Shown here piece after piece: positions 1 through 64,000 of a DNA stretch of 64,000 bases. Numbering within the stretch: the stretch's first letter is position 1; every line of letters starts with the position of its first letter. Source of the stretch: Alopecurus myosuroides. Lineage: Eukaryota; Streptophyta; Magnoliopsida; Poales; Poaceae. Position numbers and translations under genes: made by a program. Where the stretch lies: NCBI GenBank assembly GCA_028641055.1, contig CM054062.1, positions 271,455,092 to 271,519,091 of the forward strand, in the 5' to 3' direction. The notes beneath the pieces were generated by a model. That model was given only the letters and a program-made list of their open reading frames with translations. It was not told where the DNA came from and did not search any database.

Positions 1-2813
1 TCTCCCACGCGACTGCCTGACGGCGAGCCACGCACTCGGGTTCCTTCTCCCACTTGGAATCGCGGCGCATCTCGAGGATGGTATTGAGATTGAGGTTCTC
101 ATACCAGCTGCAGATGAAGAGGAGCAGCATATCCGCGCCTGCCCGAGCTCCGGATACTCGCCACTTCTTCAGCTCGGCCTTGACGCCATTCAGCTTCTCG
201 GCGAGCCCACGGATGGTTGCTGGCGCAGAGTCTCGAGGCCAAAACAAGTCATGGAGTTTGAAGGCAGTGCGGACCAGATCGGTGCCCACGCCCCTTAGAC
301 GCTGGAGCTGCCCCTGCATGTTTGTGAAGCTGTCTTCGATCGAGGCTTTAGTGTCCATGGGCTCGCCCTTCTCGGTGCGAGCTGCTTGGGCCTTTGACAG
401 AGCAGGTTTGCAAGCCGAGCTGAGGTCGGGGAAATTTTCTGAAAAAGCTATCAAAAAGATTAGAGACAGAGGCAGAGAAGAGAAGCGAATCAAGCAGCAG
501 AGAAGCAAAAGGAGACAGCGAAGCGCAGAGAAGCGGGTACTTACTATTCAGCTCGCAGAGTAGCGACTGCAGCTTCTTCTCCCATGACTCCTCATCAGCA
601 ACGTGCCTTTCTTCCACCCTCCGAAACTGGGCCAGCTGGAGCATGAGATCTGAGTTGCTCTTCCTCAGCGTATCGCACTCCAGCTCAAGAGCCCTTTTCT
701 CAGCCTTGGGAGCTGCTTCAATCTTGTTCTTCTCGGCCGCTATCTTGTTCTTCTCGGCAGCTATGTCAAGGGCATTTTGGAGGGCGGCTCGCAGCTGGAC
801 TTGGAGAGGTTCCATCTCGGTGGCGTGCTCTTTCTTAAGCTCTACTGCCTGGCTCTCTAGTTGCTGCTGCACCTTGGTGGGTTTGAGGCAGTCAAGATGC
901 TCCTCAACAAATTTCTTGTGATCTTCTGCGGAGAGAGGAGCAAGGTCAACAGGGAAGCAAAGAAGCAAAGGAAGGAAGACAAGCCGAGAAGACGGCAATT
1001 CACCTTCCAGTTTCTTGATGGTGGTCTCAGCGCTCTCAACAAACACATGGCAGAGCTTGTGCTCTTCTTCCAGCGCCTTAAACTTGCCTGCAGGGTAAAA
1101 TCGGTTAAAGCAGAAAGCATAAGCGGGCATAAACACGAAACGCATGAACCGCGTAGCTAAAAGCTTACTTTCGATCTCGGAAATCTTGAGAGTACGGTCC
1201 ACGGCCTCCTTCTCTGTCGCAGCATCGCTTTTGCGCCTGCTTCTATGGCCTCAAGGCACCTTCTTGCAATGCTGTGATTCCAGAGCAGCGACCGGTACAG
1301 ATTTGTTCTCTTCAAGAGGCTATTCTGAGAGGCAGAAAGAAAAGGATTCAGACGAAATTTTGAAGATTCAACCCGAGAAGACGGCAACTCGATTGAGTAT
1401 CCGTCTACTCGGCCCGAATCTCGGGGACTGGGTAATGGATAAGAAGAAGGAGAAGAGTAGAAGAGAAGAAAAAAGCAACTCGGAACAGACAAGCAAAACT
1501 TACCGCGTAGGTTTGCTCGATGTCTTCTGCATTTTTGCGGTGGACGAACAGCTTCGCGGCAAGCGTACTGGTGGAGGACGAGATGGTCATGGGATTGTAC
1601 CCCATGTCCGCCTTGTTCCAGTCAGTGCGCCAGTGGTCCAGCTTGCCCAAGGCAAGGCCGTGCCAGGGCTCATTGCCAAGGACGTCGTTCTTCCAGTCAG
1701 CTTCAATGAAGCCTACCCGGTCGATCATCTGCTCAAGCCCCTTGGACGTCACCTCGGTCTCCTGGACCTCGCGCGAGAAAATTGAAAGGGCCCTGTCCTT
1801 GTTCTTGGCTGGCGGCTTGGAGTCCACAGCCTGGGCCTGTTTGCCTCTAGTAATAGCAAGTTCCTTCTCGGCCGCGCTTAGCGGGATGCTGTACTGCTTG
1901 CTCGTCTGCAACATGTAAGGCGGGTAGGCAGGCGGATCGCGAAGGCTTGATCCAGGAGGTATGCCTTCAGCGCTGCCAGAAGCACCAATAGTGAGGTGCC
2001 CACTCTTCACGGAAGGCTTCGCCTTTGGTTTAGGTGGCGGCATCGCGGCAGAATCTTGCGCAGCACCACGAGGAGGATTCCTGCGGACAGCGGCGTCTGG
2101 CTGAGCAGCTGGCTTCTCGGCGGCTTTCTTCTCGGTGGCCTTCTTCTCGACGGCTGGCTTCTCGGCGGCCTTCTTCTCAGCAGCCTTCTTCTCGGCCGCG
2201 TCTTTCTTAGCTGGAGGGCTGGCTGTGATCTTGGTCTTCTTCACTGGCGGGGAGCTCGGTGCGGTGGATGAGGTGCCCTACTGGGTAGGCGGCACCAAGG
2301 GCTCGCTACCCGGCGCAACGTCCGGCTGCGCATGGCTCTGCAGGTCTTGCTCCATGTCAACTGTCTCAACCTGCTGCTCGGCAGCAGGATCTGGTTGCGC
2401 TTCTTCTTGTCCTTCTACCCGCGGCTGGGCCGCGGGGTCGTCTTGGGCAGCAGTGTCAATGTCCTGCTGCTCCTGGTTTTCTTCCTGCCGCTCAAGGGCG
2501 GCACGATCTTGTTGCTCGGGGTCTTGTTTTGTGTTCTCCCCGGTTGTGGCAACTGGGGGAGAAGGTGGTCTCTCATCATGAGCAGCATCTTGCGCTTCCT
2601 GTTCTGCGCGGGCCTGCTGCTCCTGGTCGGCATCGTGGGCACCAGTATCCATGTCCTGGGCGTTGTCCTCGTCTTCTCCTTTCACAGGAGAGGGCGCGCG
2701 CACCCTGTCCCGTGCAGCGACCTCGTCCTCTTCAGAGAGATCGATGAGCGCATCTAGGTCGATGGCGGATCTCTTCTTGGACTTGGACTTGGTGGGTGCG
2801 GCAGCAGCATTTG
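1..2813 (-). CDS. E1 antisense gene, distal exons 4 (rest) to 8
   Basis: Reading on the minus strand, I place exon 4 continuing from 2813 to 1504, exon 5 at 1324-1169, exon 6 at 1087-1004, exon 7 at 925-545 and exon 8 from 438 past the window edge. Each boundary is GT...AG (for example GTAAGT after 1504, TCTCCGCAG before 925). Exon 4 encodes an acidic, glutamine-rich segment and then an Ala-Glu-Lys repeat; exon 7 encodes a long coiled coil; exon 8 encodes a helical region with the string DSFTNMQGQLQRLRGVG. A TAG at 2278-2280 interrupts exon 4 in frame, so this copy is probably not functional. Function is unknown; it is the C-terminal part of the protein beginning at 14691. Confidence 0.7.
2112..2203 (-). 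repeat. 15-bp coding minisatellite (AEKKA repeats)
   Basis: About six imperfect 15-bp units (ttctcggcggccttc-like) encode tandem A-E-K-K-A / A-E-K-P-A pentapeptides in exon 4 of the E1 antisense gene. The repeat gives a Lys/Glu/Ala-rich, probably helical or disordered linker. Unit sequences differ at third positions, so it is not a very recent expansion. Confidence 0.8.
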
Positions 2814-3289
2814 TGATGGAGGGATAATAACCCGGTAGGCCAACTCCAAGGTATAACCCGGCCCAAAGGACGCTGCGCAAGATCCGGTTAAGGGTAAAGA
2901 AACTTCTGGAAGGCCCAAGTTTGTAGGCCTCGTAACCCGGATTGTGGATTACGGTAAAGGAAAGTTAGAGTTTGTATGCGGTGTCCGGGTAGGATTCAGG
3001 GTGCGCCTTGGAGAATAAGTCAGGGGGTACGGGTGCTTTATAAACCGACCCCTAGGTCTAGCTGAGAGAGATCTAAGAACCCTAGTAGTACCAGTTGATA
3101 TCGAGCACCCAGTGTATACGAGAGATTGAGTTAATATATTGAGATTGGAGACTCGGCGACTTGATTGCCGGCTACCAGATCGAGTTCCATCATGTTTTCC
3201 TCTGAGCTAAACACTCTCCCAAACGCCTGTGTCGTCTTGCCCCAAGATCAGTTACCCCCGGTAACGTCTGCCGTGATAATCCCACGACA
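2814..3289 (+). repeat. E2 5' LTR (476 bp)
   Basis: Starts TGATGGAGGG and ends CCCACGACA. A TATA-like ctttataaac lies near 3035-3045, which would set the RNA start for E2. The copy at 12355-12830 has the same length and differs only at taagtcagg/taagccagg, gtgcttt/gttcttt, taggtct/tagatct and tagctga/tagttga. Confidence 0.95.
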
Positions 3290-3291
3290 GT

Positions 3292-3308
3292 TGGCGCCCA
3301 CCGTGGGG
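3292..3308 (+). other. E2 primer binding site
   Basis: tggcgcccaccgtgggg starts two bases after the 5' LTR. This position and the TGGCGCC core are usual for tRNA primer binding sites of plant gypsy elements. I did not assign the tRNA. Confidence 0.8.
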
Positions 3309-3474
3309 CCTGCGTCCAAAGGTGTTTACATCACGGGAGAAGCTTGTCGTCGGCGAGATCTACATCGACCACAAAGGAGAAAAGACGGTGGACGATTCCG
3401 GCTGGGGGCCAGAGTCGGATCACCTCGAATCCGGATCCGTCGTGACAATCGGCCGGATCAGCGTCTTCATTGGT

Positions 3475-6400
3475 ATGGTATGTACTTCCGGTTCGATCCC
3501 TGACAATTTTGGATCTGATTCTGTGTCAGGGGAGGCCACTTCTATCCAATCAGATGATGAAGAATCAGTTGGAACGACATATCCGGCGGAAGAACCCATC
3601 GCGAAGTTGGAACATCCGGAGGAACTGGCATGGACCCCGCGCGACCGGGTCAAAAGAGAGGATGATACCGAGTCTATCCTGGATCTGCTGGAAAACCGAT
3701 ATGAGGAGAATAACAGCGAAGGGGAACAGCATGAATTCGCGCCAAGCATCATACGCCGAGTCGCGGTTTATACGGCTCCCGCAACCAATATCAACCAAGA
3801 GGCCGTAACCGCGGCCGCGGCCGTGTCAGCACAAGCATTAGCCCGGCAGCAGGGGCCGGCTAACGGAAACACGGTTTTAGCCCAGGTTGACGGAGAGTCG
3901 GCATCGGTTACCAGTCAAGCGCCGGAAAACGAGCTACACGCAAACACGTTCGGATTCCTAGCAAACCGGACACCAGGAGCGGGTCCTTCCAATCCACAAC
4001 ACCCGGCCTTGTTCGACAACAATCTGATCCTAGATCCGATGGTTCTTGCCACAGTTATCACTCCGGAGAACGCGGCGGAACGAGTTAGGGATTTGGACGT
4101 AGCCCGTCGTGCATTGGAGCAGCAGAGAAGGCAAGTAGAAGCAGAAAGGCAAGGGATGGTCACACGGCAACGTGAGCTGGATGCATTGGAAACTCGGCTC
4201 CGAGAGGAAACGACTAGAATAAATCAAAGGCATCAAACTAGATTACCAGCATTGGGAGGAGTCATAAACCCGGCCGCACTATTTATCACGCCTCAGGATC
4301 AGCCGATTCCAGCGGCAAATCAAGGAACCGCCCCTCAGCCGACAACCGGAGGAGCAGAACCGGTAGATACGCAGGCCGGGTTACTTGCACCACAGACTGG
4401 AGTCACTGCAGGCAATATCGTACCACCGCCACCACCACCACCACCATCGCGTTTTCGCACACCAGCAGGTCATTACAACAATCCCATGGACAACGTGTAT
4501 GCGGCAACGCTTGCACTAAATCAAATCCCCGTGAGAGAGTCACCCCACGCAGAGGAGACCCGGCGGGCGATAGATATGCTGCGCACCGCGGTAGCGCAAC
4601 AGGTTAATTACCCGGATCACAGAAGTGGAATTCATGGGACGCCGTATGTCAGCCAACAACAAGGTAACACTGGAAACATCCAAACAAGTTCGGCACGGCG
4701 GAGGGAAGAGCAGCAGCAAATGCCGCCTCCTCCACACATCCAGGCAGTACCAGCAGCATCAGCAGCACAGGCCATCGTGGATAGTTCCAGGGCCAGGAGA
4801 GCCGTGGCCGGGTCTGCGGCACATGGGCCACCAGCGGTATCGCAGCCAGCTGTACCCCCTGCAGGATCACATGTTTCCCGAGTAAGACCAGCTTCAACCA
4901 TTCTTGCAGGGCCTAAGTGTCTTTCGGATAGCATCAGAGCTGAACCTTACCCGGAAAAGTTCAAAGAACCGGGTAAAGTGGTAAATTATGAGCCGACTAT
5001 GGATCCGGAAACATGGTTGAGCAGCTATGAGATGGCCATGTCGATTCGCAATGCGTCCGAGAATCTTCAAGCCAAGTTCATGTATCTAATGATGTCAGAA
5101 GGAGCAGCAAAGTTATGGTTCGCCAATCTACCGGAAGGATCTATTAAGTCATGGGAAGAATTGAAAACTGCATTTATCAAGCACTTTCACGGGACGTGTA
5201 GGAAGTTATTCACTATTGATGACTTAGAGCGATGTGTTCAGAAGAAGGGAGAATCGGCGCGCAGCTGGGTGCGCCGGGTTATTGAAATTCTCCATTCATC
5301 TACGGATATTCAGCCCAAGGATGCGCTGCAAGCTATGGCAAAGACCTGCAAGTACACACCCTTAGTACAAAAATTAACTCGCATGAAATCTAGTCGGAAT
5401 GCTTCGGAGGTCACAATGGGAGAATTGATGGATGCGTGCAACAAACATGCCGCAACGGACACTACGGAAGAGGAAACTGATGATAAAAAAGCAAAAGCAA
5501 ACACAAGTAGTAATGGAAGAACTGGCAACGGATCAGCATCGGGTAACAACAGCCAGAACAAGCGTCCGTTTGAAGGAGGCTCTGAGTTTGTCGCCAATAC
5601 TGAAGCTGGATCTTCCAGACCTAGGGCAGAAGGAAATTTCAATGCTGGAAATCACAATGGAGGAAACTATCAAGGGCCACCAAGGCCGGGTAATAATTGG
5701 GACATATTCAGAATGGCATGCCCGAAGCACAGCAGGAACGGTAGGCCAGCTAACCACTCCTTGGAGCAGTGCGCCGACCTACAGAGATGGAAAAATGAGG
5801 AAGTGAACAGAGCCATGCGAGGTGCAGGACGGGGAGGAGGACCGGGTCCAGGAGGAAACCCGGGCAACGGTCCACCCCCAGCCGGTAACCCAGAAGCTGG
5901 AAATCAAGGTAATAACCAAGGGGGAGCAGGAGGTTTCCAGGCTAACCCCAAACAGTTGGGTCAATATCATGTGCATACCACAGGAGGATCTAACAAGGAC
6001 AAAAAGATACTGAAGCAAGCGGTCAATTCAGTTTCTTCGGCTGTCCCGAGATACCTGAGATGGTCAGAACATGAGGTAACATGGAGCAGAAGGGACCACC
6101 CGGAAAGAGTAGAACACCCGGGAGTCTTGGCATTAGTAGTCGCACCGCAGGTAAATGGGTATGAACTGAAAAAGGTTTTGATGGATGGTGGAAGTAGCAT
6201 CAATATACTGTATTGGGAAACCTTCTTACGCATGGGCCTCAAGGAGTCTCAGCTACAGAAAATCTCAACAATTTTTCATGGGATAGTGCCGGGTCATTCA
6301 GCGTGCCCCGAGGGAAAAATCGCATTGGAGGTAGCTTTTGGGGAATCAAAGGATAACTATCGAGTTGAGTGGCTCGCTTTTGAGGTGGTCAAATTGCGCA

Positions 6401-6894
6401 GTCCTTATCACGCGTTATTCGGAAGGCCGGCTTATGCCAAATTCATGGCTAGGCCGTGTTACGTATATCTACAGCTAAAAATCCCGGGTCCCAAGAAGAC
6501 CATTACCATACATGGAAATCGAGACATAGCAGCTGAATGCGATGAAGGAGACGCAGCAATGGCCGAGCAAGCCTGTAGAAAAGAGGAACTCAAGCATTAC
6601 CGGTCTCAAGCAGACCCGGAGGATAGAACCACGTCAAAAAGATCGAGTACTGAAGACGAAAGAGCAAAGTCCAAGGCAGCACAAGATGCTAAGATGGTGG
6701 CTTTTATCAAGGATGATTCCCCCAAACAATCTGCCATAGGAGAAGAAATCGCACGGCCGCTCACAACCAGCCGCGCTATGGAGACGCCTCACCCGGGTTG
6801 GCTAGTAAATCCGGTACTCATCATGAAAAAGTCCAGCAAATGGGGAATGTGTATCGGCCACGTCAGCCCGGGACCGGTTCCCAAGAAGAACTAA
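3475..6894 (+). CDS. E2 gag-protease polyprotein with RT stub
   Basis: The frame is open from 3322, but its first ATG is at 3475. Order of parts: an acidic N-terminus; an Ala/Gln-rich coiled region (about 3790-4230); a proline run (4421-4447); a retrotransposon gag domain (about 4930-5330, with MDPETWLSSYEMAM and GSIKSWEELKTAF); an asparagine/glycine-rich segment; a non-canonical Cys/His cluster (CPKHSRNGRPANHSLEQC, about 5719-5773); and a retropepsin-like site with DGGSS in place of the usual D-T/S-G (about 6184). The last 40 residues begin like a gypsy RT (HPGWLVNPVLIMKKSSKW) but then end at a stop, so polymerase and integrase were deleted. The intact length fits recent activity. A 5' intron near 3470 is possible, since the frame lacks an early ATG. 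Confidence 0.88.
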   Translation: MVCTSGSIPDNFGSDSVSGEATSIQSDDEESVGTTYPAEEPIAKLEHPEELAWTPRDRVKREDDTESILDLLENRYEENNSEGEQHEFAPSIIRRVAVYTAPATNINQEAVTAAAAVSAQALARQQGPANGNTVLAQVDGESASVTSQAPENELHANTFGFLANRTPGAGPSNPQHPALFDNNLILDPMVLATVITPENAAERVRDLDVARRALEQQRRQVEAERQGMVTRQRELDALETRLREETTRINQRHQTRLPALGGVINPAALFITPQDQPIPAANQGTAPQPTTGGAEPVDTQAGLLAPQTGVTAGNIVPPPPPPPPSRFRTPAGHYNNPMDNVYAATLALNQIPVRESPHAEETRRAIDMLRTAVAQQVNYPDHRSGIHGTPYVSQQQGNTGNIQTSSARRREEQQQMPPPPHIQAVPAASAAQAIVDSSRARRAVAGSAAHGPPAVSQPAVPPAGSHVSRVRPASTILAGPKCLSDSIRAEPYPEKFKEPGKVVNYEPTMDPETWLSSYEMAMSIRNASENLQAKFMYLMMSEGAAKLWFANLPEGSIKSWEELKTAFIKHFHGTCRKLFTIDDLERCVQKKGESARSWVRRVIEILHSSTDIQPKDALQAMAKTCKYTPLVQKLTRMKSSRNASEVTMGELMDACNKHAATDTTEEETDDKKAKANTSSNGRTGNGSASGNNSQNKRPFEGGSEFVANTEAGSSRPRAEGNFNAGNHNGGNYQGPPRPGNNWDIFRMACPKHSRNGRPANHSLEQCADLQRWKNEEVNRAMRGAGRGGGPGPGGNPGNGPPPAGNPEAGNQGNNQGGAGGFQANPKQLGQYHVHTTGGSNKDKKILKQAVNSVSSAVPRYLRWSEHEVTWSRRDHPERVEHPGVLALVVAPQVNGYELKKVLMDGGSSINILYWETFLRMGLKESQLQKISTIFHGIVPGHSACPEGKIALEVAFGESKDNYRVEWLAFEVVKLRSPYHALFGRPAYAKFMARPCYVYLQLKIPGPKKTITIHGNRDIAAECDEGDAAMAEQACRKEELKHYRSQADPEDRTTSKRSSTEDERAKSKAAQDAKMVAFIKDDSPKQSAIGEEIARPLTTSRAMETPHPGWLVNPVLIMKKSSKWGMCIGHVSPGPVPKKN

Positions 6895-7004
6895 ACAATG
6901 TAACGGGCAGCAGGTTTCAGACGCGCTCTTTTCCTACCCAGGGTACCTAAGGGGACTGGAAGGTTTTTAATGAGGCGGCCTGCTGATCCAAACTTTCTCG
7001 TATC

Positions 7005-7010
7005 AATAAA
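7005..7010 (+). terminator. Possible polyadenylation signal of E2 gag
   Basis: AATAAA lies about 110 bp after the gag stop, within tatcaataaagagatg. The stretch 6895-7950 between the convergent gag and antisense genes has no other supported gene. It includes a second polypurine-like gtcttgggggct near 7120-7131. Confidence 0.4.
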
Positions 7011-7950
7011 GAGATGATTATCAAGTCCTATTTTGTTACGGCTTTTACTTCGATTACAAGTAAGTAAGTATCCATTGCCATCAATACATCAGTATCATTA
7101 AGTATGTTGAATATGTATAGGTCTTGGGGGCTGGTTGCTCAAGTAGCGCAGCCACAAACCCAAAGACCCGGCCTTGATCCCTATGAGTTATAAGGGCCGA
7201 TTATTCGCAAACGAGTACGGCTGCAATCTTATAACCGGACAAAGGAGCCAAATTTTCTTGACTTTTCTTACTTAAGCTCGATGTGACTCGCACTAAAGTG
7301 GCATGATTTGCTCGCTTACGATTACAATCAGCCATGAAGCCCATTGGGACTTGTCTGACCCTGTTTTCGTATAGATGTAACAACATGGTATCCACGCGAA
7401 AGCCGGCTTACAGTACAAGATAGTCAAAAGGGTCATCTAAACCACAAGTTATGCAGAGTACAAGGCTAATAGCTGGAAACTCAACGTTTATCAAGCATAA
7501 CTTCATTATCTATATGAAACAATTCCGGGTTTCGGCTTAGCAACAACAAGTTTGTTCTCTTCGAAAAAACCACACACCACAGACTCGGAAATTCGGGCCT
7601 TGGGGACTGTGAGTTCCGAAACAGAATCAAGTTGTTTTGTCGCCAAGCTCGAAAGACCCCAATGTCCGAGTCGTGGGGACTTGGGGACTTAAAGAAAAGT
7701 CCACCTGTCAAAACTCACGATACTCGGAAATAAAGAAGGAAATGAAAAGAAAATCGGATATCAAGAATAAGTTCAAAAGTAGACAAGTACCAAGTTCATC
7801 AAAAGGCCTAGAAAGGCACGAAGTGTATCACAGAATTAAAGTGCGTTACAGGTTGCGACACTAGTATCAAGGGTGCACAGGCGCACCGTCAAAAGAATAC
7901 TTGTTTTCAGTAAAAACATCAGATGATTGAAGTATTTTTATGGCGTTTGC

Positions 7951-10900
7951 CTATTCGGCTTCCTGAGTAGGGTCCACATCTTTGCCCTTGCCCTCCGGGT
8001 CTTGCTCCTGGACTTGCTCTTTAGCTCTCCCGGCATCATCACCCGGATTCCTTGCGGCAGGACGGACAGGCGGAAGAACAGTTGGTGTAGAGGTGGTTGG
8101 CCCTGATCCTAACTCGGCCTCTCTCTTCTCAGTTGCTTCCCTCTTCCTGGCCGAATCAGCAGCCCATTTCTCCAAAATATCAAAGGGAGGGGGTGCGTCC
8201 TCCGTAACAATTTTGCCTTCAGCATCGTATGCACTCATGATAGTGTTCAGATCCATACTATCGGCCAAAGTGGTGGCCGAATGACGCACTGCGGACTGTA
8301 CGGCCTTGAAGTCCTTAGGTGTAAACTTGGAGCCATCTGCTTTGAATTCTGGAAACCCGGATATTACCTTTGCCGGAACAAGCTTCGGAAAGTAAGCCTT
8401 AGCCAGGGTAAAGGCCCGGGTCATACCAATCCGGCATGCCGAGCGTTTCCAGATTTCAATCCAGCCAGGCACAGTGGAGCAGGCTTTGATAAGATTTTCT
8501 TCACCCGGGTATACTTCAGTAGGCCACTTCACGGCGTCCAGTATAAACTTTGTGCCGGCAAAGAAAGTCCGGAGCACAATCTTTAAAGTTTTAGCCTTTT
8601 AAATGGCATCCTCTTCTGGGGCCGCAAGGTTGGCACCTGCAGTTGAAGCAAAGGAAAGACGTATCAGTAATCCCGAGTGTCATATAATAAAGTAAAGGCA
8701 TGAAGACAGTCGGCAGCAAAAACTTACTAAGCAAGATCTGATAGGTATCGGTGACCTGGTCCGATAGTTTCTTCAGTGCAGTTTGAGCAGTATTGCACTT
8801 CTTTTTGTATTTAGAAACATCCTTCTTCAAGGTTTCCACGTCATCCTCAAGGGTTTCTCTCCGCTTTACCTCGGCGAGAAGAAGTTGTTCGGTCTTGAGC
8901 AAAATTTCATCAGACCGGGTCGTCTGCGCCTGTAAGTAGTAAGGAACACAAGTATCAGTCGGATATTATGGCAAGCTGAGTATTGCGTAAAGTACCAAGC
9001 ACAACTCCAGCAAGTTATGCTTGGAACTTGGGGACTAGGCATACACTACGAGATATCAAGTATTATTACCTGGTACGCTGCGGCCATGCGCTCCAGAATA
9101 TTGCTCTCTGAAGTCTTCATAGTGAGGAGAGTGCTCATCAGTCGATCAAAAGTATCATTACCCGTGTCAGAGGACCCGGGGCCTTGGAAATTCCGAGAAG
9201 GAGTTTTCTTCTTAGCAGGGGGCGGCATCCGGGTCATCCGAATGTCGGAATCTGATGCCCCCTCTCCTGCACCCAAAGTGGCAGCTCTTTTCTTCTTGCT
9301 TGCGTGAGAGGCTATCGGATACTCGGCTTCTTGTCTGGCCGGGTTTATTGGTGACGCTTGTTCTTCGCCGCTAGACGCGGCTGTTGCCTTGTCAGCCAGG
9401 TTCCCCTTACCCGGGTCATCGGTCTCCATATCCTCTTGGTCACTAATAACGACCGTGGCCCTATGGATAGTACGAGTGAGCAGTTAGTGTACAATCAGGA
9501 AAGGGTGATGAAAGTGTGATAGAGCATCAGGAAAGGGATTTTACCCGGTATTCACCGCAAAGTCCGAGGGGAACTCGTTGCTGGACCCGGGCGAAACTGA
9601 AAAGTATTAAGCAAGGTTTCGTAAGGGAACGGTTCAGGAAGATTGTTTCCTCCGAGAAAGGATAAGGTTAATACCAGCGCGTCCAGCTGGAGACAATGGA
9701 ATACCCGGGCTAAGAGCGTCATCACCCGGGTAATTCCGAGTTGCTCTGCGCTTGGTCATGGGCGACTCCTTCAAATACGGCCGGTGGAATAATGTCAAGA
9801 TAGCTCATGTATATCATCAAAGGAATACGAGTTGAATACAAGGAGGCGGTATGAAACCTTGAAGACGATCCCTTGGGGTTTTCTCTTAGATCCGACTTTA
9901 ATTGTCGGCTCCACTTCATCTTCATCACTGGAGGATTCCACCTTGCCGTCAGTTTCTTCTTCTTCGTCATTCTCCTCTTGTTCTGGAAGTCATCAAGGTT
10001 ATAGTTGGAAAATGAAGGGGTTACGACGAACTTAAAGGAATCAAGTAAAACCCGGCGAGCACCTTCGTCCTAGTTAACGGCCTCTTCTTGTTCCTCTGGA
10101 CTCTCGGAGCTAGGGGAAGTGTCGATCTTCCAAAAATCATCATCAGCCTGAGATAAAAATATCAGAACAAGGGTTATCAACCGTATCAAGCGGAAAGAGC
10201 AAAGGTAAAAACGTTAAAATCGGATCTTCACCTTGGGGGCTGGGTTCTCGAGTGTGAAGGGTTCTAATCCGGCTATGTTACGGATTACCTCTAGTTTCTC
10301 TGTCAGAAAACCCTTGATAGTTTTATTGGTGTCACCAGCCGCAAAGCTGTTGTCAGAATACCGGAGTGGGTCTGTGGTTTGCCCCGAATACTCGCACATT
10401 AACTTTGTGCGGATGGAATTGGGCTGAATCCGGAAATCGACCCAAGTTTTCACCAGGTTGAGCCCGATGAGACCTTGGGCCGCAAGAATAGTGATTTTGA
10501 CTAGCAAAGGTTGAATGGCCTCCCTGTCCGAGTCAGGGGCAAAGGCATTAAAATTCTCGGAGATGTCAAGAAGACCCTTTAAGTAACCCGGCAGTTTCTT
10601 TTGGCCGGGTGGGGAAGTGTCTCGGCAGTAAAAATATGAAAGCTGCCAATGTTTGACGTGGGAGTTAAGGGTAAGAGGTGGCATCAGAGAATTCTTGCGG
10701 CGCTGGATAGAGACCCCGCCGCAAGCGAGAAGTGCCCCGTCACCGCTTTCGCGGCACGGTTTGCACTGGAAAAGCTCGACGAAAAGAGCCAAACTTGGCG
10801 GAGTGCACAAGTATGACTCGGAAAGGACGATAAAGTGGGAGATATTTAACACAGAATTAGGACCTATGTCAAATACACGAAGGCCATAATGGCTCAGAAT

Positions 10901-11161
10901 GTCGCGAAAGAAGGGGTGGCCTGGAGGACGAAAGCCCCGGGTCACGTGCTCTACAAAGCATATTACCTCGTCCTTTGTCGGCGTAGGCCGGGTCTCCTTA
11001 CCCGGCACTCTCCACTGGATATCCTCTTGAGGAGGGAGAACTCCCAGCTCGACCAGTTCTTCTAACTTGGTTTTGGTGACCGTAGATCGCGCCCAGTTGG
11101 CGGATATGGAGTTGGTGGTCTTGGCCTTTGCCTGCTGCTTTCCATGTTTCTTGGGAGCCAT
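7951..11161 (-). CDS. E2 antisense spliced gene (Transposase_28-like)
   Basis: Exon 1 runs from ATG 11161 to 10232 and ends with donor GTGAAG. It encodes a domain resembling the 'putative gypsy type transposon' family (PF04195): HVTRGFRPPGHPFFRDILSH, then NSVLNISHFIVLSESYL. Further exons follow at 10147-10052, 9982-9858, near 9770-9722, 9429-9070, about 8930-8745 (coiled coil) and about 8640-7951 (helical C-terminus ending at a stop). The parts match the E1 antisense gene in order. A TAG at 10070-10072 is in frame by the splice phases I assigned, so this copy may be broken unless another donor is used. Because it is antisense to gag, its introns are not removed from the genomic RNA and persist through transposition. 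Confidence 0.72.
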
Positions 11162-12354
11162 GGGTGTGACCTGCAAAACACGAGGTATAGGAGTGTGAGG
11201 AATAAGGTTCGGAAATTATAAGCTGGTCGAGTATTAGTGAGCGGTATCGAGACAGTATGAAGGTTACATAATATCCGGGTGTTATTTTGTGAAGCAAGGT
11301 TCAAGCCACCCGGGTATCAAGCATCATTATAAAAATCATGAAGGCTTATGCATTGAAAGAATGTTTGAGGGTAATGGATGGTTATACATGTACCTATTAT
11401 GAGTAAAGGGAATCGGAAAAGGGAAGATTTTCCGGATGATAGAGTCAAGGGCGGAAAAATTGGGCGGCCTGAGCCCAGGCTAAAGATTCCATTTCTAGAT
11501 TCGTGGCAAAATTAGCAGTTGTGGGCGGTAGGGAAGTGAAATAAAGCCAGCATTCAATCCATTGGATGAGCTAGAGTGAATACAAGTGACTCGATTCGGC
11601 ATGACCGGGAAAATGACCGGCGGGTTGACCTAGATCTAATCTGAAGAAAATCAAGAAATTATGGAGGATAATTAACGGGTATGGGAAGCTTACTGGAGGA
11701 GATCGAAGTGAAGCTCGACGGAGGCAAATCGCGCAAGTTTGGTGCCCCTTTGCGATTCCCGACGGGCCGGTTGAGGGTTTGGCGGCGGATCTTGGCGGCG
11801 GTGCAGAGTGCGCGGTGGCGGAACGTAGCCGGCGGCCAATAGGTTCCGGTGATGCGCGCGGGATTTCCGTGGTGGCGCTCTGTGAATTTGAGCACGGGGG
11901 AAGAAAGGAAGAGGAATGGGGGAAATGAGCCGTTGGGGTTAGGGTTACCCCTGCGGCCATATTTATAATGGTTCATGTGGATAAGCTTGGTTCCACGAGC
12001 GGGAGCCGGGGATTACGGAGTAACGGCTATATGTTTGAATCTTGCGAAATACGCTTTAAGTGTTGAACGTGATATCTGGGTAGAAATAAGAAGGAGATAT
12101 TCTTCATAATATCAAGATCAATTATCGAGTAAAGTGCAGGATCTTGACACTTTTATCAGGGCTTAGACCCGGAAAGCTAAGCCGGGTATTTGGAGAGGAG
12201 CCGGGTTACTATATGGCCACCGTAGAGTTGGGCCTAGCTGTTTATTGAAGCGTTTTAACCCGGCCTTCATGTATTTGGGCATTTGATGTCTTTGCAGGGA
12301 ATAGCAAGCGCTTCAAGGAAGGATCCGTGAAGCCCAAGCTATTCTGGGGACTAC

Positions 12355-12830
12355 TGATGGAGGGATAATAACCCGGTAGGCCAACTCCAAGGTATAACCC
12401 GGCCCAAAGGACGCTGCGCAAGATCCGGTTAAGGGTAAAGAAACTTCTGGAAGGCCCAAGTTTGTAGGCCTCGTAACCCGGATTGTGGATTACGGTAAAG
12501 GAAAGTTAGAGTTTGTATGCGGTGTCCGGGTAGGATTCAGGGTGCGCCTTGGAGAATAAGCCAGGGGGTACGGGTTCTTTATAAACCGACCCCTAGATCT
12601 AGTTGAGAGAGATCTAAGAACCCTAGTAGTACCAGTTGATATCGAGCACCCAGTGTATACGAGAGATTGAGTTAATATATTGAGATTGGAGACTCGGCGA
12701 CTTGATTGCCGGCTACCAGATCGAGTTCCATCATGTTTTCCTCTGAGCTAAACACTCTCCCAAACGCCTGTGTCGTCTTGCCCCAAGATCAGTTACCCCC
12801 GGTAACGTCTGCCGTGATAATCCCACGACA
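12355..12830 (+). repeat. E2 3' LTR (476 bp)
   Basis: Direct copy of 2814-3289 with four substitutions. It is followed immediately by the ATTTG duplication and then by E1 antisense exon 4. The stretch 11177-12354 holds the promoter side of the antisense gene and the 3' untranslated region of E2; I see no further gene in it. Confidence 0.95.
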
Positions 12831-12835
12831 ATTTG

Positions 12836-14691
12836 CGTCCAAGGGGGCGCTGAAGAGAAGAAAGAAGTTCATAAGAAGAGTGTGGGAAACAGAAGAAATC
12901 GAGAAGCAGTAGCAGAATAAGGAGTTCCGAGAAAGCAGCAACAGCAAATTGCAACTTGGAAGAAAATCGCTTACCCGGCACGAGAAGGGGGTAGCCGTCT
13001 CCCCTGCTTTACCTTCTTCACGGTCTTCTTGGCTTTCTTCGCGGTGGGCTCTTGAGCACCACTACCCGCCCTCTTGCGAGTGGCGGGAGCAGCAACTGCA
13101 AGCGGATCGACGTCAAGGGCGTCCTCGTCCTCGTCCTCGCCCTCCTCTTCAGCATCTTCTGTAGAGTTGAGAAGAAGAAAACAATCAGGAAACAGGAGGG
13201 AATTGGGTTGCGATACTCGCGACCATAAAGGTGAACTCAATCACCTTCGTCGTCGTCTTCGGACCAGTCCCGAACGGACGCGTCGACATGATGCTTATCC
13301 GTCTGGGCGGCATGAGGGATATTGAGTTTATCCGCGGTGTCGTAGGAGACCTCGTCGTCCTCCGTCCGATCTGCGTGCCAATTGGCCTCGAAGAGCTCCT
13401 CGCTCTCAGCGAGCTGGCGAGCAAGGCGCTGGAGATATAAGCAGGCAACATGAATCAGTTGAGCAGCATAAGGGATTCTACCCGGAGCGGGATGCTAGCA
13501 CGAAGCATAATACTGCTAAGTTTCCTACTCGGTGTGGCGTGCAGACATAAAGCACACAAAGCCTAAGCGATACTGCTACGTGTCCTACGCGGTGTGGCGT
13601 GCAAACATAAAGCACGCAAAGCCTAAGCGATACCGCAAAGTGTCCTACTCGGCGTGGCGTGCAAACATAAAGCACATGAAGCCTAAGCAATATGACTAAG
13701 TGTCCTACTCGGCACAGAGTGCGAATACTAAGCACCCCAAGCTAAGAAGGCTATCTACTCGGAATCTGTATGCAGGAAACAGGGAGAAAAGTACTAACCG
13801 GCTTGATTGGCTTCGTGCGGCTGTACGGCACAAAGACGTACTACCAGTTGTCCCTGAGGAGCGCGCCCAGACGGCCACATCCGCATTGCTGAGCTCGAAT
13901 GTGGTCGTCCGAGTGCAATCTCGGTTGCCGCCCATGTAGCACATGAGGTGTGCGCGGCGCTGCAGCGGGAGCACTCGCCTGGAGATCCAGCAGGCGATGG
14001 GGTCGTCGTCCTTGAGTCCATTCTCCTTCAGCTTGGCGAGGCGCGTGTTGATTTGCTTGATGTCGCCATCTAGCGGGGGCTTGAATCCCCAATTCTGCCC
14101 GGTAGGAGGCGAATTGGTCCACCGGGGGAGGTTGATCCGGTCCACCAGGGGCTCGTCTTCCTTGACAGAGGTGTTCTTCACGTAGAAGAACGTTCTCTGC
14201 CATTTGCGCACGGAATCAAGACCTTTGATGCGCGGGTGGTTGGTCCTGCTGCGCTGCACCATCATGGCGCTGCCAGTCTCGGTCACGCCGCGGCTGCTCT
14301 CCGCGCTACCCGGCTTGGCCTTGCTCTGCTTCCTGAAGAAGAAGAAGCGCGCCCAGGTCATCGGCGTGGGGCGCACGCCCAAGAATGCCTCGCACACCAC
14401 GGCATGGTATGCGAGCATCACTACCGCATTCGGCGGCAGGTGGTGCGGCAGGATCCCGAAGTGGTCGAGGAAGCCGCGGAAGAAATCAGATGCCGGAAGC
14501 CCGAATCCCCGCGCGAAGTGCGCGAGGAAGACCACGTGCTCGTCCGCCTCCGGAGCGGGGACGAGCTCGCCAGCGGGAGGCCGGCAGCGGACGCCGGCAG
14601 GAACTCGCCGCGTGTTCACCAACCATTGGCACTCCTCTGCAGTGACGGTGGATCCAGACCACCCGGCGCGGGCGCCGTCATCACGAGCCAT
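12836..14691 (-). CDS. E1 antisense gene, exons 1 to 4 (start)
   Basis: Begins at ATG 14691. Exon 1 (14691-13799) encodes a PF04195-like domain (HFARGFGLPASDFFRGFLDH, then AYHAVVCEAFLGVRP at about residues 60-125) and a tail with a KWQRTFFYVKN motif. Exon 2 (13428-13245), exon 3 (13158-12975, an acidic run then Lys-rich, nuclear-signal-like) and exon 4 (from 12849) follow. All junctions are GT-AG (GTTAGT, GTGATT, GTAAGC donors). Exon 4 is cut by E2 after 14 bases and resumes at 2813. It lies about 700 bp from the 3' LTR and is transcribed away from it. The biochemical role of the family is unknown. Confidence 0.75.
13501..13740 (+). repeat. Four tandem 60-bp repeats in intron 1
   Basis: Exact 60-bp register with copies starting at 13501, 13561, 13621 and 13681. 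The core is tgtcctactcggtgtggcgt, then gcaaacataaagcac and gcctaagc. The last copy is the most diverged. The array lies inside intron 1 of the E1 antisense gene (13429-13798). Confidence 0.95.
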
Positions 14692-15382
14692 CGAGTAGGG
14701 AAGGAAATTTGGTGGTGATTTGGTGGAACTCGGCGGAAAAGATTAGCCTTTCGGCGCTACAAGGGGCACGGCGGCGAAGAGCTCGACGGCGGCGGAGAAA
14801 CAAAGAGGCGAGGGGAAAGTGAAGGCAGGAAGAGGAGAAGGGAGTTACCGAGGGGGTATTTATACCTCCCCTCGGGTTGCCGTTACGATTGAAAGTAATG
14901 GGATCAGTTACGCCCTGAGATCGTGCGGCGTGAGGTGTGTGGGCCGGTTAGAAACACACACAGCGCAGAACGCGCGCGTAACGGCCACAATTGATCCCAC
15001 GACGCGATCGTGGGTAATAACTGCGTTTGATGGGACATAACGGGCTAGTGGGCCCGGGCCGTGAAAACTGGGCGCGTGGCCTGTCAGATCCCGGGCACCA
15101 AGGCGTCGGGGGTTCAGGAACGCGACACGTGCCCAGTTGCGCTGCCGAAAGCCGGATTTCGCTCTGCCACTCAGAGATTCTGTTTGGAAAACTCGCCAAG
15201 TCATTTTACTCGGCGACAGGGAAGAGAAGTGGCCCTAATCGGAAAAGGGAGAAACTCGAGACAGAATAAAGAGCTACTCGGAGGTTCTACTTAGCAACCT
15301 AAGGCTCAAAGGCAAGATTGGTTTTTAAGCTGGCAGAGCCCAGTGAACAAGTTCGCAGGACTCTACCAGCTTCGGGGACTAA

Positions 15383-16246
15383 TGTCGGGGGGATACCCCC
15401 GAGTAGGGTAAAGGCAAGTGCTAAGGGGCAAGATCAGAAGAGACACTTGGCAGAGTAGCGGCTACCCGGTACTCGCTACCTGGTCGTCCGCTATTCGGCC
15501 GTACGCACTGAAGGCCAGGAAGAAGAATCAGGGAAGTTGTTCTCCTCCGGGTAGAGGAAGTGGTCCGAGTAGAAATGGCAGTTTCCTACTCGGGCCAGAA
15601 GTCAAAGGAGCCGTTCTGACACAGGATCCCGCGTATCCCGGGTCCGTACTTTGGCACTGTTCATGGCACTGTTCATCTGCAGAGCGCGTGCTTATCCGCG
15701 CCAGGGTGTAAGCAGGGCGTCGCAGGTTAGGGGGGCCTACCCCGTGACAGTGTCAGTGATAACAGATCAGCTCCTCGGTTCTGCGGAACGACTTTACACA
15801 TGAAGACAATCCAGGAAGCCAAAAGGTGTAAAGTGGTCAGCGAGAACCCGTAAGTACACAGTGTGCACATAGTGTCGACATCTTGGCTGTACCCGGCTGG
15901 GCACCAGTATATAAGGTGCCCTGCCTCCTCCTGCGCGAGGGACGATGATCTGATACATGACACGACTAAGGACTACAGTAGCTTAGAGAGAAGAGTGGCT
16001 ACTCGGTAGTGAGAAACACCTGTACTGTGGCTACTCGGTGAGACCCGAATATAGATAGAGAAAGGCAGGAGTAGGGGTTTTACCTCCACACGAGGGCCCT
16101 GAACCTGGGTAGATCTTGTTGTTTGCAGTGCTAGCTTCACACTCACGCGGCTACTCGCTGCGTGATCCCTCCCCGAGCGCCTCCAGCGTCCATCGTACCC
16201 ACAACTTTAGCCATCCTATGGCATCTGCCGTGACACCACCACGACA
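15383..16246 (+). repeat. E1 3' LTR (864 bp)
   Basis: Starts TGTCGGGGGGATACCCC after a polypurine tract and ends CCACCACGACA. It contains a TATA-like agtatataag near 15908-15917 and a U5-like block gttttacctccac...gagggccc...aacctgggta (about 16077-16112), which recurs in E4. The other LTR is outside the window. The stretch 14692-15382 between the antisense ATG and this LTR holds the presumed antisense promoter and no ORF I trust. Confidence 0.8.
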
Positions 16247-18268
16247 TGGGAGGTGCCTATTTATAGTGTTAGATTCGAAGTGGACAGTTACCTGGCCATT
16301 CTGGTTAGTTCAGCTCATTCACTTACTTCGGAGACTCCGGTCTGGAGGGGCGGACACTCTGGTTTTGGCTAGATTCGAGACTCCGGTCTGGAGGTGGGTG
16401 GAGACTCCGGGTTTGAAAGGGAAGATCCGGAGACTTTGGAGTATTCCAACATGTTCCAGGCATACTTCATACCCACGAGAAGAAATACGCTCTAGTTTCC
16501 TCACTAAATCATCACTATAGTTTGTTCATGACGATACAATGACGAAAACCAAATCACTGAAAACTGAGCGTCTGAAATGAAACACAACGATGTTTTTTTT
16601 AGATATTGTCATGAATGTCCTTGAAAATTTTGGACCGTCATAATATTACGACAATTCAAAATATCCACACGCAATCTGTCCAGGCCACATCAGCTCCGAC
16701 GTGGCTAGTCCTACGTGGCAAAATCATGACGAAATGAAATTCTCGTGGATCAAAATCAGCCCGGTCTATTTCGATGATCTTCACGGGCTTGGCCCGATAA
16801 CTTTTCCCTTTGCTAGTCTATTTCTTACGTGGGCCTTAGCCTTTGCAGCCATTTTCATTGATGGGTCTTGGCCTTTTATTGATCATTTTTTGTTACATTT
16901 TCGAGAATGTTTCTACTAATACTAATTGGGCCATGGCCTTTTTGGAGCCCATATCCTTTTGGCCCAGTCGAGTATTCAGAGATTTTTTTATTTTTATTTG
17001 CCTTTCTATTTAGGGAAATGTTTGGCGAGTCCATGGCCCTCTCTCAATCCATTAACTTATGGTTCGTGGTCTCTTTAGAAATAGATTAACAGCCCATATT
17101 TTTTACCAGGTAAGTATTTGAAGGAAATATCTCCAGAATCAGTACATAGATAGACAATAACAATCACAATATAAGAAGCACTACAAGTGAATTAACTAGA
17201 TACAATCATAGAATAACAAGCTCTACAAGTGCAATAACTAGATACAGTCACAGAATAAAAATCTCCACTTGTCTTCAACCTCTTCATGGAACTTCTTCGA
17301 CAACGATCACAAACTGGGTTGTTGATCCGGTCATATGAACCATATGTTGCAAGATCATCGCACATTTCTATACGGATAAGTTAGAGTTAATCCTAACACT
17401 TGTTCAATCCTAAAGGATGGAGATCACAAAATGTAATGATTTTGGTAAGAAAATTAAGTGCGGTAATGACTTGAGAAGAAATATCACCAAAAGTCTAAAC
17501 TCAAGCAAGGAAAAGATTAAAGAAGTAGGTAGTACAAGACAATGATATTATACTATTTCCAATTGATGATCTTGGCATGATGGTACATTATATATAGCAC
17601 CAGGTTATTTTCGATTAATAAAACTAAGCAAGATCTTCAATTAAGCATCTCGTTTAATTCCAAGTGCGGTAGTTAGTTGACGACTATGAACTAACCAGAA
17701 TTTTGCACTTCTAATTCTTCGGTGGAAATTCTTTTCACAAACGAGAAATCAGTTGGAGGACACAACTATAGAGGATAAAAAGAGATGTCCCAATAGCTTT
17801 AGAGCCAACAAACTCACCAGGGCCACAAGAGCATCACCGTTGACATAGACCGACGGGCGACCTTGTAAGAGTTGCTTATTACCTTTCTGGTTAGCACACT
17901 TATGGTAATGACTGCTTCTGTTCTGTCCCATTGAGACACTCCTTCACTTGAGTCGCGCCAGTCCCACCTGGTTAACATACCACGAAGAAGTAAGCAGTGA
18001 TAATGGGAAGGAAGCATGCATAACAGGAAGACGAGATGTACATCATAGCATAAATAATCCTACAAGAATAAATAGTGATACTGCAACACCATTGGCTCCC
18101 AAATTATCATTCAAAATCTGAAGCACACTAAAACCGCACAATTCACTGATAGAAAGAAAGATAAAAGCACAAGTTTTGAAGTTAAACCATACAGGGAAAA
18201 GCTCTGTTATCGCATTCGCAGAATTAGCTACATACCCTTAGTTCCAAATAGGTGTGTTTGCCTTATGT
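16247..18268. other. Unassigned region between E1 and E3
   Basis: No gene is supported here. 16320-16440 has imperfect repeats of gagactccggtctggag. 17160-17250 has a short duplicated motif (aactagataca...cagaataa). The last 40 bases, read on the minus strand, end with LFGTK followed by a GTATGT donor and may belong to the KU80 fragment described at 38368. Confidence 0.5.
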
Positions 18269-19664
18269 TGATACGTCCAAAACGTATCTACTTCTCTGAA
18301 CACTTTTGCCGTTGTTTTCCTCTAAACTTGTGAGTTTTGAATACAACTAATACAGACTAACACTGTTTTGAGCAGAATTGCCCCGGTGTCTCGTTTTTTT
18401 TTTGCAGAAAATCAACTTTCAGGAAAATGGTCGGAAAAGATCCCAAAGTTCTTATTTTACCCGAATACCCCCGGAGCCAGAAGACGAGACAGAGAGGGGC
18501 CACGAGGGGCCCACACCACCTAGTGGCGCCCCCCTAGGCCGCGCCTCCACATGGTGTGGCCGCCTTGGGCACTCCCTCGGGTTCCCCTTTCGACTACCTA
18601 ACCATCCTTCCCTGAAAACTGAAGGGGGTTTGTCATATTCCAGAGAAAAAACAACAGAGCGCCGCCGCCACCTCGTAACCCAATTCGGGGACCAAAAGTT
18701 CCTGTTCTGGCACCCTGCCGGGATGAGGATTCGGAGGAGATCATCGCCATCGTTATCGCGACCACTTCTCCATCAACCATCCATGATTGCCCCATTGATG
18801 TGTGAGTAATCCCCGCTGTAGGCTGAGAGGGATGGTAGGGATTGGATGGGTTAGTTCTTGTAATAATGCCAGACTGTTAAGTCATGGTGCATAGTATCCA
18901 TTTTTCATGCTATCTATCGTTGTTGAAACTTGTTATGCTTAATGCTTTTCACTAGGGGCTGAGTGCCATGATCTCAGATTTGAACATGTTATTGTTTCAT
19001 GAAGATAATTATGTTTTTTATTATACCTGCAAGTTGTTTACACATATCGTTGATCGGAACACGAGACCCAAAAAGTGACAGCAATTGGGATAACCGGAGG
19101 GGATGGTTGTGATGTGTGGATCACGTGTGTTCAAGAAGTGTTAATGCTTTGCTCCGGTGCTTTATTAAAAGGAGCACCTTAATTACCAGTAGTCTCCCTT
19201 GAGGCTCCACTGCAACGGGCTGGTAGACAGAAGAGGTTGTGCAATTTTCTCGTTGCGAGCACGTACGACTAAATATGTAACACATGCCTATGGTTACCTA
19301 GTACTTGGATGCTTTATTATTATTTATATGCAATTGCGCATGTTTTGATTACTATATGAACTATCTTATCCATGAAATGCCCGTTCATCCATCCCTATGC
19401 CCGTAGTATTTTAATCTTGTTGTTTCCCACAATTGCTACCGGTGTTTCTATTTTATTCCTACTGTTATTTTACTACTGCAATTGCTATAAAACCGATACT
19501 ACTCATAAACTGTTGCGAGCAAGTCTACTTCCAGGTGCAGCTTAATTGACAACTCATCTGTTAAGGCTTATAAATATTATTTGACTCCCCTTGTGTCGAA
19601 TCAATAAATTTGGGTTTTACTTATCTCGAAGACTGCCGCAATCCCCTTTACTTGTGGGTGATCA
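18269..19664 (+). repeat. E3 5' LTR (about 1396 bp)
   Basis: Starts TGATACGTCC and ends GGGTGATCA, with the PBS 11 bp downstream. It shares its whole length with 36974-38367 but with many substitutions and small indels, so E3 is old. Confidence 0.9.
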
Positions 19665-19675
19665 AGACTATTTTC

Positions 19676-19693
19676 TGGCGCTGTTACCGGGGA
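19676..19693 (+). other. E3 primer binding site
   Basis: tggcgctgttaccgggga follows the 5' LTR. It resembles the sites after the E5 LTR (27669-27686) and the E7 LTR (47039-47056). Confidence 0.8.
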
Positions 19694-19753
19694 TCATAGA
19701 TCTATATATAAGCTCACTTGAACGTGATATTGTTCGCTGCAAATTTTTCATCA

Positions 19754-21290
19754 TGGGTAAAACTCGTGATGGGAAAGTCCCTTTATTACCATCCACTACA
19801 AGGAGAGGTACAACTATGAATACCCATGTTTCTCTTGATTCACCATCTATAATGAGTAAACTTCTTACACCACGACATACACATGCTACACATGCTGATT
19901 CTTCTTCTGAGTCTGAAAATGCTTCTGATAATTTTGATGATGCTTCTACTGGGCTGGATAAGAGTTGTTCATTAGGTCCTTTCCTAGATGCTACAATTGC
20001 TAGAGATAAACAAATGAAAACACTGAAATTGCTAATGAAAACATTGGTAAACCTGTTATTTCACCTTATTCTAGAGATGGTCCTAGTGAAGATCTTGAGA
20101 AATTTATATTGCACTTGATGATGACTTTATTGAAGAATGTCGTGCTACTACTAGTTCAAGTGCTATTAAGAGTCTTCTTGCAAGACGTGTTGTTAGATAT
20201 AAACCGTCTCTTGATGCTAAGTTTGCTACATCTTCTCCCATAAATATTAGAGATAAGGATTATGATTTCTCTCTAGATTTATCTTACTATCTAATGTTGA
20301 GGGAGAGCCTTTTTGTGGAACTGAAAATGAAAGTGTTGTAGTACATATGAATGAGCTCTCATCTTTGAGTAGTTTATTTTCTGATGATATTAAGAAACGC
20401 ATCTACTTTGTTGAGAATTTTTTTTCCTTTCTCATTGAAAGATGAAGCTAAAACTTGGTTTAATAATTTGTCACCTGGATCTATTGATAGTCCTATTAGT
20501 TTGGTTAATGCTTTATTTCAGAAATATTTTCCGGCTAGTGCTCAACATGCTACTTTGCAAAGAATCTTTAACTTTAAGCAAATTGAACGAGAGAAAATGT
20601 CGGAATCTTGGGCAAGATTTTGTTCTTTACTTAGAGCTAAGCCTGGACATCAATTAGACAAAAATGAACACCTAGATATATTCTATAATGGACTAATTGT
20701 TGAATCTAGGACATACCTGGATAGTTGCGCTCGTTGTGATTTTAGGAAAATAACTCCAGAAGAAGCCGAGAAATTATTGGCTAAAATAAGAAAGAATCAT
20801 GATGATTGGACTATACCTGAATCAACACCAACACCAACACCAAAGAAAAGGGAATGATTGAATTCAATGATGAAGAGATGAGGGAAGGCAAGAAATCTCT
20901 TGAAGAGAAGGGTATTCAATCTGAAGATGTGAAGAATCTACCACCTATAGAGAATTACGTAAGACAATTCCTGCCCCATCCACGATTGAGGTACACTCTC
21001 TCAAATATTTTGATAATAGAGATATCCCTATTCGAAACCACCTAATTCTTAGATGAATTTGATAAATATGTTGTTAAGCAAGATAACTTTCATATAAGAA
21101 TGTAGAATCATCTAATTGAAAATTCTACAGCTATTGATAATTTGCATGGTATTATTGAGAGAACCTCTAATGTTGTTAAAATGCTTGTTAAACATTTCCA
21201 TATGGTTCAAAATCAAATTGATCAACTCACTAAGGTGCAAAAACATTTGCTAGTTAATGCTTCTAGATAAAAACATGTTTATGAAATAAT
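19754..21290 (+). pseudogene. E3 gag relic
   Basis: Begins with a MGKTRDGKVPLLPS-like N-terminus. Frameshifts near 20050-20110 and 20400 and later stops break it. The best-preserved part (20384-20857) is a retrotransposon gag domain: DEAKTWFNNLSPGSIDS, ALFQKYFPASAQ, MSESWARFCSLLRAKPGHQL. No zinc knuckle was found. It would have made the capsid protein. Confidence 0.8.
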
Positions 21291-21639
21291 CACTAGAAGT
21301 GGTGTTTGTACTCAGGATCCTTTGTATCCTGAGGGTCATCCTAAAATAATTGAACAAGATTCTCAACAAGCGAAAAACAATAGTACTCCTTCTAAGGAAA
21401 AGAAGAAAAAAAACATAAAACTGTTGTAGAATCTCCTGAATCTGCTAAAGATCCTAATAGTATATTTGTCTCTAATGCTGAAACTGAAAATGGTAATGAT
21501 ACGAATGATGCTTCTGATAAAGAAGAAATGGAAGAGGAATCTGTAAAGCAAACTAAAAAAAATGCAAAGTACACTAAGGAGGATTTCATTGCTAATAAAC
21601 ATGGTAATGAGAGAGAACATTGGGTAAAAAAAATCAATG

Positions 21640-22395
21640 CCTTTTCCTAATAAGAAACATAAATCAAAGGAAGAAGAACATTATAACAAGTTTTGTGATT
21701 GGATGAACCTTTGTTTTTGCAAGTTCCTTTAACTGATGCTATTAAATTGCCTCCATATTCTAAATATGTGAAAGATATTGTCTCAAACAAAAGGAAGATT
21801 CCTAATGAGTAAATATCCACTATGCTTGCTAATTACTCTTTCAATGGTAAGTTCCCAAGAAGCTTCGAGATCCTGGTGTACCCACTATGGCATGCTCCAT
21901 TAAAAATAATTATGTTAGAACTGCTTTCTGTGGGGACCAGGAGTTGGTGTTATGCGTTTTTCTCTGTACAAAAGACTTCTTCTAGAAAAATTGATACCAA
22001 CTGAGATATCTTTGCAAATGGTTGATAAATCTACTGCTGTTCCTGTTGGTATATGTGAGAATGTTCTTGTTCAAGTGGCTATTAATTGTTTGATATTAAC
22101 TGACTTTGTTGTGTTGGAAATGCATGAAGATGATAATATGTCTATTATTCTTGGGAGAACTTTTCTTATTACTACATGGGCTGTTATTGATTTTAATCAA
22201 GGAAAAGAATCTTTTAATGTTAATGATAAAGAACACACAGTTTATTTTCCCATGAAGATTGATAGGAAATATGGTCTAAGTTCAGTTCAAAATATTGAGA
22301 CCATCAAGATTGGAGAATTCTATTGTCCTATTCTAATGCCACAAAAAGAATATGAAATTGTCATGATTGGGCTATGTCTATCAAAGTTGAGGTAA
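21640..22395 (+). pseudogene. E3 aspartic protease relic
   Basis: The reading frames 21822-22395 contain a retropepsin-like C-terminal half: FVVLEMHEDDNMSIILGRTF, then AVIDFNQGKESFNVND. This follows gag as expected for Athila-like elements. The catalytic D-T/S-G region upstream is not clear because of frame breaks. After the frame ends no polymerase follows. 22457-22700 is T-rich with repeated atgttttcacc units. Confidence 0.65.
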
Positions 22396-23126
22396 CACAA
22401 TAATTTAGTGAAAAGCAAAGTTTTACTTCATATAAAAATGGTTTTGGTAAGAAGACTTGATAAACCTTGTTAACAAAGTGATTTTGAATGAAGAAAATTA
22501 TGTTTTCACTCTCACCTTTCTGTTTTCACAATGTTTTCACCATGCTACTTTAGTATATCATTATGTTTTCACCTTCCACAATCATGTTTTCATCATTTTT
22601 TCACCTTGTTTACTGTTGTTACTTATATTTTCACCACCCAAATTTTTTGTTTTCACTATGTTTCCTTATGTTTTCCCTCGTCATTTGCCTACTTGAGTGC
22701 CATAGAACCTCTGTAGCTTTGGTTTTGGTTTTGGTTTTGTTTTCCATCATTTAATAATTTTTTCCTGGTTTATAATCATTTATTAAATTTTGGAAATTGC
22801 TCGAAAACAAAGTTTCTCTAAAATTTCGAGAAAAAAATATATTAAATTTCTATGCTAAAACATAAAAATGAGGCAGAGAAGCACCTGGGCCACCCCAAGG
22901 GGACCCACCATGCTTGCACAACACCAGGTGGTGCGAGTGCGCCATCCCATGGTGTGGGCCCTCTGGCCCTGCACTTGCTCTCCTCCCTGCCAAACACTCC
23001 ACTCTCTCACCCAAACTCGAAAACATTCCTGGAACCCAAGCTATTGATGTTCTTCCTCGAGATTTTTCAATCTCCTTGCTCTTCTCATCTTTGTTGCTGA
23101 AATTTGGGGATTTGTTCTCTGGTATG

Positions 23127-23582
23127 TGACGAAGGGATGAATCCTGGACCTATCGGGAGCCCAAAGGGAGATGCTATAGACTGTTCTAGAAGGCCGAGTT
23201 AAAGCCTACCTGCAAGGCCTTGCGGATCAAGTAAGGAAACTTGTAACCGACTTTAGGTTAGGGTTTGTATCCCCCCGTGTACGGTTTGAGACCTGGCCAC
23301 CTATATAAGCCTAGGAGAACCACCAGGAGGGGGACAAGCAATACCGCACCACCAAAGCCTCGAGATTCAGCTCTACTCTCGACTCGAGCACCCCCACTGT
23401 AACCGATATATTCGATAATACATATCGACAGAAGCAGGAGTAAGAGTTTTACCTCTACGAGGGCCCCGAACCTGGGTAAATCGTGCCCCTGTTAGCCAAC
23501 GATTGTCACCAGCGCCTACACATTCTCCTAATCGAAACCCTATCGGTTCACCCGAGGGAATTGTTGAGATGCATATTCGACA
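23127..23582 (+). repeat. E4 5' LTR
   Basis: 456 bp, with TATA-like cctatataagcc near 23301-23312. It lacks the segment with tgctacccggtccaagg that the 3' copy carries. Confidence 0.9.
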
Positions 23583-25267
23583 ATTGGCGTCGTCTGTGGG
23601 AACGGCGGGCGCTGGATCTACGACATCTTCGGCCTCATCGACACCAAACTTCAGCTGGAGCCCTGGAACTTCGACTCCAACCAATCCGATCCGAATCGGG
23701 TCGGTTATCGTCGTGCCCCACTCGCCGGAATCACGCCCGGTGTTCAGTGGATTGGAGAAAATCGTCACCCTGACGTTCAGGAGCTTCCAGTTCTACGCTA
23801 ACAAAGAGGGAATCCTGCACTTCCCGAGCAAAGCAATCTCGAAGGATCGGACTCTCAGTCGATCTCGAGCCCAGGAGCTGTGGACTCGCTGCCCAACTAC
23901 GTGGATCGCGACCTAGCAAAGAGCGGCGAATCCGTCCGCCTCAGCACCCACAACTTCCACACACTCTCCGCAGAGGAACCTTCTCGGGTCAGGAAAGCTC
24001 TCCAAACTACGCCTAGGACTCACAAGCCATATCTGGCCCAGGTCTGCATGGCAGGATCGAGCGACCCACCCAAAGAAAGGGAAGATAGCGCAAAGCAACG
24101 TGAGGCCATCAACGTATCGCGAGAATCCTGGGTCAGGGAAAAAGCGGCCGTTCACTCAAGCAAGCCGATCGAAGCAGGAGCCCCTCAGGAAGATCTGACC
24201 GCATACCACTACCATCTAGTGAGAGCGGCAACGTTGATCAAAGAAGCTCGCAAAGATCTGGCCGAGCGGAAAAAGCTGGCGGATGAATCAAGCCAACGCC
24301 GTGCGGCACTCTCCAAGACACATTCTGTAGGGGACCATCCCGGGAGAAAGAGATACGTCTCGAAGACCGCGACCATGGATGGAGAATCTCTCACCGGGAT
24401 CAGCAGAACACTCGAAGCCTCACTTATGCGCGTCGACGAGGACGGCAACGTGCACCCGACGACTCCTGCCGCCGCGGTCTTGGCTGCAGCCACTAATCTG
24501 CAGACGAACCAGCCAAGGGAGAACGACCCCCGCGCAGAGCAATACAGGCAAGTCTAGAAAGGGCTAGGCATGGCAGCCGCAAGACTCGCCGCCTACGACC
24601 GAAAAAAAGCTGACTACACAGAAAGACAAAGGAACACCCCGCAGACATAGGAGTACATCGCCCAGGAAGGAGAAGTCACCTCGTCGCGCCCGAGGAAAAG
24701 AAGCCAGGCGACGCGGTGATAGCCCGAGTAGCAGCGATGATAGCCCGAGGGATCGAGATCGCAGCTCGCGACATCACAGCAGCCGCTCGCGACACCGCAG
24801 CCAGAGCTACGGAAGGAGGTCGATTGCGACCAGTCTGGATATAATGCGCGATCTGACATCATTCAAAACAAGGTCAACAAGGCCCGAGCAGCCAGGAACC
24901 GCGCACGTTCCCCATCCACCTCTTCTGACGAAGAGGCCTGCGGCGCATTATGCTTCACTCGCAAGATCCGCGAGGTGCCAATGCCCAGGAGGTTTAAGCT
25001 TACTACGGAAGAGCCAAAATACGACGGTTCGCTGGAGTCGCAATCCTCACGGCTGTAAAATGCCAACGTGGGAATAAGACCACAACTATGCAGTACCTTA
25101 ACTTACATCTTGTAGGTGTAGCGCGCAGCTGGCTCGAAAGAAGACCTGAAGGCATGCTACGGATCATGGTACGATCTGAACTTCGACTTCTGCAAAAACT
25201 TCCAGGCAACATATAAAAGAACCGCAACCATCGAGGAGCTGCAAGCTTGCAAGCAGAAGGGGGCTAC
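23583..25267 (+). pseudogene. E4 gag remnant
   Basis: The longest open frame (23880-24557) encodes a charged segment (TLIKEARKDLAERKKLADES) with the composition of a plant gypsy gag N-terminus. Downstream pieces (about 24840-25250) contain gag-like words but many stops, and the region is cut by deletion. No protease, RT or integrase is seen. Confidence 0.55.
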
Positions 25268-25758
25268 TGACGAAGGGATGAATCCTGGACCCATCGGGTG
25301 ATGCTACCCGGTCCAAGGCCCAAGACCCAAGCCCAAAGGGAGATTCCATAGACTATTCTCGAAGGCCCAGTTAAATCCCACCCACAAGGCCTTGCGAGTC
25401 AAGTAAGAAAACTTGTAACTGACTTTAGGTTAGGGTTTGTATCCCCCCCCCCAGGTACGGTTTGAGACCTGGCCACCTATATAAGCCAGGAGAACCACCA
25501 GGAGGGGGACAAGCAATACCGCACCACCAAAGCCTCGAGATTGAGATCTACTCTCGACTTGAGCACCCCCACTGTAACCAATCTATTCGATAATACGGAT
25601 CGACAGAAGTAGGAGTAAGGGTTTTACCTCTACGAGGGCCCCGAATCTGGGTAAATCGTGCCCCCTGTTAGCCGACGATTGTCACCAGCGCCTACACATT
25701 CTCCTAATCGAAACCCTATCGATTCACCGGAGGGACTTGTTGAGATGCATATTCGACA
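25268..25758 (+). repeat. E4 3' LTR
   Basis: 491 bp direct copy of 23127-23582, preceded by a purine-rich tract and followed by ATATG. The E3 sequence resumes at 25759. Confidence 0.9.
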
Positions 25759-26257
25759 ATATGTGACTCCTCCGATTATCCAAGTAGAATTTTGTTTAGT
25801 GGAGAATTTCTTGAGTTTTTGGTACTGTAGGTGATAGGTTATGTGAGTTTGCATGCTTGATTTGTGTGAAAATAAAATATTTTTGATGCATGTATAGCCC
25901 TCTTACAAGTCTCTATAGTATTTTCTATCATATAGTTGTTTCAAAATCAATTTTTGTGATGCTTATTAAAAATTCAGAAAAGGAAGATGCATGACTACAC
26001 CTATGGAGAAATCTTGGAGAGTTATGCACCTAGGAGGGCAAGGCCTTCGAGATCAACTACTCAGTTGAGGCCATCCTAGAATGAAAATCTTATTGCATTG
26101 AGTATTGATAAGAGGGGGATGATGGAGATGCACATCCGTCTACTTTCCCTTGTTTTAACGTTTTGAATGATGTAGGTACCTCGATGATTTGTTGCTTCTT
26201 GTTGGTAGGGTTGGTCTAACTGAATATATGAATGAGGAAAGCGCTCAATATGCTATA

Positions 26258-27658
26258 TGATACGTCATAAAGGTATCCCTAATTTCTGATGTTCCATGTT
26301 GTTTCCCACATGTTTTCCTTACACTTTATGTTATTTTTACACGTTTTCGGGACTAACCTATTAACAAGATGCCACAGAGCCAGTTCCCTGTTTTCTGCTG
26401 TTTTTACTTTCAGAAAAGTTGTTCTGGAAATATTCTCGGAATTGGAAAATTCGAAAGCTAGAAGTCCTAAAAGTCCTGGAAGCTTCCGGAAGTCCAGAAG
26501 AACCTCGGAGGGGGAGGGGGCACAGGGTGGCCACACCATGGGGTGGCGCGGGTCCCCCTGGCCGCGCCACCTAGGGGTGTGGGCCCCCTGGCCACCCCCC
26601 GGCATCGCCCTTTCGCCTATATATACTCCCCGATGCATAAACCCTAGGGGAATCGACCTTTTTCGCAAAATACATCTGTAGGTCCGCCGCCGCCACCGAC
26701 AAGTTTCGGGGGACAGATCTCTGTTCTGGCACCCTGCCGGGATAGGGAAGTGCCCCCGGAAGCCATATCCGTCGACTCCACCGCCATCTCCATCGTCGTT
26801 GTTGTCTCCTATGATAAGGAGGGAGTAGTTTTCCCCCGAGGCTGAGGGCTCTACAAGTAGCTATGTGGTTCATCTCTCTCCCATGGTGTGATCTTTATGT
26901 GATCATGAGCTTTGCAATCTAGTTGAATATGTAGATTGATCTTCATATGGTATGCTACTCAAGTGGTTTTGTTATCTCCGTAAACACCTTGATCACGGGG
27001 TAAAGGTGACAGTGTGTGCTTCGTGTGGTTTAGCATGATATTTATATCTTGTGTTGGAAGATGAACCTATGAAATTGTGGCATTTGTTTAGTACTAATTT
27101 ATGGCGTTCGTAGTGATACTGGGGTGCCCAGAGAGGGAATATAGACTTGACGAGTGCTATTAAAGCCCTACGCAATGATTAGTGTTCATTATTTGACCGG
27201 AGAGTGGTTCGGAGTAGCTTAGTGAAGAGATGATATTTATTAATTCAGTTATGTGATCATCGTTGAGAGTGTCCAATAGTGAAAGTAGGAGCCCTAGGCC
27301 TTATTTCCTAGTATTGAAAAACCGTTTTCCGCCTGTCCTGCTACATGTTTGCTTACTGCCATTTTTATTTCAGATTGTTATTATCACTTATAATCATCCA
27401 TACTACTTGTATTTTACTCTCTCTTCGCCGAACTAGTGAACCTATATACCTAACAAGTATATTGGGTTTGTTGGGGACACAAGAGACTTCTCGTATCTTA
27501 ATTGCAGGGTTGCTTGAGAGGGATATCTTTGAGCTCTACCTCCCCGAGTTCGACATAACTTGGGTGATCCACTTAAGGGAAACTTGCTGTTGTTCTACAA
27601 ACCTCTGCACTTGGAGGCCCAGCATTGTCTACAAGAATAGAAGCGTGCGTAGACATCG
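26258..27658 (+). repeat. E5 5' LTR
   Basis: 1401 bp with a TATA-like cctatatatactcc near 26616-26629. Its last dinucleotide is CG rather than CA by comparison with the 3' copy and its TSD. Confidence 0.9.
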
Positions 27659-27835
27659 AGCTCTTCTCTGGCGCCGCTGCCGGGGAGGTAAGGTAAAAGG
27701 TACTCACATCCTCGGGTGTGAGTGCTCGAAGTTATTTCCTTTAGATTCTGCAATTATATCTTTTTGTTTCTTGTTTTCGCTAGTTAGGCTTATTTTTACT
27801 CGCTTCTTGTTTTTATTTTTACTAGTAGTCTCAAT

Positions 27836-28890
27836 GGAAAGCAACAAAAATATGATATAACTTTATAATATTTATCTTGAATTAGGACATGATGCTTTTG
27901 AAGAGAAAATTAAAAAACATATGTAAGTTTATTTTCATAATAGTGATAGCAATGTTATTAGCATTAATTATTTGGATACCATTATTTCTAGTACCATGGA
28001 AAATTCTAAGCTTGGGGAAGCTAGTTTTTATAAACTTTTTAGTTTTCCAGCTTTAGAGGAGAAAATTTGCTCTGATGATACTTTATCTCCCATATGTGAT
28101 AAACCTAATGATTCCTGTGATATTTAAATCCTCCTACTGAAAGCATTCCTTTTAAAATACCCAAGAAAATTGTTGAACTTGTCATGGATAACCGTTATTT
28201 TGGAAATGGAACTGTCCATCCTAGTGATCATTTACACTTTATGCATGAATTATGCGAGTTATTCAAGTGTGCAGGTATCTAAATGGACCAAGTTAAGAGT
28301 AGGCTATTCCCTTTGCCACTTGAGTACAACGCAAGGGAGTGTTATAAACTACTAGATGATTCTCATCATTTGGAGTGGAAGGAACTTGAATCTCTGTTTT
28401 ACTCTAAATTTTATCCTCCTCATGAGCTACATTTAGATAGGAATTAAATTTATAATTTTTGGCCTCATGATGGAGAAAGCATTTCCCAAGCTTGGGGAAG
28501 ATTGAAAACATTAATACTCAAATGTCCTAACCATGACCTTCGTGAGGAAATAATTGTTACTAATTTTTATGCAAGGCTTTCAGGACATTGGAAGGATTAT
28601 CTAGATGCCTGTTCAGAGGGTTCTTTTTGTAGTAAGAAGGTTCAAGCTAAGTGGGATCTTCTTGATGGGATTCGAATCAATAGTGAATATTGGAATAACA
28701 ACAAAGGTAAAGATTCAAGTATAAGCTATGAGTATGATTGCATTAAGACTTTTGCTGAAATTGCTGATTTTCATGAGCTTAATGCTAACAAATAGTTGTT
28801 GGTTGGTATAGATTCTTTGCTTCTTATCTTAATATTACTAAAGGAAATTTGGACATATATCATGAACCTTTTAAAGACACTTGCATGGAA
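27836..28890 (+). pseudogene. E5 gag relic
   Basis: Frames broken by stops and shifts. Recognisable gag pieces are DNRYFGNGTVHPSDHLHF and FYSKFYPPHELHLDRN (around 28180-28445), then IYNFWPHDGESISQAWGRLK. 28502-28795 continues with ILKCPNHDLREEIIVTNFYA. E6 carries the same gag type at 41680-41900. Confidence 0.75.
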
Positions 28891-28976
28891 AATATTGTGT
28901 TGATAGTTGTCATGCAAATACTTACATACAAAATATTATAAAATAGGAGACTTTACCAAAATATGACAGGACTAAT

Positions 28977-30140
28977 ATGTGTTTTTTTCTTATTAATGAA
29001 GAGGAGAAATCCTCCAAAGTTCTTTCTATTGTTTCTGATAATAAACCATGGTATGTGGAGAAGCTCCCTTTTAAGCCTCTCCCTCCTAAAGAGGGGAAGA
29101 AGAGGAAGACGAAGAAAAGGAGGAGTAAAAAGAGAGAGGTAACGGTATCTCCCCCTAAGCATGTTGCTCCACTTATAGTTTTTGATGAGTCTGAACTCGA
29201 TGATCTTCCTATGCATGTTATTTATGAAAGTGATCATGATTGGGAGAAACACACTACTTTTGATATTGAAAATTTGTTTGGTACCAATTCTGGAAATGAT
29301 GACAATAATTGTTGTACTATTAGTACCATCCATGTTCCTTCCAATTATGATACAGAAAGCTCTAAACTTGTGGATGATATGTTTGAAAACCCCTTTGCTA
29401 TTAATAATTATATGCTTGATACGTCTCCTCCTAGTAAAAATGATGATGTGTTTACAAATGAACGCATTTTGGAAGACAACTATTTTATTTCTTGTGATGA
29501 TATTATGCCTCCAATATATGATGATTGCAATTATGAATATGACATTTTTAGTCCACCTACTATTGAGGAGAAAATTAATTATGATTTCAATATGCCTCCA
29601 GTCTTTGTTAATTATTATAAAGAAAGTTATAACATAGACTATAATTACAATCATCCTCATGAAACTTGCCATAATTATCTGGGACTACCCAAAACCATAT
29701 CTTTAATATGCAACTTTTCTATCATGTTCGAGTTCTTTATGATAATCCTACTCCCGTTGTTATCAATAAGAATGACTATGCTTATGCGGAGAGTAATAAT
29801 TCTTTTATGATAAGAATGTTTCTTGTGATAGCTATATTGTTAACTTTATTCATGATGGTACTGAAAGCTATTATGAGAGAGGGAAACATGGTTTTATGCA
29901 TCTCAACAATATTAAGTTCCCCTCTTTATGTTGAATTTTTTTATGTTGCACTTATTTTGTCTTCCTATGCTAGTCACTTTGTGCTTCGTTGACTTGTTTT
30001 TCTACAAGATTCTTTCTCATAGGAAGTGGGTTAGAATTAAATGTGTTTTATATTTCATTCTTGATGCTCTCTTATTGTGCTTCAACTCTTATTCTTATGT
30101 GAGCATTTTTTCAAAAATAAAAATCATTGTGCCTAGCTAA
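28977..30140 (+). pseudogene. E5 acidic ORF plus membrane-anchored C-terminus
   Basis: 28977-29810 is open for 277 codons. It has a Lys/Arg-rich stretch (KRKTKKRRSKKRE) and then an acidic, Asp/Asn/Tyr-rich region. A frame break near 29690 leads to a segment ending in strong hydrophobic runs (about 29925-30120) around a conserved HRKWVR(I/L/P)K motif. E7 has the homologous end at 48236-48580. Athila-type elements can carry an envelope-like ORF after pol; this membrane-spanning end could be its relic, but no envelope function can be claimed. Confidence 0.5.
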
Positions 30141-32749
30141 AAGGCGTTAAAGAAAAGCGCTACCGGGAGACAACCCGTTTCATTTCCCTGTTTTCATTCT
30201 ATTTTGCTTTGTTTTCTTTGGTGTGCTTTTCACCAGGGTGTTTTCTATTCCCTTACAAACCCCTCTGTATCTTTTCTTTTATGTTTTTGTTTATCCAATT
30301 AAAGCCTTTAGTGGAAAGTTGAGACTATATTTCGGATTTCTGCGCAGGAAACAGATTTCTGTTGTCCACTGTTAAATACGTATAAAATCACAGAAAATTA
30401 AACCTGAGATTTTTTGTGCTTAATCCTAGGATATATACACAACTTTTACTATTTGACCACTTCTTGATTTGAGCAACAGAAGATTTTCGAAAAAATCGAT
30501 CTTTACCTGATGTTCTGTTTTGACAGATTTCTGCCAATTATTGCATTTGCATCTTAATCTCTTTCTTTTGGTGTTCTTTTGAGAAAAAGAGTTTTAAAAT
30601 AAGTTGTGACAGTAGCTAATGTGTTTTTGAGTGCTAGGCTTGTTTTGAAACTGAACCATGTGAACTTATTATTTCGATTGCACTAATGTTGCTAATGAAG
30701 ATTGTGAGAATTTTTGTGTGAAGGAAGTTTTCAAGAGTGAAGAGAAGAGGATGATATGATGTGATCAAGAAGAGTGAAAATACTAAGCTTGGGGATGCCC
30801 GGTGGTACATCCCATAAAATTCCAAGAAGACTCAAGTGTCTAAGATTGGGGATTCCCAAGGCATCCCCTTCTTCATCAACAAATTATCAGCACTTCTAGT
30901 GAAACAATATTTTTATTCGGTCACATCTTACGTGCTTTAGTTGGAGCGTCTTTTATTTTTGTTTTCAGTTTGTTTGGTTTTCTTTTCTGTAATAAATGTT
31001 TGGATCTTATCATACTTGTATGGGAGAGAGACACACTCCTTTTTCATTGCTTAGAACACTCTAGTTTTAATTTTATTGTTCTGTGAGTGTTCACTTTTTG
31101 CTAGTACCGCGTTTAGCCTTTGTTTTCATGCATCTCTTATTCAGAGCTGTTAGTTTTAGTAATGTTATGTGAGTACTCTCATGTAGAGAATTTTTGTTAA
31201 AACATATTTTGTATGGTGCTTGTTGGGAAAAGAAACTGTTGCTCGATGTAGAATTTTTAGCAGTGCAAGTAGAAGCTTGTATAGACTGTGCCTAGAACTT
31301 TTTCATGCCATCATAAATGTTATTTTAGTTTTAAAGCCTCGTGGTTATTGAGTAGCACAAATAGCCTTATATAGCTGAGAGTGTTTAATATGTCTTGAAA
31401 GATTCATGAGTTGTTCTTGTCATAGTAAAGCATCAATATATGGTATTCTCTTTCGAATGTTTTATTTGGTTGACTTGGCGCATGTTCACACCACGTTTAT
31501 GACTACAAACCAGTCACGAATATCCTCCATGACCACTTAGTTTTTTAACGTGTGACACTGTTTATCTTTTAACTAATGATGCTTATCTCGCTATGCATGA
31601 TTATGGCTCTTATGCTCTCTTGATTTGTCGCTCCCAGTCTTTTGCTAGCCTCCACCTGTACTGAGTATGAGCTCTACTCGTGCATCCAAACTCCCTAAAA
31701 CCAAAGTTTTCCCATTGTGTCCACCATACCTACCTACATGTGGTATTTAACTGCCACTCCAAGTAAATTGCTCATGTGTTACCTTTAAAACCTTCAAAAT
31801 TACTCCTGTTTTGTGTTCTTGTTTTTGCTCATGAGGACGTCAATAGAGAATCTTTATCTCACTTGTTGATTGGATTTCACACCCAGGACTAGTGGCTTCA
31901 TCCTCTTATCCAAATGATAGAAGAGATGGCAGCGGGGTGCCCAGCCCCAAATTAATACAAACAAATTATCTTCACTATTTTTGCCCCTGATTATATCAGT
32001 CAAAGCATAATTGTGTAAAAAAAGAGAAAGAGGGATGACCTTCTATACCAGTTGCGTCCTTCACCATGGGAGCCGCTCTTGTGAATCCAGTTTGCTTCTA
32101 TACCAGTTTACCATTCGTTGACATTAGCATACACCTCTCCTAAAAAAATAGATATTTCTCCACGATGTCAAACTTTTAATACCTCTGTTTAATAAAATAA
32201 AAAGCTCTAGCACATGAGTGATCCATGCTTCCCTCTGCGAAGGGCCTTTCTTTTACTTTTATGTTGAGTCTCCATCTTCTAACTTTATGCACAGTTGAGA
32301 GAGCATTTTTGCCATTCTAAGTTCTATGTGCATTTGTCCCATAAACATCAATAATTACTTCATGGTGTGATATTATTTGTTCTTAAATTATTTGTTCTAG
32401 TCTTCCTCATGAACTTTGAAAGATTGCTGGCATTAATGTTTTGTCCCACTCTTATGGACTAGTGAAATACCACTTTGCCATGCTTTCTCTATACCTGAAA
32501 TAAACGTTTATCTTTGTTTGAATGATTATTCATGATCTTTTATTTAAGATACCCTTCACGATGCAAAGTGATTGCTATGCTTTACTATTAAAGTTCTGTT
32601 TATCATGTTTGTGTTTGAAGTTCTATGATCTCATCATACATATGTTTTTACATTATAATGATCAAGTTTATGATAGTAGCATGTCACCACAGATTTTTTT
32701 TTATCGTTTACCTACTCGAGGACGAGTAGGAACTAAGCTTGGGGATGCT

Positions 32750-34149
32750 TGATACGTCATAAACGTATCCCCAATTTCTGATGTTCCATGTTGTTTGCCA
32801 GATGTTTTCCTTACACTTTATGTCATTTTTACACGTTTTACGGGACTAACATATTAACAAGATGCCACAGAATCAGTTCCTTGTTTTCTGCTGTTTTTAG
32901 TTTCAGAAAAGTTGTTTTGGAAATATTCTTGGAATTGGAAAATTCGAAAGCCAGAAGTCTTAAAAGTCTCGGAAGCTTCCAGAACTCCCGAAGAGCCCCG
33001 GAGGGGGGCCATAGGGTGGCCACACCATGGGGTGGCATGGGTCCCCCTGGCCGCACCACCTAGGGGTGTGGGCCCCCTGGCCACCCCCCGGCATTGCCCT
33101 TTCACCTATATATACTCCCTGCTGCATAAACCCGAGGGGAATCGAACTTTTTCGAAAAAATACATCAGTAGCTCCGCCGCCGCCACCGACAAGTTTCGGG
33201 GGACAAATCTCTGTTCTGGCACCCTGCGAGGACGGGGAAGTGCCCCTGGAAGCCATCTCCTTCGACTCCACTGCCATGTCCATCGCCGTTGTTGTCTCCT
33301 ATGATGAGGAGGGAGTAGTTCTCCCCGGAGGCTAAGGGCTCTACCGGTAGCTATGTGGTTCATCTCTCTCCCATGGTGTGATCTATATGTGATCATGAGC
33401 TTTGTAATCTAGTTGAATATGTAGATTGATCTTGATCTGTTATGCTACTCAAGTGGTTTTTTTATCTCCGTAAACACTTTGATCACGGGGTAAAGGGGAT
33501 AGTGTGTGCTCCGTGTGGTTTAGCATGATATTTATATCTTGTGTTGGAAGAAGAACCTATGAAATTGAGGCGTTTGTTTAGTACTAATTTATGGCGCTCG
33601 TAGTGACATTGGGGTGCCCTAGAGAGGGAATATAGACTTGAGGAGTGATGCCAAAGCCCTACGCAATGATTAGTGTTCATTATTCGACCGGAGAGTGGTT
33701 CGGACTAGCTTAGTGAAGAGATGATATTTATTAATTCAATTATCTGATCATTGTTGAGAGTGTCCACTAGTGAAAATAGGAACCCTAGGCCTTATTTCCA
33801 AGCATTGAAACACCGTTTTCCGTCTGTCCTGCTACATGTTTTCTTGCTGCCATTTTTATTTCAGATTGTTATTATCACTTACAATCCTCCATACTACTTG
33901 TATTTTACTCTCTCTTCGCCGAACTAGTGCACCTATATACCTCACAAGTATATTGGGTTTGTTGGGGACACAAGAGACTTCTCGTATCTTAATTGCAGGG
34001 TTGCTTGAGAGGGATATATTTGACCTCTACCTCCCTGAGTTTGATATACCTTGGGTGATCCACTTAAGGGAAACTTGCTATTGTTCTACAAACCTCTGCA
34101 CTTGGAGGCCCAACACTGTCTACAAGAATAGAAGCGTGCGTAGACATCA
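32750..34149 (+). repeat. E5 3' LTR
   Basis: 1400 bp copy of 26258-27658 with scattered substitutions, ending CGTAGACATCA and followed by CTATA. Confidence 0.92.
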
Positions 34150-34184
34150 CTATACTAACCAAAACTTCTGTTGACAGCTTTAGT

Positions 34185-35009
34185 TTTGATAACTCCTCTT
34201 ATAATCCATCTATTGCATTCAGAATCTACGAGGCCTTGTGCCATGCCCTTGGCAAGATTTTGCAGTATCATAGGTATTAATACGACTGGGACAACGAGGA
34301 GGATTCAAAGACGACATGCTGATTCGCCGGAGCTCTACCAAGGGGTGACAAATGATGATGACCGCGCAGCTCAGTGCGACAAGATAAGGAACATCAGCTC
34401 CCAACCATTAGATATTTTGCTTACTATCTTGCTACTAGTGTTCTTGGTAGGGAAAACACTAGTAATATTTCAAATTACCATTTAGCTTTTGTGGCTGCTA
34501 CACTTAATCATAACCATAAGTACAACCTTGGTGCTCTCATTGCTCGCTGTTTAGCTGCTAGAGGACCCATTTATGGCGGTATTATTGCTGCGTGTATTAT
34601 AACTGCTCTAGGACTTTCTGTTGCTTCAAATGATGAGTTGTTAGCCCTAGAGAGACTTGATCTTTCTGCCATGAAATCTCATCATTTTGTTACTTCTAAC
34701 TCTAGTGATAGAAATCTAGTCTATAGAGTTTTATTTACTGATGGAGATGAAAGGGAAGTTCCTTTCCCGCATCCTGGTTTGTTTAGTATTCACAAGGGTC
34801 CATGGTCGTGCTCGAAGGAGGAGCTGGACGAGCAGCTATGTTTGCTTGGTTTCCATGTGCAGCACGGCCCCGAGTATCAAGTAGGACACGATGCACCCTC
34901 CAAGGACTTCACCGTGCATTACACCGAGGCGTCCTCGAGTTCATATCAGGAGGATGGCCCTTCCTCGTTGCACTATGGAGGCGCCACTTATTGGCCCTCT
35001 TGGGATTGA
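34185..35009 (+). pseudogene. E3 ATHILA ORF1-like relic
   Basis: 34374-35009 is open for 211 codons. With the preceding broken frame (RIYEALCHALGKILQYHRY at about 34219-34275) it resembles the Arabidopsis ATHILA ORF-1 family (PF03078): GALIARCLAARGPIYGGIIA and then MKSHHFVTSN. The N-terminal part may start in 25985-26250, before E5 interrupted it. It lies between the missing pol and the 3' LTR, as expected for Athila. 35020-36973 is non-coding 3' region with words shared with E5 and E7. Confidence 0.65.
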
Positions 35010-36973
35010 TCTCCACTTAGGCCAAAATTCTAAGATTGATGCCAAAATCACACTCATTTACATATCATGTTTGTGTCGGTTCTTTGTATATTCATTTCTT
35101 TGTTTCTTTAATTGCCTTTGTTTTTCTTGTTTTGTTTCCGCTTTCCAAGACGCAAAAATACCAAAAACATTTCTGTTGTTTTTCTTTATTTGTTTCTTTA
35201 GTTTCTTTTATTAGTTTGCTTTACTTTCTGGTTTTAGTTTAATATTCAAAACCCCAAAAAGATTTTGCTTTGTTTGCTTGTTTCCTTCTGCTCGTGTTTT
35301 GAATTCAAAAACCCAAAAATATTTGTTGTTCTTCTTTGGTTTTGCAAAGTTTGATGCAGAGTTCAACAGTCTTTCGTGACTCCATTAGAGCTTGGTTATC
35401 ATTTTATATCATTCAATCCACACAAGTGAAGAGTAATAATGACGATTTACGACAATTCAAGTTGTGGTGAGTGGCTGGTATGAACTCTATTTGTTTTCAT
35501 TTTTGTACATATACTCATCCATGTGGACATTCTTAGTTTGTTCGTGTAAGGTGTATGTTATTTATTGTATGCTTAGTAGTTTGTGCTATCTCATGATCAG
35601 ATCCAATATACTAATAGTAGATAGCATGTCGTATAAATTTTTGCTCGCATTGTTTTATTCATAGAAAGGCATCACATTGCGGTTTCTTCCTCTGAATATT
35701 TCACTTGAATTGACTTCGCACATGCTCCCGCATGCATAAGACTGGAAACAAAAGGTCAAAAAATCCTTGATGATTTATTTTGCCTCTGAGTATTTGTATC
35801 ACTTTTATGCCCATGTTAATTTTGTTTTGTTGCAAGCATGATTATGATAGTTGTTGCTCTCTTGATTGTTGCTCCCAGTATATTGCTAGCCTTCACGTGT
35901 AATGTGTATGAGCTCTACTCATGCATCCAACTCCCAAAAACCAAAGTTTACCAAATGTGTCCCCCATACCTACCTATGTGGTATTTAACCGCCACTCTAA
36001 GTTAATTGCTCGTGCGCTACCTTTAAAACCTTCAAAATTATACCTGTTTTGTGCCCCTGTTTTAGCTCCCGAGGATGCAGGTAGACGATCTTTGTCTCCC
36101 TTGTTGATGAGACTTTACACACCTAGACTAGTGGCACATCCGATTATGCAACTGCTATGAGAGCTCGCAACAGGGTGCCCAGCCCCAAATTGTGGTTATT
36201 ACAATTCTCTACACTCTTTTTGCCCCTGATTTATCAGTTAAAGCATAATTGGGGTAAACAAAAGAGAAGAGGGATAATATTCTGACCCTTGTAGAAAGAA
36301 CGTCCTTCAATGTGAGCCGCTCGTGTGAAGTCTAGTTAACTTGTGACGTAATGTATTGTATGCTTGCTATTCGTTGACATGGACATGCACCTCTCTCAAT
36401 TTTTTTTTCAATACCTCCATTTTAATAAAATAAAAACCTCTAGCACATGAGTTAATCCCCGGTTCCCTCTGCGAAGGGTCTCCCTTTTACTTTTATGTTG
36501 AGTCTTCATCTTCTAACTTTATGCACCTTGTCGAGAGCATAGCTCTCATTCTCGGTGTAATATGCTTTTCCCAGAACACGGTTAATTGTGGTGTAACTTT
36601 GATGCTTTTATCTTTGATATCTTTACTTATAGTCTTCACTTGAACCTCAGAGGTGCCCTAGCATTTATATTTTGCTCCAAAATTAAGGGCAAGCGAGATA
36701 CCACTTCATCATATCTTATTATGAACACTGCAATCGTGCAAATTGATATATTTCATCTTGCTTATTATTAGTGTGTTGGTATCTCTTCATGGTTTGCATA
36801 ACAATTAGGTGACTTTATTTGCATACTTCTTATTATGAATTGCATGTGTACTTGATCATATAGTGAGAATATTTACATCATACGATGCAAATGTGTTCGT
36901 AAAGGTTCTTTTATCGCACTGTGTTGTTAACTGAATTTCTTGAGGACAAGCAATAAGCTAATATTGGGGGAGT

Positions 36974-38367
36974 TGATACGTCCAAAACATATCTACTTTT
37001 CCGAACACTTTTGCTGTTGTTTTCCTCTAAACTTGTGAGTTTTAAATACAACTAACACGGACTAACGATGTTTTCAGCACAATTACCCTGGTGTCCCGTT
37101 TTTGTGCACAAAATCAACTTTAAGGAAAATGCCCGGAAAACATCCCAACGTTCTTATTTTACCCGAAGACCCTCGGAGCCAGAAGACGAGACGGAGAGGG
37201 GCCACGAGGGGCCCACACCACCTGCCGGCGCACCCCCTAGGCTGCGCCACCACATGGTGTGGCCACCTCGGGCACACCCTCGGGTTCCCCTTTCGTCTAC
37301 CTAACCCTACTTACCTAAAAACCGAAGGGGGTTCCTCATATTCCAGAGAGAAACCACCAGAGTGCTGCCGCCATCTCAAAACCCAATTTGGGGACCAGAA
37401 GTTCATGTTCTGGCACCCTGTTGAGACGGGGATTCGGAGAAGATCATCGCCATCGTCATCGCCACCACTTCTCCATCAACCATCCATGATTCCCACATCC
37501 ATATGTGAGTAATCCTCGATGTAGGCTGAGAGGGATGGTAGGGATTGGATGAGATCGTTCACGTAATAATGTTAGATTGTTAGGGCATGGTTCCTAGTAT
37601 CCGTTGTTAGTGCTATCTCTCATTATCCCAACTTGTTATGCTTAATGCTTGTCACTAGGGCACGAGTGCCATGGTATCAGATTTGAACATGTTATTGTTT
37701 CATCAAGATAATTATGTTTTTGATCATACCTGCAAGTTGTTTACACATATTGTTGTCCGGAACCTGAGGCCCCAAAGTGACAGCAATTGGGATAACCCGA
37801 GAGGATGGCTGTTTTGTGAGGATCACATGTGTTCACGTAGTGTTAATGCTTTGCTCTCGTGCTTTATTAAAAGGAGCACCTTAATTACCAGTAGTTTCCC
37901 TTCAGGCCCAGGTGCAACGGGCTGGTAGGACAGAAGATGTTGTGCAAGTTTCTCATTGCGAGCACGTACGACTAAATATGTAACACATGCCTATGGTTAC
38001 CTAGTACTTGGATGCTTTATTATTATTTATCTGCGATTGCCCATGTTTTGATTATTATATGAACTATCTTATCCATGCAACGCTCGTTCATCCGTCCCTA
38101 TGCCTACAGTATTTTAATCATGTTGTTTCCCACAATTGCTACCACTATTTCTATTCTATTCCCCCTGTTATTTTACTACCACTACTGCTATAAAACTGTT
38201 ACTACTGATAAACTGTTGCGAGCAAGTCTACTTCCAGGTGCAGCTGAATTGACAACTCATCTGTTAAGGCTTATAAATATTCTTTGGCTCCCCTTACGTC
38301 GAATAAGTAAATTTGAGTTTTACTTCCCTCGAAGATTGTTGAGGTCCTCTTTACTTGTGGGTCATCA
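36974..38367 (+). repeat. E3 3' LTR (1394 bp)
   Basis: Starts TGATACGTCCAAAACAT after attgggggagt and ends GGGTCATCA. It pairs with 18269-19664. Confidence 0.9.
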
Positions 38368-38457
38368 TTTGTGCAGGAGGGTGTAGCAGACGTTCTCAAC
38401 TTCCTGGAGCGCCCGATGCATCGACGACCCAACATCCAGCAGCATAACCATCCCTTC
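38368..38457 (-). pseudogene. KU80: KU80 first-exon fragment
   Basis: On the minus strand the frame reads GMVMLLDVGSSMHRALQE followed by VENVCYTLLHK. This matches the start of plant Ku80, the DNA-end-binding subunit of the non-homologous end-joining complex, where a von Willebrand-like domain begins with an LLDVGPSMH-type motif. The usual MARNKE-like start is absent and a splice-acceptor-like AG precedes the frame. E3 lies at its 3' side. Beyond E3, at about 18241-18263 on the minus strand, HLFGTK followed by a GTATGT donor may continue the exon (Ku80 has LFGTK there), with an in-frame loss of some codons. Only this piece is present, so it is a captured or decayed fragment. Confidence 0.7.
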
Positions 38458-40314
38458 GTACACATGAATTAGCAAATGTGAAAACCAGTCAAGCAAACAA
38501 ACCATCCAAATTTGATAACTTAACAGAAACAAGAATTCTGAATGCTGAGTTAAATCCCACCCCTCAGAAAAGAATCTAGCTCCAAAGCGTCTTGCTACCA
38601 CCATCAAGAATTCTGAATTGAGGGCAGGATTGAGCAGATAGGTGGAGGAGAGCCATGCTTGACCAATTAGTTTACCTACCACCATCAAAAATTTGATATA
38701 CATGTGACAGACATAGGAATACATCACAACAATATAACAAGTAAACCGATACCACATGGATTTATATAACATCATCAAGTATTCGGCTTATATAACAAGT
38801 TCACAAGCTATTAAACAATATAGAAAAATGAAGAGATCGTTCATGATGATTTTATTTCATGTTTAAATTTCTAGAATTATGAAGGGAAATTACCATGACC
38901 TCACTTAATTGAAGGGGCCTTGTGCAGCCAATCTACTCATCTAATAAGTATACACAACAGCTCTTGAGATCCACACGGCATAGCATATACCGATTGCTAA
39001 CACATAGAAACAAATGGATTTGGGTGGTAGGTACTTCCCTTTCCTGTCCAGCGGTGTCCTAGACCTCGTTGCCAAAGTGGAGGTTGAAGTGGGCAACGGT
39101 GGACTTGGACTTGACGCAAAACTAGTCGCGCGTGAAGCGGATGAGCAGGTTCGACGACCTTGTGCGCCATCCTTAATTGTATCCTCCCTCATCGGACTTG
39201 AACCGTGAACAGCTGCCTGGCTGCCTAGGTGGAGTGAGGAATATTCCCTTCCCCTAGGTCTCGTCTTCTCCTCCCTGAATTAAAACAAAAAACTAACATG
39301 ACGACAATATGCATCAGAAAGATGTTACTACAAGTACCAGAACAATACTATCAAAAAATGTATACAAGCAACATCCAACCAGCAACAAACACTGCTCAGA
39401 TCAAGCATACAAGGCTTCCAACATAACCCCTATGAAACAAATTCTAACAAGAGAGACAATATGTAGGTTTTTTGCAACAAATTTGTTGCCCGATCCACCT
39501 AATCTTGAGGCCATACAAGCATCAAACCAAAAACTAACCCTATAATACCATAGCTACAGAATATGGGAATCCATACTCCACTAGTACCCGACTCAATGTG
39601 AAAAAAGGTGGAAATTATTTACAAGGAATGCATGGAGGAGGATGAGGTGAGGGGGATGGATATCACCGGGCATCTGCAGGTTTGGGAAGGCGTCGACAAC
39701 AGCACTAGGACAGGTTCATGGCCGGTAGCGACCGGTTGGTGACGAGGTCGCGGGCGCCAGCAGCTCGGGGAGGTGGTCTCTAACAGCATCAAGTCCTCCT
39801 TCTCCTTACGTGCATCGGAGGAGATCTTCCATCTCTAGCACTTGTCGCGGCTACATCTCCGTGACTAAAGAAGAGGAACAAAGACGTTTAGTCAATCGTC
39901 CGCCGACGCGGTCCGGATATGGAGGGGGAGCGGTGGAGGTTACCTGGACGTCCAGTGGTGGAAGCGATTGGACGGAGCCCATGCGCTACTTCCTGTCTCG
40001 TGGTGGAGGGTGCGGTGAAGGAGGTCGCTGCATCTCCCGACAATCGGCGTGAGAGATATCTCATCCTACCTGGGTCCCCTCCGTCGTTAGCCTGGTGGTG
40101 ACCGGTGTGCCAGGCCTGGTAGATAAGGGAGGGAGGACGGGTTATAGGTGGATCTGGATCGGGGAGGGAGGCAACGGCGAGAGATGAAATGAGAGATGCG
40201 AGAGATTTGGATCGGGGAGGGGGGTTGGGTGACTGGGTCTGGGGAATGGCATGGCGGCCGAGGAAGTACGGGTTGGGGGCTAGGTTTTGGCCTTTTGGGG
40301 TGGCCGCACGCGCG
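38458..40314. other. Region between KU80 fragment and E6
   Basis: AT-rich to 39000, then increasingly GC-rich (39640-40310). No open frame has convincing family features. It may contain flanking sequence of the gene fragment, since nothing in it resembles the surrounding LTRs. I make no gene call. Confidence 0.4.
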
Positions 40315-41480
40315 TGATACGTCCATTTTGCATCACTATATTATATCATAATTTACTTTTATTCATCAATATATTTCATATTTATAGAAGATATTTATGT
40401 TAATTCATCCATTTTGCATGTTTTACAATTATTGGAGAATAATCCACGTGGACCAGAAATCTGCTGGAAAAAGCACTGTCAAGATACCCTATTTCTGAAG
40501 ACCAGAAGAAGAAGGGGGATATCAGAGAGTTCTTATATTGCCAGATGACGGAGCTAGCCAGGATGGGAGCCATAGGGGGGCCACCAGGGGCCCACACCAC
40601 ATAGTGGCGCCCCTCTTAGCCACGCCACCACGTGGTGTGGCCACCCTGGCCCACCACTGGCATCCCCCTTTCGTATACTTCATCCCCAGGGAACCCTAAG
40701 ACCTAGAGAACCATCGAGAAAATATTCGACCGCCTCCACGGGGCGGAAAAAAATAGAGAGAGAAAAGCTCTCTGGCAGGGAGAAATCTGTCGGGGAAATT
40801 CCTCCCCGGAGAGGGGAAATCATCGCCATCGTCACCGTCATCGCTCCGAGCATCATCAAGATAATCATCTTCATCGTCATCACCACTAGCACCATCATCC
40901 TCACCATCCACCTCTGTCCCGCTGTAACAATTAGGGTTCTATATTGTTGTTCTTCACAAGATCTCTCTCCCGGTGTGGAATATTTGTTTGTAGTTGATGC
41001 TTACAAGATTTATTGGTGTTTGCACTTTATGACGAGATTGTTATTCATCATTATATAACCTCTGATCATGATCCATATGATGTCTTGTGAGTAGTTCGTT
41101 TTGTTCTTGAGGACATTGGATAAGTCAAGATGTTAGTAGTTGAATTATGTTGAACTAATATCTATTTGTTTGATATTAAAGTTGTGGTGCTATTCTTCTA
41201 GTGGTGTCATGTGAATGTCGACTACATGACACTTCACCTTTATGGGCCTAGAGGGATGCATTATGTATTTGGCTACTTATTATGGTTTGCCGGAGTGACA
41301 CAAACCTAAACCCCCGTTAGGAAATCGATGCACGAGGGAGTGTAGGATCCCAGAGTTTAAGGCTATGGTTAGATTTATCTTAATTAATTTCTTTTAGTTG
41401 TGGATGCTTGAAAGGGGTATAACCACAAGTATGTATTATTCCTAGTAGGGAGGTGCATTATCATAGGTTCACCACACAAC
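40315..41480 (+). repeat. E6 5' LTR, incomplete
   Basis: Defined by its TGATACGTCC start and LTR-like content (gtggcgcccctcttag...cacgtggtgtggcc, then tacttcatcccc). The right boundary is uncertain because the join to gag lacks CA and a PBS, which suggests an internal deletion. Confidence 0.6.
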
Positions 41481-41539
41481 ACCTATCAAAACAATAAATA
41501 TTAATCAACCATATGAAGCAAAAACACTTGACGAAATTA

Positions 41540-42280
41540 CCATGTGTCCTCAAGAATGTTTAGTCATCATAAGTAAACCAACCGACTTCTCCTTTGCTCT
41601 AAAATGGATTGGCCCACTTGATGGTGCTATAGAATGGTTTAAAATGATGAAGAATGGCCGATCTATTGGATGAGAGGAAATTGTACCTCTCTTTTATTCT
41701 AAATTCTATCCTCCTAGTGAGATTCGTAAGGACCGGAATCAAAGATATAATTTCTGGCCTCATGATGGAGAGAGTATTTCCCAATCACGGGGGAGACATA
41801 AGTTACTAATGCTCAAATGTCCCATTCATGAGCTCCCCAATAATATTGTTATTAGTAATTTATATGCAAGGTTTTCTCTGTCATAAGGATTTATTGGATG
41901 CTTCTTGTTCCGAATTATTTACATGTATGGAAGGAGAAGCTAAATGGGATCTTCTTGGCCGTAACCAGGAAAATACTGAAGGATGGGAGAATGACAAAAG
42001 AAGAAAGTCAAGTATAAATTATGATTATGAATGCATTAAATCTTTTATGGGAACCGATGATTTTCGTAATGTTTGTGTTGTTTATGGCCTTGACTCTCAA
42101 AACTTTGCAAATAGTTTTAAAGATTTTTCCTCCTATCTTGATATTCCCAAAATGGAGTGGAACAAGTACCATGCAACTTATAAAGATACTTTTAACTGTG
42201 TTCCTGCTAGAAATATAGAAGTGCATATTGTTAATCCTGCTGTGCCTCAACCTTATATTGAGAAAATATTTCCCTGCTAA
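41540..42280 (+). pseudogene. E6 gag relic
   Basis: Includes FYSKFYPPSEIRKDRNQRYN, then FWPHDGESISQS, homologous to E5 gag. 41828-42280 is open for 150 codons. A TGA near 41672 and a frame change near 41880 show it is non-functional. Confidence 0.75.
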
Positions 42281-42479
42281 GGTAAAGGAACATTGTATTA
42301 TAACTAGTGTGGTTAAAAAAAGTACAAATAAATCTACAGAACCCGATGAACAAATAACTGTTGAACCTACATCAGCAATAGTAAAGGACCTTGTCAATGG
42401 AAATGTAGAAGATGGACACATTATCTTCTGTGAAGATGCTTCTAATGTTGTTTCACATCCTGGTAGATCTAGGAAACTA

Positions 42480-45400
42480 GTGTTCCTGTGCTCTTTGTTA
42501 GGATAGGTGATCATTGCTATTATGGTTTATGTGATATTAGTGCAAGTTCAAGTGCTATTCCTTATGAGATTTCTAGAGAAATCATGCATGAAATTGGTTC
42601 TTGTGAACTTGAAGAAATTGATGTGGTTATTTAGCTTGCTAATAGAGAAACTATGTATTCAATTGGTATTGTTAGAGATGTAAAAGTTTTATGTGGTAAA
42701 ACTAAATATCCTGCTGATTTTCTAGTACTTTGTGCAGCTACTAGTAAAATGTGTCCTATCATTTTTGGTACACCTTTCTTGAACACTTGTGGTGCTGATA
42801 TAGATTGTAAGAAGGAGCAAATAATAAACTAAATTTGATGGAAAATCTTATGAGTTTAATTTTTCTAAATTTGCTAGACCTCCTTATGAAACTTAATTGC
42901 CTAATGAAGATTTTAGAGCTGAACAAATTGCCACTATTGCTCGTGCTCCTAATAATGCTTTGTAACAATACACCGAGGACCATGAAAGGTCTTTAGGGAG
43001 AAAAAATGAGATTTACGATATTCTTCTTTGTCAACCAGCGATGTTGAAACACAATTTACATGTGGAAGACTTGGGTACCACACTACCACCCAAGGAGGAT
43101 CCTGTTTTTTATTAAAAACCTTTACCTAATGATCTTAAATATGCTTAAATTGATGATAAGAAAACATATCCTGTTATTATTAGTTTTAAACTTTCAGGTA
43201 AACAAGAGGAAAGATTATTGGAACTATAGAAGAAACACCGCGGATCTATTGGATATACTCTTGATGATTTGAAAGGGATTTCCCCTGCTATATGTCAGCA
43301 TGCTATTAATATATAACCTGATGCAAAACTAGTTGTTGAAAATCAACGCCGTTTAATTCCTAAGATGAAGGAAGTGGTAAGAATTGAGGTATTAAAACTC
43401 CTTGATGCTGGTATTATTTATCCTATTGCTGATAGTAGATGGGTGAGTCATGTGCATTGTGTCCCTAAGAAAAGAGGAATTACTGTTGTGCCAAATAAAA
43501 ATGATGAGCTTATTCATCAAAGAGTAGTAGTTGTTTATAGAATGTGCATTGATTTTAGAAAGTTAACAAACTTAATAAGAAAGATCATTATCCTTTACAT
43601 TTTATTGATCAGATGTTAGAAAGGTTGTCTAAAAAAACTCACTTTTCTTTCTTGATGGTTATTCTGGGTTTTCTAAAATTGCCGTTAGGAAACAAGACCA
43701 AGAGAAAACAACTTTTACTTGTCCTTACAGAACATATGCTTATAGACGTATGCCTTTTGGTTTGTGTAATGCTCTTGCTACATTTCAAACATGCATGTTT
43801 GCTATTTTTAATGGTTTTTGTGAAGAAATTGTGGAAGTATTCATGGAATATTTCTCCGTCTATGGAACTTCTTTTGCTAACTATTTGTACAATCTTGATA
43901 AAGTTTTGCAGAAATGTGAGGAAACTAATCTTGTTCTTAATTGAGAGAAATGCCACTTTATTGTAAATGAAGGAATTGTTCTTGGACATAAAATATCTGA
44001 AAGAGGTATTGAAGTTGACAGAACTAAAGTTGAAGCAATTGAGAAAATGCCTTGTCCTCGGGATGCGAAACTTATTCATAGTGTTCTTGGTCATGCTGGT
44101 TTCTATACGAGGTTTATTACATATTTCTTTAAAATATCAAAGCCTCTTACTAATCTTCTCCAAAAAGATGTACCTTTTGTTTTTTATGATGCTTGAAAAG
44201 AATCTTTCGAAACTCTAAAGAAGCCTTTAATTTCTTCTCCTATTGTTCAACCACCTAATTGGAATTTTCCCTTTGAAATAATGTGAGATGCTAGTGATTT
44301 TTCTATAGGTGATGTTCTTGGACAACGAATAGATAAGAAATTGAATGTTATTCATTATGCTAGTAAGACTCTTGATTCTGCTCAAAAGAATTATGCTACC
44401 ACTGAAAAAGAGTTCCTAGCTGTAGTTTTTTCTTGTGATAAGTTTAGACCTTATATTGTTTATTCAAAAGTTAGTATTCGTACTAATCATGCTGATATTA
44501 GATACCTCACGGATAAATTATGCTAAAAACCTAGGCTTATTAGATGGGTGCTACTTTTACAAGAGTTTGATTTGCATATTGTAGATAGGAAGGGTGCTGA
44601 AAATCCTGTTGCTGATAATTTGTCTAGATTGGAAAACATTGTTTATGACCATATTCCTGTTAATGATAGTTTTCCAAATGAACAACTGGCTGCAATAAAA
44701 GTAAGCTCGCGAGATAGTCCTTGGTATGCAGATTATGCTAAATTTATTGTTTCCAAGTACTTTCCTCCAACCTTTACAGCTCAGCATAGAAGGAAATTCT
44801 TTTATGACTTGAGGCATTATTTTTGGGATGACCCACACTTATATAAAGAAGGAGTAGATGGTATTATGCGAAGATGTGTTGCAGAACATGAACAACGAGA
44901 GATATTGAGAAAATGTAATGGTAGTGCTTATGGAGGACATTACGTTGGAGAAAGAACTGCAAAGAAGGTTCTACAATCAGGTTTCTATTGGCCTACTCTC
45001 TTTAAAGATGCACGAAAGTTTATTTTAGCTTGTGATGAATGTCAAAGAGTTGGTAATATTTCTAGACGAAGTGAAATGCATATGAATTGTTCTCTTGTTA
45101 TTGAACCATTTGATGGGTCTGTTTTCTTCTAATGGTTATACTCATATACTTGTTGTTGTTGATTATGTTACTAAATGGGTACAGGCTATACCTACAAAGA
45201 GTGCTGATGGTGAAACCTCATTAAAAATGTTTAAATATGTTATTTTTCCTAAGTTTGGTGTGCCTAGATATCTTATGACTGATGGAGGTTCTCACTTTAT
45301 TCATGGTAGTTTTAGAAAAACCCTTGCTAAATATGATGTTAATCATAGAATTGCCTGATCTTATCATCCCCAAATCAGTGGGCAAGTAGAATTATCAAAG

Positions 45401-45490
45401 AAAGAAATTGAGTCTATCTTGCAAAAGACTGTTAATAAATTTGGAAAAATTGGGCTAGTAAGTTGAATGATGCTTTATGGGCTTATAGAG
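42480..45490 (+). pseudogene. E6 pol relic (protease, RT, RNase H, integrase)
   Basis: Domains appear in order. Protease: DISASSSAIPYE at about 42535, with Gly to Ser beside the catalytic Asp. RT: GIIYPIADSRWVSHVHCVPK (43410-43470), RMPFGLCNALATFQ (43750-43790), then VFMEYFS where the family has the MDD catalytic motif (about 43838-43858). RNase H: DASDFSIGDVLGQR preceded by an in-frame TGA (44286). Integrase: zinc-binding CDECQRVG (45035-45058), then a core with DYVTKWVQAIPTKSADGE. More than a dozen stops and frame breaks occur. It cannot supply enzyme to the pol-less elements here. Confidence 0.9.
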
Positions 45491-45510
45491 CTTCTTATAA
45501 AAATCCATAA

Positions 45511-47028
45511 TGATATTATGCCAATTGCTACATGTTTTCTCCTTCTTTATGTAATTTTTATCGATTTTCCGAACTAACCTATTGACAAGATGCCACAGAG
45601 CCAGTTCTTTCTGCTGTTTTTAGTTTCAGAAAAGTTGTTCTGGAAATATTCTCGGAATTGGAAAGTTCAAAGCCCAGAAGTCCTAATTTCCTCGGAAGCA
45701 TCCAGAAGACCGAAGAGGGGCATCAGGGGGCCCACACCATGGGGTGGCGCAACCCCCCTTGGCCACGCCAGGGGGTGGTGTAGGGCCCCTAGACCTCCAC
45801 CGCCTCTGCCCTTTCGCCTATTTAATCCCCCGGATGGAAAACCCTAAGCACCTGATCAAAATCCCCGAAAAAGTTCTGCAGTCGCCGTCACCGTCAACCC
45901 TAGATCAGGAGGGTTCTAGAGTTGCTTTGTGCACCCTGTCGGAGAGGAAATCATCACCGGAGGCTTCTACATCACCATGCCTGCCTCCGGAGTGATGCGT
46001 GTGTAGTTCATCCTTGGACTACGGGTTCATAGCTGTAGCTAGATGGTTGTGTTCTCCTCATATGCCTCCATGTTTAGATCTCGTGAGCTGCCTATCATGA
46101 TCAAGACTGATCTTATGTAATTCTATATGCTGTGTTTGCTTGGATCCGATGAATGTTGACCTTATGCCAAGTTGATTATATTATTTATTTGCATATGTTA
46201 TTTGTGATCTTGCATGCTTTCCATTTCTAGTGGTTGCTCTGGCCAAGTAGTTGCTAGTGACTCCAAGAGGGAGTATTTATGCTGTATAGTGGGTTCATGC
46301 CTCCTCGTTTCCTTGCTCGAGTGACAAAAACGTGAAGGGGGAGGATGTGTTGTTTCCATTAGGGAGAAAACTGCGGTGAGAGTGCACGCGTGCATAATCA
46401 TTGCTTGCATTGCACACTTTGTTTAATGCAATTATCTGTTGCTTGCAACTTAATACCTAAGGGGGTTCGGATGATAACCTGAGGGTGGATTATTAGTAAT
46501 AGATGCAGATGGATGTCGTCTATGTATCTTATTGTAATGCCCGCACTAAATATCATAGTAATCTTCATGTCATATTGTGCACTACGATGAACCTCTATTT
46601 GTCAATCGCCCAGTTGTAATTTGTTCACCCAGCATGCTATCTTTTATGGACAGACACCACTAGTGAAACTATGAACCCCGGTCCATTTTCCACACTGTTA
46701 AAAAAAACCACAACAATTTCCTGCTTTCTTTACTTACTGCAAGCATACATTGTTTTCCACACTATACGTCTAATCTTTGTTTTCAACAAGACCAGTGAGA
46801 TTGACAACCTCACTATACCGTTGGGGCAAAGTATTTTGGTTGTGTTGTGTGCAGGTTCCACGTTGCTGTTGACACCGGTGAAGTGACAGCACCACCGTCA
46901 GTGGCATCAACCTTCCGAAGATTCTCTTTCTCCTACTGGATTGATAACCCTGGTTCTTAACTAAGGGGAAAACTCCTACCGCTGTGCTCATAACACCCTC
47001 CTCTTGGGGTATCCCAACGCAAGCATCA
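45511..47028 (+). repeat. E7 5' LTR (about 1518 bp)
   Basis: Starts TGATATTATGCC and ends CAAGCATCA, 10 bp before the PBS. The block 45570-45690 (aagatgccacagagccag...ttctcggaattgg) matches E5 LTR 26365-26450, but the downstream half differs from E5. Confidence 0.75.
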
Positions 47029-47208
47029 AGGATTAATCTGGCGCTGTTGCCGGGGAGAAGGAAGTCTTCTGGCAAGGGGAGTCTCTCACTCTCAACCTCT
47101 TTATTTTGTTTATTGTCTTGTTTTTATTTTTTTGTCTTGTTTGCTTCTCTTTATCAAAAACACAAAAAAATTATTTCTTATTCTTGTTGTTTTGTCATGC
47201 TTGCTATC

Positions 47209-47780
47209 AATGTTTGATGTCTTTGAAACTATATCTTCTAGTCAAGGTTGGTTCACGGATGAACAACAAAAACATTATAAGGAACATCGCTTGTCAGAAA
47301 AAGGGATACACTTATGGGAGCAAATTAATAAATTGCATGACTATGCTTAAAACTTGTGCTCTACTTATAAAGTTACTTATTGCTTTGATAAATCTTGCTG
47401 CTGTAGAAGGTATAAACACCTCCCTTTTCAATGTGAGTGTAATGATGATGTTACCATATCTTCTTATGTTAAGGGAAATTATGAATTATATGATGTGGAA
47501 CAAATTGAAGAATTTATTGCTTGGAAGGGTGCATTCGAAATTGCCTATTTTCTTGAAAGTATTGATGATGCACCTTATAAATATGAGATTTATGCTATAC
47601 TTGAATATTGCTTTGATACTTACAAGGATTGTAATTACTACATAATGGGTTATCTTAATAGATTCTCCCCCCAAAGGGAGAGACTAATGCCTTGCAGGAA
47701 ACTATGGAAGAAGAAATTGCTGAATGTGGAAGTTCTTTGGATGAAAAAGAGGAGGAGAGTGATGATCAAGAGGAGGAATA
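47209..47780 (+). pseudogene. E7 ORF of unknown function, broken
   Basis: Starts MFDVFETISSSQGWFTDEQQ, shifts frame at about 47350, then continues as NLCSTYKVTYCFDKSCCC and on through an acidic region (YDVEQIEEFIAWKGAFEIAY). It ends with an EEE-rich tail disrupted by stops. The Cys-rich stretch CDKSCCCRRYKHLPFQC-like could bind metal, but no family is recognised. It sits where gag is expected. Confidence 0.45.
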
Positions 47781-47849
47781 ATGTAACCCATGTCTACCTC
47801 CCAATGATAGTAACTCTTTAACTCATAATTGTAATGATCCTACTGATTA

Positions 47850-48580
47850 TTTTGAAATATCTCTTTTTGATGAGCTTGATACATGCTATACTTGTGACCT
47901 TGATACTACAATGAATGAAACTTGTGAGAATCATATTGCTACTGTTATTTATGATAATCCATGCTACTTTTATAAATCCTATGAGAATCCTCTATTTTTT
48001 CCAACTATTGATATGCATGATAACGAGGAAGTTTGTTTAGAAAAATTATATGATAATGCTCTTGATGATGGTCCTATGTTACTTGATGTTATAAATCATA
48101 ATGCTACTAAAAATAGGATTGGTATAATGTGTCCTATAACTTTTATGAGTGATCAATCGTCTTTTTTTCTATTGCTAAAAGTGGGGAAAAGATGAGCTGA
48201 TTTTAAATTTTGATCCCACTAGTTTTGAGATTGATATGAATTGTGTGCTTTCATACCACGACAAACATGCTTTATGTGATTATTATGTTGTTGATTTTGA
48301 TCATGATGCTACTGGAAATTATTATGAGAGAGGAAAATATGGTTGTAAGAATTTTCATGTTACTAAAACACCTCTCTTTTTGTTGAAAGTTTTGAATTTG
48401 CTCTTGTTCTACCTTCCCATGATTTCTATTTTGAGCTTCTTTAATTTATTTCTTTACAAGATTCCAACGCATAGGAAGTGGGTTAGACCTAAATTTGTTT
48501 TATACTTTATTCTTTATGCTCTCTTTTTCTTAACTCATATTTCTTACGTGAGCATTTTCTTGCTTTCTATGCCTAGATGA
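47850..48580 (+). pseudogene. E7 membrane-anchored ORF relic
   Basis: Broken frames: acidic Asp/Tyr-rich pieces (47911-48195), then 48236-48580 with ATGNYYERGKYGCKNF and two hydrophobic runs flanking HRKWVRPK. It is homologous to the E5 C-terminal ORF. Possible envelope-like remnant; function unproven. Confidence 0.5.
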
Positions 48581-51090
48581 AAGGCGTTAAAGAAAAGCGC
48601 TACCGAGAGACAACCCGTTTTATTTCTCTGTTTTTATTTGTTTTCTTTGGTGTGCTTTGCACCTGGGTGTTTTCTATTTCCTTAGAAACCCTGCTGTATC
48701 TTTTCTTTTGTGTTTTTCTTGAGCCAAGTAAAGCCTCTAGTGGAAAGTTGACACTATATTTCGGATTTCTGCGCGGGAAATGGATTTCTCTTGTCCGGTG
48801 TTAATTCCATATAAAATCACAGAAAATTCAAAATGACCTGAGCTTTTTTGCTTAATCCTGGGCTATATACGCAACCTTTTTTAGAATACCACTTTTTGAT
48901 TTGATCAACAGAAGATTTTTGAAAAAATCGATCTTTACCTGATGTTCTGTTTTGACCGATTTCTGCCATTTATCGCATTTACATCTTAATCTCTTTCGTT
49001 TGGTGTTCTTTTGAGAAAAAGAGTTTTGAAATAAGTTGTGATAGTAGCTAATGTGTTTTTGAGTGTTAGACTTGTGTTTAAACTGAACCATGTGAACTTA
49101 TTATTTCTATTGCACTAACGTTGCTAATGAAGATTGTGAGAATTTTTATGTGAAGGAAGTTTTCAAGGGTCAAGAGAAGAGAATGATATGATGTGATCAA
49201 GAAGAGTGAAAGCTTAAGCTTGGGGATGCCCCGGTGGTACATCCAAGCAAATTCCAAAAAGACTCAAGCGTCTAAGCTTGGATATTCCAAGGCATCCCCT
49301 TCTTCATCAACAAATTATCAGGTCGCTTCTAGTGAAACTATATTTGTATTTGGTCGCATCTTATGTGCTTTACTTGGAGCGTCTTTTATTTTTATTTTCA
49401 GTTTTCTTTTGCTTTCAGTTTGTTTTTATTTTCATAATAAGCTTGGTTGGACCCCAGCATTCTTTTATTGGAGAGTGACACGTTCCGCTTTTTCATGAGA
49501 ATACGTTGTATTCTTAGTCTCTGTTTGGCTGCTGCATTTATTTAGCTCCTGTTTTGCATGCATATCTTATCAGAGCTGTTAGTTTTAGTAGTATTATATG
49601 AGTACTCTCATGTTTTTTTTTTGTATCATAAAGAGTATTTTTTTAAAGCACGTTTTGTATGGTGCTTGTTGAGAGAAAGAAAACTGCTGCTTGAAGTAGA
49701 ATTTATAACAGTACTAGTAGAAGCTTGTATAGACTGTGGTTAGGACTTTTTCATGCCATGCTGAATGTTATTTTAGTTTTAAAGCCTTGTGCTTATTGAG
49801 TAGCATGATTAGCCTCAAATAGTTGAGAGTGTTTAATATGTATTGAAAGATTCATGAGTTGTTCTTGTCATCGTAAAGCATCAATATATGGTATTCTCTT
49901 TCGAATGTTTTATTTGGTTGACTTGGCGCATGCTCACACCAAGTTTATGACTACAAACCAGTCACGAATAGCCTCCATGACCACTTAGTTTTTGAACTTG
50001 TGATACTGCTTATGTTTTAATTAATGATGCTTATGTCGCTATGCATGATTATGGCTCTTATGCTCTCTTGATTTGTCGCTCCCAGTCTTTTGCTAGCCTC
50101 CACCTGTACTGAGTATGAGCTCTACTCGTGCATTCAAACTCCCTTAAACCAAAGTTTTTCCCATTGTGTCCACCATACCTACCTACATGTTGTATTTAAC
50201 TGCAACTCCAAAGTAAATTGCTCATGTGTTACCTTTAAAACCTTCAAAATTATTCCTGCTTCGTGTTCTTATTTTTGCTCATGAGGACGTCAATAGAGAA
50301 TCTTTATCTCACTTGATGATTGGATTTCACACCCTGGACTAGTGGCTTCATCCGCTTATCCAAATGATAGAAAAGCTGGCAACGGGGTGCCCAGCCCCAA
50401 ATTAATACAAACGAATTCTCTTCACTATTTTCCCGTCAAAGCATAATTGTGTAAACAAAAGAGAAAGAGGGATGCCCTTCTACACCAGTTGCGTCCTTCA
50501 CCATGGGAGCCGCTCTTGTGAATCCAGTTGGCTTGTGACTTACTGTATTGTATGTTTACCATTCGTTGACACTAGCATACACCCCTCCTAAAATATAGAC
50601 ATTCCTCCACAAATGTCAAACTTTTAATACCTCTGTTTAATAAAATAAAAAGCTCTAGCACATGAGTGATCCCTGCTTCCTTCTGCGAAGGGCCTTTCTT
50701 TTACTTTTCTGTTGATTCTCCATCTTCTAACTTTATGCACAGTTGAGAGAGCATTTTTTTCCATTCTTGGTTCTATGTGCATTTGTCCCATAAACATCAA
50801 TAATTACTTCATGATGTGATATTATTTGTTGTTAATTTTTTTGTTCTAGTCTTCCTCTTGAACTTTGAAAGTTTTCTCGCATTTATGTTTTGTCCCACTC
50901 TTAAGGACTATCGAAATATCACTTTGCCATGCTTTCTCTATACCTGAAATAAACGTCTACCTTTCTTTGCATTATCATGATCCTTTATTTCAGTTACTCT
51001 TCGTGAAGCAAAGTAATTGCTATGCTTTATTATTAAAGTTTTATTTAGCATGCTTGTGTTTAAAGTTTTATGATCTCAGCGTGCATATGC

Positions 51091-51237
51091 TTTTATATTA
51101 GATTGATCAAGTTTATGTTAGTAGCATGTCACCTCATAAATTATTGTTTTATCGTTTACCTACTCGAGGACGAGTAGGAACTAAGCTTGGGGATGTTTTA
51201 TATTTTACATTAGATTGATCAAGTTTATGTTAGTAGC
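51091..51237 (+). repeat. Duplicated 29-bp segment at the broken E7 end
   Basis: attagattgatcaagtttat plus gttagtagc occurs at 51097-51125 and again at 51209-51237, immediately after the polypurine tract. The second copy stands where the 3' LTR should begin. Confidence 0.9.
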
Positions 51238-51599
51238 TTTTGTTTGATTTGGGGCAGATACATGTCCGGCAACCCAAAGAGGCCACAACTTGGGAGGGTG
51301 CCGGACACAAATTTAATGAGTGCCGGTAGAGATGCTCCACTCAGCACTCCCAAAGGCCTATGGGGCACCCCGGCCGAAAACGGCTCCCACTAGGGCACCC
51401 CATAGGTGCAATTTGTTCGGACAATGCCGTTATCCTGTCCGGGACTACCAGGCCGCCCGCGACGCTTGGGGCGGTGGCCGCGAGTGGGGGAGGGGCGGGG
51501 TGCTTTGGTAGCGCTAGACGAGCGCATGGCCTGGTCATAGGCACACTAAAAGCACCCGGTACCCGCTTTCACCTGGTTTGACATTTTCCGGTACCCGCT

Positions 51600-51900
51600 T
51601 TCACCTGGTCGACCGAGCAGATGTGGGAGGTCATGAATGTATGTGCGATCATAAACAACATGATTATCGAGGATGAGAATGTAGATCTAGTGCATGATCC
51701 CCTTCCGTAAGAGTTTTAGGAACCTCTCACCGTTGTTGATCACAATATGCCAACGGGTTAGATTGATTTCATCGTCATGCACATGAAGATCCGAGATGAA
51801 GTTGTTCATATCAACTCCAAAATGATCTAGTGTAACATTGTGGGTGCAGAAATGATTGGCCGCAACATGGTTAAACTCCAAGTTATTTTTATTGTATGAA
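51600..51900 (+). pseudogene. PIF/Harbinger transposase C-terminal relic
   Basis: The frame reads [19 protein letters not shown] (about 51619-51675), close to the WEVM..C.I.HNMI(I/V)EDE signature near the end of plant PIF/Harbinger DDE transposases. After a frame break it continues EPLTVVDHNMPTG and VMHMKIRD, also a typical C-terminal block. The His of HNMI is Asn here and stops interrupt it. The upstream catalytic domain is absent; 51240-51600 is GC-rich sequence without a clear frame. Confidence 0.72.
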
Positions 51901-52056
51901 TAATAATTTTTATTTTAAACTATTTACATTGTAAAAAACCTAGCACCATTCTTTAATTAGCCTTTCATTTTTTTAATAAAAATACTAAATAAAAGAGTAT
52001 TTGGGATGACGAGTGGGAAGGGACCCCCCCCACCCATTACGCCGGTTCCTACGTTA

Positions 52057-53608
52057 GAGCATCTCCAGTCGCAGCCCCAAACACGCCCCACGGCCTGTTC
52101 CGTTCCGGACGGGCCCCGAGCGCGCCAAGTCGCGCCCCCCATTGGGCCTTCCCGTTCGGACGCCCCCTTGTTCCTGTCCGGCAAATCCAGCCCAACCCCT
52201 CCCCCCAGGGGCTCCCGTGGGGGCGCCGAACGAGTCGAAACGCGCCGCGGGCCCGCCCTACCAGCGACCCAAGACGGCCAAAAACTGGCCCACGCCGCTA
52301 CGTCTGCTTCCTCTGCCTCACATCGCCGCCGCATTCGCCCACCGGCGCCGTCGCCCAAGTTGACGAAAAATATTCGAAAGTTTGAAAACTAAATTTCATT
52401 GATACGGGGGCCAAATATAGGCGAGGTTATACATAATTTGGACGAAAATTAAACTAAATACGGCGCAACCGCCTACATGCCTAGGGCCTTGTACATCTTG
52501 GTGTAGTCGCCGCCGTCGTCGTCGTCGTCGCTCGGCAGCTCGGCTTTTGGAGCGGCGCTGCTGCTGCTCTGCCCTGGGTCGCCAAGGTACATTGGCGGGG
52601 GAGGGCAGGCGGCGTCATCGTCGTCGCTGTCGGAGACGAGGATGACGTCGCCCGCCGCCTGCGGAGGTGGGCCTTCCTAGATGACATGGGTCTGGCTGCG
52701 GGTCCGCCGATGTAGAGGCGCCTTCCCGCGGCTCCTCCTTGACGACGGCGAGAGGGGTAGGCGGCGGAGAGGGCGCGGCGGTTCCTCCCCCGTAGCCTAA
52801 TCTGCCGCTCGATGTGGGCGAGGACAGGGGCGAGCGTGCGCCTGGGCTTGCTCTACCACATGCGGCGGCCGGCAGGCATTGTTGCGGTCCGAGAAGATGC
52901 CGCGGGTAGGGACCTCGGCGAGCTCCCGCTCGAACCTGTCGTAGAAGTACGCCGTCCAGGCCGCCTCGTTGGCGGGATGCCACTCCGGCTGGTTGCGCAC
53001 CGCCGGCTGCAACAGCTTCCGGATCTCTTCGATCTTGGCGACGCGCTCTGGCCCAGTGGGCGGCGGAGGCACAGGCACGCCGGCTGCGTTGAGCCTCTAG
53101 TGCCTTGGCGCGCTCATCCCCGGCGGCGAGTGGTAGTTGGCTTCGTACAGAAGCCGCGCCTCCCAGACCCGCAGGGTTCAGCGGCCGAACCCGTTGGCGG
53201 CCGCGCCGGCGAGGTGGTTGCGGTTCACCATGGCTAGGGGAGGCGGGAAGAGCGGCGAGGGGAGGAAGGAAGAGCGGCGAGGAATGGGGCCGAGGATGGC
53301 GATGGGGACGGGTTTTTGTAGCCGGGACGGGCAAGACGAGGCGGCAGCAGCGCCATTACTCCGCCGCGTGGGCGATTGGACTGCTCCGCCGCAGCGTTCC
53401 GTCTCGTCGAGGCGTCAATGCGCGCGTCTTCCCGAGACGACGAGCTTCCCTCGCTGACAGGACAGGCCCGCAGCCCGAAGGGGTTTGGGTTGGGGCTGCG
53501 AGTGGAAACGGGGCAGCCCCGTGGGCGCCTTCTCGTCCGAACGAGTCCCCAAGAGTCTCGCGGGGAGCCCATCCGGACGCCTATTGGGGGCCTCGACTGG
53601 AGATGCTC
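52057..53608 (-). mobile_element. H1: Harbinger-type TIR element carrying a host-like ORF
   Basis: The left end gagcatctccagtcgcagcc and the inverse of the right end (gagcatctccagtcgaggcc) form terminal inverted repeats. TTA flanks both ends (52054-52056 and 53609-53611), the 3-bp TSD of PIF/Harbinger elements. It is 1552 bp and contains one minus-strand coding relic but no transposase. Confidence 0.9.
52473..53231 (-). pseudogene. H1 cargo protein, interrupted
   Basis: From ATG 53231 the minus strand reads MVNRNHLAGAAANGFGR, stop, TLRVWEARLLYEANYHSPPG, stop, RLNAAGVPVPPPPTGPERVA and then an aromatic segment (AAWTAYFYDRFERELAEVP). A frame change leads to LAVVKEEPREG and the acidic tail SDDDDDGGDYTKMYKALGM. 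The order and motifs match the H2 cargo: NGF.R..LR, LY.A.Y..PP.M, GVPVPP, and SDDDDDGGDY at the end. Two in-frame stops and at least one shift make it a pseudogene. The protein belongs to no family I can name; it is not a transposase. Confidence 0.7.
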
Positions 53609-53611
53609 TTA

Positions 53612-53907
53612 GAGCACGTACAATGCGTCGCCCCAACCAGTCGCTCTGTAGGCCAGCTAGGCTCGGATTGTCAGGGATGTTGCCTGGCAGGGTGTCAGTG
53701 CCTCTTCTGCAGGAGGCGGGTGCTCTAGAGAAAAGTGTGGTCCGGCTAGAGATAGGCATGTGCTCGCTGTGACGTCTGTTTGTGCTTTTCTCTATCAGAC
53801 TTGGTTTGTTGAGCTGATGCTTGCTGGGAGAAGAAAACTAAAACGAATGCTTGGAGCAACTTTTTTCCTGGGGCAGTGGATAACGGTGGCTACCGTTGTA
53901 CATGCCC
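53612..53907. mobile_element. H3: 296-bp Harbinger-type MITE
   Basis: The left end gagcacgtacaatgcg is the inverse of the right end (gggcatgtacaacgg when reversed), and TTA lies on both sides (53609-53611 and 53908-53910). There is no coding capacity. It is directly adjacent to H1, sharing the TTA at 53609-53611. 53911-54326 after it is probably upstream promoter sequence of the snoRNA host gene; I see no gene there. Confidence 0.75.
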
Positions 53908-54326
53908 TTAGATGCTCTTTCAAACCCAGTTTCGCAGGCCGGCAGGCGCATGCGTCCAAATCGAGAAGCAGCTTCCACGCAGTCAAATTTGGTCTTCTTC
54001 ACCAGCTTTCAAAACCGCACAAGAGAGAAAGCTCGGTCTTCCCTGCAGAAAAGCAGCCCATCTTTTTCATGCCCGTTCTGTTCTGCCCAGCTCGCCGTCT
54101 CGTCGGGTAGCGTAACCGCTCTGCAAAAGAATCAGACGGTGGAGAGAAAGCAAGCGGATCCCGAGGCGCCCACCTGCTCTCCGTACGGACACCCACCCGA
54201 TGCGCGCGCGCGCACGGCTTTGCCTTGCGTGGAAAGAAAGCTCTCACCGTCTGTGCATGGAAGCATCCGGGCCGTCGGCTCAGGATAAGAACGGATGCCA
54301 GCCGTCCGTGACACTGCCACCGCCGC

Positions 54327-54334
54327 TATTTATA
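54327..54334 (+). promoter_or_regulatory. TATA box of snoRNA host gene
   Basis: tatttata sits in a GC-rich context (ccgccgctatttatactgggg), with a pyrimidine-rich stretch about 25-40 bp downstream (ttcgctctcccattcctttc) typical of a plant transcription start for a growth-related gene. It precedes exon 1 of the host gene. Confidence 0.6.
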
Positions 54335-54640
54335 CTGGGGCGCCTCGCCCTTCGCTCTCCCATTCCTTTCCCTCCTGCCCAGTTTGTCCCTGCGACTGTG
54401 AGTGTGGCAGAAGGCCAGAGCTGCGGTTTCATGCTTTGGATCTGGCCCGCTCCCCATGGCCATGGCTCCTCGCGTCTCGTGTATCGATGAGTTTTTTTGG
54501 GTGTTCTTTCCGGTCTCTACTTCGTGGCCATCTTCTTTCTGTTTTCTTCTTCTTGAACCAGCAGCGCAGCACCTGCTGTGTTCGTCCATGTAACTCGAGT
54601 TCTTGTTCGTTCGTTTTGCTTCTGCTCTTTTCATGGTTTT

Positions 54641-54705
54641 GCCGATGATGACATTGTGCTTGCTTTTCGGACCATCGTATGAACGAGTAAAGCAATTTCT
54701 GAGGC
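54641..54705 (+). ncRNA. C/D snoRNA 1a
   Basis: Box C ATGATGA at 54645-54651, box D CTGA at 54699-54702, terminal pairing GCC/GGC (54641-54643 with 54703-54705). It lies in the intron after the first 28-nt exon. A second copy is at 55068. Guide target not assigned. Confidence 0.75.
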
Positions 54706-55067
54706 GCCAGCAGTAGTAGTAGATCAGCTGAACAGCACCGCAGTTTTGTGCCACCTTTTTCTTTTCCATCTCTCTGCGATTTCCTTGCCGCTCTTGGTCG
54801 ATTCCCTTCTCTTCTGTTTGGATCTGGCCCGCTTCCATGGCCATGGCTCCTCTCGTCATGTGTTTCGATCTCAGCTTTTTCGTGTGTTCTTTCCGGTCTC
54901 TACCTTCGTGGCCATCTTGTTTCTATTTTCTTCTTGAACCAGCAGCGCAGCCCCTGCTGGGTTCGTCCATGTAACACGAGTTCTTGATTTTCCGTCGCTT
55001 CTGCTTTGCATCGATCGGATCCCTCTTTTTTTTGGGGTGCTAGCTGGTGTTCCATGGTTCCGTTCAT

Positions 55068-55137
55068 GCCAATGATGACATTGTTTGCATTTCGCTTCTC
55101 GGACCTTCTTATGAACGAGCAAAACAATTTCTGAGGC
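55068..55137 (+). ncRNA. C/D snoRNA 1b
   Basis: Box C ATGATGA 55072-55078, box D CTGA 55131-55134, pairing GCC/GGC. It shares acattgt, cggacc, tatgaacgag and caatttctgaggcgc with 1a, so it is a paralogue from the same tandem duplication. Confidence 0.75.
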
Positions 55138-55346
55138 GCGCGCCAGTAGTCCAGCGCACCGCTAGCTGTTTAATCTGGCACCTTTTTTTTTTGTTTCGTA
55201 TCTCTCTGTGATTTTCTTGCGGGAGCCAATGATCCAGTACGTACACGCTGGTTACTTTAACCCACAGATCTCTGCAAGCAGCGATCGTACTACGCGTAAA
55301 TTGAGGCTAGCTATTGCTCTTCCTGCTGCGTTTTTTAATTCCTGGT

Positions 55347-55470
55347 GTGCCGATGATGATGCGTTCAGCCGTTCAGGGACTGATAATTCCATCGTGTAAG
55401 GTCCCGCGGCATTCTGTATGGATACCCCGCCCCTCCATGTGATGCCAAACTTGTGAACCACCTGAGGCAC
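55347..55470 (+). ncRNA. Long C/D snoRNA 2a with internal stem
   Basis: Box C ATGATGA 55353-55359 and box D CTGA 55462-55465, closed by GTGCC/GGCAC (55347-55351 with 55466-55470). GGGAC...GTCCC (55376-55380 with about 55401-55405) can form an internal hairpin and is kept in copy 2b. The 17 nt before box D (ccaaacttgtgaaccac) are identical in both copies, as expected of a guide. About 124 nt, long for this class. Confidence 0.7.
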
Positions 55471-55563
55471 GTACTATTTCTCCGGTTTCTGAACTGTGTT
55501 TTTGCATCCGTAGATTGTTGATCTATGGATATGTCAGATTTGTGTTCTTTGTTTCTGTTTCGA

Positions 55564-55654
55564 TCGGCCGATGATGAGACATAAAAGCTTTTGAGATGTG
55601 CTGCGCACAGATGACCTGAGCTAACTAATTTCTTCAAAGTATCTGAGATGCCGA
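55564..55654 (+). ncRNA. C/D snoRNA 3a (18S guide)
   Basis: Box C ATGATGA 55571-55577, box D CTGA 55643-55646, flanked by tcggcc and gatgccga (one base off perfect pairing). It has the same guide core as 3b except for its 5' edge (actaatttcttcaaagtat). Confidence 0.82.
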
Positions 55655-55764
55655 TTTCCGAGATGTTACGCCACAGATCTCTGCAAGCAGCGATCGTACT
55701 ACTACGCGTGTTGAGGCTATATATAGCTCTTGTTCTTCCTGCTGCGTTTTTTAATTAGCGATTT

Positions 55765-55880
55765 GCCGATGATGATGGGTTCAGGGGACTGATAATTCTA
55801 TCGTGTAAGGTCCCGAGGCATTCTGTATGGATACCTTGAAAAGTTCCATGTGACGCCAAACTTGTGAACCACCTGAGACA
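55765..55880 (+). ncRNA. Long C/D snoRNA 2b
   Basis: Copy of 2a: box C ATGATGA 55769-55775, box D CTGA 55873-55876, with internal GGGAC...GTCCC and identical guide ccaaacttgtgaaccac. The outer stem is weaker than in 2a (gacac in place of ggcac). Confidence 0.68.
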
Positions 55881-56009
55881 CTATTTCTCTAGATATATCA
55901 CATCTGTAAGTAATCTGTTGTCGACGGGTTCTTAGCTCTGTTTTTTTTTTGCATCCGTAGATTATTAATCTACGAATAGTTTATACGATTTGTGTTTTTC
56001 GATTTTGTT

Positions 56010-56100
56010 TCGGCCGATGATGAGACATAACAGCTTTTGAGATGTGCCTCGCACAGATGACATGGGCTAATTAATTTCTTCAAAGTATCTGAGAGGCCGA
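56010..56100 (+). ncRNA. C/D snoRNA 3b (18S guide)
   Basis: Box C ATGATGA 56017-56023, box D CTGA 56089-56092, perfect terminal stem TCGGCC/GGCCGA (56010-56015 with 56095-56100). Bases 56072-56087 (taatttcttcaaagta) are complementary over 16 nt to plant 18S rRNA uactuugaagaaauua, as I recall that rRNA. By the box D plus five rule the methylated base would be the first U of the UUU in uacUuugaag. Confidence 0.88.
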
Positions 56101-56194
56101 TTTCCATGTGATGTCAATCTATAAATATTCTGTTTTCATTTTTTTTGAAAATGATATTCCGTTTTCGTATTGTGTTTTCCGAATTAATTTATTA

Positions 56195-56286
56195 TCGGCC
56201 GATGACGAGACATGTAACAGCTTTTGAGATGTGCTGCGCACAAATGACATGGCTAATTAATTTCTTCAAAGTATCTGAGAGGCCGA
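56195..56286 (+). ncRNA. C/D snoRNA 3c (18S guide)
   Basis: Third copy: box C variant ATGACGA 56202-56208, box D CTGA 56275-56278, stem TCGGCC/GGCCGA (56195-56200 with 56281-56286). The guide is identical to 3b. The box C change (T to C) may weaken protein binding. Confidence 0.8.
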
Positions 56287-56490
56287 TCACCCTATATTTC
56301 GTGTTAGCCGATTTTTTTTTTTTGGAGGGATGGTGCTAGCAGATCTGAGGCGGCTGATACGGGAGACGTATAACCCGCAGTAGTTCTGGTTAGCTGTACT
56401 GCTGTTCTATAGCTAGCTCGGCCCATTATGTGCTGAAGTTTTTATTGCTCTTGTTATTCCTGAGTCTTTTTTCTCTGTTGAAAGCAAGAT

Positions 56491-56554
56491 TTCTATGATG
56501 AATTGTCCTTAGCGGTTTGATACAATGTGAAAATGCGATGACAATTCTGAGACA
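56491..56554 (+). ncRNA. C/D snoRNA 4 (possible 25S guide)
   Basis: Box C ATGATGA 56495-56501, a D'-like TTGA 56517-56520, C'-like ATGACA and box D CTGA 56547-56550. Bases 56506-56515 (tccttagcgg), one nt before the D' box, are complementary to 25S rRNA ccgcuaagga as I recall it. The outer stem is weak. Confidence 0.6.
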
Positions 56555-56825
56555 TTGAGTGTTCTGTATGTTTTCCTTCCGCTGCACATACAAAATAGGC
56601 AAGTGCTCTGCTCTAACGTGATTGAACTTATCTGCTACTGTACTAGCGAGCTTGGAGGCTGGCAGCATTTTTTTTTTGAAGAAGTCTTATTTCTTTGGTG
56701 CTTTAATTGAGTGTACAACCAAAACATATTCTGTGTAGACAACTTTCTGAAACCCAGTCTCTGCTCTTTACAAGTGCTAACTTAGCAAGTTCCCCATCCA
56801 GTTTTGTTATGTTAACCAAAACATA

Positions 56826-56920
56826 TCCGATGATGCTATGTTAACCAGACTGTCGAGCCATGGACAGGTCTGAATCTATCCATTCGGCCATGGACAATAC
56901 CAGTTATTGCACTGAGGCCA
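56826..56920 (+). ncRNA. C/D-like snoRNA candidate 5a
   Basis: Box C variant ATGATGC 56830-56836 and box D CTGA 56912-56915 followed by ggcca. An internal CTGA lies near 56870. The 5' stem is degraded relative to 5b. It shares ctatccattcggcc-like words with 5b and with 57440-57488. Confidence 0.5.
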
Positions 56921-57200
56921 ACTCTACATTTTTTTCCCCGCTTCCATCAGATTTTAACATTCGAATTTGTAGTTCAATGCACTTTCGAAATGGAACTTTC
57001 ATAGTTTTCAATGTGTTAAAGGACTGCAAGATTATCTGAGGAACTTCCTTAATTTCCATCACCTGATGCGTTGTTTTTACTGCTTCATGCACCCTCATGG
57101 GTTCCTTTGAATGCTACTCTGCTCTTGGGTGTTCAAATTAATTCTGAATTTGCATCCCTGGATTCATCTTCTCTTAGGACAAATGATTTTCCCTTGAAAT

Positions 57201-57298
57201 GGCCGATGATGCTAAACCACACAGTTCAAAATTGAGCAGATGCATGGAACCTATCCATGCGTTTGGCTATGAAATTTGCATGGTTTTGCTGAGGCCAA
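57201..57298 (+). ncRNA. C/D-like snoRNA candidate 5b
   Basis: Box C variant ATGATGC 57207-57213, box D CTGA 57290-57293, perfect stem TGGCC/GGCCA (57201-57205 with 57294-57298). Target not assigned. A further possible relative ends at CTGA 57482-57485 but lacks a clear box C. Confidence 0.62.
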
Positions 57299-57905
57299 GG
57301 TCACAATATTTTCTTCAGAATTTGATCTGCAATGGGCATTCTGAGATGACAGTAGAGATAATTTCTGTTGAAGTACGTGTCCTTCTGTTACACCTTTGGG
57401 AGTGCTGGTGGTGTGAAAAAAAAGGTTATGAGTTTGAACCGATGGATTGGTCCATTCGGCCGTGAAGACGTGCTGTGTTTACTGAGGCGAAGTTTTTCTT
57501 TTTGTTTTGAAGTGCTTGTTGTATTTTCTGCTCTTAGTTTCCTAACCTGCACTTGTTTGGTCGTCTATGGTTTAGTGATGATGAAATAGTTGAGATTTGA
57601 ACAAAGGGATCTACCCATTATTTGAAATGTAAAGAATTTCAATACTAGTTTTTGCATGAACAGTAACAGAGTGCTTGCACTATTTTGCAGAAAAAAGTCT
57701 TCGTTTATTGGGAATGCGTGTGGCAAGATCCCTGGAGAACATCGCTCCTGGAAAGCAGGGAAGAGCCGATGGACAACACAGGATTAGCCTTTTAACTGGG
57801 AATTGTCTAGTGTTGTGATAGAACCTGTATTCAACGCTGCTGTAAACAACCCTACATGTATTTTCTTGTAATTCTTCAGTCTTCTTCTTGATGAATATAA
57901 ACCAC

Positions 57906-58650
57906 AACACTGCTGTTTTTGTAAAAGACTGTCTCACTCAATGTTCCAGTTTCAAGATTATACTGTTTTCTTAATGGAACCCCTGTATTTGTTCACACTG
58001 TCTATTCAGTACCCTCGAAATCTCTGTTTTCCTTTACCATTTTTTTGTTCGGCGATCAAAGTTGTATTGATGCAGTTCTCTGCTGTACATGATCCTGAGC
58101 ATACTGTAGTTGCATTGATGCAGTTCTCTTAGCACCATTTTAATGTGCAATAGCAATTACGCACTAAACAAAATGGATCGCAGGAGATTGGAATCTTTTC
58201 GAGAACATGAAATTTATTGGCGATATTGAACTTAAAATCCAGTTCATGGACAGTTGAGTTAGTAATAGTTACAAGCATAGAACACAACATCCACGAAGAA
58301 AGTTGCCCTTCCAAAGAAACTAGAACTCGGGCACCGATCCATTGCCAGCTCGTCTTCAACATGTGCATTTGCAAAAGATGCCTTCAACTTTGATGGTCGG
58401 TGAGAGATGTACTTAGCAAAATTTAAGTGTGATGACAGCTTCTCTCCTCCAACGCTCCAAGAGAACCAAACAGCAGTCCTTGTTTTATACTTTAGGGTCT
58501 GTTTCACCGGGCCGGCTTCACCAGGTATGCTTCCAGAGGACAAGACTGTGCAAGTTGACTGCCAGGTATTCCACTATCCTGAGAGCTCCAACCGGGCAGC
58601 TCAAATCTCCCCCCAAACGTTGGTCATCGCCTGGGCTAAAAACACGGACC
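57906..58650. other. Intergenic region with minus-strand gene-like segment
   Basis: Just downstream of the host gene, a 17-bp duplicate (attgatgcagttctct) occurs at about 58068 and 58113. On the minus strand, 58543-58259 is open for 94 codons (includes AVWFSWSVGGEKLSSHLNFA) with a tataaaac motif near 58480 and an aataaat near 58215. No family is recognised and there is no ATG at the start, so I make no gene call. Confidence 0.3.
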
Positions 58651-58653
58651 TAA

Positions 58654-60493
58654 GGGCATCTCCAGCCGTCCCCCCCAGAGCCTCCCCAGGGGGTTTTTTT
58701 CGCGGCGGAAGCGGCGAATAGCGCCGCTTCTTCACCACTCGGCCCCTCCAGAGCCCCAAAAAGCGCCGTTTCGGCGCTAAATAGCGCCGCGGCACCCAGG
58801 CCAAACTCAGCCCGCTGGGTTCGGCCTGGGGGGGCGAAACTGCGCCGCCGCGCGCGTGGGCCAGCCCTGTCAGCGACGCGACGAGAAATCGCGGGAACAG
58901 AACCGCCCGTGATCGTCTTCTCGGCTACCGCGCGGTCAAAGGCTGCCGGCGTTTATGGCGTGGCGGCCGCCCAGTGCATGCGCCCCGCCCAAAGGCTGCC
59001 GGCGTAATGGCGTGGCGGGCGGCAGCGAGGGGACGCGCGCGCGCAGTAAATGCCCGGCCGCTCGCCGCGCTATAACCCCCCCCCCCCGCCGCGCGTCGCG
59101 CCCCACCATTCTTCACACCGGCGAGCTCTCCTCTCCCTTCTTCCTCTGGACGCTCTCCTCCTCCCTTCTCTCCACGACAATGTCTGACGGAGCGGCGGCG
59201 AACGGCTTCCCACGCCACAACCTGCGCCGGGGCCAGGCGATGGCGCTGTACCGCGCGGGCTATCCTTGCCCGCCGGACATGCGCCTCCCTAGCTCCGCCG
59301 CGGGGGCGAGCCGCTGGGCACTCAGCACCGGCGGGGTCCCCGTCCCTCCCCTTCCCTCCTTCGACGCCGAGTTCCGCCGCGCCATCCACGAGATGCGCGC
59401 CGGAATGGAAAACCCCCAGAACTACCCGCTCACCGGCGTGGACCAGTTCTGGTGGGATCGGCTGACGGCACGCCACGCCCGGGAGCTGGACTCCCTGAAC
59501 GACAACGGCCCTGTCGAGGGCCGTTTCAACGCGCACGGGCGGCGCCGCTGGTGGAGCGCCCCTGGCAGGACCCTCGAGGAGGTCCTCCAGCACATCCACG
59601 CCGGCAACCAGCCGCGCCTGGAGATGCCGCCGCCGCAGGCCACCCAGCCGTGGGTGGCGCGGCGGACCGGCGCGTCTTCCTCGTCCGCGACGTCGAGCTC
59701 CTCCGCCGGGCACTCCGTCTCCACCTCCCCCCTTTCTAAACACCGGCGCGCCCGCCCGCAGGCGCAGCGGCGGCGCGCTCCGCATCGGCGAGCCACGCTT
59801 CGAACGTGTGGTTCGCCCGAAGACGGAGAGCAGCGGCGACGACGACGAGGTCGAGTGGCCCGACCAAAAGGTCGCGGAGCAGCTGTCGCTGGACACGCTG
59901 CAGCCGCTCGACGTCGACGCCGCCACTCAGTGGAGTCTGCGCGACACCACCGAGGCCGAGCTTGCCCTTCAGCGCCGCCTGCTGGCTGAAGCCGAGCAGC
60001 GCAAGGCGGCGCGCGAGCGTGAGGCCGCCGCCAACCCGGCCCGCCTCCGAGTCCCTCCCCCACCGCCGCAGAAGGAGAACGTGTACATCGTTCTCGACGC
60101 CTCCGACTCCGACGACGACGGCGTGATCCAGCAGGCGCTCGAGGCGAGCAGGTGGGATTGCGGCGGCGGCGACGAGGGACAGGGGGAAGCAAGCGCCCCG
60201 GCGACGCCCCCAGCGACGACGACGACGACGGCGGCGACTACAGCCAGGCGATCGCCGCCAGCCTCGGGCTTAAGTAGTTAGCTTTAGTTTAAATTTTTCG
60301 TACTAGCTTTAAATTCGCGCCGAATATGTACGCAGTCTCTTTTCAATTTGCGTTTGTTTGGGCCGATTCTTGGGCTCGGGACGCGACTGGGAAACGCGCC
60401 CCCCAGGTTCCAGAATAGCGTCGTTTAGCGCCGCGGCGGCCCCAAAACGGCGGCGTTTTGGGCCCTGGGGGGGCGCAACGGCTGGAGATGCCC
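58654..60493 (+). mobile_element. H2: Harbinger-type TIR element carrying a host-like ORF
   Basis: The left end gggcatctccagccgtcccc and the right end (inverse gggcatctccagccgttgcg) are TIRs, with TAA on both sides (58651-58653 and 60494-60496). It is 1840 bp, has no transposase and carries one plus-strand cargo gene. The subterminal regions are GC-rich with gcgccgcttc/aaacggcggcg blocks that also partly pair. TIRs and cargo match H1, so both belong to one family group. Confidence 0.9.
59180..60277 (+). pseudogene. H2 cargo protein (broken by two compensating shifts)
   Basis: ATG 59180 starts MSDGAAANGFPRHNLRRGQA, then ALYRAGYPCPPDMRLPS, GGVPVPPLPSF, FWWDRLTARHARELDS, RRRWWSAPGRTLEEVLQHIH and a Ser-rich stretch. 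At a C run (59727-59732) the frame must change to keep GGALRIGEPRFERVVRPK, an acidic segment and a Glu/Ala/Arg coiled coil (LALQRRLLAEAEQRKAA). Between about 60185 and 60212 the first frame returns, giving SDDDDDGGDYSQAIAASLGL and a stop at 60275-60277. Predicted length is about 365 residues. The tail equals that of H1. No known domain is recognised. Confidence 0.72.
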
Positions 60494-60775
60494 TAACCGG
60501 CAACCCCAAAGTGAACCCGAACGTTCGCGATATCGGGCAAATCCCAAACCTAGCCTATATGTGGGAAGGGTTTAGGGAGGTCCCCCACACAGCTCGTCAC
60601 ATCAGATCGGCCCAGTTCGACCCTACATATATCCACTCTATCCCCACCCGCGGGATAAACCCGAGCTCACTCTCCCCCGATCCCCTTTCACTCTATTGTC
60701 TTCCCCGTCCTCTCCTCTCCCGTAGGATCGACCGTAGCCGACTTGGCAGAAGATCAGGGTTCACCAGGAATAAAA

Positions 60776-61485
60776 TGTACTCGGATGCGGGGGCGGAGGA
60801 GGAGGTCACTAGCGGGGCCGAGAAGGAGAAGAAGGCAGCGCCGCCGGCAGCTCGTACGACCAACGTTCTGTGTGGCGCCTGTTCGGCCACCGCCGACTCT
60901 GGACCAGTGCTCGCTCTGCCACCTCCACATGTATGTTACTATGCTTCGCCGTCGTCGAATGTAGATTTTAGTACGGTAGCTTAATTATGAGCATTTTGGA
61001 TTCGTAGAGTGGAGGAGGGAATCGCTACTCCATGCATGAGGATGTGTTGTTGTGCAATGCTTGCTTGGAGAACATAGGCCAAAGCCATTGCGGTTATCCT
61101 TCGTTTTGGAGGAGGGTTCATCAAGTGTTCAATGATAAACCAGGAGTAATCCGCACCGAACAACCTCTCCACCACAGATGGTCATCCATCCAAGCCGACA
61201 TTAAGAAGTTTGCCAGATTCTATGCCGAAGAGGACAGTGTAAGTTTCATTAGCTTCATTTATATGTTTCCCCACTACATTATAGCATATTGGAATGCAAT
61301 TGGAATTCAATGAACTTCCAAGGACGGCGATGGCATGTTAGCTCGGCCCTTATTGGGAGATATTGAAGAACTCTCTTAATGTGGAATACATGCCATTATC
61401 CGAGAAGAGGGCTGATGTCGGTGCAACAGGAGAGCAAAATGACTCGTTTTCTAGGCATCTTCGTATAGACCGACAACAATGGTGA
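60776..61485 (+). CDS. SANT/trihelix-like protein, NAM-associated type
   Basis: Three exons: 60776-60930 (donor GTATGT), 61010-61238 (acceptor ...GTAGAG, donor GTAAGT) and 61342-61485 (acceptor ATGTTAG). All junctions are GT-AG and the phases join (155+229 nt is a whole number of codons; exon 3 is 48 codons), giving 175 residues. The N-terminus is acidic/Ala-rich. Exon 2 carries MHEDVLLCNACLENIG, FWRRVHQVFND and HHRWSSIQADIKKFARFYAE, the pattern of Myb/SANT-like domains in plant NAM-associated (PF14303) and Harbinger ORF1-type DNA-binding proteins. Exon 3 adds YWEILKNSLNVEYMPLSEK. A tacatatatcc motif near 60623-60633 may be the TATA box. It is shorter than most relatives, so it may be a truncated or derived copy. 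Confidence 0.65.
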
Positions 61486-61739
61486 CTGCCGACCGGGGTC
61501 TTGATTCGGCTTGCCAGGCTCAGTGTACGGCAGGACTGAAAGAGCATTTTCCCATATTATGTTTTGATGTCCGTTGACAGCACAATTAGAGAACTAATGT
61601 GTGCTAAGTGTTACAGGAAATTATTGTGTTTAATTTATACATCTTGATATTATTGATCTTGTGCTAAACCCCATTGAAGTCCCTTGAAGAATTCAGTCAA
61701 AATGAGGGTTTTCAGTCTGGGCCGGTACTATAGGATGGA

Positions 61740-62416
61740 GTCCGGTACTACCGGATTTTTTGAGAAGAAACGTGAAGGTGAGAGGTAGGATGCTATTGAA
61801 ATTGCATCTCTCACCACTACTCTTGAGGAAGAGAATTAGCTTCGAGTCTCTCTTGAGGAGAAACTTGAGACTATTGAGGAGTCACATAATAAATTAATGT
61901 CCAAACTCAGTAAGAAACATGACTGTATTATTGCTAAATATAAATTGTCTACAAGGAAAAGGGTTGAGTTTGGTGGTCATGATACACTAACCGAGGAGCT
62001 AGAGAAGCTCACCAAGGCTCACAAGGCCTTGGAGAGTGAACACTCTATCCTCACCAAGTCACGTGAACAACTTCTAACTCAACTAGCTCAATTTAATGTG
62101 CCTAGTACATCTACTTCTTCTTGTGATCATGCACATATTCTTGAGGAGAATGCTAAGTTGAAGGACGAGCTTGCAAGAATTAAGGGCAAGGGCCCTATTG
62201 ATGATAATGTGGTGGTGAAAAGACCATAAAATGGAAATTAAGGTCTTGGATATGTTGCCGAGAACAAGAACAAGAAGAAGACCAAGCCCGCACAAGCAAA
62301 GAACAATGTTGGTGCGAGTGATGTTGTCATTAGGAACGAAAACACTCGTAACAACTCCGCGGGAAAAAACAATCTTCACCACATTTTATTTATTGATTAT
62401 TATGGTGGTTGCCACC
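61740..62416 (+). pseudogene. Retrotransposon gag relic with coiled coil
   Basis: The open part 61897-62229 encodes a heptad-rich coil (DTLTEELEKLTKAHKALESE) and a Ser/Thr-rich linker, then frame breaks and GYVAENKNKKKTKPAQAKNN-like and LHHILFIDYYG segments, the style of a gag tail in plant LTR elements. Stops occur near 61790 and 61838. It is cut at 62417 by the E8 LTR. 61486-61740 shows no supported feature. Confidence 0.5.
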
Positions 62417-63045
62417 TGTCGAAACGCGGACACCGGGAGTTACCGACGTCCAGCTACCTGATTTGGCCGGCAGTGGGGCGGGGGCAACCCTGGCCATAGC
62501 AGCCGTATCGCTTCGAAGGGAGGTGGGGTGGGTGTTCTAGACAGGACATGGCTTTTTACCCAGGTTCAGGCCATCGCGAGATGGAACCCTACATCTTGCA
62601 TGCCTGATCTGGAATTATATGTTGGTATATGTGGCTACATCTGGGATACTAATTCTAGCCCTCTGGTTAACTCTACGCCTCCCGGACCTCTCTTCTCTCT
62701 TTTCTCCTCTACATGTTCCTCCTATATTTCAACTACTGCATCTTCATGGTGGTGCCTCCACATGCCTTCCACTTGTGCTTCGTTGCTGGGCATGTGCCGG
62801 GGGGTGCGGTACAAAGAGGACAGCATAGCGCTCTGCCTTCCACGCAATTCCAGGGACATGTCACAAGGCATCTTCCATGTACAGGGCGGTAGGCCCTACA
62901 CAAAAGGTATCCCGCTCTTTCGGGGGAGCCTGGCGCCCTACCCCCTAAGGCTTTGCTGGTCTGTTCTCGGGTGTTCACCAGTCTCGATGCATGGTCGATG
63001 GTCCACGTGCCAGGATCGGGTACCCCCTCCGCTGGGGTACCGATA
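62417..63045 (-). repeat. E8 3' LTR (about 629 bp)
   Basis: On the minus strand it starts TATCGGTACCCCAG (expected TG changed to TA) after a polypurine tract and ends CGCGTTTCGACA at 62417. The GTACCCC...GGGGGTACC start resembles the inverted repeat at the E1 LTR start (gggggatacccc). The partner LTR is outside the window. Confidence 0.6.
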
Positions 63046-63417
63046 GTAGCCCCCGGGCGTATCACGGTGGTGCTGCTCCTGTCGCCGTGTCACGCCCTTT
63101 TCTTGTAGTCACATAAAAGGGTTAGTCCGCGTCAGGCGCATCCCCCGAAGCGGACCGCTTTGAACTTTAAGTCGGCCAGGGCCCACATCCCATCCTCCTT
63201 CCCAATGAGCTGCAGAGCTCGGATCTCGAGCACATCCGCCTTCTCATAAGGAAAGGGGAGGGACTTGAGTGCTTGGTAGGTGTGACGTGCGAGTCTGGCT
63301 CTCTTCCGTCGGTCTTGAAATAGGCAAGCACCTTTCCCTCGCCCACTTCAAATCTCCACAGCGCCTCCCATACTTACTTCTCTTCTGCAGATCCGCTCCT
63401 CTCCTCCCCGTCGGGCG

Positions 63418-63950
63418 ATGTCACAGCATGCGAAGAAGGGCAAGAACACGGTCAATATGACGGACCGCGAACAACTTTGGAAGGAGTTGAAGGACAAGGC
63501 CACCTTCTTCGGCCCAGGGTGCAGCCTCAAGTCCTGGGAGAGTCTGCTTGGGGCCATCGCGTCGGATGACAATGAGCACCGAGCAACCATTCCGCAACAT
63601 GTTAATGCCCCGCCCAGCGACCTAGGTGGCCTGGACATCCGTGTCTTCTCCTAATTCCTAATCTTGGGGTTGGTTCCCCCAATGTCGCACTTCTCCTAGG
63701 CGGTGATGGACGCCTTCTCTCTTCGCCTGGCCCAGCTTCACCCCAACGCCTTGCTGGGCCTGGCCATCTTCCAGCACTTATGCGAGACCTTCGTCGGAAT
63801 CCTCAGGTGGAGCCAAGGAATCATGTCACGGGGGCGGTCTCCTTTTGACGTTGGCGAACTAAATAGACCAGTTCATCCCCACCACGAAGAACAAGAAGTG
63901 GGACGAGTGGCGCCACCGGTGGTTCTTCGTCCGTTTTCTAGCAGCGAATG
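63418..63950 (+). pseudogene. E8 antisense gene, Transposase_28-like, broken
   Basis: Starts MSQHAKKGKNTVNMTDREQL. After stops near 63651 and 63699 the frame with AVMDAFSLRLAQLHPNALLG, then FQHLCETFVGI, matches the PF04195-like block of the E1 and E2 antisense genes (for example VVCEAFLGV in E1). The frames suggest decay. Confidence 0.55.
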
Positions 63951-64000
63951 ATTGCCTGCAAGAGCCAGATGTCCCATGTGAACGCCGGGCGTAGTGGGGC

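What the first reader, a model, noticed from the sequence alone, without database searches (positions are those of the whole stretch)
54360..57905. Host gene with a cluster of intronic C/D snoRNAs built by tandem duplication
At least ten units with box C and box D, most with paired ends, lie in one 3.5-kb plus-strand region between a TATA box and a last exon. The array grew by duplicating whole modules: 54434-54817 against 54818-55220, and 55254-55668 against 55669-56100, with a third partial copy to 56286. Copies keep boxes, stems and guides while the spacers drift, which suggests selection on the RNAs.
Basis: partly seen in the sequence, partly recalled or inferred. Interest (0 to 1): 0.9.

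Follow-up and report, generated by a model that had tools for sequence, protein, structure and literature searches.

The report
Tandem-grown plant box C/D snoRNA array
A 3.5-kb stretch of a grass chromosome carries about ten small RNA genes of the kind that guide chemical marks on the ribosome, multiplied by local duplication; the kind is ordinary for cereals, but one set aims at a spot on the ribosomal RNA where no such mark was mapped in the dicot plants checked.

Summary
Ten plus-strand units with box C and box D lie between 54641 and 57296: a x2, b x2, c x3, d, e1, e2. A strict scan finds six on plus and none on minus; random sequences average 0.72. The module duplications are real. Units change 2.7-4.3 times less than spacers in three of four comparisons; the fourth shows no difference. 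The own genome holds a 93% inverted copy 0.6 Mb away and a more diverged array 65 kb downstream with other copy numbers. Unit d is a distant snoZ165. Unit c pairs over 17 nt with 18S rRNA and points at U753, absent from the dicot methylation tables I read. Family b has a conserved antisense without an rRNA match. "Host gene with intronic snoRNAs" is not supported: no good 5' splice site where 4-6 are expected, and the ends of a single large intron are not kept downstream. A non-coding polycistronic precursor fits better. Tandem growth of snoRNA genes is known in rice and maize: a new member of a known kind. No RNA data could be tested.

The parts
53945..54355 (+). putative promoter with TATA box CTATTTATA at 54326-54334
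   Evidence: aligned with the array 65 kb downstream, mostly in 87-100% identical 24-nt windows, with a gap near 54073-54092; TATA present in all three arrays. Against: similarity to the inverted copy starts only at 54235. One AGCCCA motif (site II-like, recalled) 272 nt upstream of the TATA here, 248 downstream array, none within 450 nt in the inverted copy
54434..54616 (+). conserved element x, copy 1 (function unknown)
   Evidence: 10% substitutions against 35% in spacers between the tandem copies, but 4.7% against 3.4% to the inverted copy; also at two sites elsewhere without intact snoRNAs
54641..54706 (+). C/D unit a1 (box C 54645-54651, box D 54699-54702)
54818..54997 (+). conserved element x, copy 2
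55068..55138 (+). C/D unit a2 (box C from 55072, box D to 55134)
   Evidence: its counterpart in the inverted copy is split by a 5.2-kb insertion directly behind box C
55348..55470 (+). C/D unit b1 (box C from 55353, box D to 55465; terminal stem GTGCC/GGCAC)
55499..55531 (+). stable hairpin between b1 and c1 (function unknown)
   Evidence: z -4.8
55565..55656 (+). C/D unit c1 (box C 55571-55577, box D 55643-55646), antisense to 18S rRNA
   Evidence: 17 consecutive Watson-Crick pairs to 18S 750-766, D+5 nucleotide U753; 0 of 8000 shuffled guides score as high
55764..55881 (+). C/D unit b2 (box C 55769-55775, box D 55873-55876), terminal stem weakened
55946..55978 (+). stable hairpin between b2 and c2
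   Evidence: z -5.7
56011..56102 (+). C/D unit c2 (box C from 56017, box D to 56092), antisense to 18S rRNA
56196..56288 (+). C/D unit c3 (box C from 56202, one mismatch; box D to 56278), antisense to 18S rRNA
56487..56556 (+). C/D unit d, distant relative of plant snoZ165
   Evidence: RF00310, 43.6 bits, E 4.4e-6, below the family's gathering score of 90; 10-bp antisense to 25S, D'+5 nucleotide C1268, reached by 230 of 4000 shuffled guides
56827..56919 (+). C/D unit e1 (box C ATGATGC, one mismatch; box D 56912-56915)
   Evidence: core kept in 4 of 4 copies found, including a distant locus 1.9 Mb away; box D lost in the downstream array
57202..57296 (+). C/D unit e2 (box C ATGATGC, one mismatch) with a 12-pair hairpin between the guides
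   Evidence: 71 of 72 hairpin cells paired in 6 copies
57434..57665 (+). two degenerate unit-like stretches without a full pair of boxes
57691..57905 (+).
   Evidence: frame-breaking indels against the downstream array; AATATAAA at 57894 (sequence)

Best explanation
This is a functional cluster of about ten box C/D snoRNA genes of five or six families, most likely made from one non-coding polycistronic RNA polymerase II transcript that starts behind the TATA box at 54326 and ends near 57905. Shown here by sequence: boxes, end stems of most units, duplication history, lower change in the units than in the spacers in most comparisons, and two more arrays in the same genome with changed copy numbers. 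Inferred: expression; assembly of each unit with 15.5K, NOP56, NOP58 and fibrillarin; trimming of the ends; and guide action. The c family is predicted to guide 2'-O-methylation of 18S U753; d perhaps 25S C1268; b (and perhaps a and e2) act on an unknown target.
For: Units above chance on one strand. Rfam snoZ165 similarity of d here and in both sister arrays. Substitutions in units against spacers: 8.8% vs 25.8% (p 2e-4) and 13.2% vs 35.3% (p 0.001) between tandem copies, 1.2% vs 5.3% (p 2e-5) in the larger piece of the inverted copy, and 7 of 131 vs 81 of 281 for d and the e1 core against the downstream array (p 6e-9). The c antisense with correct D spacing is kept in 8 of 9 copies and that of b, with single changes in two, in 8 of 8; 0 of 8000 shuffled guides match rRNA as well as c1. 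Promoter conserved in the downstream array. No 5' splice sites above 2.5 bits. No Pfam match at E 0.01 for 6 ORFs tested from the array of the 36 ORFs of at least 50 aa listed.
Against: No RNA evidence could be obtained. The smaller piece of the inverted copy shows no difference between units and spacers (3.4% each), and that copy shares the promoter only from 54235 on. Of 21 guide candidates only c beats shuffled guides clearly; d is at 0.05-0.06, e1 at 0.08-0.10. Only one Rfam family is seen, below its cut-off. e1 has lost box D in the downstream array and the e2 box C is further changed in the inverted copy. Unit borders were drawn knowing the conservation. The splice-site matrices and the rRNA sequences are recalled.
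Confidence: 0.72

Rival explanations
1. Spliced non-coding host gene (UHG/GAS5-like) with the snoRNAs in one or several introns.
For: A fair 3' splice site at 57691 (4.1 bits) and a weak 5' one at 54398 (ACT|GTGAGT, 0.8 bits, also in the 93% copy) would enclose all units in one intron. Intronic snoRNA gene clusters exist in rice (PMC8351944, passage).
Against: No 5' site above 2.5 bits in 3331 nt (expected 6.0 from the window, 3.9 from shuffles; 2.8% of shuffles have none) and none in the 93% copy; the downstream array has 3 in 4901 nt. Neither end of the large intron is kept in the downstream array.
Confidence: 0.22
2. Decaying or non-expressed duplicates: a once active cluster whose copies are now mostly pseudogenes.
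For: Relics without intact units exist elsewhere; the b2 stem, e1 box D in the downstream array and a2 in the inverted copy are damaged; the smaller piece of the inverted copy shows no constraint.
Against: Units change less than spacers between tandem copies and in the other two array comparisons; the c and b antisenses are nearly invariant.
Confidence: 0.05
3. Chance C/D-like motifs in a tandem repeat without RNA function.
For: Duplication multiplies any chance motif.
Against: Several unlike families carry the boxes on one strand; 17-nt 18S antisense next to box D; spacers drift faster.
Confidence: 0.01

Closest known systems
Plant polycistronic box C/D snoRNA clusters (Arabidopsis, rice)
   Same: several unlike C/D units in one short stretch; polycistronic precursors are called the plant standard (PMC5122169, section 3)
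   Different: most families here could not be named; the array grew by two module duplications and has two sister arrays
Tandemly expanded snoRNA genes of rice and maize (e.g. maize Zm-19)
   Same: tandem copies of C/D units with varying numbers; PMC6172812 (passages) says that half of the rice snoRNA families expanded by tandem duplication
   Different: here modules of up to two unlike units are duplicated; Zm-19 is one intronic unit repeated five times
Rfam RF00310 snoZ165
   Same: unit d: boxes and the CCUUAGCGG antisense
   Different: lacks 22 nt of the model's middle; scores 43.6 against a gathering score of 90
Intronic snoRNA host genes (UHG, GAS5; recalled)
   Same: many C/D units in one presumed non-coding transcript
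   Different: no recognisable set of 5' splice sites

Membership tests
box C/D snoRNA | box C RUGAUGA and box D CUGA at 50-140 nt | tested here: met
   10 units: box C perfect in 7, one mismatch in c3, e1 and e2; CTGA in all 10
box C/D snoRNA | terminal stem | tested here: met
   at least 4 pairs in 6 of 10; c1 interrupted, b2 weakened, d and e1 weak
box C/D snoRNA | antisense to rRNA or snRNA next to D or D' | tested here: inconclusive
   clear for c (17 nt), marginal for d, not significant for the rest of 21 candidates
box C/D snoRNA | stable RNA bound by fibrillarin | not testable with these tools
   no RNA or protein-binding data
plant polycistronic snoRNA cluster | several units, one promoter, no introns needed | tested here: inconclusive
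   one promoter region conserved in the downstream array, 5' splice sites lacking; transcript not seen
intronic snoRNA host gene | exons with splice sites around the units | tested here: not met
   no 5' site above 2.5 bits; putative outer sites not conserved; matrices recalled, so not a proof
snoZ165 (RF00310) | score at or above the family's gathering score | tested here: not met
   43.6 against 90, E 4.4e-6: a relative, not a filed member

The most novel reading that the evidence does not exclude
The array supplies grass-specific guides: the c family, in eight guide-bearing copies in three arrays, directs a 2'-O-methylation (or acts as a folding chaperone) at 18S U753 in expansion segment 6, a site absent from the Arabidopsis, tomato and tobacco maps, and the b family serves a non-rRNA target with a nearly invariant 15-nt antisense.
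Probability: 0.3. Interest if true: 0.55.

Novelty: new member of a known kind. Interest (0 to 1): 0.38.

Why it matters
Three arrays in one genome, at different stages of duplication and decay, show snoRNA gene birth and death with an internal yardstick (the spacers). If 18S U753 is methylated in wheat relatives it would be a ribosome mark not mapped in dicots, with its guide known beforehand; [quoted passage not shown]

Tried and rejected
Rfam at gathering cut-off found nothing in the array. Weak Rfam matches of unit a (snoR60 25.4 bits, snoR30 22.7, SNORD34 22.0, and SNORD34 30.1 against 38 for the downstream copy) were not accepted. Eukaryotic rRNA in public contigs: no viral contig hit; a first genome-contig pattern found none, a second found 4 prokaryote-bin contigs, which were looked at only for the c target motif, without a match. 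The own genome gave only two diverged 18S fragments, and these do not show the c target motif, so the target site was not confirmed in this species: the 18S, 25S and 5.8S used are recalled Arabidopsis-type sequences. Their numbering fitted the published Arabidopsis Nm positions in 10 of 10 overlapping site groups for 18S (34 of 35 sites, A1758 not tested) and in 17 of 23 for 25S, with shifts of 0, -2 or +1; 6 groups fitted none, as expected where the shift changes or the recalled 3' end is missing. Recalled U1, U4, U5, U2 and U6 gave no convincing target for b, a or e2; an 11-nt match of e2 to 18S 891-901 lies 13 nt from box D and its match next to D is at p 0.14. A 5.8S match of a2 (14 positions, one mismatch, p 0.09), an 18S match of a1 (9 bp, p 0.42) and a 25S match of the uncounted 57434-57488 stretch (p 0.06) were not accepted. 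Element x does not fold better than shuffles. Two papers on rice snoRNA clusters were not held. Searches for 'snoZ165' with snoRNA and for U753 with snoRNA found 0 papers.
Full report
The window lies in a 3.57-Gb genome at C6:271455092-271519091.

Observation. Between 54641 and 57296, on the plus strand, ten units carry a box C and a CTGA box D: a1, a2, b1, c1, b2, c2, c3, d, e1, e2. Box C is perfect in seven and has one mismatch in c3, e1 and e2. The strict scan (at most one mismatch, four stem pairs) finds six on plus (a1, a2, b1, c2, c3, e2) and none on minus; with three stem pairs it is six and one. 200 first-order random sequences average 0.72 with a maximum of 4, and 32 other chunk-strands of the window hold at most 2. 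The other four were added by reading: c1 (one stem mismatch), b2 (one stem pair lost), d (Rfam similarity) and e1 (weak stem). Two more stretches (57434-57488, 57565-57665) lack a full pair of boxes and are not counted. The module duplications are as described.

Family identity. Over the whole window, Rfam at gathering scores reports nothing in the array. With relaxed thresholds the only convincing match is snoZ165 to unit d (43.6 bits, E 4.4e-6, gathering score 90), seen also in both sister arrays (43.6 and 39.1 bits). Rfam covers only part of the described rice snoRNAs (recalled), so this is no proof of novelty. e1 and e2 may be related to each other.

Sister arrays. The own genome holds an inverted copy at C6:272.09-272.10 Mb, 93% identical from 54235 through the 3' flank to 58300, and a diverged array at C6:271.57-271.58 Mb, 65 kb downstream. 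The downstream array has one a, four b, two c plus one c that lost its 18S antisense, one d, one e1 without box D, and three or four e2. The a-module duplication is therefore found only in the window array and its inverted copy. The inverted copy carries a 5.2-kb insertion with identical 164-nt ends directly behind the box C of a2, so that unit is probably dead there. A shorter relic 1.9 Mb away keeps a clean e1 (GATGATGA...CTGAGGC) and a degenerate e2; two further sites keep element x without intact units.

Selection. Between the tandem modules, units differ at 8.8% and 13.2% of sites, spacers at 25.8% and 35.3% (p 2e-4 and 0.001). Against the inverted copy, units differ at 1.2% and spacers at 5.3% in the larger piece (p 2e-5), but both at 3.4% in the smaller one, which holds a1 and the start of a2. 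Against the downstream array, d and the e1 core differ at 7 of 131 sites and spacers at 81 of 281 (p 6e-9). Unit borders were drawn knowing the conservation, so these p-values are somewhat flattering. The e2 hairpin is paired in 71 of 72 cells of six copies, with one break, but 164 of 500 shuffles do as well, so this is no proof of covariation. In unit a the D-side antisense and in a and b the D'-side antisense vary between copies.

Targets. I used recalled Arabidopsis-type rRNAs. For 18S, 10 of 10 overlapping site groups (34 of 35 sites) fit the published methylation positions with shift 0; for 25S, 17 of 23 groups fit with a shift of 0, -2 or +1 and 6 fit none (positions from Table 1 of PMC8053127, section 12 read). 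Of 21 candidate guides, only c is clear: c1 has 17 consecutive pairs with 18S TACTTTGAAGAAATTAG, starting one nucleotide from box D, and the D+5 nucleotide is U753; c2 and c3 have 16 plus one G-U. None of 8000 shuffled c1 guides scores as high. Eight of nine c copies keep the antisense core. d has 10 pairs at D' to 25S C1268 (230 of 4000 shuffles as good). e1 has 9-10 pairs at a degenerate D' (CTGT) to 18S G1313 (327 of 4000 shuffles as good), kept in four of four copies found. The others are not significant. None of U753, C1268 or G1313 is among the sites in Table 1 of PMC8053127 or Table 2 of PMC11542601 (section 6 read; Arabidopsis, tomato and tobacco, with conserved sites of other species). 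PMC8351944 (section 10) places pseudouridines 761/762 in expansion segment 6, next to U753. [quoted passage not shown] its supplementary tables could not be opened. The b antisense (AAACTTGTGAACCAC) is identical in seven of eight copies and has one change in the eighth; it has no match of note in the recalled rRNAs or in U1, U2, U4, U5 and U6: an orphan for now.

Transcript form. The TATA box and about 400 nt upstream are conserved in the downstream array; in the inverted copy only about 90 nt upstream of the TATA are shared. In 54360-57690 there is no 5' splice-site-like sequence above 2.5 bits (window background 6.0, Poisson P 0.0025; 500 dinucleotide shuffles 3.9, 2.8% with none), and none in the inverted copy; the downstream array has three in 4901 nt. 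The outer sites of a single-intron model are weak (0.8 bits at 54398) or fair (4.1 bits at 57691), and neither is kept downstream. The 57691-57905 stretch has frame-breaking indels between arrays, and six ORFs tested from the array match no Pfam family. A polycistronic, unspliced precursor, called the plant standard in PMC5122169 (section 3), is therefore my first choice, and a single-intron host gene the main rival.

Novelty. PMC6172812 (passages) states that half of the rice snoRNA families grew by tandem duplication, that rice snoRNA clusters lie in introns and intergenic regions, that maize has intronic, intergenic and UTR clusters, and that many maize snoRNAs have no predicted target. The array is a new member of that kind. 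What is worth following is the predicted 18S U753 site and the conserved orphan b.

Noticed in passing
window 54434-54616 and 54818-54997: Element x: about 180 nt, conserved between module copies almost like the snoRNAs, and 87-88% identical at two sites elsewhere (C6:166.3 Mb, C4:90.1 Mb) where the snoRNAs are not intact. It does not fold better than shuffles; an ORF across it has no Pfam match.
   Followed up: partly
window 55499-55531 and 55946-55978: A short hairpin (8-11 pairs, z about -5) between b and c units in both modules; it could be a processing signal.
   Followed up: partly
L039 (C6:272.09-272.10 Mb): 5.2-kb insertion with identical 164-nt ends directly behind the a2 box C of the inverted array; probably a young LTR element.
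   Followed up: partly
window 28435-28539 (minus): Rfam snoR71 just at its cut-off (40.1 against 40), but the box D position is deleted in the alignment; probably chance or a relic.
   Followed up: yes
L018 3151-3252 (= L041 6151-6252): A c-like unit whose 18S antisense was lost while its first half is kept: guide loss after duplication.
   Followed up: partly
window 3322-6894 (plus): 1190-aa ORF with a retrotransposon gag domain (PF03732).
   Followed up: no
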